DNA of 64,000 nucleotides from Caenorhabditis elegans (Eukaryota > Nematoda > Chromadorea > Rhabditida > Rhabditidae). The translations under genes and the position numbers were made by a program. The notes below the pieces were generated by a model that was given only the letters and a program-made list of their open reading frames with translations, ran no database searches and was not told the DNA's origin. Below, one piece after another: positions 1-64,000 of this stretch. The stretch is from NCBI RefSeq assembly GCF_000002985.6, contig NC_003280.10, positions 10,598,501-10,662,500 on the forward strand. The letters run 5' to 3'. The first letter of the stretch is position 1. Every line of letters starts with the position of its first letter.

Positions 1-844
1 CCAATGGGCCGAGTGAATTTTTTTGGAACTTTCAATAAAAAAGTTGTGCTCAGAATTTTCAAAAATTTCTCCTCATTTCCATATAAATTTCCAACAAAAA
101 TTCGACACAACAATGACAAAAAGGAGGGTTTGAAAGTGTTGCCAACAATTCGCCAAAAAAATATGTCGCACGGTTCTGGTCGAAATATAGTACAAGTATT
201 TATGAACGAAGTTCTCCTACAGAATATTGAAAGTTATTGTAGTTTATTTCTAGTAAGTTCTAGGTTCTTGGTTCGAAGCATCCTATATGAGCACATTTAG
301 ACAAAAGTTGTATCTAGTTTTCTTGAAACTTTAGTTTTAGTGACCTAATTTGCAGGTCTTCTTTCAAAAGACATATATTTAATTTGCAAGTAGTTGGAAT
401 ACTTTCCCTTCTAGAATTCCTGAACTCGAGTTCATTTAACTTCCCTTTTTTCTCCCCCATATCCCTATCACAGACGGAAAAATCCAAAAAGAGAAGGTGG
501 GAGAAAAAAGAAAGAGAATCGCGTTTTTGAAACAAAAGAGAGATGTCTCCATCCTTAAGTTTCAATTCTCGACTTTCGATTATCCTTAGAAGGGAAAAGC
601 GTCTTGTTTGACACAAAGGTAGAAAACGAGATCTTCATCATCGCAAATCACTTATTCCCGAAAGATATACAATGCCTTCAACATCTTATCATTCTTATCA
701 TGACCCCGCCCCCTGTCCGTTAGCCGATTTATTCACCGACGCTCAGTTCAATTAGCAATGTCGGCTACCTAGCTTAAGCCTCAAGATTTTTTCCAATTTT
801 TTTTTCGTTTTTTAAACAGACCCTAGAAATTTGCAGACTCAGAC
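1..844. other. intergenic, upstream of C6-domain gene
   Basis: No open frame with splice signals or a recognisable product is visible. The sequence is AT-rich with short purine/pyrimidine runs. Near its right end it holds a tandem pair of GATA-type sites and a short GC-rich box (about 703-712), which probably belong to the promoter of the gene starting at 845. Confidence 0.5.
685..700. promoter_or_regulatory. tandem GATA-factor sites
   Basis: CTTATCA occurs twice, at 685-691 and 694-700, i.e. two TGATAAG sites on the minus strand with 2 bp between them. They lie about 145 bp before the start codon at 845. In C. elegans TGATAA sites are bound by intestinal GATA factors (ELT-2/ELT-7), so gut expression of the C6 protein is a reasonable inference. 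Occupancy is not shown by sequence. Confidence 0.45.
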
Positions 845-1943
845 ATGATCTCGGCCGTAGTCCTCTTCATTTCTGCAATAACTGTCTCGAATGCTTGTGT
901 ACCAACATCAACTCCAACTACCACAACTCGTAAGTACATATGTGATCTAGCTCAAAAACTCGGAACCTTCACATAATGCTTCTAAGTCACTTTATTTTGC
1001 TAATGATTTGTTGAAAGCTGAACATATTTTTTGATGTTTAGGTAATCTCTTGGTGCATCAGAAAATTCGCAAATTTAAATTTCTAATTTGAAAATATAAA
1101 GCACAATAGATACAGGAGATACAGCGGAATATCAATATCTTCTTCAATTTTTAAAATAAATTTTAAGTTCACTGTTACCACAAAAAAATTTTTTTCATCA
1201 AAACTTGTGATAGAATATGGAAAAATGTGTGTGTATTAAAAAAATTTCTAATTCAGTATGAAAAATTGAAAAAGTGCTCAAAAATATCTGAAAAAATTGC
1301 CAAAAAATGTCCGATATTTTGTCTGATTTTCCCCCGACAATTTTCTACTTTCAGGCTGTTTTTGAGCGTTTTTCCAATAGTTAAAAACTAAAATAAAAAC
1401 TGTTTTCAGATGACCAACAATAGTAATAAATATTAACTTTTAGCATGTTGCTCAATGCTCTCACAATCGACATTACCTCGTAGAAATCCTACTATCACCA
1501 CACAACAACAATGCTCCGTTCTTCAAAGAGTTTCATCCACGTGCCCAGTTGATGGTATTGTTATTTGTGCTGCTGCACAGGAGACAAACGTAAGATAAAA
1601 CAATGTCATACGAAACAAACTCTCTGAAATTGATTTTCAGCCCGATAATATTCTCATCGAGTTTATCAATTCGGCGGGAGTTGTTGTGAGGTCTGCAAAT
1701 GCCGCCGGATCCCCAGCAACTATTCTCTCAGTTAAGGTAAAACATTTTAATTTCTTGTCCTAACTATTACACAAATATGAAGTAATATTGAAGCGAATGT
1801 TTCAGGTTGTCTGTATTAATGGAGTTTGGAAGGTTCCAACAACATCAGCTGGTACCACTTATGCTGATATTGCGACTGTTTCCTGTTCTCAATCCGGATC
1901 CACTGGAACTGACTTGGGATATGTAATGGGAACTGCTGTTTAG
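845..1943 (+). CDS. small secreted C6 (DUF281-type) domain protein
   Basis: Four exons, 845-929, 1444-1589, 1641-1736 and 1806-1943, join in frame to 154 residues. The protein starts with a signal peptide (MISAVVLFISAITVSNA), then a short Thr/Pro linker (STPTTTT), then a domain of about 120 residues with spaced cysteines (CC near the linker, then QQQC, TCP, VIC, VVC and VSC). This pattern resembles the nematode-specific C6 domain, thought to form three disulfides. No transmembrane segment follows, so the product is probably secreted. The function of this family is unknown. The in-frame GT/AG joins and the clean stop at 1941-1943 support the model; the C6 assignment is from pattern memory only. 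Confidence 0.75.
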
Positions 1944-2098
1944 TTATTTTGTAATAATATTTTAATTATTTAATAATTAATAAGTTTTGTTAATTAAAAA
2001 AAACCTTGACAATTTGACATCATAAAATGACTCTCATCAAAATTTTAATAAATTATTTTCATTAGTAGGATCACCATATTTAAAATTAAAAGGTCCTG

Positions 2099-3776
2099 TT
2101 AGGAAGTCTCAATTGTCGATGGAGCAGCTGCAAAAATCCTCCGAATCTTTCTCGCTTCAAGAAATTTGTGTCGGAATGTACTTGAAAGGCAGAACAAGAG
2201 CCATGGATTTGAGAGAGCAAATGCATCGGCGGAGACTGTCAGAAGCCAAAGGACTATTTGATAAGCTTTTGCTGATAGGTCAAACACGTGGAATGCTAGC
2301 AAGGACTGAAATGAATTTATTTGGAAATTTTTAATTTTGTCTTTGCAACAGTTCTTTAATTTTTAAGAACAGTTATGCGCTAATATTTTTTGTGTGAAAT
2401 TTGAATGACTTCAAGTGTTTACAGGGAATAATGTTAAAAACCAACCTGAAAGCAAGTCATTGCCAACACAATAACTGTTGATAAACACGCATAAATGAGC
2501 AAATTTGTCTGAACAGTCGATGCGAGTTTTGGCTGGGTCTCAAAGAACTGAAAATGAATTTCAAATATTATTTGACAAGGTGACAGACCTGCATTCGTTT
2601 CTGCTTTCGATGCACAAAACATGCCAGCATATTGCATAGAAGACTGAAGAAACAGAAAAATATGTAGATTATGCAGGTCACTTTTGAGTTGTTCTGAAAA
2701 TTCGGGTATGGTCATGTCGGGGAATCTCTTTTTGGGAAGGGCTTCACTAAAAATTTCTTACCTCTTGGAAAATGGATCAAAATTTTTTAAATGATTTAAA
2801 TTTAAATTTTAGAACTTTAAATAATTTAAAAGTATCTAGAACTAAATTTATAATGTATCTGAGTGGATATAGGTTTACTTTGAACTACGACTGTAGACAT
2901 TTTCGCACGCGTGGAACTTTACCGAATTAGTTATTTTTGAAGTTCTATCCGCTTTAAATCTTTAAAATATCCAAAACTTTACCTCTTGATCTCCTGCATC
3001 AATCAAAAATGGAATGAAACTTCCATTAACATGAATATATGCAGCTGGTTGTGATGCTCTGCTAGCAGTCGGAATGATAGCTAAAATCATTCCACTCAGA
3101 AACAACAACAATGTGATCTTCTTCGTCCAGAACTTGTTGTGTTGAATAGGATATACAATAGCTGACAGCCGATTGATTGAGAGCAATAACTGAGCACACA
3201 TTTCAACCAGAACCGAATATTGAGATATCATAAATCCCATTTTTGCAAGGTGTGGGATATAAGTGACTTCTTCCCATCCGACTATTGGAAATCGAAATGC
3301 AAATAGGGACACCAGTACTTGGATGAAATCGGCCGGAGCTGGAAAATTTGGAAGATTTAAAATTTAATTGCATGGGCGGCTCTCATCCTCCTCTTTGCCC
3401 TTCTAAAAAATTTGATGCTTTTCGAAGAAATTAGAATTTTTGGTAAAATTTTCGAAAATGTCAAAGGGTTCCATAGCGGTTGGACGGTCTATTTTTTAAA
3501 AAATTGGTTGGACGGTCTATTTTTTAAAAAATCTTTAGTCCAATATCAATATCAGTTTTATATGAAAAAAAAGTAAATTCTCTAAACCCCCTCAAATGAA
3601 GGAGGTCCCATATCAGTTGGACGCACTCACTTACCTCGTAATAGAAAGAGTCGATGAAATGCAGTTTTAAACTCCGGATCGCCAGACCACATTATATAGA
3701 TAAATATTAAAAAGTATAATATTAAACTGAAAGAAATATAAGCAGACTGAATTGCCACAACCCATGTGTAGTGCAT
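2099..3776 (-). CDS. serpentine chemoreceptor (7TM GPCR, Srv/Srg superfamily)
   Basis: Five exons on the minus strand, 3776-3635, 3338-2983, 2693-2589, 2547-2446 and 2305-2099, give 303 residues with all phases consistent. Seven hydrophobic segments can be placed: TM1 in exon 1 (SLILYFLIFIYIMW), TM2-TM4 in exon 2, TM5 in exon 3 (IIYIFFCFFSLLCNML), TM6 in exon 4 and TM7 in exon 5. Family-like marks are a SINRLSAIVYP motif at the end of TM3, a basic HRKQKR third cytoplasmic loop and SNPWLLF in TM7. These fit nematode chemoreceptors of the Srg superfamily; class V (Srv) is my best guess. Such receptors usually act in ciliated chemosensory neurons. Much of exon 3 is read in a different frame from the longest local ORF, so simple ORF callers will miss it. 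Confidence 0.8.
3478..3533. repeat. tandem duplication, 2 x 28 bp
   Basis: The unit starting GGTTGGACGGTCTATTTTTT runs 3478-3505 and again 3506-3533 with one terminal difference. It lies in the first intron of the chemoreceptor gene. Confidence 0.9.
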
Positions 3777-5018
3777 CTGAAACTGGAGGGTGATTTGAAA
3801 AATGTGAAGTAGAGGGAGTGTGAACAGAATATAACGGTTTTTTGGTAATTTGGTAAATATTCAGAAAAAAATATAACAGTTATGAATGATATGAAAATGG
3901 TCGGAAATTATAATTCGAATTATTTTGGCAAAACGCCAAAATGTTGAAAACTCGCTATAATAAATAAAAAAGTTTCTAAAAAATTTGTCAAATTTCACCA
4001 TAATATTTGATCCTTCTACCACTAGGTTTAAAAAAAGTCTATTTCCCACCTTTAAACGTCATGTTTTCTTGGAGCCTGGCCGCCCAATATTTACCAAATC
4101 TAATAAAACATTTGGTCTTATGAAAATCAGCATGTTTTTCAAAAGTTAATGCCAAATTCGAAAGAAAAGATATTGAAAAATAGAAAATTACGCTAAGCAT
4201 AATTCTACGTTTCATTTAAAATCTGATGCCTTATTTATAATTGATAACATATAATTCGGAACTTAAATACTATTTTCAAATGAATCGGTGAAAATTTTTT
4301 GACAAAACAACACTTAAATCAAGGAAAACACGCCGTAATAACCAAAAATCTATTATAGGAAACTGTAAAACTGAAAAAAAGGATTCCTTGCTTTCTGGGG
4401 ATTTTGCTACGAAATGCTCCAAATTATCTTTTGATGTGATGTAGTCTATAACAAGAGTACGTGACGAAAATTGATAACCGGAAATGACAGTAATCGGGGT
4501 TCAAAATCAGAAAATTTGCGTCCAGACTCTGAAAGAAGTTTCGGATTTCATCCGGCAAAGATTTTTTGTTTCGATGATCGTTGAAGACGAAAACAAAGAG
4601 CCGAAACTTTTCAATTAAGAGAACGAATCTTTGTCATACGATGGAGGTATCATAAGAATAGCGAAAAGTATCAGCAAGACACACGTTATTTGAATTTTTT
4701 TGGAAGAAAATAATGAGAATTGATGGTGGAGATGACCACGAGCAGCACGAAGGCTATTTGGGGGTGAAATTTATTGGAAGAGAAGAAGCTGGAGAGGATG
4801 GAGATAGAGGTGAAAGGATCAGTTTCAAGTGAAGTAAGAGAGTTTCGAATTTCTAGTTTTTTGTCCTCAACTTTTTATAGGACCAATGAAATCATTGATT
4901 TATCAAGAGGAGGAAAATAGTTTTGGTTGAAATTGTAAAAAAAGCAAAACACAATTTTGCTTAAAGAAATGTTACCCATATGCGAAATTTTGCGACGTAT
5001 ATACGTACGTATGGTCTC

Positions 5019-5213
5019 GAAAAAAAGAGTGTGCGCCTTTTAAGAGTACTGTAGCCTCCAAGCCTTGCAATTTTGATCTAACTTTCATTTGCATACTCTT
5101 TAATATTGTAACATCAATTAGTACGATATGGAAATTTTGTAGAAAAACAATAGAAACTGTAAAATTTCTAGATTTAGAAACTACTGTACCCTCTAAAGGT
5201 ACAGACTCTTTTT
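5019..5213. repeat. degenerate palindromic interspersed repeat
   Basis: The left arm (about 5019-5052, with TTAAGAGTACTGTA) is the inverse of the right arm (about 5180-5213, with TACTGTACCCTCTAAAGG). The core TTTAAAGAGTACTGTA recurs in several other palindromes in this window (9646-9914, 10592-10836, 53160-53412, 58217-58460), so this is one dispersed family of non-coding palindromes. Confidence 0.65.
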
Positions 5214-5230
5214 CACCGCTTTTGTCGCCA

Positions 5231-5272
5231 AACCAATCAGCGAAATGGGGTGTGGCTAATCGCTGATTGGTT
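5231..5272. repeat. perfect 12-bp inverted repeat
   Basis: AACCAATCAGCG (5231-5242) is followed after 18 bp by its exact reverse complement CGCTGATTGGTT (5261-5272). It could form a hairpin. CCAAT-type boxes lie in both arms, but no gene start is close. Confidence 0.8.
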
Positions 5273-5635
5273 ATGTAGTTCTCATTCTGGAGGGAATTCA
5301 AGCATTGAATTGGAAATCTTTCTTTTTTCTCAAAAGAAAAATGAAAAATTCAACTTCGCGTTCTCATTAATATATTTTTGGGTGCAAGTTTTATGTTTCA
5401 TGTTTGGTTTCCGGTAAGTAAGCCCATCCCCCTTTTTATTACTTTTTTCTATTTTTGAGACCTACATATATTTTAGACCAAAATTAGGGCCAACTATACG
5501 ATTTCACATGGCCAAAAGTGCAATGGGTTATCACTAATTCGCACGGCTCGATGATTATTATTAGTGATGCAGGCAAGAAGTATACTTCCGTTGAAAAACG
5601 AGCAATGAGCTCATCAAATAATATTATGGGGATTC

Positions 5636-5904
5636 AAACGCGCTCCACGGAAAAAATGCTCCGCCCCCGAACCATGGGTCTCGTCAGGTATTTGGCGGGG
5701 GAAACATGGAAATTCAAATGCTCTGAATTAGTTTCGCCGATTTTTCGACTTTACTATTATGTCTTTCGTTGTCTTTACTGAGTTTTAAGTCAAAATTAAA
5801 AATAAAACAAACTGTCTACGAAATTTTAAAGCATCCTTCCTAACGAGACCCATGGTTCGGGTTGTGATGCCGGACCGTATTAAATTGGCCGTGGAGCGCG
5901 TTTC
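5636..5904. repeat. palindromic MITE-like element
   Basis: Terminal arms AAACGCGCTCCACGG (near 5636) and CCGTGGAGCGCGTTT (near 5890-5904) are exact inverses. An inner pair containing CGAACCATGGGTCTCGT and ACGAGACCCATGGTTCG is also inverted. The element is about 270 bp, encodes nothing convincing and looks like a non-autonomous, foldback-type interspersed repeat. Confidence 0.8.
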
Positions 5905-6598
5905 CAAGAGGATTTCAAGAAGAGATAATTTTGAAGTCTTATTGGATTTGGTACAGTTCTTCCCTGCGCAAAATTGAGTTTGTTTCAAAATCCGGTACAT
6001 GTCGAGTGCGTGCCGAGTTCATGCAACACAAAAAAACCACACCGGAAATCAAAAAAGACGAGGAATTGAGCAAGGAGTGGTTTCAATTAGATGCTGCTCC
6101 TTGTTTCTTTCATGAATATATTCCATTCTGCTCCTCCTTCTGCTATTGTTGATTCCATGTTATTTGCAACACAGCAAACTAGAAGATGAAGAAGAACTAG
6201 AGTGTGTTGAAATTTACAATTCAAACAAAAGTAAGGCAGGGAAATTAATTTGGAAATAAAAGAAGTTTGTGGCGCAACTTTTCAGGAGCAATGTTCTGCT
6301 CCTCGTGAGCCCCATATCCAGAATGCAAATTATCTTAGCCATGAGGAATTTGATCGTTAAATTGTTCAGGAAAAAATATTATCTAGTACTTTTATACAAT
6401 TTGCATGGCAGGATGTCTACGTTGTCGCAGGTGCATTTGTGTTTTTATTTTTCCTGACAAGTACGCATTTAAAATTGCCTGAAAAGTTGTCTTCTGTCGT
6501 TTTACTTGGATTTCTGTAAATACTATACGTTCAAAGAAAAACATTCATGATGGGGGTTTCAATAATATAAAATTCAAATAACCGAGATCAATACAAAT

Positions 6599-7102
6599 TT
6601 ACAATTGTGGTTTCATATCTTCGAACTGCTTTCTTGCCTTCTTCAACTCTTCCGACATTGACAACAGATCCTTGACTCTCGAGAACTTCTTCGGATCACG
6701 ACGAATCAGATAGTGAATGTCCTCAAGTGCCATTTTATCCGGTTTTCCAACTTTCATCGCCAGTTGGCATAACTCTTTGATGTAGTTTAGGACAATGGCC
6801 TCAAGAGTGTCCAGGGTCTTGTCGTATGGCTCCTGAAACATTTATTTATAAACAATTCAGGAAATTATCAATCGGAATCTTAGAAAAACCGCTCATTTAA
6901 TTTCTTTTTAATTTGTTATAGAAATGCAAATAAATTTTGATTCAAAAAGTTGCACAGCCCTGTTACCAACCTTATCATCTCCAAAGCCATAGACCATTGA
7001 TCTCAAATCTCGTCTCAGCACGTGCTTCTTATCCTCCGGATTTACCACCTTCTCCTTGTCATCTTCGGCATCCGAGCCGAACAGATCCTCTTCGTCATCC
7101 AT
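6599..7102 (-). CDS. taf-13: TFIID subunit TAF13
   Basis: Two exons, 7102-6971 and 6832-6599, encode 121 residues, close to the human protein. After an acidic N-terminus (MDDEEDLFGSDAEDDKE) comes the histone-fold domain, about residues 28-115, with the family blocks LRSMVYGFGDD, LEAIVLNYIKEL, IHYLIRRDPKKFSRVKDLL and SMSEELKKARKQF. TAF13 pairs with TAF11 in the general transcription factor TFIID and acts in the nucleus in RNA polymerase II initiation. A splice acceptor (TTTCAG) 12 nt before the ATG suggests trans-splicing. ccm-3 lies 523 bp upstream on the same strand, so the two may be an operon or hybrid operon. Identification is firm. Confidence 0.95.
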
Positions 7103-7624
7103 TTTTTAAATTCTGAAATTAATTTAAAATTGGTCTGAAATTTTTTAAAGTGAAGTTAATTAGATATATAATAAGTTTTCGACAACAAGAATTGCAATAC
7201 AGTCAATTAAAATATTAAAAATTTCTGAATAATTTATCACGTTATTTGGAGAAGAAACCGACTTATGGAAAAAAATCTAGTACATCAGTGGGTGAAAAAA
7301 CGAGGAAAAATCAAAGAAAGGCACATGAAAAAGAAAGGAAGAATGATAATTGAGCTACTTATTACAATATTTTTGAAGTGAAAAAAATCCGAAAAACCAT
7401 ATAAAGCATAATACGTTAATCATTTTCCTAAAATTTCAGTCAATAAACAGAAAATTGGGAAAGGAAAAATCATAGAAAGAAGAAAGTGTGCAGATCCGAT
7501 GTATAAAGTGATGAGTGTGTGGATGAGAACAAGAAATTAAGTGAACAAAAAATGAAAGTAAAACACATGCAAAAGGAAAGAGCCGTCTAGTAGATCACAG
7601 TTATAAGCCGCCATATGGGTGAGC

Positions 7625-8765
7625 TTATCCTCGGCGAAGTTTTTCGTTGATTGTGCGGACTATCATTGTCGTTTGGAAAACCAGTTGGTTGGCGGACACG
7701 GATACCTGCAAACATTGAATTTAGGCTCAGAATTTGTTTTAAAAAAATGGATTTTAATATTATTCAAGAATTTAGTTTGATTTTCCCAAGATTTGGGGAA
7801 AATTTACAGGTTTTTATTTTAAAAAAAAGTCCAAATTTGCCGAATATCGATGTGAAAAAATTAAAAAAAAATCTCCCTGATTTTATATTTCAGTGCGAAT
7901 TTTTTCCCAGAAAAACCGGGGCTTTTGAATTTTTCACATAGATATTCGGAGTCAAGGACAAATTTCGACGCATTTAAGTAAAAAAGCACATTTTTTCCCA
8001 CGAACCTGATTTGCATTCTGATCTTTAAAATACGTCTTCAAAGTGTTACTGAATCTTTTCGAGTAGTGCACAAATTCCCGTTTACGTTTCTCAACGGCCG
8101 GCTGCGCAGTGAGTGGAACAATTCTGTAGACGGCGTTTATTGCCTCAAGAAGTTTCTTGATTGATGATGCGATGAGCTTGATGGTCTCCAGGAAGGCGTG
8201 ACGATCCGACATTTCTTCGGGAACCCGGGACAGAACACGACGAAGCTCGATTGCTCTGTAATTTTTTTCGTACGCCAGGAATTTTGAAAAAAATTATCTA
8301 ATTTGATTACCGTTTCGTGAGCTCTTTATAATCAGCATTCTGCTCATATCCACTGACAATCAAATCATTTGTCGGCGAGGTGTCATGCATTCTCAGATAG
8401 GATTCCTGCAGATTAACGCTCAATTCCGAGTCATCCAGCAAAACTTTTGTGAAATCATAGAGAAACGACGGAGAAGCTTGTTCACAAGTGGTCAGTGCAG
8501 TGTGCAGTTTCTGAATAATTCTTTGTTAATTTATTTTTTTTCGTTTAACAGTATAAAATTCATAGAAAATATTCTTATATAGAATAGCTTACGTTTAGGG
8601 CGAGAGAAGCTCTTGGATCATCACGATGTTGCTGTCTAAAATATATTTTTTAAATTATTATGTTTAAAAACTGATATTTCTTGAAACCCACTTAATTTTT
8701 TCCATCACAGGACTGTACAGGCATTGATATGTCATCGCTCCAAGATATCCACCCTCTTCGTTCAT
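7625..8765 (-). CDS. ccm-3: CCM3/PDCD10 orthologue
   Basis: Five exons, 8765-8692, 8635-8593, 8510-8311, 8255-8006 and 7705-7625, join in frame to 215 residues, against 212 in human PDCD10. The N-terminal dimerisation part contains QCLYSPVMEKIK. The C-terminal FAT-homology helical part contains FLETIKLIASSIKKLLEAIN and ends with VSVSANQLVFQTTMIVRTIN, matching the family's conserved tail. CCM3 binds GCK-III kinases and STRIPAK and, in worms, acts in excretory canal and germline tubulogenesis. A TTTCAG acceptor 9 nt before the ATG suggests trans-splicing. The last 26 residues sit on a separate exon some 300 nt away. Confidence 0.95.
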
Positions 8766-9645
8766 TGTGAAACTGCTGAAATGAAAATCATGATTTTTGA
8801 GTGAATTTTAAGAGGAGAAAGCTGTGTTAAAAAAGGAAAAACCCGCATACGATCGATTTGCATCGCAAATACATACAGAAATCAAAAGCGGAGAGAGACG
8901 CAGATAATAAGGCGAAAAGTTGGAGAAATACAGAGGAAAACGAGGAGAGTAAATATAGGAAGAAAGTGAACGGTCGGAAAGGAATGTGAAAGCAGAATTC
9001 GAATTCCTTGGAGAAACTTATGAGTCATTATAATAATAATAATAACGGTTTTTATCGGTTTCGCATGATAACCCACCCAGAAATCGATGCAATTGTTTTT
9101 TAATAGTTGAATTAATATTGTGAAATATAAGAAATAACATTAAATATGTTTTTTACTTGAAAAAATAATGAAAATCGCAAAAAATTGATAAAATCTGTTA
9201 AAAAAAGAACGAAAAAAAAAAAATTTAAATGAAATGTTCGCATTGGAGCGCACTTGCTGGCACCAGAGATGCTGCAGATTTCGAGATGAACAATTCTGGA
9301 GAACAAAGTTCTTGGAAAAATTTTAATATTCGACGTTAAAAATATATTTTATTAGTGCTTAATTTTTTAAATAATCAATTCAATCGCGAAAATGTGAACA
9401 AAATGTTTTTACTCAACTCAGACCTCGGTGGAGGTAAAATTTTGCAAATTTTGAAATAATGAATCTTTCAATTTTTAGCCTAGTGCACTAGCTAGTGTTA
9501 TTTAGACATATAAATGCAGATTTTGCAAATAATAATCTCTGAGAATAAACAACGATTTCCAATATTCAATCAGATTTTCCTGAAAATATATTTTTTTAAT
9601 TATAATTGTCCAGATCTGGCCAGATAAATTTCATGATTTTTCCCA

Positions 9646-9914
9646 AAGAATACGGTAGCAGGTCTCGTCAAATTTTCGCACACAAAAAGGTGTGTGCCTT
9701 TAAAGAGTACTGTAACTTCAAATTTTTGTTTCAGTGGATGTATTAAAGTTTTTTTTGTAAACTTTTCGAAAAATAAAAAGTTCTTCATCGAAAAATTAGT
9801 GGAAAATTATTTTTTCGTAAATCAATAAAAAGAAATTACAGTAATCTCTAAAGGCACACTCACTTTTCTATTTAATGATGGTGTTTCGCGACGAGACCCG
9901 GTGCCGTATTTCTG
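9646..9914. repeat. palindromic interspersed repeat
   Basis: Left end AATACGGTAGCAGGTCTCGTC (trimmed: 9650-9668) and right end GACGAGACCCGGTGCCGTAT (about 9890-9909) are imperfect inverses. The internal arms TTTAAAGAGTACTGTAA and TTACAGTAATCTCTAAAGG are also inverted. Same family as 10592-10836. Confidence 0.75.
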
Positions 9915-10591
9915 GGGACTCTATTATATTTTCAGCCCACCAGTGAAGGATATCTGTCAATAAAATTATGATATAGTAAAGAATCTCCGGAAAACAAGAA
10001 GTCACAAGTCCAATTCCCATCAATCTGCGTCTCAAAATCTTCCGTAATATCTTTTTTCTCCCGGCTGTCCGTCTCATCTTCCGTGTCATTCCTGCCGATC
10101 AATAGGAGATCCACTATTCACACCTTTGTTACGCTTCAGAGTATATTAACAATAGAGTCGAGAAAAAAACATTGAAATTTGTTTCATTTTATTGTCTTTT
10201 CTTTTCTAAATTGCTCTCAAAAAATGTGCTGATTTCATTTTTCTAGATGTTTCCTTTGGTCAAAGGTTTCGAGAAAAAACCAGTTCCCATTCCAAAAAAT
10301 AGGTAATAAAATTGCGAACATGTACATTCAAGGTATAGACTCCCAATCAGGAAATCTCATTTCCTGTGATAATTCTGTTCTCTGACCGAGTTTCATCTTT
10401 TTTTTTTGTATTTGGTATTAATATATGGTCAAAGGCATAGCCGATCATAGATCAAACATTTTCAAAACAAAATAAAACTTGTTGTTTGATGATTCAATTT
10501 TTTCAAATTTTCGAATAATTGTTTAGCCTGTTTCCAAAAAATGTTAACTTTGAACTCGCGCTCATTCTTATTTGACGACATTTACGCCAAA

Positions 10592-10836
10592 AACACGGTA
10601 CCCGGTCTCGACACGACAAATTTTTGTTTCCTGCTAAATTCGACAAGGTGTGCTCCTTTAAAGAGTACTGTAATAAAATCGTTGTAGAATTTTCACCGAT
10701 TTTACATATGTTTGAGATTCCTATAAATAAAAATATTTTATGCACAAAATGTAAGAGCAATTCCGTTACAACTTTAAAGGCGAACACTTTTTCGAGTTTA
10801 ACAAAAATGTCGCATTGAGACCGGGTACCGTATTTT
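10592..10836. repeat. palindromic interspersed repeat
   Basis: Ends ACGGTACCCGGTCTCGA and TGAGACCGGGTACCGT are nearly perfect inverses; the internal CTTTAAAGAGTACTGTAA arm pairs with TTACAACTTTAAAGG. A minus-strand frame of 122 residues (10503-10871) runs through it and is an artefact of the repeat. Confidence 0.8.
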
Positions 10837-13800
10837 AGTCGCAGGAATTGCAAAATTTGGAGTCCAGGCAATAAAAAGGGTTCAAGAATTTTTTGATCTT
10901 GTTTCTTGGGGAAATTTTTATAAGAAATTCACAGCACTGAAGTGAAATTTATGACTTAAAATTTCTCAGATGTTACATTTAACATTTTTCGAATTTTTTC
11001 CAATAACACACAGTCGCCTCTGTGTAACAATAATTTCCGATCTAACTTATTTTGGAAAGTTTGTCTAGGATCTTAAAAATCTCCAGATTTCCATTTTTTC
11101 TTTAATTTTTTTTCCATTAATTATCTGTAGTTTTAGGTTGAATTATTAATAAATTAATTTTTAAATTTAGTGTTTTTAGAAAAGGATAATGAAAATAAAT
11201 AGTCTAACATCTTCCGGTAATTTCACCCACAAATGAAATTAGCCTTTAGAACGATCCTAAAAATCAATGTGCCGTGTAAGAGGGCAGAAAAATGAACTAG
11301 TACTAATCAAATAAATGTTTCAAAGTGACTCCCCCCAAATCAGAATTCATTTCAAGAAGAAGATCCTTCTTCTTCATCATTTTATTTCTTCGTTTAACTG
11401 CCTTCTACCTCTTCTTCTACTCGTTTCTCACTAATACAAAACTAGTTGTTATTCGAAATATTTGTGTGTGTGTGTAGTGTCGATGTGAGTGTTTGTACGG
11501 GGCAACAACTACCTTCCATTTTTCCAATTTTTCGCCTTTTTCGGAAAATAAAATTGAAGTTTTGAAAGAAAGAAAGAAGAATATAGTATGTTTTAGAGTG
11601 GGTTTTGTTGTTTTTCAGGACTTTTCCTACCTTCATATTTTATCAGTTTCTTTGAATTTCCATATACTTAAATTGGCTAACAATACCTGAATTTTAGTTA
11701 TATTAGACAAAAAAGCATTTTCAAAGTTTTGATACACTGCCATTTTCTATAAATTCGGAATTTTTGAGCAATTTTAAAGGGATTTTTTTGACAAAAAAAA
11801 ATTCAAAAATTAGAATATAAAATTCGTAAAACATTCTGTAGAGTTCTCAAATTAAAAGTGCCAAAAATTGAGTAATTGCCACTGTTTTTTGAAATATAAA
11901 CCATTTAAATAATTTATAATTTTGAAGAGACAGTGGGTTGTAATGGTAGATAATTGTAACAAAAGTATTAAAAAAGTCTGAATTAAAAAATATGTTTCCA
12001 ATTTTGGATTGCCTTCCACTTTTCAAAAAAGTTTTCTAAATGAAAAGAAAACACATATTTTCTGAAAAATTTTCCTCCCACACCCCTATGTGTTTTTGGC
12101 ATTTTCTCTGCATGTAAATATAGATTTTAATGAGAGTACTTTGCACCTCGAGATCTTCCTAGGATTTCAACAAACTATTTTTCTTCCAAACAATTTTCTT
12201 TCATCCACTCATTTTATACTCTCTATTCTTTGCTCTCAAATCCTACTATAAATGCATTGTCATTTACGGAATCGGATCGTTTCAAAGTTCTATGTGAGCT
12301 TTTTTTTAAACCGGGAGCAGTTTACAATGGAGCCGGGGGCACGTAATGAGTTGTCGAGGAAGTGTCACTCATTCTTTTTTTTGGAGGGAGCAGGCAGAGA
12401 ATTAAAGACCAACTTTTTGAACAAGTTATTGAAATGTTTTTATTATTATTTTTGAAATTTAAATTTAGGAAAACATTCAACCTGCTGAAAAATTTGGATC
12501 GCTCTACGTTCGATCTTGAAATATATTTCTTGAATACGAATATTTAAAAAAATCTATAAAATACATGTTGAAAAACTTTTTTTAGTTAATTTAAATTACT
12601 ATAAAATTAAAATAGGTCGAAACAATCGATATTTTAACTGGAAATAAAAAAACCCCAATTTTTTTTTGAAAACTCGAAAATTATCGAATGGACAACTTTA
12701 TCCCAAAAAATTGAAATTTGAAACAAAATTGAAATTTCAAAAGTTATTGATTTTATTTGGCTAAAAATGACTTCAATCTGCAAAGAACGACCATAAGTGG
12801 AAAATTCTAAGTGGAAAAAATTTGGAAATTTTTTTTCTGAAATTCGGATCCATCCACAGTTTCTGTGCTTTTTTCCTATTTTTTGCATATCTGGAGCAAT
12901 TGGAATCAAACTCTGAAAATCTTGTTCTCTGCTACAATCCCAACCTACAATTATTTTTCTTTCCGTTTTTCTTTTCAAATTTCAAAATCTCACGCATTTA
13001 TTCCTATGATTCCGAACAAAATAATGAAATGTATTCCATTCTTATCGCAAAATTTTTGCTATTGAAAAGTGCATTTTCTATATGATAAGAAATTTAAGGT
13101 AACACTTTTTGAGGAACACCTTTGTGTTGTAAAAATAGAATTTTATCACAAAATCAAATTTCCATATTCAATTTTTTACCGGAAATCATTGATTGATTTT
13201 TGAACACTTCTCTCTTCAGTTTTTCCTATTTTTATTGATGTCATCATATAAATTTGGTTTCAGTTTCTTTCCCGTATTCAACTAAACCAGAACTATACGA
13301 TTTTTCAAAAAAAAAAACCCCATAGAGAATGTCAAAATAGTCAACGTTTTCCCGCTCATTTTCTAGTCCCTTGTTAATTAGAAAATAGCCATTTCTTCCA
13401 TGTTTTCTTGTTCATATTTGTTGACAAACAGCATTCATCCGTTGCTGGATTACTAATTTTTTTTCTGGAAATTTGGAGCTTTAAACAATGTGTTCTTAAT
13501 AGCTCAAATATAATTTTAATTTATACGGAACTTTGAATTTTCTTAAATCATTTCTACAGTCTTCATTTTCAAAGATGGTTCGGCCATTTACTAAATTTTC
13601 AACAAAAATAGGAAAATTTAATTTAAAAAAAAAAAAAATTTGAATTTAAATTGCGGAATGAATTTTAAAAGTCATCAAAATCCTCATTTTGCTAGACCCC
13701 ATAGCTGAGAATTTCTAAATTTTTTTTGGATTTTTTCTCCGATTTTTCATATTGTTATCGTTTCAATTCAACACATATTAATTTATTTTCATTTTTCAAA

Positions 13801-14624
13801 ACCAAATTTCAAATTTAAAATGAATTTTATTTTGAAAAACTGTAATAGCGTATTCCCGGTAGAAGGTTTTGTCTGATTTTTTTGGTTTTTCGATGTTTTT
13901 CAATATAAAAGAAACTGTACATTTATCAAAAATTATGTTGATTTTAATGAAAAAATCATGAGCCGAAGTTGCCGGCTGCCGAAATTTTTAGGGTTCGGCA
14001 TCTTCGGCAACTGCCGGTTGCCGCACAGCCCTGGTACAGACTATTAAAATAAAATTAAATTTGTAAAAACTGTTGAATTTTTTTGGTCGGCTTCCAAAAT
14101 TATGTAGCAAAACTTACAAATTGCCATTTTTTGGCAGACTTTGAAAAACAATCAAAGAGCTTTTGGGAAGTTTTCATATAATAATAGGCCATTTTTGGCG
14201 CAAAAGGAGTGGCTTTAAATAATTCTTACAGACAAGAAATATAAAAACCAACAATTTTAAATTTCAAAAACCTGACTTGAAGCCTTCCACATTCCCCTTC
14301 TCCCTCTTCATTTCATATATTGACAAACAAATGTCAAGTCAACAATACTCATTGTTTTCCACTCTTAAAGAATTATCGCAAGTTTTTATTTTTTGCTGTG
14401 CTCAACACTATATATTTGTTTCGTATTTACACTTCTTTCTCCACAAACTTCCATCTCTCTCTCTCTCTCTCTTGTTCATCTCTTTTCCGCCTATACTGTC
14501 TCGGATCTACATAAACGAAATGCATCTCTTATTTGTGCTCCTCCCATCCCACTTCCTTTTTTTGGCTGCTCTCACACTCTCACCTTTTTTCCACAAAAAA
14601 AAGCGTGTAAATATCAAATATCTC

Positions 14625-17600
14625 ATGATTCCCCAAGAACCACAACCAGACGTCTACGAACTACCTGAACATGTAAGAAAATACTGTATTCAGATGAAAA
14701 ATGACCGCAAATACTGGTATTGTCTATTGGCTCTTGGAGCACTTGCATTGCTCAATGCAGTAGTTTCAACGATGATGAAGCCCGCAGATGTGACGCAGTG
14801 AGTTACTTCACAGTAATTGTAGTAAAACCTGAAAATTTCAGTCATGTCTCGGTTATAAATATTCATTGGATTAATACAATTATTCTTCTCGCCGGGATAT
14901 CACCATTTATCTTTCCACAAAAAACCTTGAAGTAAGTTTTTTATTTATTTTGGAAATCTTTGGAAAGATAGCCAACGCGAAAATAACCTAAAATTGTGCT
15001 ATAAATCTTTTAAACTTTTTGAAGCTTGAAGTCCATTTTTTAGGTGAAGCACCTTTTTTCCAGCTATCATAATTTTGAAAGTCGACCAAAAAAAAAGTTT
15101 TCTACAAATTGTACATCTTATTCAAGATTTTATTATTTATATTTGACCATTTCTGGTGAAGTCTTCAGATATACAAAAAATTTTCAAAAAACACCACATT
15201 TTTAAAAATTTGGCGATTTACCAAAATTTTGGCATTTTTGGAATTATTTTTTGACTCGTTTCTTTTTTTTTCAAATTTCTGTAATAGGAAACTTAAAAAC
15301 AACTTAAAATTAAAAATTCTGTAAATTTTGAGGCTATTTTTGTTTTGAACTTTTCAGATTGCTCACAATCAGTCAAGTTTTTGGTAAATTGCCAAAAAAA
15401 AATTAATTTTTAAATCATGTTTTCCAACTTTCTAGGATCTTAACATTTCGAAATTGCTAATTAATTTTTAATTTAACTTTCTCAAATTTCAGATCAGAGA
15501 CTGCAATAGTTGTCGTCAACGTTTTAAGCCTCTGCATTTGTATCAGCTGCGCGTTTGCCGACATTGGGAATATCGGAATAAAAGTTTTCGGAACACCAAA
15601 TAGCACTGACTTTTTCTCGAATTTCATCAGCGGTGATGAAGTTGAAGCTGTAAGTCGTATAATTCGAAATATCATTCAAGCGCATTAACAAATATTGAAG
15701 GAGTTTCCCCACCCATCACCGGAGATATCGGAACATCTTGCCAAGTTGGCTTTAAGATTTGTTAGTTTTCTCCCCCATCGCTGCTCTAACACGCTTTTTG
15801 ACTTATCTAATACACTTGTCCGTCTTGAACGCTTTTGCAAATTTGAATATAATTATTTAAAAATCTTATAATTTTCCAGAGAGATCATCTATTCGCATAC
15901 AACTGTCTGGATTTAGCGATTTGCGTTCTTGCAGCTTGTATTTCGCACAAGCTCATTGTAAATCGAATTGAGGCTTCTCCAAATGTACATTTGGTAAGTT
16001 TTTCTCAGTTTTTTTTCTCTGGTTATAAAGCACAAAAGATGCCAAGAGTCACGACAGTCTGAAAATGAAAATCGAAAAAATGAATTTTTAATCGTTTACA
16101 GATTTTAGAAAAATTGCGAGTTTTTGGTTATTATTTGAAGTTAAAAAAACAACTTTGTAAATTTTCAAAATAGATTCTTTATTTTTAAAAAGTTTCAGAT
16201 TTATCAGAAAAGAACAACCAAAAATTAGGAATTTGGTGTAAGTTACGCTAGCCCTGAAAATAAACGTACCAATATAGTAATTTTGTAAAACATTAAAAAT
16301 TCGGTGGGTCTCGCAACGATCTGGGTCGCTACAAGTTTCAAATTGTGCATAATTGTTCATTTGATATTTGGAAAAGAATCTAATAAAATTCCATTTTTTA
16401 AACTGCATTTGGCAAATTGCCAAGTTGCCGATTTGCCGGAAATTTTGATCTTCGGCGAATTGCCGATTTGTCGTTTTTTGAACAACAATTACCAGGAGGG
16501 TTTCAGAGGATTTTTTTAATAAGAGAAACTTAAAACTGTGCCCTTTAGAATTTTTTCCCCGTTTTTTCCAGATATTTACATCTAATTTGATTGCTTTTCA
16601 AAATAGATGTAGGAAGATTCATATGATGCGCACAATTTTGTCAATTAAAATTGAAATTCTGAAATTTCCAAAGAAATTTGGAAAACCACAAACAATGACA
16701 AAGTTTAAATTCTGGCAATTTGTCGATTTGCCGGAAAAAGAGTTTGCCGCCCACCCGGTTGGTACCCGGTTAGATTTTATTTCGAACAGGCAATATTTTT
16801 TATTTGAGGAGAATTAATTAACAAATTTCCAAATTGAATTGAAACTTAAATTTAAAAAATTGAAACAAAATAAATTAACAAATATTAAATAACCAGTTCC
16901 TGGAACAACTTTGAGTAATTAAAAAAAAAATTTAAAGACCGACAGCCGCCGACTCCAAGGCTATGGAGTTGCCCTGATAATGATATCTGTAACTGGAATA
17001 GTGAATCACTTGTATCAAAGGATCATTATGGTAAATCACAGACAAGCAATATTTTTGGATATGCACACAATTGATGAATTCTCATGGCTTGTCATCAATC
17101 TAGCAACAGGAATTCTCGTATTCCTATCGTCAAGATCTAATCAAATTGTACAGACCACATCATTTGTGCTTTCCGGTGCAACAATTTACCCATCATTTTT
17201 CTACGCTTGGCTGGATTATAGGTAAACAAACAATTTTGTAGATCACGCCAAGATTTCATTTTCAGAATTATGACAGCTTCTCATTCAAATTTCCTTTTCC
17301 GCCAATCAATGATCTCTCTTATGATCTCAGTTCCTCATATTTTTGTACTTCTTGCCATTTTCCTGACATTTGTCGTAAGTTTGTTTTTTCGTTGCAATAG
17401 ATGATATTGATAATAAAACGTATTTCAGCTTTCCCGTCGTGATGCCACACGAGTTAACATGAGTCATCTGAACAAACTCATCTTCGTCGGTTTCTCGGCA
17501 TTCTTCTTGATCATCTCCTTATCGCTTATCAATGTTAATCTCTATGCCTTGTTTACCAAGCAGTTCTACAAAATATTTCATACCAGTGAGCAGAAGGTGA

Positions 17601-19663
17601 GATTTTCAATTGTAAAGTATCTGGAGGAAATAAAAATTTGGTAGAATGCCAAGTTAAAAAAGAATTAGAAAATAAATACATTTCAAGCACCTGTGCAGTT
17701 GTGAAACTTTACAAAACTTTAATAAATTTAATTGAGACCTATTTGGAGCTTTTAAAATTTGAAAATTTCCCCAAAAATGCTAAATATGGATATATGCATA
17801 TTCCATTATAAATCTGGAGTGCTCATGGAGATTTGAATGTTAATTTTAAATATAACAAAAACTTTGAAACAAAAATACAAAAAAAACACCAGATAAAATT
17901 TGATTTTTCCGGTACAAAACTTTATTTCAATTTTTGAAAATTAAAAATTAAGCCAAAAATTATATTTCCCATTATAACTCGAAATCTGCTACAATTACTG
18001 AAAATTGTATGCTAATTTCAGAAAAGAAATTGCACCAAAATTACTGGAGCATATTTGAAAATGTTTTCCGTCAGAAAACGTAATTTGAAGTTTTCAAAAT
18101 TTTTGAAATTTTGGAAAAGTTAATTTTGGCAACATAAGAGGAATATTAAAAACTTTTCCCACTGGCGATAATTAAAATAACAATTTCATATTTCAGCTCC
18201 CCTTCCTCACTGCATTCCTTGCTCTTTTCACTGGTCTGAGCGTTCTGAGCAAATTTAATTTTATCACAATTGCCATCTCCTTGGTCCTGGGTATTTTTTC
18301 CATAAACGCCACATATCTCCACATTTTCTCATTTATCTATCTTCAAAAAAATGGTTATTTTATCGATGGAACAAGTGCGGAGTTTCTAGTTTTACCTTCT
18401 GATACATATGACAATAATACGGAGTGTAAGCGAATTTCAAGGGTTTTACTAAAAAACTGAAAGATTGGATATTTCAGCATCAAGTGTACATACAATTGAG
18501 ACATCATTGAATGTTATTTCTCTAATTGGATCAAGTGTTCTTGTGGTGTTTTTGGCCTATTTGGCAAAGTAAGTCTCTGGAAAAAATGATATAAAAACAA
18601 CTTTACATTTTTCAACATCAGCTCAAAATTTAATTTCTATAAAAAATAAAAAGAGTTCTTTTTCAAAAAAATTTCTGAAAAAAATATTCGTGGTATGCGC
18701 TCAAAATCTCAGTTTTTTTTCAGAACCGCTCTCCCACCACCTGACACATCAGAAGACTCTACAGAAGAAATAATCGCAAAGAAAGGGTACGAGAAGCAAG
18801 TTCTCAGTCTTGGAGTCGTCATGTTGTTCTCTGCTGTTTTCGTATTATCTCTTGCCTTTTACGTCTTCTTCCGAGCCTTCAGTCCTCATCCACTGGTTAC
18901 TATTTATTCACAACTATTTCACGTTGTTCTCGCACTTTCTATCACTTCATACGCGTTGTTCCAGGTAAGAAAAAGTGATCCTTGTACCATAATTTCTTGC
19001 ACAAATATAAATTTCCAGGTGCTAGTCGCCGAGCATCTCTCGCGATATCCAATATTCTCATGTGCTCTAGTCATTCTTTCTGTCATTCGGGCATTGGATA
19101 TTCTAACTCAAATCGATTATAAAGACATTGGAAATCAACCATTGACATGGACAATTCATGCGTTGGTTGAATATATGGCTATATTTTGTAAGTTTTAGAG
19201 ATTTTTAATATTCTGACAATTTTAATTTCAGTCCATTTTGCCACCATTGCCACCATCTTCAAAATTGAAGGAGCTGGAAGACCACTGATTGAGCCGGCTG
19301 AGGTGAGGAAAAATACAACTATAAATTTCATGTTATCATGTACCGTAGGAGCACGGTAGGATTACTGTAGAATTGGAAAATAACACTTATTGTCTTAAGA
19401 ATTGGTATGACTATGAGGTTAGTTAAGGGATATTGTCGGGTACTGTAGGGGTACTGTAGGCTTATTGTAGTTAAAGCACACGTAATTGTCCTATTCAAAA
19501 CAGACCCGTAAGATGTCAACTGCAACTTCTTCCAGGCCAATAAATGCAAAAAAAATTAATTTCTTTCCAGATCCCAATGTCATTTGACAATCCCCTGGGC
19601 AATGCAACAGATGATAACGGGTACATAATGCTGCGAACAGCAGAAAACGAGCAAACAGAGTGA
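14625..19663 (+). CDS. orphan multi-pass membrane protein (~15 TM)
   Basis: Thirteen exons (14625-14797, 14842-14931, 15493-15649, 15880-15993, 16938-17221, 17266-17374, 17429-17596, 18197-18425, 18478-18568, 18724-18964, 19019-19187, 19232-19302, 19571-19663) join in perfect phase to 662 residues. A short soluble start (MIPQEPQPDVYELPEH) is followed by about 15 hydrophobic segments, an acidic loop (PPPDTSEDSTEEIIAKKGYE, exon 10) and a short tail. I do not recognise the family, and no transporter or receptor motif is evident. The exon 5 start at 16938 is the only acceptor that keeps frame and is weak (TTTAAAG). The start codon is chosen as the first ATG before the soluble, non-repetitive part; the frame stays open upstream to 14277 through low-complexity sequence. 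AATAAA follows near 19818. Confidence 0.75.
16415..16760. repeat. TTGCCGATTTGCCGG-type interspersed repeat in intron
   Basis: Copies of a motif like TTGCCGATTTGCCGGAAA occur near 16420-16440, 16455-16475 and 16715-16735 inside the long fourth intron of the orphan membrane protein gene. A related TTGCCGGCTGCCG copy lies at about 13967-14035. These look like one dispersed repeat family. Confidence 0.6.
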
Positions 19664-19970
19664 TAAAAAACCAATTGATTAGTCATAATTCAAACCAATT
19701 TAGTCATTCCTCCCACCTTTCCCCATGAAAATGATCTCGCCACGTGTCTATTGCCAAAAACTGATAATATATTGAATTTGTGAGTTGCAGATGTATTTTT
19801 AACTGTTGAATATTTTTAATAAAGTTAAAATATAATTTCACTTTTTATGGAAAAAATAAAATAAAATAAATATACTGGGGTCACGCTACTCATATTAGCA
19901 CTCTGCGTACAAAAGTTTGTAACATAACAGAGTTCAAATTGAATTTATTTTATAATTTTTCCATTTCAAA

Positions 19971-21963
19971 ATGGCAGCAGTAGTGGCAGTGAAGCAAAAG
20001 GAAAAGGGTCCACAATGCAAGCTTTCGACTATCATCAATGGACAGTTTATGGTATGTATTCAGCCTGAGACGTGCCTGCATGCCTACAGGCTATGGTCTG
20101 CATTTTTTATGGGCACAAGTCATGCGTAGGTTACATAGAAGGCAACCGTTTCTACAAGGCCAGTGTTCGACTTCAAACTGAAATTTATTCAGTGAACTAT
20201 TTCCGCAAATTTCAAGCTCCATAAAATAACAAAAACGCTTTTCCAATAAGCTTCCAGAACTTTTCAGGCAGTCCAAATGATTGGTAAAGGTGCATACGGA
20301 GTCGTGTACGAGGTGGTTCGTCGCAACTCTCCGAATACTCGATTCGCTTGCAAAGCTGAGCTCGCAATTGACCATAACAATCTGAAAACAGAGTGGGATC
20401 TGATGACATTACTAAAGGATAACAAATCGAAACACAACATTATCGGCGTCGAATTGGGTAGTGAACGCAATTTTAATTATATTGTCATGCATCTTGTCGG
20501 TCCATCGTTGTCCGACTTGAGGAAGACAGTTCCAAATAAGGTAGGTCAATGCAAATTATGTTTTGTTGTGAAGTATGTAAAGTTAATTGGAATTAAGTGT
20601 CCGGGGATGTTTTGAAAATAACATTAAGCTTGACAGTTTTAAATTGAATAGTGATCCTCGTCGAGGGGTCAGGGGGCACCGCTCACCTTTTCTGCTGGGG
20701 AGGCGACTCCGTAAAACTAACTAAAGTTTGATTCCATGTTTCCTTCAGACATTCACATTATTCACTACCGCAGTCTGTGCAATTCAATGTTTCGACTCAT
20801 TGGTTGAAATTCAAAGAATTGGATATATTCACCGAGACGTCAAACCATCAAATTTCGCGATTGGAGTATTGGGTTCGGAGGAGGAGAAGTTGGTGTATGT
20901 TCTTGATTTTGGTCTGTGCCGGAATATGTTTGTAAGTTGAATCTTATCTAAAGCTCACTAAAGTCAAACAACTTTGTTCATTTTAGAATAAGCAGAAGGA
21001 GCTTCGAAAGCCACGTATGAAGGCACCATTTCGTGGAACGATCCTTTATTGCTCCTTGAACATTCATCAACGAATGGAACCTGGTCGACATGATGATTTC
21101 TGGTCGCTGCTCTATATGATGATTGAATTTCATTTATCAGATCTTCCATGGGAGAATATGAGTAAAGAGGACACAAAAAAGGCGAAAGAAACGAAACTGG
21201 ATGGATTGTTGGCGAGGTGTCCGCCGGAATTTCGGATGATTCGATGCTACTTGCTCACTCTTACTTATTCAAAAGAACCGGGTATGTGGAGTTTTTTATA
21301 GATTAAAAATTGAATTGAGAATTTTTAAAGATTACGTGAAGCTTCGGGAGGTTTTATGTCAAATAATGACATCTAAGAAGTTCACACCGGATATGCCTCT
21401 CGATTGGCAAAAAGGTGGACCTTGTGAGGCAATCTTTAAGCCTCAGGCCGCGTGAGTTTTCCGTAATTCAACAGCTATAAAAACGGCTACTCATTTTCAG
21501 AGTTGTCAAACACAAAGGGACCAAGAAAAAAGTCAGCCTCGCAGAGCTTCTTGATCTACCAAAACCTGGTGGCAAAGTTTACACAGAGCGAGATTTCCCA
21601 CAGCCAGGAGAACAAGAGCCAATGAGAGATGAATCAGTATCAAAGAGTGATGACACGATTATTGAGAAGGAAGGTCCACCACCTGCACCGAAGCCTGTTT
21701 CAAAACCAGTTCCACCAAAACCAGGAGTTACGATGAGCTTGAAACCACAACTGGCTCAACAACGGTGTTCCGCAGAGCACAAAGATCTTAGCACACCTCC
21801 TGCTATTGCTCGTTCACCGATTGGACAAAACACGACTATGAAACCGCCCGTGACTGCAATTCCACGTCCTCCGATTGAGAAGCACAGTGTGAGAAAAGCA
21901 GCACCAGTAGCACATTCTCCACGGAAATCGAAGTCGAATACCAAAGTCCCACCTGCTCATTAG
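19971..21963 (+). CDS. TTBK-like protein kinase (CK1 group)
   Basis: Six exons, 19971-20051, 20268-20540, 20749-20931, 20987-21281, 21331-21451 and 21501-21963, give 471 residues. The kinase domain (about 28-300) has the glycine loop IGKGAYGVVYEV (32-43), the ATP lysine in FACKAE (K56), the catalytic loop IHRDVKPSNF (D148, N153) and DFG (171-173), so it should be active. The GYIHRDVKPSNFAIG block and RHDDFWSLLYMMIEF place it with the tau-tubulin-kinase-like branch that is greatly expanded in nematodes. A Pro/Ser/Lys-rich tail of about 130 residues follows (PKPVSKPVPPKPG), possibly a docking region. Many worm members are sperm-enriched; I cannot tell that here. AATAAA follows at about 21985. 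Confidence 0.88.
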
Positions 21964-23804
21964 ATTGAACTAAATGATGTTATGAATAAAGATATGAAAT
22001 GGCTTAAGATGTGATTTTGGTTTTACATTGAACTATAAATGTTTTAAATTTGGAAGGTTGGATCAGACTTTACTCTGGCAAGATCTAAACTAAACTCTGG
22101 CAAGATCTAAAAAAAGTTATGTCTAAGTTTTGCCAACTTCTGAACCAATTTTATAGTTATTTGAAAAAAAATTCGCGCTAAAAACAGAAATTGAAAATCC
22201 TCGTTACATAATTAACAACCTGCAGGTGTTGCAATGTTTTGCACATGAGGCAGACAACCTGCCAATTACAATAGAAATCAGGGAGAATATCTTCTATACA
22301 TTGTCCTCAGAAACTTGAACAGGTAATCTTCGAGATTTATATTCTCAACAATTCTACATGTTATACTTGACAATAAATCCCTCTTGTATTCTCCAAATCT
22401 TCTTTCAAATGCCTTGTGGAGTGTCATAACAACACGTGTTGCAATGTGTTGCACTTTAGTTATACAACCTGCCAATTACAATAGAATTCAGAAGAAGGTG
22501 CTCTCTCTCTGCAGAGGGTTCCCGAATCATCGTTCTTCTTCGGGAAAAGAAACCACGCATTCACAATACAAAAGAAAATATACGATCGAGTCCGTAGCAC
22601 ACGGGTGGCTATTGTAAGGAGGGGGACTTTTGTGTGCAAGGGCAACAACGATGCGGTCACTAATTACAGTGTGCAAGGACGAATCGTCGGATGAGGAGAC
22701 GACTGGGATGGAGAAGGAAAGGATGGACACATTACACAAATCAACTTGAAATTCGTCTCATTGGCGACTACCATATTGTTTCGCGCAAATTGAGGTGATG
22801 ATCGTGTGTTTTATGGTATTTGAGAGTCCTTTCGAGAAAGGTGAGGTGGATGGACTCGGAAAGGATATATGAAAATGGGTTACTGTGGAATTTGGGAAGA
22901 TTTTTTTTTCAAATTGATTTATAGCCTTCAGAAATTACATTGGTGACAGCGTTAGCCAAGTATCCAGAAGTTTCTAACCAGGTTACAGACACCAGGCTGT
23001 CGACAATTGGCAAATTAGAATTGTCGAGCACAACACAAAGTTAGATAAGTTAGATACAAAGTTAGACTTTTGAACCACAATATTTGACCAATTGGCTGAG
23101 TAGCGACTCAAAAATGTTGAAAAGATTTCAGAAGACCCAGAAGCTTTATTCTTATTTGTAAATTTCTGGATACCTAATTTTCAAAAATACTTGACAAATT
23201 AGCTGAGTAGCGACCCAGCTTATCTCACAAAGGTTTTAATGAATTTTTGAATTTTTCAGGTGCATGGAATTTGGCCAAGCTTACGCCTTTAGATTTCTTT
23301 TTTAGGCCTATTCCTTAGGCTGAGACGCTAGAAGCTCTGTTCTGAAACAGTTTTTATTCAGACCCAAATAAAAAAGAAACTTTTTTTTTGCAAACAGCGC
23401 GAAAATTCTGAAAACGCGCCTGTGTTCATTTATCCCATTTTAAGTTCAAGTTTCATATTTTTCAAAACCCAAAACTTCGCAACAATTGTTTGATCTACTC
23501 GAAAACTTTCTAAACCTTGTATGTAGTCCGTTTGAGCACTTATAGTACTAACCTACTTTCCTCCAACTTTTCAAAGATCATTTTGTGTTCTAATCTACCA
23601 AAATTTAACCGGAAGTACAGTAATACTTCAAAACTAGGTCTATGAGTTGCACAAACATTTCGTACTCCCCTCCCCAACTAAACCAATTCTCATAAGGCGA
23701 GACAAGTGGGTGGGGCCTCTAGGGGATGAGGGGGAAACCTTCGTAACCTCATGAGAAGGGGGACGCATTCTTACAACCAACGCATGTCAGGATTGCACTC
23801 ATAA
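21964..23804. other. intergenic with a duplicated segment
   Basis: No gene is visible. The segment holds the 22226/22436 direct repeat, a local doublet of ACTCTGGCAAGATCTAAA (about 22071-22110) and unremarkable AT-rich sequence. The right end is the promoter of the ZP gene. Confidence 0.5.
22226..22490. repeat. diverged direct repeat, 55 bp at 210-bp spacing
   Basis: 22226-22280 and 22436-22490 share GTGTTGCAATG, then a TTGCAC core, and then the identical block ACAACCTGCCAATTACAATA. The spacing is exactly 210 bp, suggesting a tandem duplication or a repeat with two internal copies. Confidence 0.75.
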
Positions 23805-26800
23805 ATGATCATCTCCTTGTATTTGGTTCCAATTTGTGTACTTTTATTACTTGGGGTAAGATTTTCTTTTTTATTTGTTTGACCATGGCCTAACGGTTTG
23901 CATAATTTCTAGGATATTGGTATTTATTTCATTACCTAAGATTTTTAGTTCAGAAATAACACTAAATTTTTAATTTAGAAAATGCTCAATGCCAGCGGAT
24001 TTTCTAGCGTTTCTAAATAAAAAATTTAAAACTAAGTAAGCGTTCAAAAACTCAAACTGTGAACTCGAAACTGTAAGTTAAATTATAGAAAATATTTATT
24101 AACTTTTGGAAATTTTAATCTTTTTGGGAATTTCATTTACTCTTGATAGAATTTTTTAAAAAATTAATTTATATACTGTATTTCCTCTATTAGAATTGCA
24201 CCACTTTGTTCAACTTTGATAGCTCTCACTATCAGTTGTCGTTTGTGCAATACAAAAATTTTCAATTGACAAAACGCTCAATTTTTTTTCTATTGTTTCG
24301 TAGTTGGTCATTTTTTGATATTTTCAAAATTAACGAAGATATTACGTTTTGAAGTGAAGTAGTGCAATGCAATACTATTTGAGGAAACGCGGAACTCATA
24401 GGATGGGGAGGAAAATAACGGAAAAAATACGATTCTCATTAAAAAATTTTTTGGAATAATTACCTTGATATTACATATAATCTTTAATTTATTTGAAATA
24501 CTTCTAAGGCAAAATTCACAAATTTACATTAATGCCGAAACATTTTTCTCGATTGCAGGCACCAAAAACCAGTGGAGCAGGAAAAAGTGCATCGGCGTTT
24601 GACAATGCGATAATTGGTAGGTACCCCCCCCCCCCCCCCCCATCATATATCATTTCTCTTTCTTCGAACTATTTATACTTCTCAGGTCAACCATATATCT
24701 CATGTCAACGTGACCGAATTGTCATTGAGGTGATCACCGAACGATTGTTCACTGGAAAAGTATTTGTGAAAGGAGATTACGCGAATCCACAATGTACCAA
24801 AACCTTCCGCAATGGGGTTGCAAGTAGTGGTGGACATATTGAAGATGAGACGTTTTTGGGTACAGTTACGAAATCGAGAGAGCCTTATGTGGAAGATCAC
24901 TTGAAAGCGAGTAGAGGATCATCTGATTCAAAAATTTCGAATCAATATCAGAACCAGAAAGCCACATCGAATACCAATTTCGAACATGCTTCAAAATCTG
25001 GAACTGACCTTGGAACTAAATCCAAAACTTTCCACGAAAACGACATCAACAGTGCTCCAGACATTGCCGAAACTTTCCTTCTCCCACGAAAAAACGAGAC
25101 GACTTCGGATACAGACGAAGGTGAATGGAAGGGCATTGGTGGAGCATCTGCAGGCGGAAATGCAATTTTCGGTGGAACAAGAGGAGAAGAACTACGCGTT
25201 TTTGGAAAATCTGTGACTTCATCTTCAACGAGAAGTCGACCAGGGAGCACCTTGTGAGTTTTTGAAAAAAACTATTGAAACTTATTGCATGTAAATTTTT
25301 AAACTGGTTACAACGTTTTAACCCAGTTGTTTGTATGTTAATCCTCTGGGCCTCCCATTAAAGAATTTGCAGTGTTCCCTCTAATTGCAAAAACCGTAAA
25401 AAATTTAAATTTTCACATTTTTCCCTCTGACAAGCTCATACTGAAAAATTGCTGAGAACCAATAAAATTTCTTAATACTGAAAACTGCTTTCAGACCCCT
25501 CTCAACCTCCTCATCCCCCGATTGTCCACCTCTCACAACTTGTGCTCCGTGTGCTTGTGAAGAGCGTAGAACTCGGCGAGCAACTAACTCAATTCGCCTG
25601 GAAGTTCCCCTTAACTCCTGCAATACAAAAAGAGATCGTAAGGTATGTGTCGATTCATTATAGACCAACCGCATAGTTATGTCAATTATGGGTGTGAATG
25701 ATCTAGATCCAGAGATACATCCGGTTTTTTGCGTGTTGTCGGAAAGCGTTTTCAAGATGTTACGTGAGCGGATCAAACCACTTGAAAACGTTTCAAGGAC
25801 GATGCAGAAATTCGCTTTCTAGGTCACGTGTTCAGGAAAAACCTAGTTTAAAATAATACAATTTTTTATTTCAAAATAAAGTTAGGTAACTGAAAATATT
25901 TTCAGCTAAATCCACCATCAGTTGTTGTATCCCTGATCGCAGTCGTCTCATTTCATGATAGCTTCATTACAAAACTCGACAAAGCTTATCACATTCAATG
26001 TGCTTATGCTGAAGCTGAGAAAACAGTCAGTACGGATTTAGATGTCAAGTGGGTTTTTTGATTATCAGAGAGAAAGTTTGTTTTTGAATAAAAACCAGAG
26101 ACATAACAATTTGGTTAGGAATTGTAAAGCGTCGAAAAAAGTGAAGAACACCAATTTAGTCAACTCAGAAATTTGCAGCGACTACTCAACCGGGCTCTAG
26201 TTCCCCGCGCTTTTATAAAATTGTCAGATTAGCACTTCTAAAGCTGCTGATGTTGATTGAAAAATTGCGACAGTTAGCCCAGTTTATCTAAATTATATAA
26301 ATAGGTTCTATATTCAATTCAAAGCTGAAACCCACTTAAAAGCTTTTTAGCTATTTTCAGCATGACTGACGAACAAGAAATCAATGGAACCGTTGAACCA
26401 CCCTCCTGCGACTACTTGATCTCTGATCAGAATGGAAACTCTGTTCAAAACAGTCTTGTTGGAGAACTGGTTCGACATCAATGGGTCTGTAAAGGAGGTT
26501 TAACTAATAAACTAAAAATGTTGGTGCATCAATGTTATGTGAAAGACGGAGCAGGTCAACAATTTGAAGTAATCGATCAACATGGATGTACACTTGATCA
26601 ATTGATGCTTCAAACACCAACATATTCTGAAGATGGAATGAGTGCACAAGTTGATGCATATATATTCAAGTTTCCTGATAGATCAACCGTTGATTTTCGA
26701 TGTACAATTACTTTTTGTTCTGTGGATGATGCTGAGTGTCTCGATATGACGGTGAGTATTTTCTCAATTTAAAAAAGCAGGCTTTAAAAGTCTCAATTTA

Positions 26801-27359
26801 TTGTTCGTGGTGGACTTTCTTTAAATAATAGGAAAAAAAACTAAAACAAGTTTCTAATAATGAAATCACAGAGGAAAACTGAGAGAATTCATTTAATTTT
26901 ATCGGAAAACTCCAAATAAGTGGCTCAAATTTAGAAAAATTGATTTAAAAATACTATTCCCCGGTTTCTGGAAAATTTCTTGAAAAAAACAAATCTACAA
27001 TGTCATTAAATTTAAATATAAATTTTCAGCCTCCAAAATGCGGCGCGAACAATAATTTGCTACGAAGAAAAAAGAGATCATCACACGGATTGTCTTCAAT
27101 GTCTCTACATGCAAATAGTCTTACTGTATTTGACATTGATTCATCAAAAACTGATACAAATCAACTACTACCAACACCTGCATTATTACGGAAAACATTT
27201 GAAGAATACGAGAGAACTTTCTGTGTTTCTGTTGCAAGTTTTGGAATACTTATATCTGCTTCAACGTTCTTTGCAACTATTTCAATTGCTGTAATTTTTT
27301 CTTACTTTTTCCTTCGTTTCAATCACAAGCTCTCTATTGATGATGGATCTTCATTTTAG
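23805..27359 (+). CDS. ZP-domain (cuticlin-like) membrane protein
   Basis: Seven exons, 23805-23855, 24559-24616, 24686-25253, 25495-25642, 25906-26048, 26361-26751 and 27030-27359, join in frame to 562 residues. The first exon encodes only the signal peptide (MIISLYLVPICVLLLLG). The ZP module begins at about residue 40 (PYISCQRD...FTGKVFVKG) and resumes near 257 with NSIRLEVPLNSC and LNPPSVVVSLIAVVSFHD, then the ZP-C half. A furin-type site RRKKR (465-469) and a TM segment (about 519-549) follow, as expected for cuticlins that are cleaved and polymerise in the apical extracellular matrix. Odd: residues about 80-256 form a polar Ser/Gly/Thr-rich insert inside ZP-N, absent from ordinary cuticlins. 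An 18-C tract sits in intron 2. Confidence 0.88.
24624..24641. repeat. poly-C/poly-G tract, 18 bp
   Basis: Eighteen consecutive C residues on the + strand, in intron 2 of the ZP gene, eight bases after the donor. G/C tracts of this length are the class that needs the FANCJ-like helicase DOG-1 for stable replication in C. elegans. Confidence 0.95.
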
Positions 27360-29768
27360 TTTTTTCTTTGTTTTTCTCTACATGTTTCGGGTTCTATTTT
27401 TTATTATACAGTTATTCATAATTAATAAATAATTGCAATAAAACAATGTCAAAACTACTTCCCATTTTGATAAAGAAGTATTACAGGTACAGTTCCTGTT
27501 AGTCAGCCGTTTTTTTTGTGTACAAACTGAAAAGTTGGCTGAAAAATCAACAAACACACCCTTAAGCATGCGATACTCATATTTTGGTGTGGAAATATTT
27601 TGATTATTCAGTTTTTTTGCTTAAGAATTTTGCCAGCAGACAAAAAGGTTTGAATTGTGTGAAAATATTAATTTAATTTCAAAAATAAAAAAATACTCCT
27701 GAAATTTAAGAAATTCGAAAAATTTTGTATTTCAAAATCTTATCATCACCTCCTGTTTTTCAAAATGCCGTCACTTTTGAGGTGACCGTTTTTTTTTGTT
27801 TGTACTTGACAAAAATCCAATCAAAACAAAACTGCACACAGTCTGTATTTCTTTTTTTAAATATTTTCGATACCGTTTTTAATTCGATTTTCAAAAAAAA
27901 CGTACAGTTGATTCTATGTACACTTGCACTTTAAAATTATTTGAAAACTGCAATAATCTCACAAAGTTTACCACTGCATTTGGCGCTAATTCTCTGCACA
28001 ATTTTTGCGCAAAAAATTTTAAAAGTGGAGTTCTAGTGGGTAAAATGTTTACAATGTTTCTATGGTGCTAAATTGGCCAAAAAATGGCCAATCGCTTCAA
28101 AATGTTCGGAAATTTTTTTTGGGAAGTAGAACAAAAAATCTGTTTTCTAAGAGTTGTATATTTTGATCATTTTTTAAAAATTATTATTAACATAAAAATT
28201 TAAAAAATTCGCTTTAATTGTTTTTGAACAAATTTGCTGGGTTCAAAGTTTGACAATGTTTTCAAGTTTTCGTTTCTTTTTGTCAATGTGAAATTTTAAT
28301 TTTTCTGAAAAATATGTAATTTGCTACTCAAAGAAATTAATAAAAAATTAATTTAAAAATATGACAAACTAAAAAAATAAATATCTAAAACTAAAATCTA
28401 CATTTTTTGGTTATGAATTTCAGAAATTTCAGATTCTCAAAAATAGAACTGCATTTTTTGAATCTTGATTTTCAAATGATACATTCGAAACCAACCTTTT
28501 TTCTGAAATTTTTCTAGAACCGCAGAAATTTATGCCCCGTATTGCAACAAAGAAATTGCACAATAATTCCAAAAATGTTTCAGTTATCAAGTTAATACAA
28601 ATAGTTATTGCTAGAGAGCCATTACTTTTTGCACCGGCCGTTTACACCTTTTTTCTTCCTTTCCTACCTTCCCAACCACTGACTCAGTGCCTATAAAACA
28701 CAACCATCTCAGTTCCTACTCCCACATTGTTGGGTGTCACCATTGCTTATCAGTTCATTACGTCCCTCCTTAGTTTTGATATTGTTGTTCTTCACCTGCA
28801 AACGCTTAAAACTTTATCAAGAACGAAATACAAGGATTCCTCCTGACGAATTTCTCGTCTGCCCAACCACCCAACTTTATTATCATAACCCCACCCATAA
28901 TATTTTCAGAGAGCAATCATTTATTGGCACGCCTTTCGCCTTTTGTCAGCAAATACTCTCCATCTCGTCCGTTTCGAAAATATCATTCTTTTCCGGGGCA
29001 GTTTTTATTGATATATTTAGTGTTGTTAGGAGTTCGTCAGAATATGAATTTTCATAGTTTCATCTTTTGAATTTTTTTGTGTAGCTGAAATGCTGAAAAA
29101 TCTAAAACTAAACGCTTGTGTAGTAAATTCCTTGAAAAGTTAAAATTGATTTTTTTTTTGGAACCTGTAATTGAAAGCTATTTTAAAACTGTCAAAAGAT
29201 GAAGTTTCTTTTCAAATTCCACTATTTTTACATTTGTAAAATGGTTATTTGCAAAACTTCATTCAATTAGAAAAAGGTTCCTGAATTTTTCTACATGTCA
29301 TCTATACTTTAAATATTTTTTATTAATACTGTTTTGTTTCCGAAACATCATTGCTAAAAGACAACATATATTTTATTCTATGTTATTTATTTTTTGCCAT
29401 GTGAAATATCGAACAGCATATCTTCCAAATATTATGTATGACTCATTCAAAAATTAATAAAAAAGTTTTTTCTAACAATCTCTTGAATGGAACTTCGGAA
29501 TTGTGAAAAATGTCTTGAAATCGTTTTTTTAAAATTTCACTGGTTTCAATAGAAAAACAATGATGATTATAACTTTAAAATGATGAAAAATGAACAGCGA
29601 TGACTTTTTTCCTCAAGTTTTTTATTCGAAATTGTATACTTTTATTTTTTTAATACGGACTCATCGAAACTTTTTGAACATTTATTCATTGTTTAAAGCC
29701 TCTTCACATTATATATATTATTACACTTACATTTTTAACAAACTACAATTCTTCAACTCCAGCTCGCA
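27360..29768. other. intergenic upstream of prominin array
   Basis: About 2.4 kb, mostly AT-rich. A compact GC-richer block near 28640-28760 looks promoter-like and is listed separately. A 107-residue frame starting at 28734 has no splice signals or homology marks I can recognise. Confidence 0.45.
28680..28754. promoter_or_regulatory. promoter-like cluster: AP-1, TATA, GATA
   Basis: Within 75 bp are TGACTCA (28680-28686), TATAAAA (28692-28698) and CTTATCAGT (28746-28754, i.e. ACTGATAAG on the minus strand, the preferred ELT-2 form). This is about 1 kb before the first prominin-like start codon, so it could drive an unseen 5' exon or outron of that gene, or a non-coding transcript. The grouping is observed; the function is inferred. 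Confidence 0.35.
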
Positions 29769-32700
29769 ATGAATCTGTGCTCAGTATTCGGGATCTCTAT
29801 ATGCATATTAGCGTCCAGTTTCGCACAAACCCAATCCCCACAATGCAATCAAACAACTCCACAAATAAAATCAATGAAGCCTAACTTTGGTGCATCCAAT
29901 GCATTTTACGATATTGCTAAAGGAATTTCAGATGGATTGCAGAACACTCCGAATTCGAAAACGTATGATGTAAGTGAACCTCTTTGTTTGTTCTTATCAA
30001 TTTAAGATTTTTCATATACTGATAAGCAGTTCCGTACACCTCTAAGTGTTATTACAAATTGGAACTATTAAAATTTGGACCGAATCAGTCTGAATTCCAA
30101 AAATTTCTGCAAAATTTTCCATATAAATAGCAAAACTAGAAAATATGTTTTTAGGACCTAAACGACTTAATATTTGGAAATGGTGCAGTTTCCTACAATC
30201 AAGTCATCCAGGACATGGTTATCAATCAAATTGGAGCCATTATCTTCTGGAGTGTTGGCTTTGTTTTTGTGCTTGCTGCTCTTGTATTCGGAGTTGCCAC
30301 GTGTATTTGGCAAATTTGTTTCTCGTGTGTTCCAAAGGAGACTGTAAGTTTTCACAGTGATAACCAGTTGAAAATACTTTACATTTTCTAATAAACATAA
30401 TTTAATTTATTGGAAAATTTATATGTTTAGATTGTAAAATCTTTTAATTTTCTGAATTTTCAGTCAACTCGCTCAGAAATCACTGGTTATGTCTATGCGG
30501 GACTTTTGGTCACTGTATTCGCGTTTACTCTAACTGGATTAATTATTTTCAATGTTGCCGAGACAGATCTCACAGATTCGATCGATAATGGAATGGTCTA
30601 CATAAATCAAACAGCTTCAGGTAAATTTCTTAGAGAAAAATAAGTTATCCGGTGAAATTCCACGAATTTGAAAAATACTTATCATGTACAGAATCCTAGT
30701 TTTTTTTTCAAACCAAAAGCGACTCAAATTATTCTCTCTGATTTTGGAACATACCTAATTATTACTGGTTTTTTTTTGAAAATCATCTTTATTTTCCAAT
30801 TTATTATTGAAAATTACAGATCTCAACACTGTCATCAATGATGGAACGGACCAGGTGACATGTGAAGTGACTACAACTACAACTCAAACATTTGGCAACG
30901 TGAATCTTTTCATTTCAAATTACTCTGCAATAGTTGTTGGTGGTACTGCAACCGAAGTTGGACTCACTGCAGTTAATGCTGTAAGTAATTTAGAGTAGGA
31001 GGCTCATAGAACTCATCCACCTGCCAGTATAAGTTTCTTTGTGAGAAAATGCCAAAATTTCAGCTTTCACAAAATTTTATTTCATCAAAAATATAAACTT
31101 AACATTATCAATGCATATAAATTAGAGTTTGCCAAATAATTGTCACAATCTTTAGAATTAAGCGTTCGGTTTTTGTTTGCATGAGAGCCGAGACTTCTTT
31201 AATTAAAAAAAACTAACGAAAAATTGCAGTTCGAATACCGTAACTTCCAAATTCAAAACAACGCGACAATTGATGCAGCAAATATCTTATTGACTTCGAT
31301 GGACAATATTAACACTAATGGGGATGCCTGTACCACTGATAAATCAGTTTTGCAACAGCAAATAGAAATCATGATCCCGACGTTGAATGTAAGTTGCTCA
31401 TACAATTTTCAAACTCAAAATCATGCTTTAGGCGCTGTCATCTGGAGCTCAAACTGTGCATACATCACCGGAAATTATTGCACTAAACGATCAAATTGAC
31501 TTATTGAAAAAAAACGTAAGTTTCTAAAATATTTTAAAAAACTATACAAAGTTATTTAGATTCAAACTCAAGCCGACAGTGCATCCGGTTCAATCAACAG
31601 TACCCAAGGAACTATCAACGATGCAATGACCTCTATCAGAAATATGCTTGGAAATGTGCAAAATGATCTGAATAATGTGATGAATTCATTGGCATCAGCG
31701 CATCGGGATGTTGTTACGGTTAGTCTAATCTGATATAGATTACATACACTAAAACGTGGAATTTCAGTCAAGTGCATATTCTGGTCTGAAAATCGGAATC
31801 CGGCTTCTCATCACCATTCCTGCATGCATTGGATGTCTGTTCTGTATTCTTGCATTTGTTGCTGTGGTATTATCTTTATTGAAAAAAGAAAGTGAGTCGA
31901 CTTTCTTTACTTTTTATTTTTAAACTTAAGAACTTTCAGATGTCGAATTTCTTGCAACCGCCGTTCTTGTCGCTTTTTACCTGACCATTCTCATTTCAAT
32001 TGTTCTTATTTTATTCTCGAGTGCTGCATTTGTACTGGGATGGCTGACATCTGCTGCATGTGTTCCCATTTTTGAAGATAACAACTATACACTTTTCCGG
32101 CTTATGAATCAAACAATTGCTCCAGTTGGAACTGGGAGTCCTGATACTGTTAATATCGGGTAAGACAAATTAGTGTGATGAAACGAAAGATTATCAACTA
32201 TATATTTTTTTCCTACTTTTAACTTTTGTAGATTTGATCACTACGCTCACATTTATTTAATTTCTCAGAAAATTTCTCACAATCAGAACTTTAATTGTTT
32301 TTAAAAAAATTGAACATTAAAAAAGCAAATAAATGTGGAGTGGTTTCTTCGCTACATCTTCTTTTAAAGATAATTTTTTTTTAAAAGATGTTTTCAAATA
32401 AGAATTTCTAATGTACCCTATAAAATCTGACTTTGAATCAAAATTTTAGATATTGTATTAAATACATTGTATTGAGTTCCTTACTGAATTGAACCTATAA
32501 AAAAACATGCTGTAATATCTCACATTCCAGACAACTTTTGCAATCTTGCAACAACCCAAGCATGACATTGTACACTGCAGTCGACGGGCAAACAATTATC
32601 TCTGCAGACTCTATCAATCAACAAATCAATTTGGCTTCTTATCGGGATGCAGCAAACAATGAAATTATGAGTCAACCCAATTCCACCTACACAATTGACA

Positions 32701-34569
32701 ACAGTTATTTGGTATGTTTTTTTTCAAATTAAAAAAATTTCCAATTTTCAGACGGATAGTAACAGTTTGAATCAAATTGTGAACGCTGCAAACGAGGCAA
32801 ATCTGTCGGTTTGTGGAAATGACGATGCAACTGCTAAATATAAGGATTACATTCAAAAGCTTGCAGTCTCGGATGCCTTGTCTAATCAGTTTATAACAAA
32901 CTTGCAAACCTTGGCCGCAAATGCTCCAAATACGGTAATTTTTGTGTATGGGGATTTAATATTCAAAGAGAATTTCAGACTTCAATTGCGAAAAACCAAA
33001 ATAATAATTACTTCAATCAGGGAGATTTGTCGATCAATCAGTCTATTTCAGACCTAATTGTAAGTCATCACCAAATTTTTTGTTTCAGCCTTCTCATTTT
33101 CAGATAAATCTCCAAACAAATGTGTTCATGTGCCGTCCATTTGTAGATGTATACAATAATGGAGGTTTCGTAATGTGTGAACAATTTGGAAAGCCTATTC
33201 AAGGACTGTGGGCTGCTGTTGGATTAACTGGACTCTTTCTGTTTTTCCAGTCAATTCTTTTGCTTCTAGTCTATCGCTGGTTGAGGACAAATAGTGATGA
33301 TTTGGCAATGTATAACTACAGAGATAAGGTGAGATAATTTTTAAACTTTGAACAAAGTTGGGAACTCGGTTGGAAAATTAGCACTGATCAAATGATGGCT
33401 GCTCTCTATTTCATATTAGAGTTTTTTAAAAGTGCCCTAGTAGGAGGTCAACGTCTCTTGGCCTACGCGCCTGCCTCAAGTTTGCCTGGCTGAAAAATAT
33501 TCATCTACAGTTTGGATTGAAAAGAATACCATTTGAAAGATAGCAAATATATACTTTAGTAGTAGTTACAATGCAGGCGTAGGCCGCTGTCAAAGCAGCG
33601 CTTTCTAATATTTTATCTAAAAATCAAGTACCGAAATTTCAGAATGACTCAACGTCAAAATACAGTGGCACCCGAAAACTCGGTGGCAAAAAGGACCAAG
33701 TTCGTCCAACTGAGGAGTGAGTTTCCCTTCCCTCTGTCAAATTTCATACCTATTGTTTGTCCCTGTCACGTTTTAGGAGACAACTCAATCATCATCGTCC
33801 AAGTGCTCCACAAATGAATGTCTACAACTACAATCAATAAGTACTCTTCGTGGAATTTTTATGTGATATGAATTGATAATCCTTTGTTCCTCCTTTGTTG
33901 TTTTATGTTCAGAGAAAACACTATCATTGGATTCTTTTGCTATTTTTTATTCATTTAGTTTCATTTATCCAAATTTACACTTTTTAAAAATTAATTTTTA
34001 AGATTGTGGGCAACACCAATATTGAGCTCAACTTCAAATACGGAAACACGACAGCTTCCAAGAGTTCGACCATATGATATGGATATTGTTCAGCCGTGAG
34101 TTTTTACACTTCCAAATAGGCCTTCAAAGGAGGTCTGAAATTGAGGTGACCTACGCCTACCTTGTAGGCTAGTTACTTTTAACTTGCAGGCACAGTGTAG
34201 GTATTATTGTGCCTGAATGAACATTACTTTCCTGAACACCCTTCAAAATTACTGAAAGCTTAAAATTTCAGATCAGAGTATGACTATTCCTACGGCACTG
34301 GATCGCAATCACATTATCCACGTGTTCAAGTTCTTCCAGATGAAAGACATCAGCCGATGTCACCAAATTACTATGACACACAACAATACGGAACAAGGTA
34401 GGCAGGGCTAGCCTTCTGAAAAATTCAAACCTTTACCGCTGTTATCGATGTTTTCCAAAACTTTGCTACGTCAAATCAAATAATTTTTAGAACTCGATTC
34501 AATGATATCGACTTGTTTGATCATCAAAGTAATAATGGAAGTACGGCACGAGGCCTTCGCCGATTATAA
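29769..34569 (+). CDS. prominin-like 5-TM protein, array copy 1
   Basis: Fourteen shared exons run from 29769-29969 to 33643-33716 (others: 30155-30343, 30464-30620, 30820-30980, 31230-31388, 31432-31515, 31560-31718, 31768-31891, 31940-32159, 32531-32711, 32752-32934, 32979-33059, 33104-33328). The tail then forks: exon 33777-33840 gives 753 residues, while 34003-34095, 34272-34397 and 34491-34569 give 831. Topology is signal peptide, TM1, Cys-rich loop, TM2, large ectodomain, TM3, short loop, TM4, second ectodomain, TM5, cytoplasmic tail, as in prominins (CD133), which mark and shape membrane protrusions. Family-like marks are CVPIFEDNNYTLFR after TM4 and CRPFVDVYNNGGFVMCEQ before TM5. Both tails are Tyr-rich (NVYNYNQ; YDYSYGTG). 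AATAAA lies near 34699. Prominin is my assignment by topology and motif. Confidence 0.85.
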
Positions 34570-37259
34570 TTATTTATTTCAAACAACTTCAAAAATCCCG
34601 GAATTTTTGAAGCTGTTTATTAATTACTATTGTTCCTGTACATTTTTTTGTTTTGAACCATTGTGGCTTTACATTTGTTCCTTCCTCCTTTTGCTCAATA
34701 AATTGGATGAGATCTCATTTTTTGAAAATATACGTATGAACACTTTTAGATGCACACAAATTGAAATTGGAATACCTAATTGAAATATTCCCGTCAGAAG
34801 AAATAATATTCAAAATATACTGCCCTGGTTTTGGTAAAGTAATTATTATTTGATATTTTCCATCACCGATCAAGTTTTTATAAGAATTATCCTAACATTT
34901 CGCTTGAAGGTAAGTGCTGCTCGTTTTTGAGAATATAAAAAAGTTGTTGACTTCCAGATCGCAATTTATTTGAACATGAAGCTTTGTTTATTTTTTGGAA
35001 TCATATCCTTCACCTCGATTGCTTTTTGTGCTAATAGTCCGAAGCCTCAGCCAGCTCAATGTCCTAAATCTTCTCTGGAAACCAAACCGATGACACCGTC
35101 ACTCAGCGGATCAACTGGCTTTTACGGAGTTGGAAAAGGAATTTCGGATGGTCTACAGAAAGCTCCAGATTCGCAGACGTATCAGGATTTGAATAATCTG
35201 ATTAGCGGCAAAGAATCTTACGCTGACACCATCAAAAGCATGGTTCTGAGCCAAGTCGGCGCAATTATCTTCTGGAGTGTCGGATTCATCTTCATCCTTG
35301 CTACAATAGCACTTTGCATCGTTACTTGCATTTGGCATTTCCGTTGCGCATGCGCTCCCAAGAAATCTGTAGGGAATTCCAATTTTCTTGAAACTTCAAT
35401 TCATATAAATTTCAGGCGGTCCGCTCGGAGATCACTGGAATGGTCTACATTGGTCTATTAGCAACCACTCTTGCGTTCTCAATCGCTGGTGTAATAATTT
35501 TTAATCTCGCTGAAACAGATCTAACGGATTCAATTGATAATGGAGTGACTTATGCCGATAAGATTGTTACAGGTAACTCATGAAAATTAATTTCAGATAT
35601 GGTTCTCTGAAATTCCGCCCCGTGTTGCTTCTTCCTTTTTCAAGGAAGTGCTCAGAAATTTCAGTTTTTGATTTCACTGATTATCTGATTAATTATTCAG
35701 ACATTTTTGATGTTCTTTCCAATGGGAAAAATCAATTAACATGCGAAGTGAAATCTTCAACATCACAAGCGTTGGCTGAAATCCGATCGTTTATTAAGAA
35801 TTACGCAGAAGATGTGATCGATGGAACAACGACACGAGTCGGTTTGACTGCTGTTAACAACGTAAGACGATTGGAATCAATTACATGATTTATTATAATT
35901 ATAGTTTTCAGTTTGATTCTGATGCATTCAAAAGAAGTACTGAAGTCACGTATAACAAAGGAGTGAAGTTGATTGGTGATCTCCAAACTTTACAAATGTC
36001 TCCCAAAACTGGTCCAGACTGTAGAAATACGGCTGCCAACTTATTGGAGAAAGTTATTATAATTCAAAGCGCTTTATCTGTAAGATTTCTGTTGAAGTTT
36101 AATATTCTGCCATTCCCGGATATTGCGTTGGAAGAAAATTACAAAACTTTGGTTTTAAGAACACTAAAAATCCAATGTCCACAACCGGGAATTGAAGATT
36201 TTTCTTTTTTTTTCAATTTCTGCTTAAAATATTATTTTCAGGCTTTATCACTTGCTGCACACTCTTTCAAAAACTCGCGAGAATTGAAAGAAATTAACGA
36301 TTTAATCAAAAAGATTAAAGACGAGGTTGGTATGAATCAGAACTGAATCAGCAAACAGTTTGCCCAATGGGAATATCGAAAAATGTGCCTTTTCAATTTT
36401 TTCAGGTAGAATCTCAATCTAAAGGTGCTGCTGGTGCAATTGATAGTGCTGAAGTATCATTGGATGACACTATCAATTCAATTGTGCATTTCTTGGATAA
36501 ACTTCAACAGGAAGTCAAAGCAGTAAAGAAGATTTCGATTCCTTCAATTCATCAGAAAGTTGTTTCCGTTAGTGCTAACAATTCCAATTATATCCTGGGA
36601 CAATTTCAATTTCAGTACGTTTCCACTGGAATGGTAATTGGCATTCGTGTTGGTGTCACTATCTTAGCTTGCTTGGGGTTAATATGCTGTATCCTTGCTA
36701 TTGTTGTAGTGGTTCTTTCTCTGATGAAACAAGATGGTAGGATAAAGTCAAATAATCCAAAAGTTTATTTCAATATTTAGGCTTGGCAATGAAGCTCTCC
36801 GTCGCCGTTATTATATCTTTCTTCGTTTCAATCGTACTCTGCATTATTCTATTTAAAATTGCAATGACTGTGTTTGCTATGGGATTAGTGGTGTCATCAG
36901 TTTGTGTTCCAGTTTTTGGAGATGACAAGTACACATTATTATATTGGAATTCCGATTCCAGCAATTGGAAATCATTCCTCAATCAACATTGGGTGAGATC
37001 TTTTCAAATCGAGTTTTGACTTACAAACACTCAAAAGTAAAAGGTAGCATTTTTCCAATGAATTCCCGCAGACCTGTTACATGGTAAAATTCCATAATAA
37101 ATTGGATTTTCCATTTTTACAGTCAATTACTCAACTCCTGCAACGACCCAAATATGACTCTACACAAGGCAATTGATGGAAAGTCGATAATATCGGAGGA
37201 AGATGTAAAGAAGCTGATTAACCTGGACAAGTACCGAGGCATAGCTGATAAGCTGATCA

Positions 37260-37272
37260 AGGAGCACCCATC
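37260..37272. repeat. target-site duplication, left copy
   Basis: AGGAGCACCCATC, identical to 39495-39507. It lies in the host exon coding ...LIKEHPS and marks the 5' boundary of the retrotransposon. Confidence 0.9.
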
Positions 37273-38152
37273 TCCTGGTACAGATGGGACCCTCAACGCG
37301 GGCCAGGAGTCCCCCGGAAACGGGGCCAATACCCATCAACACCCAAATTCAAAACCACGTCTGGACCAAACGGAGGAGTGCTCCAAGAGCCTCAAAGTTT
37401 TTTCGGACAGAGCGGCGCTAAGAGGGAGCGCGTCGCTATGTGAAACACCATCCCTCCCACACACCACCTTCCTCAAGAGGAAGCTTCTCGTCAGATCTGG
37501 CGACGTCGAAAGCAACCCAGGACCCACTGTTAAATGGCCCTGCTCCATCTGCAACAAGAACGCCGACGGGAAAAAGGAAACCAGTATCAAATGTATGGCG
37601 AGCCTGTGCAGAGTCTGGACCCATGCGAGATGCGCCAACATCGGGAAAAACCCCTCCAGCCACCATGGCTTCTTCTGCGCCGGCTGCTCTATTTCTGGAT
37701 CAACCACCACCACAAGACCTTTCAGGCCTCCAGGACCCGCCACTAACACCACTGCCTCTTCCACCCTTGCTCTGCCCCCACCCACTAAGCCAACTACGCC
37801 CAGCGAGCTCAGGATTATGCAATGGAACGTTAATGGGTTAAAAGCAAGAATAAAAGATCTCTACTCGCTCATCGCTAAATACCGTCCACACATCATCTGC
37901 CTCCAAGAGCTAAAAATCGACGTTAAGGATTCCTCCATCAACTTCCCAGAGTACAGAGCTATTCTGATTCCCAGAAACTCAAAAGGTGGAGGAGTCGGCA
38001 TACTTGTGAAAGACTGCCTAAATTTTTCCATGACGGAACACACAATGGAACAATCATTCGAATCAGTCACGGTTGCAATTGACGGAAGTATCAAAGTTAC
38101 GCACTCTCTTCAAACAGCTCGCGGAGACGGATGCAGAACCCAGAATCATTAA
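37273..38152 (+). CDS. LINE ORF fragment: 2A, PHD-like finger, endonuclease N-part
   Basis: The open frame is continuous with the host exon from before 37154, so the retrotransposon reading frame is fused in phase to prominin copy 2. It runs through a basic region (FLKRKLLVRSGDVESNPGP), where a 2A motif would cause ribosomal skipping between Gly and Pro. Then come a finger with Cys pairs (CSIC, CMASLC, a WTHARC core, CAGC), a Thr/Pro linker, and APE endonuclease with catalytic-type N (WNVNG) and E (LQELK). After GSIKVT the frame enters the deletion junction and stops at 38150-38152. There is no in-frame ATG before the 2A motif in the element, so it may be 5'-truncated or start in a host context. 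Confidence 0.75.
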
Positions 38153-39455
38153 ATGGATCGTCAACTTCATCAACAAACGTAAAATCAAGACTTTCTTTGA
38201 TGACTGCTGTTCAGGATGGAAGACCACGAAAGGAGTCCCCCAAGGCGGAGTTCTTTGCCCGTCGCTCTTCAACTTCTACACAAAGAATGTCCCCACTGAT
38301 CCAACTGTCTTGCTCGTGGCATACGCAGACGACACCAGTATCCTAGCACAGGATGCCAACCTATTCAGTGCAGCCAAGAAGGCTCAAGATCATCTGGACA
38401 AACTGGCTTCCTTCTTCAAAGAAAGGAGACTCTCCATATCTGCTGCGAAATCCACGTGCACCGTCTTCTCAGCTTTCTCAGGAGACTTCAAATTTGATCC
38501 TCTGCTTACCTGGGAGGGAATCCAAATTCCTACCACAAACGAGTGCCGTCTCTTAGGGCTTCACCTTGACTCCATGCTCTGCATGCGCGAACACCAAGCC
38601 CAAATCAAGGAGAGACTCCAGAGCCAGCTGAATCAGATGAAAGGACTCGCCGGGACCACCTGGGGCAGCAACAAGGAACTCATGCTTACCACGTTCAAAG
38701 CCATCACCAAACCGGGCGCCACCTACGCCTGCCAAAGTTGGTCTCAACTTGTAAAGCCCACGAGGATGGACAGCCTTGACTCATCGTACAGGGCAATCTT
38801 GCGCGTCTGCTGCGGCCTCACAAAAGACACCCCTGGATACCACATCCACGACGAGGCGGGCATCCTTCCCTTATCCCACGAAATTAAGCTCATGAACCAG
38901 CAATATGCGATATCCATGATAAAATCTGCGGGACATCCATCAAACGGTCTAACAGGCCGCAGAAAGTTGGCACGTAACACGACAAGAAGTAGCAAGCCGC
39001 CCAGGGAACCCCCGCTGGATTTCCCTGACAAGACACTAGACGACTGGAAGAATCACCCTGGCTCCACAAAAAGCCTGCAGAAACTAAACCACACAAAATT
39101 CGTTGCTCACTTCCTGGCGAACCGACCGACGAACAAAATACTAGGAACTGCTGCACCAAAAATCTGCAAATCGGAGGAAGAGCTCCCTCGTGAAACCCGG
39201 ACTGAGCTTGCCAGACTGCGCTGTGGCCACTCAAGATTATGTGGTTCTTACGTTGCCAGAATTGAAAACAGAAGCATTTCCCCTTGCAGGAAATGTGGAA
39301 GTGTGGAGGGTGGCGTGAATCACCTTTTGACCTGCATCTCCTCGGTCCCTCTGCTCCCAAAGGACCTGTGGGAGAAGCCGGTGGAAGTGGCCGAGGCCCT
39401 GGGCCTCTCCACGACCCCCTTCGACCCCGGAGGAAACGGAACCACCCCTCCATAA
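38086..39455 (+). CDS. LINE reverse transcriptase fragment
   Basis: About 455 open codons without interruption. The RT palm is represented by KTFFDDCCSGWKTTKGVPQG, then GGVLCPSLF and the catalytic VAYADDTSI, followed by thumb-like sequence and a C-terminal region with LRCGHSRLCGSYVARI and the knuckle CRKCGSVEGGVNHLLTC. RT blocks upstream of the first listed motif are deleted, so it should be inactive. That the remaining frame is fully open indicates a young copy or one mobilised in trans in this deleted form. Confidence 0.85.
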
Positions 39456-39494
39456 AACACGGACCAAGGATTTTTGAATTTGCACAACAACAAC

Positions 39495-39507
39495 AGGAGC
39501 ACCCATC
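39495..39507. repeat. target-site duplication, right copy
   Basis: AGGAGCACCCATC, identical to 37260-37272. The host exon resumes here (...CCTAATTTTGCTAAATTC) and continues to its donor at 39538. Confidence 0.9.
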
Positions 39508-41282
39508 GCCTAATTTTGCTAAATTCAATACTTATGAGGTATTTTAAATAATGATTTACTTTAAAACGAAATTCCTACACTATCAAAAACTTTTTAGTTT
39601 TTTAGATTGCGAAGAAACTTTTGAATGATAACGCTGAACAAGCCAAATCTGCGAATCTGGCTATCTGTGACAACAATAATTTAGATCAAACGTTTATTGC
39701 ATACTCGGAATCTCTTTCCATGTCCCACTTACTTTCCCAGCAATTTGTCAAAAAATTAGAGACTCTGGCAGAAAATGCTCCGAAAACGGTGGGTACAAAT
39801 GCGTTTCAACTTTATGAGCACTTGTGTTTCAGCCATCGATTGCAAAAGATCTGAATAAAACTTATTTCACTAAAACGGAAGCAATTTTGAAACAGGCTGT
39901 TACCAAGCTTTTTGTGGGTTGATGATTTCATTTATGCAATTTATTTAATCAGTAAATAATTTTCAGAAAGCCCTGCAAGATGATATTTTCAAGTGTCGCC
40001 CGTTAGTAGATGTCTACAATAATGCAGGGATTTCAGTTTGCGAGCAATTTGGATTACCAGTTCATGGAATGTGGGCATCGGTTGGCTTGGGTGGTGTTGT
40101 GCTATTCTTCCAAATAATTTTATTGCTTCTTACTTTTCGTTGGTTGAGAACTCATAGCAAGAATACTGTTGGCAAGAATGGAAAAAGTGATAAGGTTCGT
40201 TTTTTTTCAAATTTTGGCAATTACCGGAAGCTGTTTCAATTGTAACACTAAATACCATAGATTATTGTATATTTTCTTATGTTGATAGCGATAGTCTACA
40301 TAGCTTGACTGCTCAATAATCTTGCACTCCATATTGTTTATTGGTTGAACCCGAATACAACCAAAATACGAGAAATCAAATCTTTAACACCATGAAGCTA
40401 AATTATTGAATAGTTCCTGAATCTGTTTTGAAACCTTAACTTTAGGTTTGCCAGAACCGCGCCCGTCAGTTAAAATATTTCTGAAAATTATAAAGCAAAA
40501 CACTAATTCTTTACAGACGGGGACATCAGGCTCAATGGAAAAGGCTGGCTCGAAAGAAAAAGACAAAAAGAAAAAGAAGAAAAAAGATAAGGCAAATCCG
40601 ACTGACAAGTGATTGCCACTCCCGAATTCAAAATATTATAGCTATTATTTCAGAGGATCCGTCGAAAAAACTAAATCGAAAGAATCCGATGGAGATCCTA
40701 ATAAAGATGTTACGCCAGATAAGATTCCCGGAAACAATAAAAAAGGGAGCACACTCGACATCGAGCCGATCTGGTGAATTTTAATGTCCAGTATGAATAA
40801 ACGATGCTTTTTTTTTGAAATTAATTTTAATAAGATTTGAAAAATAATTAACGTGATAAACAGAAATCATGAAATGTGTGATTTTTTTGTTCCCGTGAGA
40901 AAAAAAATCACATGTAAGAATTCAACAGTTTTCAATCATTAATCGATCTTATTCGACTTCGAACAAGTTTCCTTATCATTATCCCAGCATTTTCATCAGA
41001 AGGTAAGTGGTTGTTGCAGATGGTTTTCAGATACGGGTTTAGCGCCGTACTATCTACACACAGTAATGCTTTGCTGCCTTTAAATTAAGAATACTGTATT
41101 ACTACAAAGCACTGTAAACTGCAAGCTATGGCTTATGAATTGGATTCCCGAATTATAAAAGGACACTAAATAGGTTGAAACCCGAACCATCTGAAAGGCA
41201 GAGCACAAATAAATCAGTCAAAAAAACGTACAGCTTCAAGTCGACAAATCTCATGAAATTCCAGATCGCGATTGATTGGAAA

Positions 41283-44200
41283 ATGAAACTTCGTTTGTTT
41301 GTTGGCTTCATAGCCCTGATCTCGATTGCTTTTTGTGCTAAAAGTCCGAAGCCTCAAGCATCAGGACCAGCACCAGCTCAATGTCCAAAGTCTTCTGTGG
41401 AAGTTAAACCGATGAAACCTGAACTAACAGGATCTGTCGGATTTTATGGAACTGGCAAAGGAATTTCAGATAGTCTGCAGAAAACTCCAGATTCGAAGTC
41501 TTATGAGGTAAGGGGGGGCTTTCTTGTGCCACTATCATCATAATGTTATTTCAGGATTTGAATAACCTAATTAGTGGAAAAGAATCCTACGGGGAAACCC
41601 TTAAAAGTATGATTCTGAGCCAAGTCACTGCAATCGTCTTCTGGAGTGTTGGAATCGTTTTGATCATTATTGCAGCTGCACTTTGCATCGTAACTTGCAT
41701 TTGGCAGTGTTGTTCTACGTGTGCTCCCAGAGAATCTGTAAGGACTTCAAATTTACTTGCATCTTCAATTCATAATAATTCTAGGCGGTCCGCTCTGAAT
41801 ACACTGGAATGGTATACCTTGCTCTGTTGGCTACCACTCTTGCGTTCACCCTAGCAGGTGTTATAATTTTCAATCTCGCGGAGACTGACTTTGTCGATAC
41901 TGTTGATAATGGAGTGAAGTACGCCAATCAGCTCACCTCAGGTAACATACATTCAAAAGACCTCGTGGAGCTTGAAAATCAGTAGATTCTTTCTGACAGA
42001 TCATTTAAACTTGTATCACATTCCACGTTAATTTTTCAATTATTCAGACATGTCGAATGTTTTTTCGAATGGAAAAAATCAGTTGACATGCGAAGTGAAA
42101 TCTTCAACATCACAAGCATTCGCTGAAATCCGATCGTTTATAAGGAACTATGAAAGAGATGTGACTGATAAAGCTGCGACACAAGTTGGATTAACTGCTG
42201 TCAACAAGGTTAGACGATTCGAGTCAGCTATATGATTTTTCATTATAATACTTTTCAGTTCGATGTTGATGCATTCGTAAAGAGTACTAGTGATACCGTT
42301 GAAAAGGGAGAGAAGTTGAACGCTGCACTTGCTAATATTAATAATCCTTCTTCGGAATGTAAAACGAGTGCCAACGAGTTGAAAGCTAGAGTTTCAGCAA
42401 TGGGTATAGCCTTAAAAGTGAGAGTTTCCTTCGATTTTGGGGAATTTTGATCAAGACTATTGAAATGCTTTCGAGTATATCAACAAACATTCAAAGATTT
42501 CTGGAATTTATATCAGCAAACACTACCTTCCGCAGTGCTACATTTTCTGAACAGTTCCATCACTGAATACAGCTGCTATGAAAGACTTTTTCCTTATTTT
42601 TTAAACGGAATTGTTTCCAATCTAGTTTCACCATTTCAACTTCAGGGTCTATCAACCGCTGCAGACACAGTGATGGGGTCGAGCGAATTGGACAGTGTTA
42701 ACAAAATGGTCGATGTGATTAAAGCTGAGGTTTGTAGTAATTTTGTGATTCAAGAACTAAGTTATTTTTAATTTAAGATTAAATCTCAATCTAGAGGTGC
42801 TGGTAGTGTCATTGATAGTGCTCAGAAATCAATCGACGACACTACGAATTCAATTGTAGAATTTCTGGATCAGGTTCAACACCAAGTTGAAGAAATAAAG
42901 AAGTCAATTCCTAAATATCACGAGCAAATTGCTGGCGTGAGTGAAGAAACGAATAAATTTTTAAACAGAAAATTGTATAATTTCAGTACAATTCCTTCAG
43001 TACGGTGCTTGGAATTCGTCTTGGTATCATTATTCCGGCCGCCATGGGATGTATCTATTGCATCGTTGCAATTGTCGCTGTGATTCTTTCGTTGATAAAA
43101 CAGGACGGTAAGATTGATGGACACCAGTAAAAAGGATCAGTTTTAATATTTAGGTGTGGCACTGAAGCTCTCTAGATTTGTCATCGATGGCTTTTTCTCC
43201 TCAATCACTGGCTCCATTACACTTCTAGGATTTGCAATGTTTGCATTTGCATTGGGATTAGTGGTGTCATCGATATGTGTTCCAGTTTTTGAAGATGATA
43301 ACTACACTTTGTTCCGTCAAATGAATGTTCCGATGCCTGCAGCTGACAATAAGACTAAAACATCCATCAACATTGAGTGAGAAATTTAAATATACAGTTT
43401 TGGCAGTTGATTTTTTGTCCAAGTCACTGAAAAAGTGGGTTGATACCAATAATTTTTTCAAATTTCTAAAAGAGTGGAAAAGATCCTTTTTCCAGTCAGT
43501 TACTTGAGTCTTGCAACAATCCAAGCATGACCTTGTACAAAGCGATTGATGGAAAAAAGTTGATATCTGAGGAGGCTATGAACAAACAGATTAACCTGAA
43601 TAAGTACCGAGACATGGCTGATAAGAAGATCAGTGAGCAACCAAAATCGGATTTTAAGCTTCCTCAAGCAACGAATTATAAGGTATTTTCATTCATAAAT
43701 TACACATTCATCATGATGGGGTAGTTTCCAATTAGAAATAAAAATTACAGAACCATATGAAAGCTGTGAACGATAACGCTAAAAAAGCACAATCAGCGGA
43801 TTTGTCAAAGTGTAAAGACGCTGATTTGAATAAACAGTTCAAGGAATATGCTGCTTCTCTCAAAAAATCTCAAGCACTTTCCAAGCAGTTTATAGACAAC
43901 TTGGCAAAACTGGCAGAAAACGCACCAAAGACGGTGTGTTTAGGTTTTTTCTAGATTTTCGGAAACTTTTATGTTTCAGTCTACAATTGTAAAGGATCTC
44001 AACAAGAATTATTTCACTAAAAAGGAAGCGGTTTTGAAACAGGCAGTGACCAAGCTTTTGGTAGGTTTTTCTTGACAGTTGTCTTAATCAGTAATTCATT
44101 TTCAGAAAGCTCTGCAAGATGATATTTTCAAGTGCCGTCCGTTAGTAGATATCTACAATAATGCAGGTGTGCTGGTTTGTGAGCAAGTTGGATTGCCAAT

Positions 44201-44834
44201 TCATGGATTGTGGGCTTCAATTGGTTTGGGTGGAGTCGCAATGTTCTTCCAGATTATTGTATTGCTTCTCACTTTCCGTTGGTTGAGTACTCATAGCAAG
44301 AAGAGTGCTGGGAAAAGTGATAAGGTTCGTTATTCATTCAGCTCTAAGACTTAAAGTTGGGAGCTTATAAGTGAATACTCCATCTGTATTTCGTTAAAAA
44401 TGTTTTACTTATGAGACCTCTAGAACTATCACTATAGTGAGCATAATCTAGAAATTCAAACATAGCTTTTTACAGATGTTAAAGTCAAAGGAGTCGAAAG
44501 AAAAAGAAGAGAAGAGCGAGAACAAGGACAAGAAAAAGAAAAAGAAGAAGTCGAAGAAGGACAAGGAAGAGTGAGTAAACTTGCATACTAGCCAGATTAT
44601 TATAATCGACTTTTCAGAGAAGGCTCTGCCGAAAAAGCTGATGGAGATGCTAACAAGAATCCTCAAGATCCTGCTGCACCAGGTGAAATTGGAAGAAATG
44701 GATCAGCTGAAGCAGGGTCTCAACCGACATCAGTAGAGGGTAAATCTGATGCAGCTGAAGGTGCTTCTCCAATGGCCCCAGGAAACGGAAAGAAAAGCGC
44801 CGTGAACACGCTTGACGTTGAGCCAAAATCGTAG
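41283..44834 (+). CDS. prominin-like 5-TM protein, array copy 3
   Basis: Fifteen exons (41283-41507, 41555-41737, 41785-41941, 42048-42208, 42259-42417, 42646-42729, 42778-42936, 42987-43107, 43154-43376, 43496-43682, 43751-43933, 43980-44060, 44106-44324, 44476-44570, 44618-44834) give 817 residues with every phase consistent: the one copy with no lesion I can find. Signal peptide (IALISIAFCA), TM1 about 98-125, CQCC-type loop (WQCCSTCAP), TM2 about 143-166, TM3 about 381-411, TM4 about 425-455 followed by CVPVFEDDNYTLFRQM, TM5 about 674-700, then a cytoplasmic tail with a Lys run (KDKKKKKKKSKKDKEE) and the end NTLDVEPKS. A 5' UTR intron (donor near 41006, acceptor near 41265) likely precedes the ATG. 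Two GATA sites lie at 40973-40983. An alternative last exon is possible at 44937-45036. Confidence 0.88.
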
Positions 44835-44936
44835 AACTTTTTCCTTATTATTGATCGATATGAATGAATGATTCACTTCTCTGATTTTGTCTTTTTGTAG
44901 GCACATAAGCTTTTTCAATAGATGCTCTTGCTACAG

Positions 44937-45036
44937 CTATATATTTTCCTTTCTACAAGCAATCTATACCGTACTAGACGGAGGAACTCCCGCAGTCGGA
45001 TCCCAACCAAAACTTGGCTCTCCAATAAAAAAGTAA
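44937..45036 (+). other. possible alternative last exon of prominin copy 3
   Basis: After a TACAG acceptor the frame that continues phase 2 from exon 14 (44476-44570) is open for 33 codons, ends in LGSPIKK and a TAA, and has an AATAAA (45024) overlapping its last codons. The alternative-tail arrangement matches copy 1, where the fork is also at a phase-2 junction. An open frame of this size is not improbable by chance, so this is a candidate only. Confidence 0.35.
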
Positions 45037-45202
45037 TTGGAAATTTTAAAATTTTCACGTGTTACACAGAGACGACCTTATGAGCAACAAGCTATAGCTT
45101 GTATACAACGTAAATCTTAGTTTTTTCCACGAATCAGTATCAACTTATTTCTTTATTTCTTCGTTTTGCAAATCCATATTGTATTCAACGAGTGGAATAA
45201 CA

Positions 45203-48200
45203 ATGAAACATTGCTTCATGATAATTGGTATTTTCGTTTTCAACGTCTCAGCTCAAACACTTCAACCACAAGAAACATGCGGTCAGCCAGCACTGAAGAT
45301 CAAGGCTATCCATCCAGAATTCGGAAGTGCCACTGGATTTTATGGAATAGCGAAAGGAATGTCGGACGGAGTGCACACAAATCCAAATTCTAAATCGTAT
45401 GAGGTAAGTCAGAGATCGAAAATTTTTTGATAATTTCAATATTTTTTAGAATCTGAACAAGTGGCTCTTTGAAAACGGAACTGTAACTTTAAATGATGTT
45501 TTTGCGGATTTAGTAGCCGGTCAACCTGGACCCACAATCTTCTGGAAATTGGGGTTCATTTTGGTCTTTGTTACACTGGCTTTGTGCATCGTCACAGCTA
45601 TTTGGCTGTGTTTTTATTCATGTGCTCCCAAGAAAAATGTTGGATTTTCTGTTTTTTCTTAAATCTAGTTTTAAAATTGAATTTACAGTCAAGCGATTCC
45701 AAAATCACTGGAATTGTGTACGCTGGATTGTTGGTTATCACATTCGCAATCGCATTAAACGGGTTGATACTATTCAACACGGCTGAGAGTGATCTAGTGG
45801 ATTCAATTGACAAAACGATGGACTACGTGAAACAGATCGCTTCTGGTAGGGTTGTTAGGTCTCAATTTAGAGTCCTCGCTCTCTGTAGAAACAAAATCTA
45901 TCATAATTTTGACAACTATCGGGGAACAGTGAGGGAACAAGATCTCTATAGAGGGCGACCTCAGATCTTTGCCCTTCTACTTGTCCGTCACTTTCCGGCA
46001 GTTGCCTTTTTTGCTGAACAGCATTTTTCCAGACCGCACCAAAGTCCTAACCGAAGGTGCATATCAAGTGGCATGTGAATTCTTACGTACAACTTCTCAC
46101 AACTTTGCCCATTTGAACTCTTTTGTTTCAAATTACACGTCAACTGTAGTTGACGACACGGAAAGTGGTGTTGGAATAGTCGATGTTAATGATGTAGGTT
46201 TAAAGAATGTATTCAATAAGATCAATTAATTTTCAGTTTGATCTTTCTGGCTATCGAGATCAAAATCAAATCACAATAAAGTCAGGAAATGCTCTGGTAA
46301 ATCGTCTTCGAAATATGAACACTCTTGATATGGACTGCAAGGCACATGCAAAAAATTTGGTCAAAGAAATACCGGTGCTTGAGAAAACATTGCCGGTAAA
46401 TTTTACAATAATGTGTGCCTGCTTACAGGCCCTCAAAAACTCAGTTGAATGTACCGAATAGGCGGTAGATAGGCACGTATGCATAAAGACGTCCTACAAT
46501 TTTTGATCATGAAAATTTAAACCTAAAAATCATTATTTAGACGCTGTAGTTTTTGTTTTTTTTTTTTTTTGAAAAACCACTATCAAAATACCTTACTAAT
46601 GAAAACAAATAGTTCAGGTCTCCGCAGCAGCCACACGCATTATCAAAGGATCCATGCAACTTCAACGCATTAATTCCCAGATCAAGGATATTAAAGATCA
46701 TGTATAGCTTTTTCTTAATTTTCTACTCAAACCCCCTCAATTTTCAGATTCAAACCGAATCTAATCGCGCATTAAAAGCCATCAAACAAGCACAAAAAAT
46801 TGTTGATGGTTCTCTGAAGACTATCAATACTTCGCTGATCGCGTATCAACAGGAGGTGACCGAAGCGCTGAGCACACTGAACTCTGGTCATGAGCATTTT
46901 GTGGCGGTAGGTACTTGAAAAAGCTACTGAAGAACATGATCTGATTTTGGTCAAGTGGATATTCTAGCTTGAAAATTTGTGTTCGTCTTCTTGTGACTTT
47001 GCCTATTTGCATTGGACTCGTTTTTTGTATCATTGGATGTGTAGCAATAGCCCTGTCACTTTGGAAGAATACACGTAAGTTCAAATAATTTTCCAGGAAA
47101 CTTGAATAGTTAATTGAATTTTAAGCTTCAAAGTTCACCCTGCCCACTCAATTCCCCAAGCTCGCCACAATTGTTCTCGTTGGTTTTTACGTTAGCATCG
47201 TGGTTTCCATTGTGCTTCTTTTATTTTCGAGTACTCTTTTTATCTTGGGATGGTTCGTGTCAGCCATATGTGTTCCCACTTTCCAAGATGATAATTATAC
47301 AATGTTTCATAGTATACATGTATCAATTAATAGAACAAATGGACCTTTGGATTATTTGAATATTGGGTGAGATATTTCAGAGCTCAGAACCTAAAGCTCA
47401 TATAATTAACTTTCAGAAAACTTTTCACATCCTGCCGCAATCCTAGAATGACACTGTACAGCGCAATTGAGGGAGAGAAATTGTTTCGCCTAGAATCAGT
47501 TACCGAGAAGCTGAACTTGAATGCCTTTCGGAATATGACAAACGAGAAAATTATGAAACTGCCTAATTTGACATTTTCATTCGAGAAGCATCATGAAGTG
47601 AGAAAGAAAATAATATTTTTGACGAAATTAATATTTTTTAGATATCATTTGACAAAATAAGCCATGGTTATAGTACTGTAAAGAAATCCAATTTAACAGA
47701 TTGTGATGATGAGGATGCAGTTCAAGAGTACCAAGAATACATTGAGCTCCTTGAAAAATCTTATTCGTTATCCGATCAATTTGTGGATATTGTGAAGACG
47801 TTGAGTTCGAATGCTCTAAATATGGTATTTTAGCAATCTTTAGAAATTTATGTTTCTAAAAATGTTTCAGACTTTGATAGCCAGGGATCTTAACAATGAC
47901 TATTTTGATAGTGGAGACTGGTCAATTAATGAGTCAATTACGGCGCTTAGGGTGAGTATACTAGAAGGCGTCGGTTAATCATCCGATTTTTCAGACAAAC
48001 CTTCAAACTAATATATTCATGTGTCGCCCGTTTATTGATATCTTCAACAATGGGGGTATCATTCTGTGCCAACAGCTTGGAAAACCAATTCATGGAATGT
48101 GGGCTTCTGCTGGGTTAGCTGGAATTGCATTTCTTCTTCAATCAATTCTCTTTCTTCTTGTTTACCGTTGGTTGAGACAAAGTGATGTTGATAAGGTTTG

Positions 48201-48446
48201 ACATGTCTAACAGTATGAAGCTCTACTGTCTAGTTTCAGAAAGATTCCACAGCTGTACCATCCGTGAAGTCCACCAGTGACCCCAAAGTGGATACTGAAA
48301 GTTCACATGCCAGTGTGCACCCGACAGAGTCAGTTACAACAGTTACTGAAGGAACTAACTATGAATTGGCAAAAACTCCGAAAACTCCAGCAAAGAGAGC
48401 ATCAAGGGCTTCATTTGACACACTTGACGTTGTACCAAAATGGTGA
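45203..48446 (+). CDS. prominin-like 5-TM protein, array copy 4 (one acceptor lost)
   Basis: Fourteen exons (45203-45403, 45450-45638, 45689-45845, 46033-46193, 46237-46395, 46618-46701, 46748-46906, 46951-47074, 47126-47366, 47417-47597, 47642-47824, 47871-47951, 47995-48195, 48240-48446) would give 775 residues with the same topology and exon sizes as copy 1. The exon at 46951 is homologous to 31768-31891 (same 124 nt, both starting TCAAGT), but the bases before it are TTTTGG instead of TTTCAG. No nearby AG keeps frame, and an in-frame TGA lies just upstream. Either a GG acceptor is used, the exon is skipped or the gene is dying. All other exons are intact. The tail lacks the Lys run but ends in DTLDVVPKW. 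Confidence 0.7.
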
Positions 48447-48720
48447 TTGATGTTTATGCAAACTTCCAATTGTCGGTACCTTATTTTCATGTTTGTATAG
48501 AATTATAAAGTGTTTTATTTCAATTCAGACAGTTTTATGGTGTTACTTTTTTGAAGACCTATGCTCTCCTTTTCGCTCGAAAAAAGCTTCTGAGAATATC
48601 ACTGCGAATAGATATTTTATTAACTTTTTCAGAAAATTTACTAAAATTTAGTCAGACATTAAAAAAACGATCAAGCAAATAATTTGTTCGCTTATTAAAA
48701 ACTCCCACCTCCAATTCCAA

Positions 48721-48728
48721 TGACGTCA
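48721..48728. promoter_or_regulatory. CRE-type palindrome TGACGTCA
   Basis: A perfect CREB/ATF site, TGACGTCA, 288 bp before the start codon at 49016. In worms such sites can be bound by CRH-1 or ATF/bZIP factors. It is a single short match, so it may be chance. Confidence 0.35.
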
Positions 48729-48775
48729 TGACTTTTCAAATAGTAGCCGAGCAGCTTCCATTTCCTTCCATTTCA

Positions 48776-48787
48776 TTTCTTATCAGT
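48776..48787. promoter_or_regulatory. ELT-2-type GATA site
   Basis: TTTCTTATCAGT on the + strand is ACTGATAAGAAA on the other, the extended consensus for intestinal GATA factors, 229 bp before the start codon at 49016. It suggests intestinal expression of the secreted protein. Confidence 0.5.
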
Positions 48788-49015
48788 GCCAAATTGAATG
48801 ATTTATTATCTTAATGCGGCGATGGCTTGTAACCAACGCCCCGTTTTTACATTTTTCAACTACCATCGGTAGACCGAATTTATACAATTTTAAATTTAAA
48901 TTGATTTTAAAACTGAATCTATTTTAGACTTTTCTGCCTACCAGGCAAATTTGCCTGAAGTTATGTAATGCCTTGATGTTTTGCCTTTTTCGTATATCGT
49001 TTTTGTTACCTTTAG

Positions 49016-50023
49016 ATGACACGTCTCGTACTTCTCCTATTTGTTCCGGCACTGCTCGCCTTCGATTCATCATTCAATTACGGATGCCAAAATGGACAAT
49101 GTACCTTCCAACTTGTGGTTCCCAAGGTGACACATTTTCAATACATTTTCACATAGTACTGAAATTCTCAAATTGAAATCGTTCAGGAAGTGGCTCAAGC
49201 TATCGATGAACAAACCCTGAACAATGAAGTTGCAACTATTGCTTCAAGTCTCTCAAAATTGGATTCCACAATTTTGAAATTTAATGACACCGGTGCATGT
49301 GCCTTCACAAAAGTAAATTTGTGCCAATTAAGCTTTTCTAGACTATTGAGCAATTGATTTCAGGGTTTTAATGCGAACTTCACAGTGGTCAATGCAACTG
49401 GTCAGAGCTTGAATGATAATGTTCAAGTTGCTAGTAATAATGCATCAGGTAAATAGGCAGGAAGTCTGTACTGTAGTTTAAAAGTTTTAAGTTAATGCAT
49501 ATATTTTTGGAGTTCGTAAATTTTTCTGACCAGGTGTGCTCTTAAATTCAATTCTCACATTTGAAATTTCCCGTATTCCATTTTATTTCCAGACCTACTT
49601 ACCGCATCAGCAAACGCCAACACAACCGCCACATTGCTTTACAACTCAATTTCTTGCTTCCAACAAAATGTAAACTCCAGCTACACATGCTTCTCACCTC
49701 CAAGCACTATTGCTCCGTCTACCATTGCTCCATCCACAACTGCCAGCGATGTCTCCACTGTAAACCCTGTGACTGACAACGGAAGTACCGTGTCTCAAGG
49801 AACTCAGCCGACTGGTGGAAGTACTGCTGCTCCAGTGAGTACTGATGCACCAGGTTCTACTGTCTCTGGAGCAACCGATGCATCCGTTGCATCCACAGCT
49901 GGTGGAGATACTACTGCAAGTGGAGCTTCTGTGGTATCAACCGCTGCTTCTTCCGAGGCCTCTACCGCCGCACCTGAAGCTTCTTCCGCTGCCGCTACTG
50001 TAATCAGCGGCAAGCCAGTTTAG
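49016..50023 (+). CDS. secreted protein with Ser/Thr/Ala-rich C-terminal half
   Basis: Four exons, 49016-49126, 49187-49312, 49364-49448 and 49593-50023, join to 250 residues. A signal peptide (MTRLVLLLFVPALLAF) precedes a small domain of about 135 residues with cysteines in YGCQNGQC, GACAF, ISCFQ and SYTCF and several N-glycosylation sequons. The last third is a Thr/Ser/Ala/Pro stretch (TIAPSTIAPSTTAS, STAAPVSTDAPGST), a mucin-like O-glycosylation region, with no GPI or TM signal. I do not recognise the family; it looks nematode-specific. The TTTAG directly before the ATG suggests trans-splicing onto the start codon. AATAAA follows near 50101. Upstream GATA and CRE sites suggest gut expression. 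Confidence 0.8.
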
Positions 50024-50437
50024 GAACTCTTAGATTTCTCAGAACCACATCCTGATCGTCAGCTCGCAGAATTTCATGATGTAATAAAACCCCTTAATGG
50101 AATAAATTCGATGAGGCTGTGATTCTGAAAAATCGCCCAATTTTATTCATTATTGCGAATAAACATATTTCATTTCAAATCCATTTTTTGAGAGGGTACA
50201 GTGTGAAAATTTACAACTGAAAAATGGCCATTGCTCAGTTTTACCACTCCTATGTTTGGGAGTCGACTCTAAATTATTCAAATATTAAACAAAAAAACCA
50301 AAAATTTCAAAACCAAAAATTTCAAAACTTGAAATTTACTGAAACAATGACTGAAACATTTCTATGCTTAGATGCTAGATGAGTAGAACTTATTACACAG
50401 TTAAATTTTTTATTGAGCTTAATTTTATCTCCATAAA
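50024..50437. other. short convergent intergenic
   Basis: 3' flanks of the secreted-protein gene (+) and nphp-1 (-). Only poly(A) signals and AT-rich sequence are visible. Confidence 0.6.
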
Positions 50438-53400
50438 TTAGTCAATAGAATGATTGCCTAAAAGATCCAATGAATAATCGATAATATTGATTGGTTTGCA
50501 TTGTTGATCTGCGATGAACTGCTTGAAAAGTCCCTTATTCAATGCATCCACAAATCGTTGCATAGTCTGAAATGTTACAATAATCGAAGCCTGATTTTGA
50601 AACGAGCTCCAAGAGCAGCAGCTCTACCTGTTGCCTAATCGAAAGAGTAAGATCATCTTTGACATCATACGAAATCATTCGAATCCCATGAATAAAAAAC
50701 GCGGTGTGTAGAAAAGTTTGGAAGAACTCGGCAGTTTGTTCAGCTTCGTTTTTCTTGGCGAGCACTTTCTTTTTGGTTTTCCAAATTTTCAGCATTATAT
50801 CCATAATGTCATGCTGGTCACAAACAAATGGGAATACAGAGAGAAGTGGGTCAGATATAAATTCTGAAATTAGTTCAAAATATTGTTTGGGTGGGTATGA
50901 AATCCTACCAGCACTCAATGGATTCCGATTGTCCCGAATTAAAATGGTTCCAGCTCGTCGGCGGTAAAAGTGGAAGAATGGTAAATAAAGAGCATTGAAT
51001 ACTATGACATCGGGGAGGGAGCTGGAAAAATAATTTGGGTTGAACTTAAAGTCAGGTCAGGGATCCAGATTTTCAGCTTTCTTAGTTTCCAAAACTCACT
51101 CCACATATGAAACCTTATCCTTGGGAACATCCATCACTTGAACCAGAACTCTTCTTTTCGAAGCTTCCGGCAACTTCATTTTTGTCATCACTTCATCATC
51201 CAAATACAAAACATTCGTTCTACTTGGCACTGCTTTATCATCAATTATCAGTCGCAGATATGTATGTCCCAAACTCTTTTCCTCAATTCCTATTTGTGTC
51301 TTCACCAAATGAGATGCTTCCACAACAAGTACCACTGTCGGAGATCGATAGTTTGAGCGGAGAACAAAATCAGAAAACTCGATGCAGCTTCTCGTCTGGC
51401 TCTCTTTTTTCTCAAAGTACCACGTTGAAGATTTGACACGTGGCACAAGAGTGTGCACGTTGCTCACAATTTGAGTGGATTTTGGATTTGTGATGTCGAC
51501 AAGAGCCATTCTGACAAGTGCCTTGTGTTCGATTAGGGGCATCTTTTCAAATCGAACTAGACGGATAATTTTTGATATATGGACAGTTCGCTTGTAAACC
51601 TGCAAAAAATATAGTTGATTTATGAAAGTGAGCAAAAAATGTGTTGCTATGAGTAGCAAATGATTCATAGTAAAAATTTTTAAAGCAATTTTCTCAGCCG
51701 TTTTTAGGAAGACTCAGAGGTTTTTTGGCAAAACTGTAGCATTTTTTGGGTAGAAACTGCAAGTTTTAAACTTTTACCTGATCCTTGTAATGACTCCAAA
51801 AAAGATCATGAAATCCAATATTTGAAGTTGATAGTCTCGGAGCCATATGGCACACTAGTGACAAGTGAGTGTCATTGTCATATGCTTTACCAAGACAGTC
51901 ATCAACTCGAGATGCCTGCCGGTTTGCTTCTCGTCTTGATGGATCAGTAGTCGTAGATATTCCGATCACCGAATCTCGAACTCCGAGGCGACTAGACACT
52001 TTTGATGGCTGAAAATTTCTACTTATTAAACTAACGATACTAGAGAAAAGTAACAAACCACATTCTTCGGCTTTTCCTTAACATGTTGTAAATAAGTCTT
52101 TGGCACAAGACCCCTCTGACCATATTCATCCAGTGCAGTCCACCAACCATCGGATCTTGTCTGTGTGATTCGATACTTCTTTCCTTTGATTAACTCCAAA
52201 TCCCCTTCAGCTTCTGCATCCCAACTGTCAATTGCAACAAAAACATTGCCACGGACTACAACTGGTTCCATAACTTCTCCAGAATCTCCACGACTCGGAT
52301 TCTGAAGCCTTGAGATGACTTCATCAAGTTCTTGACGTTCATTCAAAGTCTTTGATTCAAGAGGTTTTGTAATTGTGATAGGTTGTCTGGGTTTTGGTTG
52401 AGGTTGCTGGTGCTGTTGCTGTGGAGGCTGTGGCTGACTCGGAAGAGGATCATCCAGCTGAACATCCGTCTCAATAATTTCTGAATCATTATCAGAATCT
52501 TCTGATTCATCATCGTTATACATTGTGCTTTTTCGGCGGCCAATTGCAGCCATTTTCGGTTTTTCTTCTTCTGATTGAGAGTCCACACTGGAATTGAATA
52601 TTTAACTATTTATTAGAGAAATTGAATTTAATTATAATTTTACCTGACAGAAAACGATAATTGCTCCTTTTCCGGGCTCAAAGCTGTCAATCTTTGCTTC
52701 AACTTGTCAAGTTGCTCTAGAGCGTTTTCTTTCTTGTAGGTCTCGTCAGTTTTGGCCTTTTCAATTCGATTTCGGTGATCGTCGAGCTGCAAACTGTATG
52801 CATATGTTGATATCCTTGAATGATACTTCTACGTAGGCACGAGAATGCCTACCTACCAGAGTGCCTACGGTCTACACATATGCCTAACAATTTTTCAATG
52901 TTTGTAAACAATTAATTGAAATTAAATAGAAAGTTGGTCGACCTAAAATCTATGAATCAAACCGGAGATCCCATAATGGGCGGTAGGTAGGCCCGTAGGC
53001 AGCCAGGCATAAGGCAGATAGAGAAAATGCAATTTTTACCTGTCTATGCAATTCCTGGCACTGTCTGACAAAATGTTTGCGAAAACTTGCTCTCGACGCG
53101 GCTTCGGTGTCTTTTTGCTCTTTTTCGAGGCGATTTATCTGAAAAAAAGGCTTTTGCTATTTTTCCTTGAAAATACGGTTTACGGTCTAGACACGACAAT
53201 TTTTGTCGAATGCGAAAAGTTGTGTGCCTTTAAAGAGTACTGTAATTCCAAACTTTCGTTGCAGAGGAATTTTTTAGTTTTTTAATAGTTTTTAGATGAA
53301 AATATGTACATTAAATTTAAAAAAAATTCTGGAATTTTGAATTACAGTACTCTTTAAAGACGCACACCTTTCCGCATTTAACAAAAATCTGTTGTGACGA

Positions 53401-53729
53401 GACTCAGTTTTAATTATACGTTTGAAATTTAATTAAAACGTTGAAAATGCGCCCCACTGCAACTTTTTGGGTATTGAAGGGATTTTTTTAGTTGGAAATG
53501 AACAATAAACCACGAATTCAATTTTTAGTTATTTAATAATGTGTAATGGAAAAATTAAAAAATTCACAATAATAATTTTTAAATAAATTACAAAAAAATC
53601 CAAAAATTGAAAAAAATCGAATTCCTTTTCAAATTCGTGTTAACAATTAATATTCCCCACCTGATATTCAAACTGCGGAAATCGATTTATGGCATCCTGC
53701 AGACTTAGAATGCTTCCAAATATGGACAT
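50438..53729 (-). CDS. nphp-1: nephrocystin-1
   Basis: Eight exons, 53729-53661, 53138-53040, 52786-52644, 52587-52059, 52008-51778, 51599-51100, 51021-50628 and 50566-50438, join in frame to 697 residues. Order: N-terminal coiled coil (about 24-104, e.g. LEQLDKLKQRLTAL), an acidic then Gln/Pro-rich linker (QPQPPQQQHQQPQPKP), an SH3 domain (about 215-272, with LELIKGKKYRI, DGWWTAL and GLVPKTYLQHV), and the conserved nephrocystin homology region to the C-terminus. Nephrocystin-1 works with NPHP-4 at the ciliary transition zone; the human gene is mutated in nephronophthisis. A TTTCCAG acceptor 20 nt before the ATG fits trans-splicing, and an X-box-like site lies 63 bp upstream. lact-3 is 350 bp upstream on the same strand. 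Confidence 0.93.
52826..53030. repeat. TGCCTAC/GTAGGC-rich repeat in intron
   Basis: Many copies of TGCCTAC or GTAGGCA in both orientations in an nphp-1 intron. Similar sequence occurs at about 20060-20150, 33430-33600, 34130-34225 and 46440-46490, always in introns here, suggesting one dispersed inverted-repeat family. Confidence 0.6.
53160..53412. repeat. palindromic interspersed repeat
   Basis: Left arm AATACGGTTTACGGTCTAGA with CTTTAAAGAGTACTGTAATT; right arm AATTACAGTACTCTTTAAAG and GTGACGAGACTCAG. It lies in nphp-1 intron 1 and belongs to the same family as 9646-9914. Confidence 0.8.
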
Positions 53730-53791
53730 CCTGCTTTCCTCTCCCCCTGGAAAGCTCTTTTCCGCGCGGCCACTTGCCTTAAGCCACCCTC

Positions 53792-53806
53792 GTTGCCCCT
53801 GGCAAC
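53792..53806. promoter_or_regulatory. candidate RFX/DAF-19 X-box of nphp-1
   Basis: GTTGCC-CCT-GGCAAC is a perfect 6+6 inverted repeat with a 3-bp centre, 63-77 bp before the nphp-1 ATG. Half sites and position match X-boxes that let DAF-19 drive ciliary genes; the canonical worm site has a 2-bp centre, so the spacing is one base long. It fits the known ciliary expression of nphp-1. Confidence 0.65.
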
Positions 53807-54078
53807 TTGCGGGTTACCACCTGCCAGCTCCCCGCAAATGTGGTTAAAAACTGGTGAACTGATGGTTTATTAGTAAGGAAATCGAGAGAGAGCAGATAAA
53901 TATGCAATTTTGTGGGGTCACTCGGTCAGTTAATTACGGGGGAAGAAGCTTCAACATTGAGAGAACGACACTTGGAATGAATGAATTAAAAACGGACTGT
54001 ACAAAGAACACGCGGGATGATTTGGGATATATCTTAAAACTATATGGAATCACTAATTAAAAAATGAAATAAAATAAA

Positions 54079-57000
54079 TTATGATTGAATATTAATTTGT
54101 TCGATGACATCATATACAGAAGTCTGAAGTCCCCAGTACGTCCTGCACAAGTCGTAGAGTCCCGTTTTCAACCCATTTGTGACGTAGGCAATTGTCACTC
54201 GATTCTTGAGATCTGTGATGACCATTTGGCATCCGTGCCCGGTATGTCCGAAGCCGAATTGAGTCTGAAAATATGGCGAATTATGAAAGAAAAATATTAA
54301 AAAAATTCACTGAAAATTAAATAAAAAAACGCTCCTAACATTTTGCAGGTTCTTTAGCTAAATTTAGGGTTTTAAATATTTTTTCTATGCATTTTCATTT
54401 TTTGAATGAATTCGAAATTAATGGTTTTTCAACAATTTCTCCTGTTTTTTCGTTTTCTGTTCACCACCTGGGCTCTTTTTTTTTGGTCCTTTGCTAATTT
54501 TTTGGGGGTTTCAAAATTTTTTTTTTTTTGCTTTTTTCGGCAGTTGTAATTTTATTACAAAAATGGATTTTTCAGTCTTTTTTAATGCAAAAATTAATTT
54601 TTGGCTGTTTATGTTTTATGTTTATTTATTTAATTTATTTTTAATTTTGTTAATTTTTGTTATTTTTGTTAATTTTTGTTAATTTTTGTTAATTTATGTT
54701 TATTTAGCAAAAAGGTACTTTTCGGGTTTTTTTGAGAAAAATTGATTTTTTTGAATTTTTTATGGGAAAAAGGACAGTGGTTTTTTTTTTCGCAAAAATG
54801 GATTTTTTAAAAGTTTTTTTTGGCAAAAATTAAAAAATCTGCTTTATTGGATGAATTTTGACTTTTTCGTTCTTTAAGAGTTTTTTCAGACTTTTGTTGG
54901 TTTTTTTGGTTTTTTTATTGTGAAAATGGATTTTTTAAAATTTTTCAGTTCAAAATTTCCATCATCCCTCGTCCCTCTTTCGATTATTCAAAATCTCACC
55001 CCAGCTCTATGAATGGGCAAATGGAAAAATCCGTGTCCCTTGGCGACAGTATCATCAAAAATGAAATCACTCTCGTTGACGAACGGTTTGCTTATCGTGT
55101 TCAGTGTAGCCTGATTGAGAAGTTTTCCTCGATTTACCTGAAACAATCCTCTTAACTATCGTTTTTGTTTCAGTTTTTTTAAACAGTCACAAGGAAATTT
55201 CCTTTTTCTTTTTTTTTGTTCGACTTAAAAATTTCTTTTCTTCGCTATCAGCCTAGTTTCAGCTGATAACGATGTTCAAACAAAACGAAAAAAAACTTAA
55301 AATTCTCATAAATTTATCAAAAAAACGAGAACAAACCTTGTCAAAAAGTGAGGCAAGAGAACGAGCATTTCCCATTCCAAGTGCGGCAGCTTGCTCCAAT
55401 CTGGAAAAAAAACATGAATTTTAAAAAATGAAATAGCATAAAATATTGGTCAGATGCGAGATTTTGTCTCAAAACTATGACAATAGGTCTCGAAGCGACT
55501 TTTAAGGAGTACGGCAGTTTCTGAATTCTCATTTTAAAACATTTCATTTATTTTTTTATACTTTCACATGCAACATCGTAAAAAATCCAAAAAGAAGCGA
55601 GGATTTGGAAACTACAGTAATCCTTAAATTTTGGCATTGGAGAAAATCGGCCGCTTCGAGACCTGGTAGTGTATTTTTTGGGGGAAAATAGCAAAGTTTC
55701 GGATCTGGGTAACAGAATTTTTTGCGTAAATATACAAAAATTTGCTCGAAACTACCGAATTTCATAATGCGACATTACACAAAAAAAGCCAAAACTTTTA
55801 TGGAGTGTAAATATTTTAAAACTTCGAAAAAAGAACCGAATTTTGCTGAAATCTGAATTTTAGCCAATAGTTTTTAATGAAATATAGCGGAATTGAAAAT
55901 GTTTCGTTTTTTTTTTTTTTTTTCCGTTTTTTCCGATTCGATTTTACGAAAAATATCTTAAAATGCTGGTTATTTGTATTTGTTTAAGAATAAATTTATA
56001 TGTTTCCTCATGTATTTTCCATCAAATTTGACTTTTTTTAACGTGAATTTTATGATTAATTTTCTGAACACATTTTTTTCGATTTTCCGGGCAATTCTCG
56101 TACCGATGATAATCTGGATTATTGATCGTACATCTGGAGACTGCTTCAAGCCATGATGGATTTTTGACAATGTGTGAGAGTGGATGATCCTGAAAAATGA
56201 CATGAATATATATTACGGGAGCACTAAATTCTGAGGCTGCGTACTGCATAACATATTTGACGCGCAAAATACCTCGTAGCGAAAACTATCTTAAAAAGAC
56301 TACTGTAGCGATTTTTGAAAGTTTTTTTTTGTTGTAATTTTTGTGTTGTATTGCAATATTTTATCGATTTACCAATAATTTATGAAGAAATAAATCAACT
56401 ACAGTAGTAATTCAAAAAGTTACTGTAGTTTTCGCTACGAGATATTTTGTGCGTCAGATATAAATAGTGTTCCTGTATATTTTTTATAATTACTTTTCCG
56501 CATTTGAAACTATTTTCTATTTAAATAAACAACAAAAGTTCATTCTATAGAATATATTTCCATGTTTCGTGTCTTCAATTCCCAAATCATATGATTGGTA
56601 CATGATAAGCGGTGCTGCAGTATACCGGTACTAGAACAATCGGAAACACACAAAAACTGAAACTATTTGCAATTTCACTTGATTGTTGTGGACTCCCGGT
56701 TAAGTACCGGAACACTCTGATAATTTCATTCATTTCATTGACAAAAAAACCATACCGTCATCAATTTGAACAATGATTTCATGTACTTGACAACACGGAC
56801 ATCCGTCCACATCTCATCAAGACGATTGAGCATATTTGGTGTACTGATACGGGCGACACGATGTTGTTCTGAGACTGGGAGGCCAATGTGATAGTCCACA
56901 TCTGGAAATAGGAGGTTTTGAATTATTTTTTAGTTTTGAAAAAAAAATTATTATTCAAAGATAAGTTGAGAGCGCTTGTCGCTTTTTGAAAATTCAAAAT

Positions 57001-59168
57001 TTCCGGTTTTCCAGTAGAAAAACGAGGGTAATCTGAAATTTTTTAGTTTTTCAATTAAAAAAAAAACGGAAAAACAAAAACTTTAAGATTTTCAATATAA
57101 AAAAGTAAAATCTCAAAAATTTCTCGTTTTTCGATTACAAAAGCTAGAGATCGAAGAAAAAATTTTTATTTCACTAATCCTGAGAAAACTGTGAAAAATT
57201 CATGAAAATTCCGCAGCCACAAAAGTTTGAAATTACAGTACTCTTTAAAGGCGAACGCAATTTTTTATTAAAACAAAATTGCTAATTTTCAGTTTTTCGG
57301 CACGAATGTGTAATAGGGAACTACTTATTTATAGTTTTTCAATTAAAAAAAAGTAGAAATCGAATATCTTCGTTTTTCGGTTAAAAAAGACGAAAAATCG
57401 AAAATTTCCATTTTTCGAGTAGAAAAAAAGAGAGAAATCTGGACTTTTTAGTTTTTCGATTAATAAAAATCGAAAAAAAAAACCGCCACATTTTTGCACC
57501 TAGGTTATAGAAAACTACTTACCCAATTTCGTTGCAATTTCTTCTCTAAAAAACTGTCCAATTCCACGTTTTTGATCATCCGTATGTCTAACAATTTGAT
57601 CAACTAGCCATCCAAAAGTGTATGCATGATAACCAGTCTTTGTTCCAGGAGCCCATTTTGGCTCTTCTTCTTCAATAATTTGCCGCATTTTTTCATGATC
57701 CGCGGCGATTTCTTCAGTGATTGGAGTGTCAAACCATGCCATTCCAGACATATGAGAAAGTGCCATATTTATAGTAACATTATCTCTTCCATGAGTTCCA
57801 AATCCTGGCCAATACTTGGATACTGGGTCATCATATCTCAATTTTCCTTGCTCGTAGAGCAGTGCAACTGCTAATGACGCGGCAGCTTTTGTAGTCGAGA
57901 ACGTCACTGTTATTGTGTCCTGAAACAATCAATTTTTTTAAAAATTTTTGTGTTTTGCTGATATGTCACAACTTTTTTCAAAAATGTTTTCTCTGTTTTT
58001 GTGCCATTCCATTCAATTTTATAGACTTCAAAAACCGTTTTGAACCGAAAAACTCCCCGTATCAAATTGATATTATTATCAGTTCATATCAATCTGACGA
58101 CAGTGGAAAAATATATGTCGAAGCTATGAGGGAAACCGACGATAAATTATTCCAAATAAGGGCAAAGTATTAGATTGGGTTAAAGTTTGGAAATTCAGGT
58201 GCGAAATTTTGAGTCAAAAATACTGTCTCGACACGACAAGTTTCATGATTTTTTTAATTACTTAATACATTATGGAAACAAAAAAAGCTTACGAAAATAA
58301 TGAGAAAACTACGATAAATCGATAAAAACTCCGCAACAACAGATGTTAAAAGTTACAGTATTCTTTAAAGGCGCACGTCTTTTCGCATTTATTATAAATG
58401 TGTCGTGGTTAAACCTATGGAACCGTATTTTTGTGTGCACCTTTAAACAGTACTGTAATTTTGAACTTATATTGCAGCGGAATTTTTCTTATCGATTTTT
58501 CGTAGTTTTTCGATAAAAACAAATTTACTTATTGGAAAAAAAACCAAATCTCGAGGAAAATTATTTTTTAATCGAAAAAAAACCTGGGGAACCGTATTTT
58601 TGGTGCAAAAAACCCAAGATTTATAGTAAAAAAGTTTGAAATTGAAAAATGCTTGATTTTATTTTTTTTGTTTTCAAAAATCTACCTCAGCCCACTTCCT
58701 TGCCGCCTGCTTATCAGCATATCCACCCCATAAATCGACGACTTTCTTTCCATCAACAAATACAGCGAATGCTGATCCTTCGATTTCCCATCCATTTTCG
58801 AAATTCTTTCTGTAAAAATACAAGTTCCAGGATTTTTGCAAGACATTTTCCTTTTCTTTTTTTTAAAATAAAATAAAGATGACGATAGAAAAAGATTATT
58901 TGCCTGTACGCATGCCGGCAAAGTAAATATTAATTTCAGTTCAGTCAAACACATTTGTCACTTCACACGGGTAGAAAAATGAGAAAAAAAGAGAGCAGGA
59001 AGGTCGAACTTACTTAAAAACCTCTCGAACTTTCTCGAAACGTTCATCGACAAATCCACTAACATCGGATTTGTGATTTGAATATAACCGATCACATACA
59101 AAGCGATAAGTTACAGATAATAAAACTGTGGCTAGAAATAGTTTGAAGAGTAGAGAAAACTGTTGCAT
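54079..59168 (-). CDS. lact-3: serine beta-lactamase-like protein (LACT family)
   Basis: Eight exons, 59168-59014, 58809-58686, 57919-57523, 56901-56756, 56189-56104, 55400-55337, 55137-55000 and 54264-54079, join in frame to 431 residues. The N-terminus is a signal anchor or signal peptide (LLFKLFLATVLLSVTYRF). The class C beta-lactamase/penicillin-binding fold is shown by the nucleophile motif STTK (S101-K104), a YHAYTFGW block (from Y190) at the place of the second catalytic motif, and GHTGHG (376-381) in place of the KTG box. Eukaryotic relatives are peptidases or esterases of largely unknown substrate, not antibiotic resistance enzymes. Introns are loaded with palindromic repeats, explaining the 5-kb span. 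The number in the lact series is from memory of this locus; the family is certain. Confidence 0.88.
54642..54702. repeat. short tandem repeat, TTTTTGTTAA units
   Basis: About five to six degenerate copies of a 10-bp TTTTTGTTAA unit in the last lact-3 intron, within a T-rich stretch. Confidence 0.7.
55470..55680. repeat. palindromic interspersed repeat
   Basis: Left arm GTCTCGAAGCGACTTTTAAG with GGAGTACGGCAGTTTC; right arm GAAACTACAGTAATCCTTAA, then GGCCGCTTCGAGACC. It lies in a lact-3 intron and is related to the GTCTCG/AGTACTGTA family. Confidence 0.7.
56258..56458. repeat. palindromic repeat with TGACGCGCAAAATA ends
   Basis: TTGACGCGCAAAATACCTCG, then TAGCGAAAACTA on the left pairs with GTTTTCGCTACGAG, then ATATTTTGTGCGTCAG on the right. 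It is about 200 bp in a lact-3 intron, with different termini from the GTCTCG-ended family. Confidence 0.8.
58217..58460. repeat. palindromic interspersed repeat
   Basis: CTGTCTCGACACGACAAGTT on the left; GTTACAGTATTCTTTAAAGG, then TGTGTCGTGG in the middle; and a further CACCTTTAAACAGTACTGTA arm at the right. It may be two overlapping copies. It lies in a lact-3 intron. Confidence 0.65.
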
Positions 59169-59647
59169 GTTGGTGGGAACACGGAGCGGCGGGAATGGAG
59201 AGACAGAGCACACGGAGATGGGCGGTGCTTGCCTTGCCAGAAACCGTCTTTTCTCCCGGAGGAAGCGACTCCCTGTAGTTATCAGCGATTGCCTTTTTTT
59301 TGGCGGCCCTATCGGGTTGTGACGGCGTTTGGGGTGGAATTAGCAAGCCAATGGTTAGGAAGAGACACATTCTAGGGCAAACGGGGGTCGAATTAGAATG
59401 CAACCGGTTCCGGGAGGTTTATTTACTCGCATCATCATACGCCAATGAAGTACTTGTGTGTCCAAGATACACTTTAGAACAGTGTAGCCGATTATGCAAT
59501 TTGATAACAATCAGATGTCCATGTTTCGCAGAAACGTTCATTCTTTTTCAAAAACGATGTATTTGCAATTTGGGACAACAAAACAATGAATGGATTATCA
59601 TATAACAACAATGAGGTAACGTAACAACAAATTGATAAAAGAAGGAT
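59169..59647. other. intergenic, lact-3 promoter side
   Basis: About 480 bp, somewhat GC-richer than average. Overlapping short frames on both strands carry no recognisable product. No trans-splice acceptor is seen close to the lact-3 ATG, so lact-3 probably has its own promoter here. Confidence 0.5.
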
Positions 59648-60114
59648 TTAGATGAGAAGCTTCTCAACGTCCTCCTTGATCTTCTGAATTTGAGATTTGA
59701 GCTGAGATCCTTCGTTTTGAGTGATTGAAGCAGCGATCACTGGACGAGTGACTCCACAAGCGCGTCCGAGGGCAGCCTTGCTGCGAACAAAGACGTATGG
59801 AACGTTCTTGTCTTCGCAGAGAAGTGGAAGATGGAGGAGAATCTCCAGTGGCTCGGCATCGGCGGCCATGACGATGATCTGAAACAATTCAATTAATTTG
59901 GTTCGAAAATTGATTTTGAAAATGGGAATGCAATTCAACATGGTTACGATACACTTACCTCAGAGATTCCTCTGTTGAGAGTCTTGGTGGCCTCGTTGGC
60001 TCCCTTCTTGAGCTGTTTGTAGTTCATCGCTTGCTGGACGAGATCCATGAGCTTTTGAGACAAGTTGGTATCGGCCAGTGGGAAGGCCTTCGGATTGACT
60101 CCATCATCGGCCAT
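59648..60114 (-). CDS. snu-13: SNU13/NHP2L1 (15.5K) snoRNP and U4 snRNP protein
   Basis: Two exons, 60114-59959 and 59878-59648, encode 128 residues, the same length as human SNU13. It is an L7Ae/L30e-fold protein: [15 protein letters not shown] start, the RNA-binding loop [28 protein letters not shown], and the highly conserved [16 protein letters not shown]. It binds the kink-turn in U4 snRNA and in box C/D snoRNAs, acting in the nucleus and nucleolus. An ATTTCAG acceptor 12 nt before the ATG suggests trans-splicing. It is divergent from the SREK1-like splicing gene across a 0.6-kb promoter. Confidence 0.96.
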
Positions 60115-60709
60115 TTTTCTTCTTTTCTGAAATAAAGATGGTTGAAAATTGCTACAATGCGAAAGAATTATTTATCGATTCAAGAGAAAAAATAATAAAA
60201 ACGATTTCAAAGCTGTAAATTCAAATTTTTACGATGATTTGCACTAGTAACATATCTGAAAGTAATAGATAATCAAAATTCCATTTATTTTTAATTTATT
60301 GTACCAACTTATTTAATTTCCGAAGAAAAATACAACGGGCAACGGGAGAAACAAAAGAAAAGAGAAAAAAACTACTTGTAATTTTCGAAAAGGGCCCAAA
60401 AAGAGACGCAGACAGTGGACGGGTCTCGCAGCGACAAGATGTTGGCACGCTGCCAAACATGCAGTGATTCTTTTTTATTCGAATTTGGCTGCATTTATTT
60501 TCGATTTAACCTGAATTTTACATGTTTTATCTGATTTTTATCGATTTTAAACGAAATTTCGATAAAAATCTAACTTTTTCTAATAGTTTATGCCTTTTCG
60601 ATAGATTTTTACATGTTAATTTTGAAATTACGTCGCCGGTTTAAATTTATTGAACTACATTTTGTTTTTCTATTTTTCAAGACGAAAATTGATTATTTTA
60701 TTTTCAGGA
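60115..60709. promoter_or_regulatory. shared bidirectional promoter region
   Basis: The 595 bp between the start codons of snu-13 (-) and the SREK1-like gene (+), two RNA-processing genes. A GC-richer island near 60395-60460 stands out from AT-rich flanks. No specific factor site is assigned. Confidence 0.5.
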
Positions 60710-63622
60710 ATGTCGGGGGAGGAGAAAGAAAAAGTAAAAATTCTCCATGTCGCCAACATTTCGACATCGGCTACCAGGGATCACATCTACAACATGTTCA
60801 ACTATCTCGGAAAAATTCAGGATTTGAAGGTTGGTTTATTATTCCAAATTTACACATTTTTCGATTAAAAATTTCAATTAAAAATTTATTCTTTCAGGTC
60901 TATCCATCAGAAGGTAATATCACAGCTAATACTCTCCTGAAAACTGCTTTTATCAAGTTCGACGACGAGCGATGTGTCGAAGTAGCTCAGCATCTCACCA
61001 ACACAGTCGTCATCGATTGCGCGATAGTCTGCCTACCATATCCGAATCGTGAGTTTTTTGAAAGCTGCATTTTTTCATAAAGTTTCATTTTTTCAGCTGT
61101 GATTCCGGACGAGGAGAGTTTTTTCAACAGTGGTGGATCTACAACGGCTGGTCAGCGACAGCTCCCACCTCACGTCACCAATAAAATTCAAGAATCTGAC
61201 GATGGATCTGCTTTGGTAAGTTTATTTTCCCACTAGTTTTCCAACTAGCGTCTGGTGGTAACGGACGTTACTTGTTCATTTTACAGTTCTACTGGCCACT
61301 ACCCAAATGACGAATGCAGTAAAATCCCGAAAGCGTAATCCAGAAAATCATCAAAAAACTTTGTTAGTACTCGCCGAATGATTAAATTTTCAGTTTCAGT
61401 GTATCCTCGCCAATCTATGCTGCGCATCGTCGGATATGAAAGCAATTAAATTTAGAAATTTTCAAATTCCTGATATTTTAGAAATTGCAATATTTCTAGT
61501 TTTCGCGCCGTCTAATTATTCCATTTTTCAGTTGATTACAGTCGATCCGACACTGGAGCAGCTCGGACTACCGGCTTATCCACCTCTACCGGCTGACACG
61601 GATTCTGCCAAAGTCGAAGAAATTCGAAGAACAGTCTACGTTGGAAATCTTCCGAAAGGTGTTGATGGAAACGAGGTTCTCGAACTGTTCAACATGTATT
61701 TTGGAGAGGTAGGTTAAAAACGATATTTTTGAAAGATTTATTTCTATCAATGTGCATTTATTGGCATTTTCATTCCTCTCTTGCTAGATCGACTTGCAAT
61801 TGAAATTTGGCTTGACGGGCTTCCAGATCTAGAAAATATCAGTTAGAAATCAAGTTATCAGAAACATAGAAAATTACCTATCCTTGAACTTAAAAATTGT
61901 ATTATCAATAAGCCATTTCTCGAAGAAAACAAAGCACATTGCTCCATAGTAAAGAAAATTGAACCAAAATGTCATCCACCAAAAGCTGCGCATCATTCCT
62001 GTTCCAATAGCCATATCGACATTCTCGATCATCGAACGGCTTCCATAACGAAGTCCGACATATGCGAATCTCAGCATATACACCACCCACGCAAGAGTAC
62101 ATCCGAATTCCATATAGTCTTCGAGCTGTTCCGAAAGTGGTCTCGGCAGAGTAATTTTGTTCCAATCTTTCAATCCTGCCGGAATCAACTCAAACATATC
62201 CTGACATATGGTACATTGAATGTTTGATGTTGTACGGACCCATTGCTCCAAGCATCCATTGTGAACGTAGGCGACTGTTCCGCTACAAGAGCATGGCTTG
62301 ATCAGACTGTCGGAACTCTAGAAATATATTGCTAAATTAGAAATTGAAAAGAAAAATTACCGTATCGTTATCGAAACATATTCTGCAGATTACGGTTTTT
62401 GTAGAAACTTCCTTCGGTGACCGAATAGTTTCTAAGTTTCTCTCGATTATTGTGCACATAATTTCAAAACGAGTAGAAAGTTTGCAACCGACAATTTAGA
62501 AATGAATTAGAAATTTGAAAAAAATACAACATTTGTATTTAACAAAATTAAATATATTTTCACGTTTCAGGTAATGTACGCCAGAATGGCCTCGGGACCG
62601 GATGCATTGCCGTGTGCATATGCTTATGTTGAATTCTCACAGCAAGCGTCAGTGTGCAATGCACTTCAAAACGATGGATTCGAGTTTAAGGAGAGACCAT
62701 TGAAGTGAGTTTAAAGTTTTAATTTTTTTAAAGGTTAATGGTGATTTTCTCAAATTCAGAAAAAAAAACCATAAAAGAAAAACAAAAAAAAATATTTTGA
62801 CACAATTTTGGCTAATTTTCCGCCGTTTTTCTTTTATGGTTGTCTGTTTTTTAATTTTTAATTTTTTTAAAAATTAAAAACCCCGTCCACGCGATTCTAC
62901 CTTTAAAATAAGTCAACTAAATTTTAAAACTTTTAAATCCAATAATTAAAATATTTTTCTTCAGAATTCAACACTCTCGCGTTGCCATCATCAAACCACA
63001 AGCCAAAACAGACGAACAAGCTCTTGGAGAAATCGAGGAAGCGATTCGGATGGGTAGAAACGGAGATGATCGGGATCGGCGCCGTTCGCGATCACCACGT
63101 CGTCGTCGTTCGCCGTCACCGCGTCGCAGACGGGATAGTCGTGATCGTGACCGTGACAGAGATCGTGACAGAAGGCGAAGTCGCGACCGAAGATCTAGAA
63201 GTCGTGATCGTGACCGTGATCGTGACAGGAAGAGAAGCCGTAGCAGAGATCGTAAACGCCGCAGTCGCAGTCGTGACAACAAGGATCGTGATAGGAAACG
63301 GTCGAGAAGCAGAGATCGCAGAAGACGTTCCAAATCTCGTGATCGTAAACGTGAAAGGTCTCGTTCAAGATCCAAAGATCGAAAGCGTGACAAGAAGCGC
63401 AGTCGAAGCAGATCACCTGAAAAACGACGTGATAAGGAAGATAGAAAAACCGAGAAGAAAGAAAACGAGAATGAATCTTCGCTACGTGAGAAGCTTCTCG
63501 AGAAAAAGGCCGCCCGGAAAGACTCTTCTGATGATGAATGGGAGGAAAAGCCAACACCGACTAATGGCGAGGTCAAGAATGAAGAAATTGGAAATGGAGA
63601 TGTTGTCATGGCATCCGAGTGA
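60710..63622 (+). CDS. SREK1-like splicing factor (2 RRMs + RS domain)
   Basis: Six exons, 60710-60829, 60898-61048, 61097-61215, 61532-61708, 62571-62704 and 62965-63622, give 452 residues. RRM1 (about 8-90) includes ILHVANISTSATRDHIYNMF and VAQHLTNTVVIDCAIV, very like SREK1/SFRS12. RRM2 (about 162-240) starts RTVYVGNLPKGV. From about 265 a long RS/RD-repeat domain (SPRRRRSPSPRRRRD, RDRDRDRDRRRSRD) follows, then an acidic Lys/Glu tail. SR-related proteins of this kind modulate splice-site choice in the nucleus. The TTTTCAG two bases before the ATG looks like a trans-splice acceptor. The fourth intron holds a complete antisense gene. I do not recall a C. elegans symbol with certainty. Confidence 0.9.
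61747..62459 (-). CDS. RING-CH (MARCH-type) membrane E3 ubiquitin ligase, nested
   Basis: Three exons, 62459-62361, 62317-61878 and 61828-61747, encode 206 residues, entirely within the fourth intron of the SREK1-like gene on the opposite strand. The RING-CH metal ligands are perfect: C25-x2-C28, C42-x-C44, H52-x2-C55, C68-x2-C71, with the family block PCSCSGTVAYVHNGCLEQWV. Two TM segments follow (about 105-125 and 145-170), as in MARCH proteins that ubiquitinate membrane cargo in the ER or endosomes. The last exon is my choice: reading through the donor at 61877 instead gives a stop two codons on, so a form about 27 residues shorter is possible. Confidence 0.88.
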
Positions 63623-63807
63623 TCTATTTGTTTTATTGTTTTAAATCTTATCTTGTTTCCTGTTCAGAATCTTGATTAACCGACCACCTTCATTATTTCT
63701 GTATTTTAATTGTGAGATATTCACATCTTCCTTCGATCATTGATTTTATTCAAAACACAAATGTCATTATTTATTTCCGTAACGTAAAATGCACAAAAAT
63801 AAAAATC

Positions 63808-64000
63808 TTAAATGTTTGCTTCGTATTTAGTAATAATTCCCCGAATAAGTTGAGGTGGAAATCGGCGACGCTCTCTACTAACACACGGAGCACAAAAATT
63901 GGCTCCGAAAAACAGTGAACAAGCATCTGACATGCAGACGGGTTGATTGCAAGCAGAGCATGGAGTTCCGAGTACCAGGAAATCGTTGAGACACGGCTTC
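63808..64000 (-). CDS. CDPF1-like Cys-rich protein, C-terminal part
   Basis: The last 64 codons of a minus-strand gene whose 5' part lies beyond the window. The segment PCLNDFLVLGTPCSACNQPV, then CMSDACSLFFGANFCAPCV, matches the C-terminal DPF-motif domain of cysteine-rich DPF motif protein CDPF1, with paired CxxC zinc-binding-type motifs. Its role is unknown. It converges with the SREK1-like gene, stop codons 185 bp apart. Stop at 63810-63808. Confidence 0.8.
   Translation of the reverse strand, partial: KPCLNDFLVLGTPCSACNQPVCMSDACSLFFGANFCAPCVSRERRRFPPQLIRGIITKYEANI

Follow-up and report, generated by a model that had tools for sequence, protein, structure and literature searches.

In the window (the whole 64,000-nucleotide stretch of Caenorhabditis elegans DNA that was analyzed, G000:C2:10598501-10662500), an internally deleted, PHD-bearing LINE copy of the APE type has a 5' region whose best reading, which we hold with somewhat better than even confidence, is ribozyme release, a −1 frameshift and a 2A skip leading to a finger–endonuclease–reverse transcriptase (RT) protein. 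The anatomy of this region, its conservation and covariation, and the coincidence of its start with insertion junctions are observed in the DNA, and from these we infer every activity and the co-transcription with the host. The original prediction for this DNA had dealt with the 2A-type motif and the finger; the ribozyme, the T6 run with its hairpin and the internal deletion were absent from it. The copies compared are W (the window copy) and C3, C4, C1, C5 and C6 (chromosomes III, IV, I, V and X, respectively). The boundaries and enzyme domains of W are as follows:

37260..37272, + strand: 5' target-site duplication AGGAGCACCCATC, in a host coding exon, with an identical 13-mer at 39495-39507
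37273..39494, + strand: whole inserted element W, 2222 bp, an internally deleted non-LTR element with duplications on both sides
37541..37687, + strand: PHD-like C4HC3 finger (Pfam PHD; W 19.7 bits, E=9e-4)
37817..38077, + strand: AP-type endonuclease, N-terminal part, the rest deleted (Pfam Exo_endo_phos 2.8e-10, profile 1-100 of 225)
38103..38567, + strand: RT domain, C-terminal part, in another frame (Pfam RVT_1 5.2e-14, profile 86-205 of 205)
39495..39507, + strand: 3' target-site duplication, after the CAACAACAAC 3' end

Because the AGGAGCACCCATC 13-mer recurs at 39495-39507, W was delimited as 37273-39494; its 5' end could also be placed at 37272, owing to a 1-nt microhomology. C3, which is nearly identical to W, has the same first base and likewise a (CAA)n 3' end with a couple of bases different, and its target-site duplication GGGACTACCCCC (recognized by eye) and its internal deletion both differ from those of W. 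W and C3 are short internally deleted elements (SIDEs) as PMC4035085 uses the term, in which the ends and target-site duplications are kept and the interior of the ORF is deleted. W keeps its 5' features and 3' end; the middle of the enzyme is gone, so W is non-autonomous, and the deletion has left the endonuclease and RT parts in different frames.

When the flanks of W are joined, they form an open exon that aligns to a paralogue at about 43495-43682, and the insertion of W has broken a host coding exon. Tandem paralogous host genes lie at window positions 34931-37272 and 41139-44100, one of them being interrupted by W, and no Pfam domain above cut-off was found for this host gene family in the six exon frames scanned. 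The stop-to-stop frame from 37088 consists of host sequence up to 37272 and of element sequence from 37273, and the frame from 37148 accordingly opens with 41-42 host-derived residues. The expectation that the 2A would split off an N-terminal peptide of the element did not hold for W as it had been put, because the first part of the frame is host exon and no in-frame AUG of the element precedes the 2A; the same absence of an in-frame AUG between the 5' end and the 2A was found in C3 and C1. Domestication of the 354-aa frame by the host gene was also considered and rejected as the main reading, as the exact target-site duplication divides the host part (to 37272) from the element, and the host paralogue continues as an ordinary exon. 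A related reading is that the host exon is translated into the element and that the 2A frees the host protein, for which it speaks that the frame is open from the host exon through the 2A. We regard this as the least probable of the readings weighed here, given that it concerns a single copy (in C3 the open frame reaches only 23 nt upstream of the element), that in-frame joining has a 1-in-3 chance of arising, and that the host message would be severed at 37272 if the ribozyme works.

The enzyme-coding part allies the element, by its architecture, with known LINEs. The finger follows the 2A core with the pattern WPC-x2-C...C-x4-C...WTH-x2-C...FFC-x2-C. Its Pfam PHD score in W (19.7 bits) falls below the curated cut-off of 24 bits; among the copies scanned (W, C4, C1, C5 and C6), C4 reaches 24.7 bits, above the cut-off, C1 21.0 and C5 20.7 bits, and C6, the X copy, gave no PHD match. 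A phmmer search of the PDB matched the finger best to SHPRH (chain 2m85_A, E 0.0015), and the RT matched LINE-1, R2 and other RT chains among solved structures. C4 (L047:3310-6972; G000:C4:4767809-4771471) is a full-length relative with an uninterrupted 1221-aa open frame holding the finger, endonuclease and RT (Pfam RVT_1 1.2e-32, Exo_endo_phos 4.4e-13, PHD above cut-off), and no RNase H model of Pfam matched it at E<=1. Judged by C4, the element is of an APE-type LINE group with PHD, APE and RT in one frame, CR1/L2-like, the clade name being given by architecture. The 3' part of C4 is ~97.7% identical to a stretch of chromosome II (L053), which suggests fairly recent activity.

Several further arrangements were observed. 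Upstream of the 2A region of C4, a ~30-bp stretch ending in CCATCAACATCGA occurs twice, 56 bp apart (L047 about 3410-3440 and 3466-3494). On the minus strand of L055 (G000:C6:2166000-2174500), a pair of elements from the group is arranged head-to-tail, with a CAACAACAACA 3' end directly before the C6 5' region. Near the RT remnant of C5, inverted 427-bp copies that are 99.5% identical lie at minus-strand coordinates 4556-4982 and 5812-6238 of L049. A near-perfect palindromic hairpin at L004:2607-2684 has a sub-threshold Rfam match to mir-5014 (36.5 bits vs a gathering threshold of 101). No relatives of the element were found in viral contigs.

The 2A region of W comprises two parts:

37433..37498, + strand: conserved upstream context of the 2A, SL-x4-FLKRKLLVRS, from the five-lineage alignment
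37499..37525, + strand: 2A / StopGo core GDVESNPG^P, coding for GDVESNPGP

GDVESNPGP had been read as a 2A-type motif in a nematode APE-type non-LTR element, and this was borne out by a genome-wide search. The pattern D-[V/I/M]-E-x-NPGP, written as degenerate DNA, had 4 matches in the 100,286,401-bp genome (7 contigs, both strands), all four in members of the same retrotransposon group, and the reversed-pattern control had 0; the motif is thus not a chance occurrence. The basic stretch said to precede the motif and the finger and endonuclease said to follow it are likewise present (FLKRKLLVRS before it, and the C4HC3 finger and Exo_endo_phos after it). Protein search and DNA pattern together gave at least six copies with the 2A–finger region, in five lineages. 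Their cores are GDVESNPGP in W and C3, GDVETNPGP in C4, GDIEVNPGP in C6, GDVEQNSGP in C1 and GDVVMNPGP in C5, and the intact ones use different synonymous codons. Conservation of the motif in related copies therefore held for the most part: C4, with its long open frame, and C6 keep the core, 4/6 copies and 3/5 lineages have it intact, and the five aligned lineages all show the same S-L-x4-F-L upstream of it. The exceptions are C1 (NSGP) and C5 (DVVMNPGP), both of which are decayed copies. S-L-x4-F-L is followed by basic or leucine-rich residues in four lineages, less so in C4. The available text of a study of 2A sequences gives an expanded core, (D/G/C/N)(V/I)ExNPGP, and permissive upstream hexapeptides including an L-rich class ending in (A/S/C)G (PMC12846837). 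LLVRSG, which precedes DVESNPGP in W, fits this L-rich class as given there.

From its sequence, the 2A would release a leader, with the enzyme chain made separately and starting with proline. We consider it improbable that the 2A is instead an unused relic, with the enzyme chain initiated at a Met downstream of it. The first in-frame Met of W does lie after the 2A, inside the finger, and the core is broken in two of the six copies, as the relic reading would allow; a start within the finger would, however, remove its first Cys residues, and five lineages show protein-level conservation of the stretch before the 2A, strongest in the 2A frame (mean score 28.4 vs 15.8 and 21.3 in the other frames).

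The 5' end of W has the following features of an HDV-like ribozyme:

37273..37337, + strand: HDV-like ribozyme, from descriptor scan, covariance model and pair counts
37273-37278/37303-37308, plus 37272/37309, + strand: P1
37283-37288/37332-37337, + strand: P2
37290-37292/37300-37302, + strand: P3, with L3 at 37293-37299
37312-37316/37321-37325, + strand: P4, with J4/2 CCAATA at 37326-37331

The first ~65 nt of W fit the nested double pseudoknot P1-P2-P3-P4 of HDV-like ribozymes. On both strands of the window, the descriptor scan returned 8 loci, of which the ribozyme of W scored −41.4 and the next, an AT-rich one, −21.4. At the six element loci, the same descriptor matched the 5' ends of W, C3 and C1, with two AT-rich matches in the flank of C3 and none at the C4, C5 and C6 copies. 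For the 200-nt segments of W and of C1 alike, one of 4000 dinucleotide shuffles had any descriptor match, and none was as stable. A covariance model built from W and C3 alone found the divergent C1 at its duplication junction (E 2.9e-6 in 170,214 bases, a rough E-value); its matches other than the three copies were two weak ones (E 0.53 and 5.8), which we judged to be chance or a fragment. With P2 counted as a pseudoknot, 63/63 cells of P1-P4 are paired and 8/21 pairs are doubly changed, a count that covers three sequences from two lineages, two of the sequences being near-identical. None of 500 shuffles reached the cells paired or the double changes, slid versions had no double changes, and the further pair types were reached by 23/500 shuffles. 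As MAFFT misaligned the 5' half of the two lineages, this count was made on the covariance-model alignment, which leans to the modelled P1, P3 and P4 and not to P2. The pattern of the P2-P3-L3 core occurred at 5 places, comprising the three known copies and two chance-like ones, and its reversed control at 3. HDV-like ribozymes have their catalytic C in J4/2, followed by N-purine-A. The J4/2 sequences CCAATA of W (at 37326) and CCAAATA of C1 match this arrangement, and P1.1 has at best one pair (A-U in W, U-A in C1, by eye). The Rfam HDV family had no match in W even at E<=10, nor was there any HDV-type match at E<=1 in loci L001-L007, and the pseudoknot-free fold of the region is not unusually stable (z −0.5).

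The position of the ribozyme relative to the insertion junctions is consistent with its proposed role. In C1, the target-site duplication AAGATTTATTATG directly abuts ribozyme nucleotide 1, and this nucleotide is the first base of the element in all three copies with recognized duplications (W, C3 and C1; two lineages), as expected if the RNA was cut there before reverse transcription. Of the six copies, W, C3, C1 and C4 were examined for duplications; three of them have recognized ones, and the search in C4 found none. The analysis did not draw on two additional 5'-region fragments of 59-61 bp (84-88% identity).

Between the ribozyme and the 2A lie the elements of a putative frameshift cassette:

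37284..37421, + strand: upstream ORF of 45 codons, starting at the only AUG between the element 5' end and the T6, inside ribozyme P2
37361..37363, + strand: CTG, candidate non-AUG start, 36 nt before the GTT codon at the T6, in the main frame
37397..37403, + strand: putative −1 slip site G TTT TTT, with the T6 run at 37398-37403; T6 in W, C3, C4, C1 and C6
37411..37437, + strand: hairpin 7 nt downstream of the T6, stem 37411-37418/37430-37437, with AGAGGGA in the loop

A −1 frameshift signal consists of a slippery XXXYYYZ and a structured stimulator 5-9 nt downstream. The heptamer found here, GTTTTTT or ATTTTTT, is a near-fit to XXXYYYZ and not a classic one. (G/A)TTTTTTC is present in 5/6 copies and 4/5 lineages, with GTTTTGG in C5, and the T6 is kept even though GTT (0.18-0.20) and TTT (0.11-0.20) are minority codons in these frames. 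The T6 is unique within the W and C1 elements, and the open frame of C4 has a second one, upstream. The hairpin starts 5-7 nt after the T6, and in the five lineages 39/44 of its cells are paired and 7/9 pairs are doubly changed. Out of 500 shuffles, 0 reached its covariation score or cells paired, 10 reached the double-changed pairs and 287 the further pair types; slid versions had at most 53% of cells paired and at most 4 doubly changed pairs. In the five-lineage mean, the folding minimum within the scanned 5' region falls on the hairpin, which in each lineage folds only modestly better than shuffles (z −0.9 to −2.7; −1.2 to −3.4 in wider windows). Judging from the sequence, the T6 and the hairpin with its gap of 5-7 nt probably have the layout of a −1 frameshift signal. 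It is highly improbable, in our view, that the structures at the 5' end arose by chance from the folding of GC-rich DNA, leaving an ordinary LINE with a PHD finger and a 2A motif; the modest single-strand folding z-scores and the lack of an Rfam match would suit such folds, but not the covariation in both ribozyme and hairpin, the shuffle results and the coincidence with three insertion junctions.

The copies differ in how well their reading frames upstream of the T6 suit a shift. W, C3 and C1 have their sole AUG before the T6 at nt 12, and C6, whose 5' end is approximate, has it at about nt 10; its distance from the T6 is 114 nt in W, 135 nt in C1 and 114 nt in C6. In all four copies this AUG sets the frame in which the run is read as TTT TTT, and a −1 shift there would lead into the 2A frame. 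A 0-frame AUG ORF that stops soon, together with a −1 ORF lacking an AUG, fits W and C1, and near-cognate codons exist in the −1 frame. The AUG frame of C6 fits but runs on after the T6, and C3 has a stop in its upstream frame. In C4 there is an AUG in the main frame, and the upstream frame offers none that is usable; C5 has lost the T6, and its AUG, close to nt 10, opens the main frame and soon meets a stop.

These frames also bear on another account, which we consider rather unlikely, in which the element and its ribozyme are as described and there is no frameshift. Translation would begin in the main frame at a non-AUG codon (e.g., CUG 37361) or by ribozyme-assisted internal entry, and the hairpin would serve initiation or RNP recognition. 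The main frame is indeed open from the 5' end to the 2A in W, C3 and C1, and near-cognate codons stand at a common place before the T6 codon (CUG at 36 nt in W and C3 and at 39 nt in C1, GUG at 36 nt in C6), which would make a frameshift unneeded; Ruminski (2011) also reportedly connected HDV-like ribozymes with the initiation of translation in non-LTR elements. An IRES has been suggested for L1Tc/R2 in the available text of PMC8256844. However, C4 and C5 have no near-cognate start at that place before the T6, and this account leaves unexplained why a hairpin with the geometry of a −1 stimulator follows a conserved T6. It also has against it that three lineages carry the sole AUG before the T6 in the frame that matches, and that upstream of the T6, where all three frames are largely open, the main frame has the lowest protein conservation (mean z 0.2-0.3, compared with 1.2 for the upstream frame and 1.1 for the third). 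Neither frame openness nor frame conservation discriminated decisively which of the upstream frames is coding.

Returning to the frameshift reading, we propose a plausible model for the expression of this element. The element RNA would be made within the host transcript, and the ribozyme would cut it at the first base of the element. Translation may then begin at AUG 37284, the sole AUG before the T6, and the short upstream frame would be read as far as the T6 slip run backed by the hairpin. At 37397-37403, where conservation and covariation support the signal, a fraction of ribosomes would shift −1 into the main frame. The conserved 2A would then free the leader, and the finger–endonuclease–RT would be made as a separate chain from proline. 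As AUG 37284 is paired in P2, ribozyme folding and initiation would exclude each other. A broader proposal, to which we give a little less than an even chance and which we advance tentatively, is that the first ~250 nt pack three devices, an HDV-like ribozyme with the only upstream AUG in P2, a −1 signal and a 2A, into one cassette that would set RNA release, translation start, enzyme dosage and N-terminus, with folding set against translation by the AUG pairing, and that is kept even in internally deleted copies.

If these proposals are true, the genome of C. elegans, the most thoroughly studied among nematodes, holds a structurally intact HDV-like ribozyme that is directly assayable, and a LINE group with both 2A and ribozyme exists far from the trypanosomes, so that the two devices would be recurrently paired. 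Frameshifting and 2A together would account for enzyme production by single-ORF PHD LINEs that lack an AUG of their own, and would represent an unusual case of frameshifting that leads straight into ribosome skipping. The ribozyme would also provide a mechanism by which an exon-inserted LINE cuts the host message.

Among open-licence PMC papers, we found no report of an HDV-like ribozyme in C. elegans, of a 2A in C. elegans elements, or of ribozyme, frameshift and 2A together. The closest working analogue is L1Tc of Trypanosoma cruzi (ingi clade), which has the 5' Pr77/L1TcRz HDV-like ribozyme plus a 2A. The 2A of L1Tc is reportedly in frame with its proteins, as Heras is said to have described in 2006. 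According to the available text of PMC4035085, the HDV-like ribozyme of L1Tc is 5'-terminal and cuts at the first base, and L1Tc has internally deleted non-autonomous partners. The worm element is unlike L1Tc in its nematode host, its PHD finger, its T6–hairpin and its upstream AUG frame, and in that Pfam found no RNase H in C4. In 2013, Odon reportedly described 2A in APE-type elements of multicellular organisms, from the Rex1, Crack, L2, L2A, CR1 and Ingi clades. A 2A in a CR1/L2-like element is thus not new in kind; compared with those elements, the worm element adds the ribozyme and the putative frameshift cassette. The worm group shares with L2 subgroup 4 and CR1 subgroup 6 an N-terminal PHD encoded in one long frame together with APE and RT; for these subgroups, the available text of the source describes no 2A or ribozyme and mentions no nematodes or elegans (PMC4120745).

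HDV-like ribozymes at or near the element 5' end are given for R2, R4 (Ascaris), Dong, Baggins and L1Tc in the available text of PMC3774820, and that of PMC8256844 lists others from C. japonica and P. pacificus, so that nematode HDV-like ribozymes do exist; C. elegans is not named in these portions of the two sources, and W, compared with these nematode and R2-type ribozymes, matches no Rfam model. SIDEs such as NARTc/RIME and the R2 SIDEs keep the 5' ribozyme and the 3' end and have the middle of the ORF deleted, according to the available text of PMC4035085 and PMC3774820. W resembles them in its kept ends, and unlike them it retains parts of the endonuclease and RT. The parts of the 5' cassette are therefore of known kinds, and their combination looks new.
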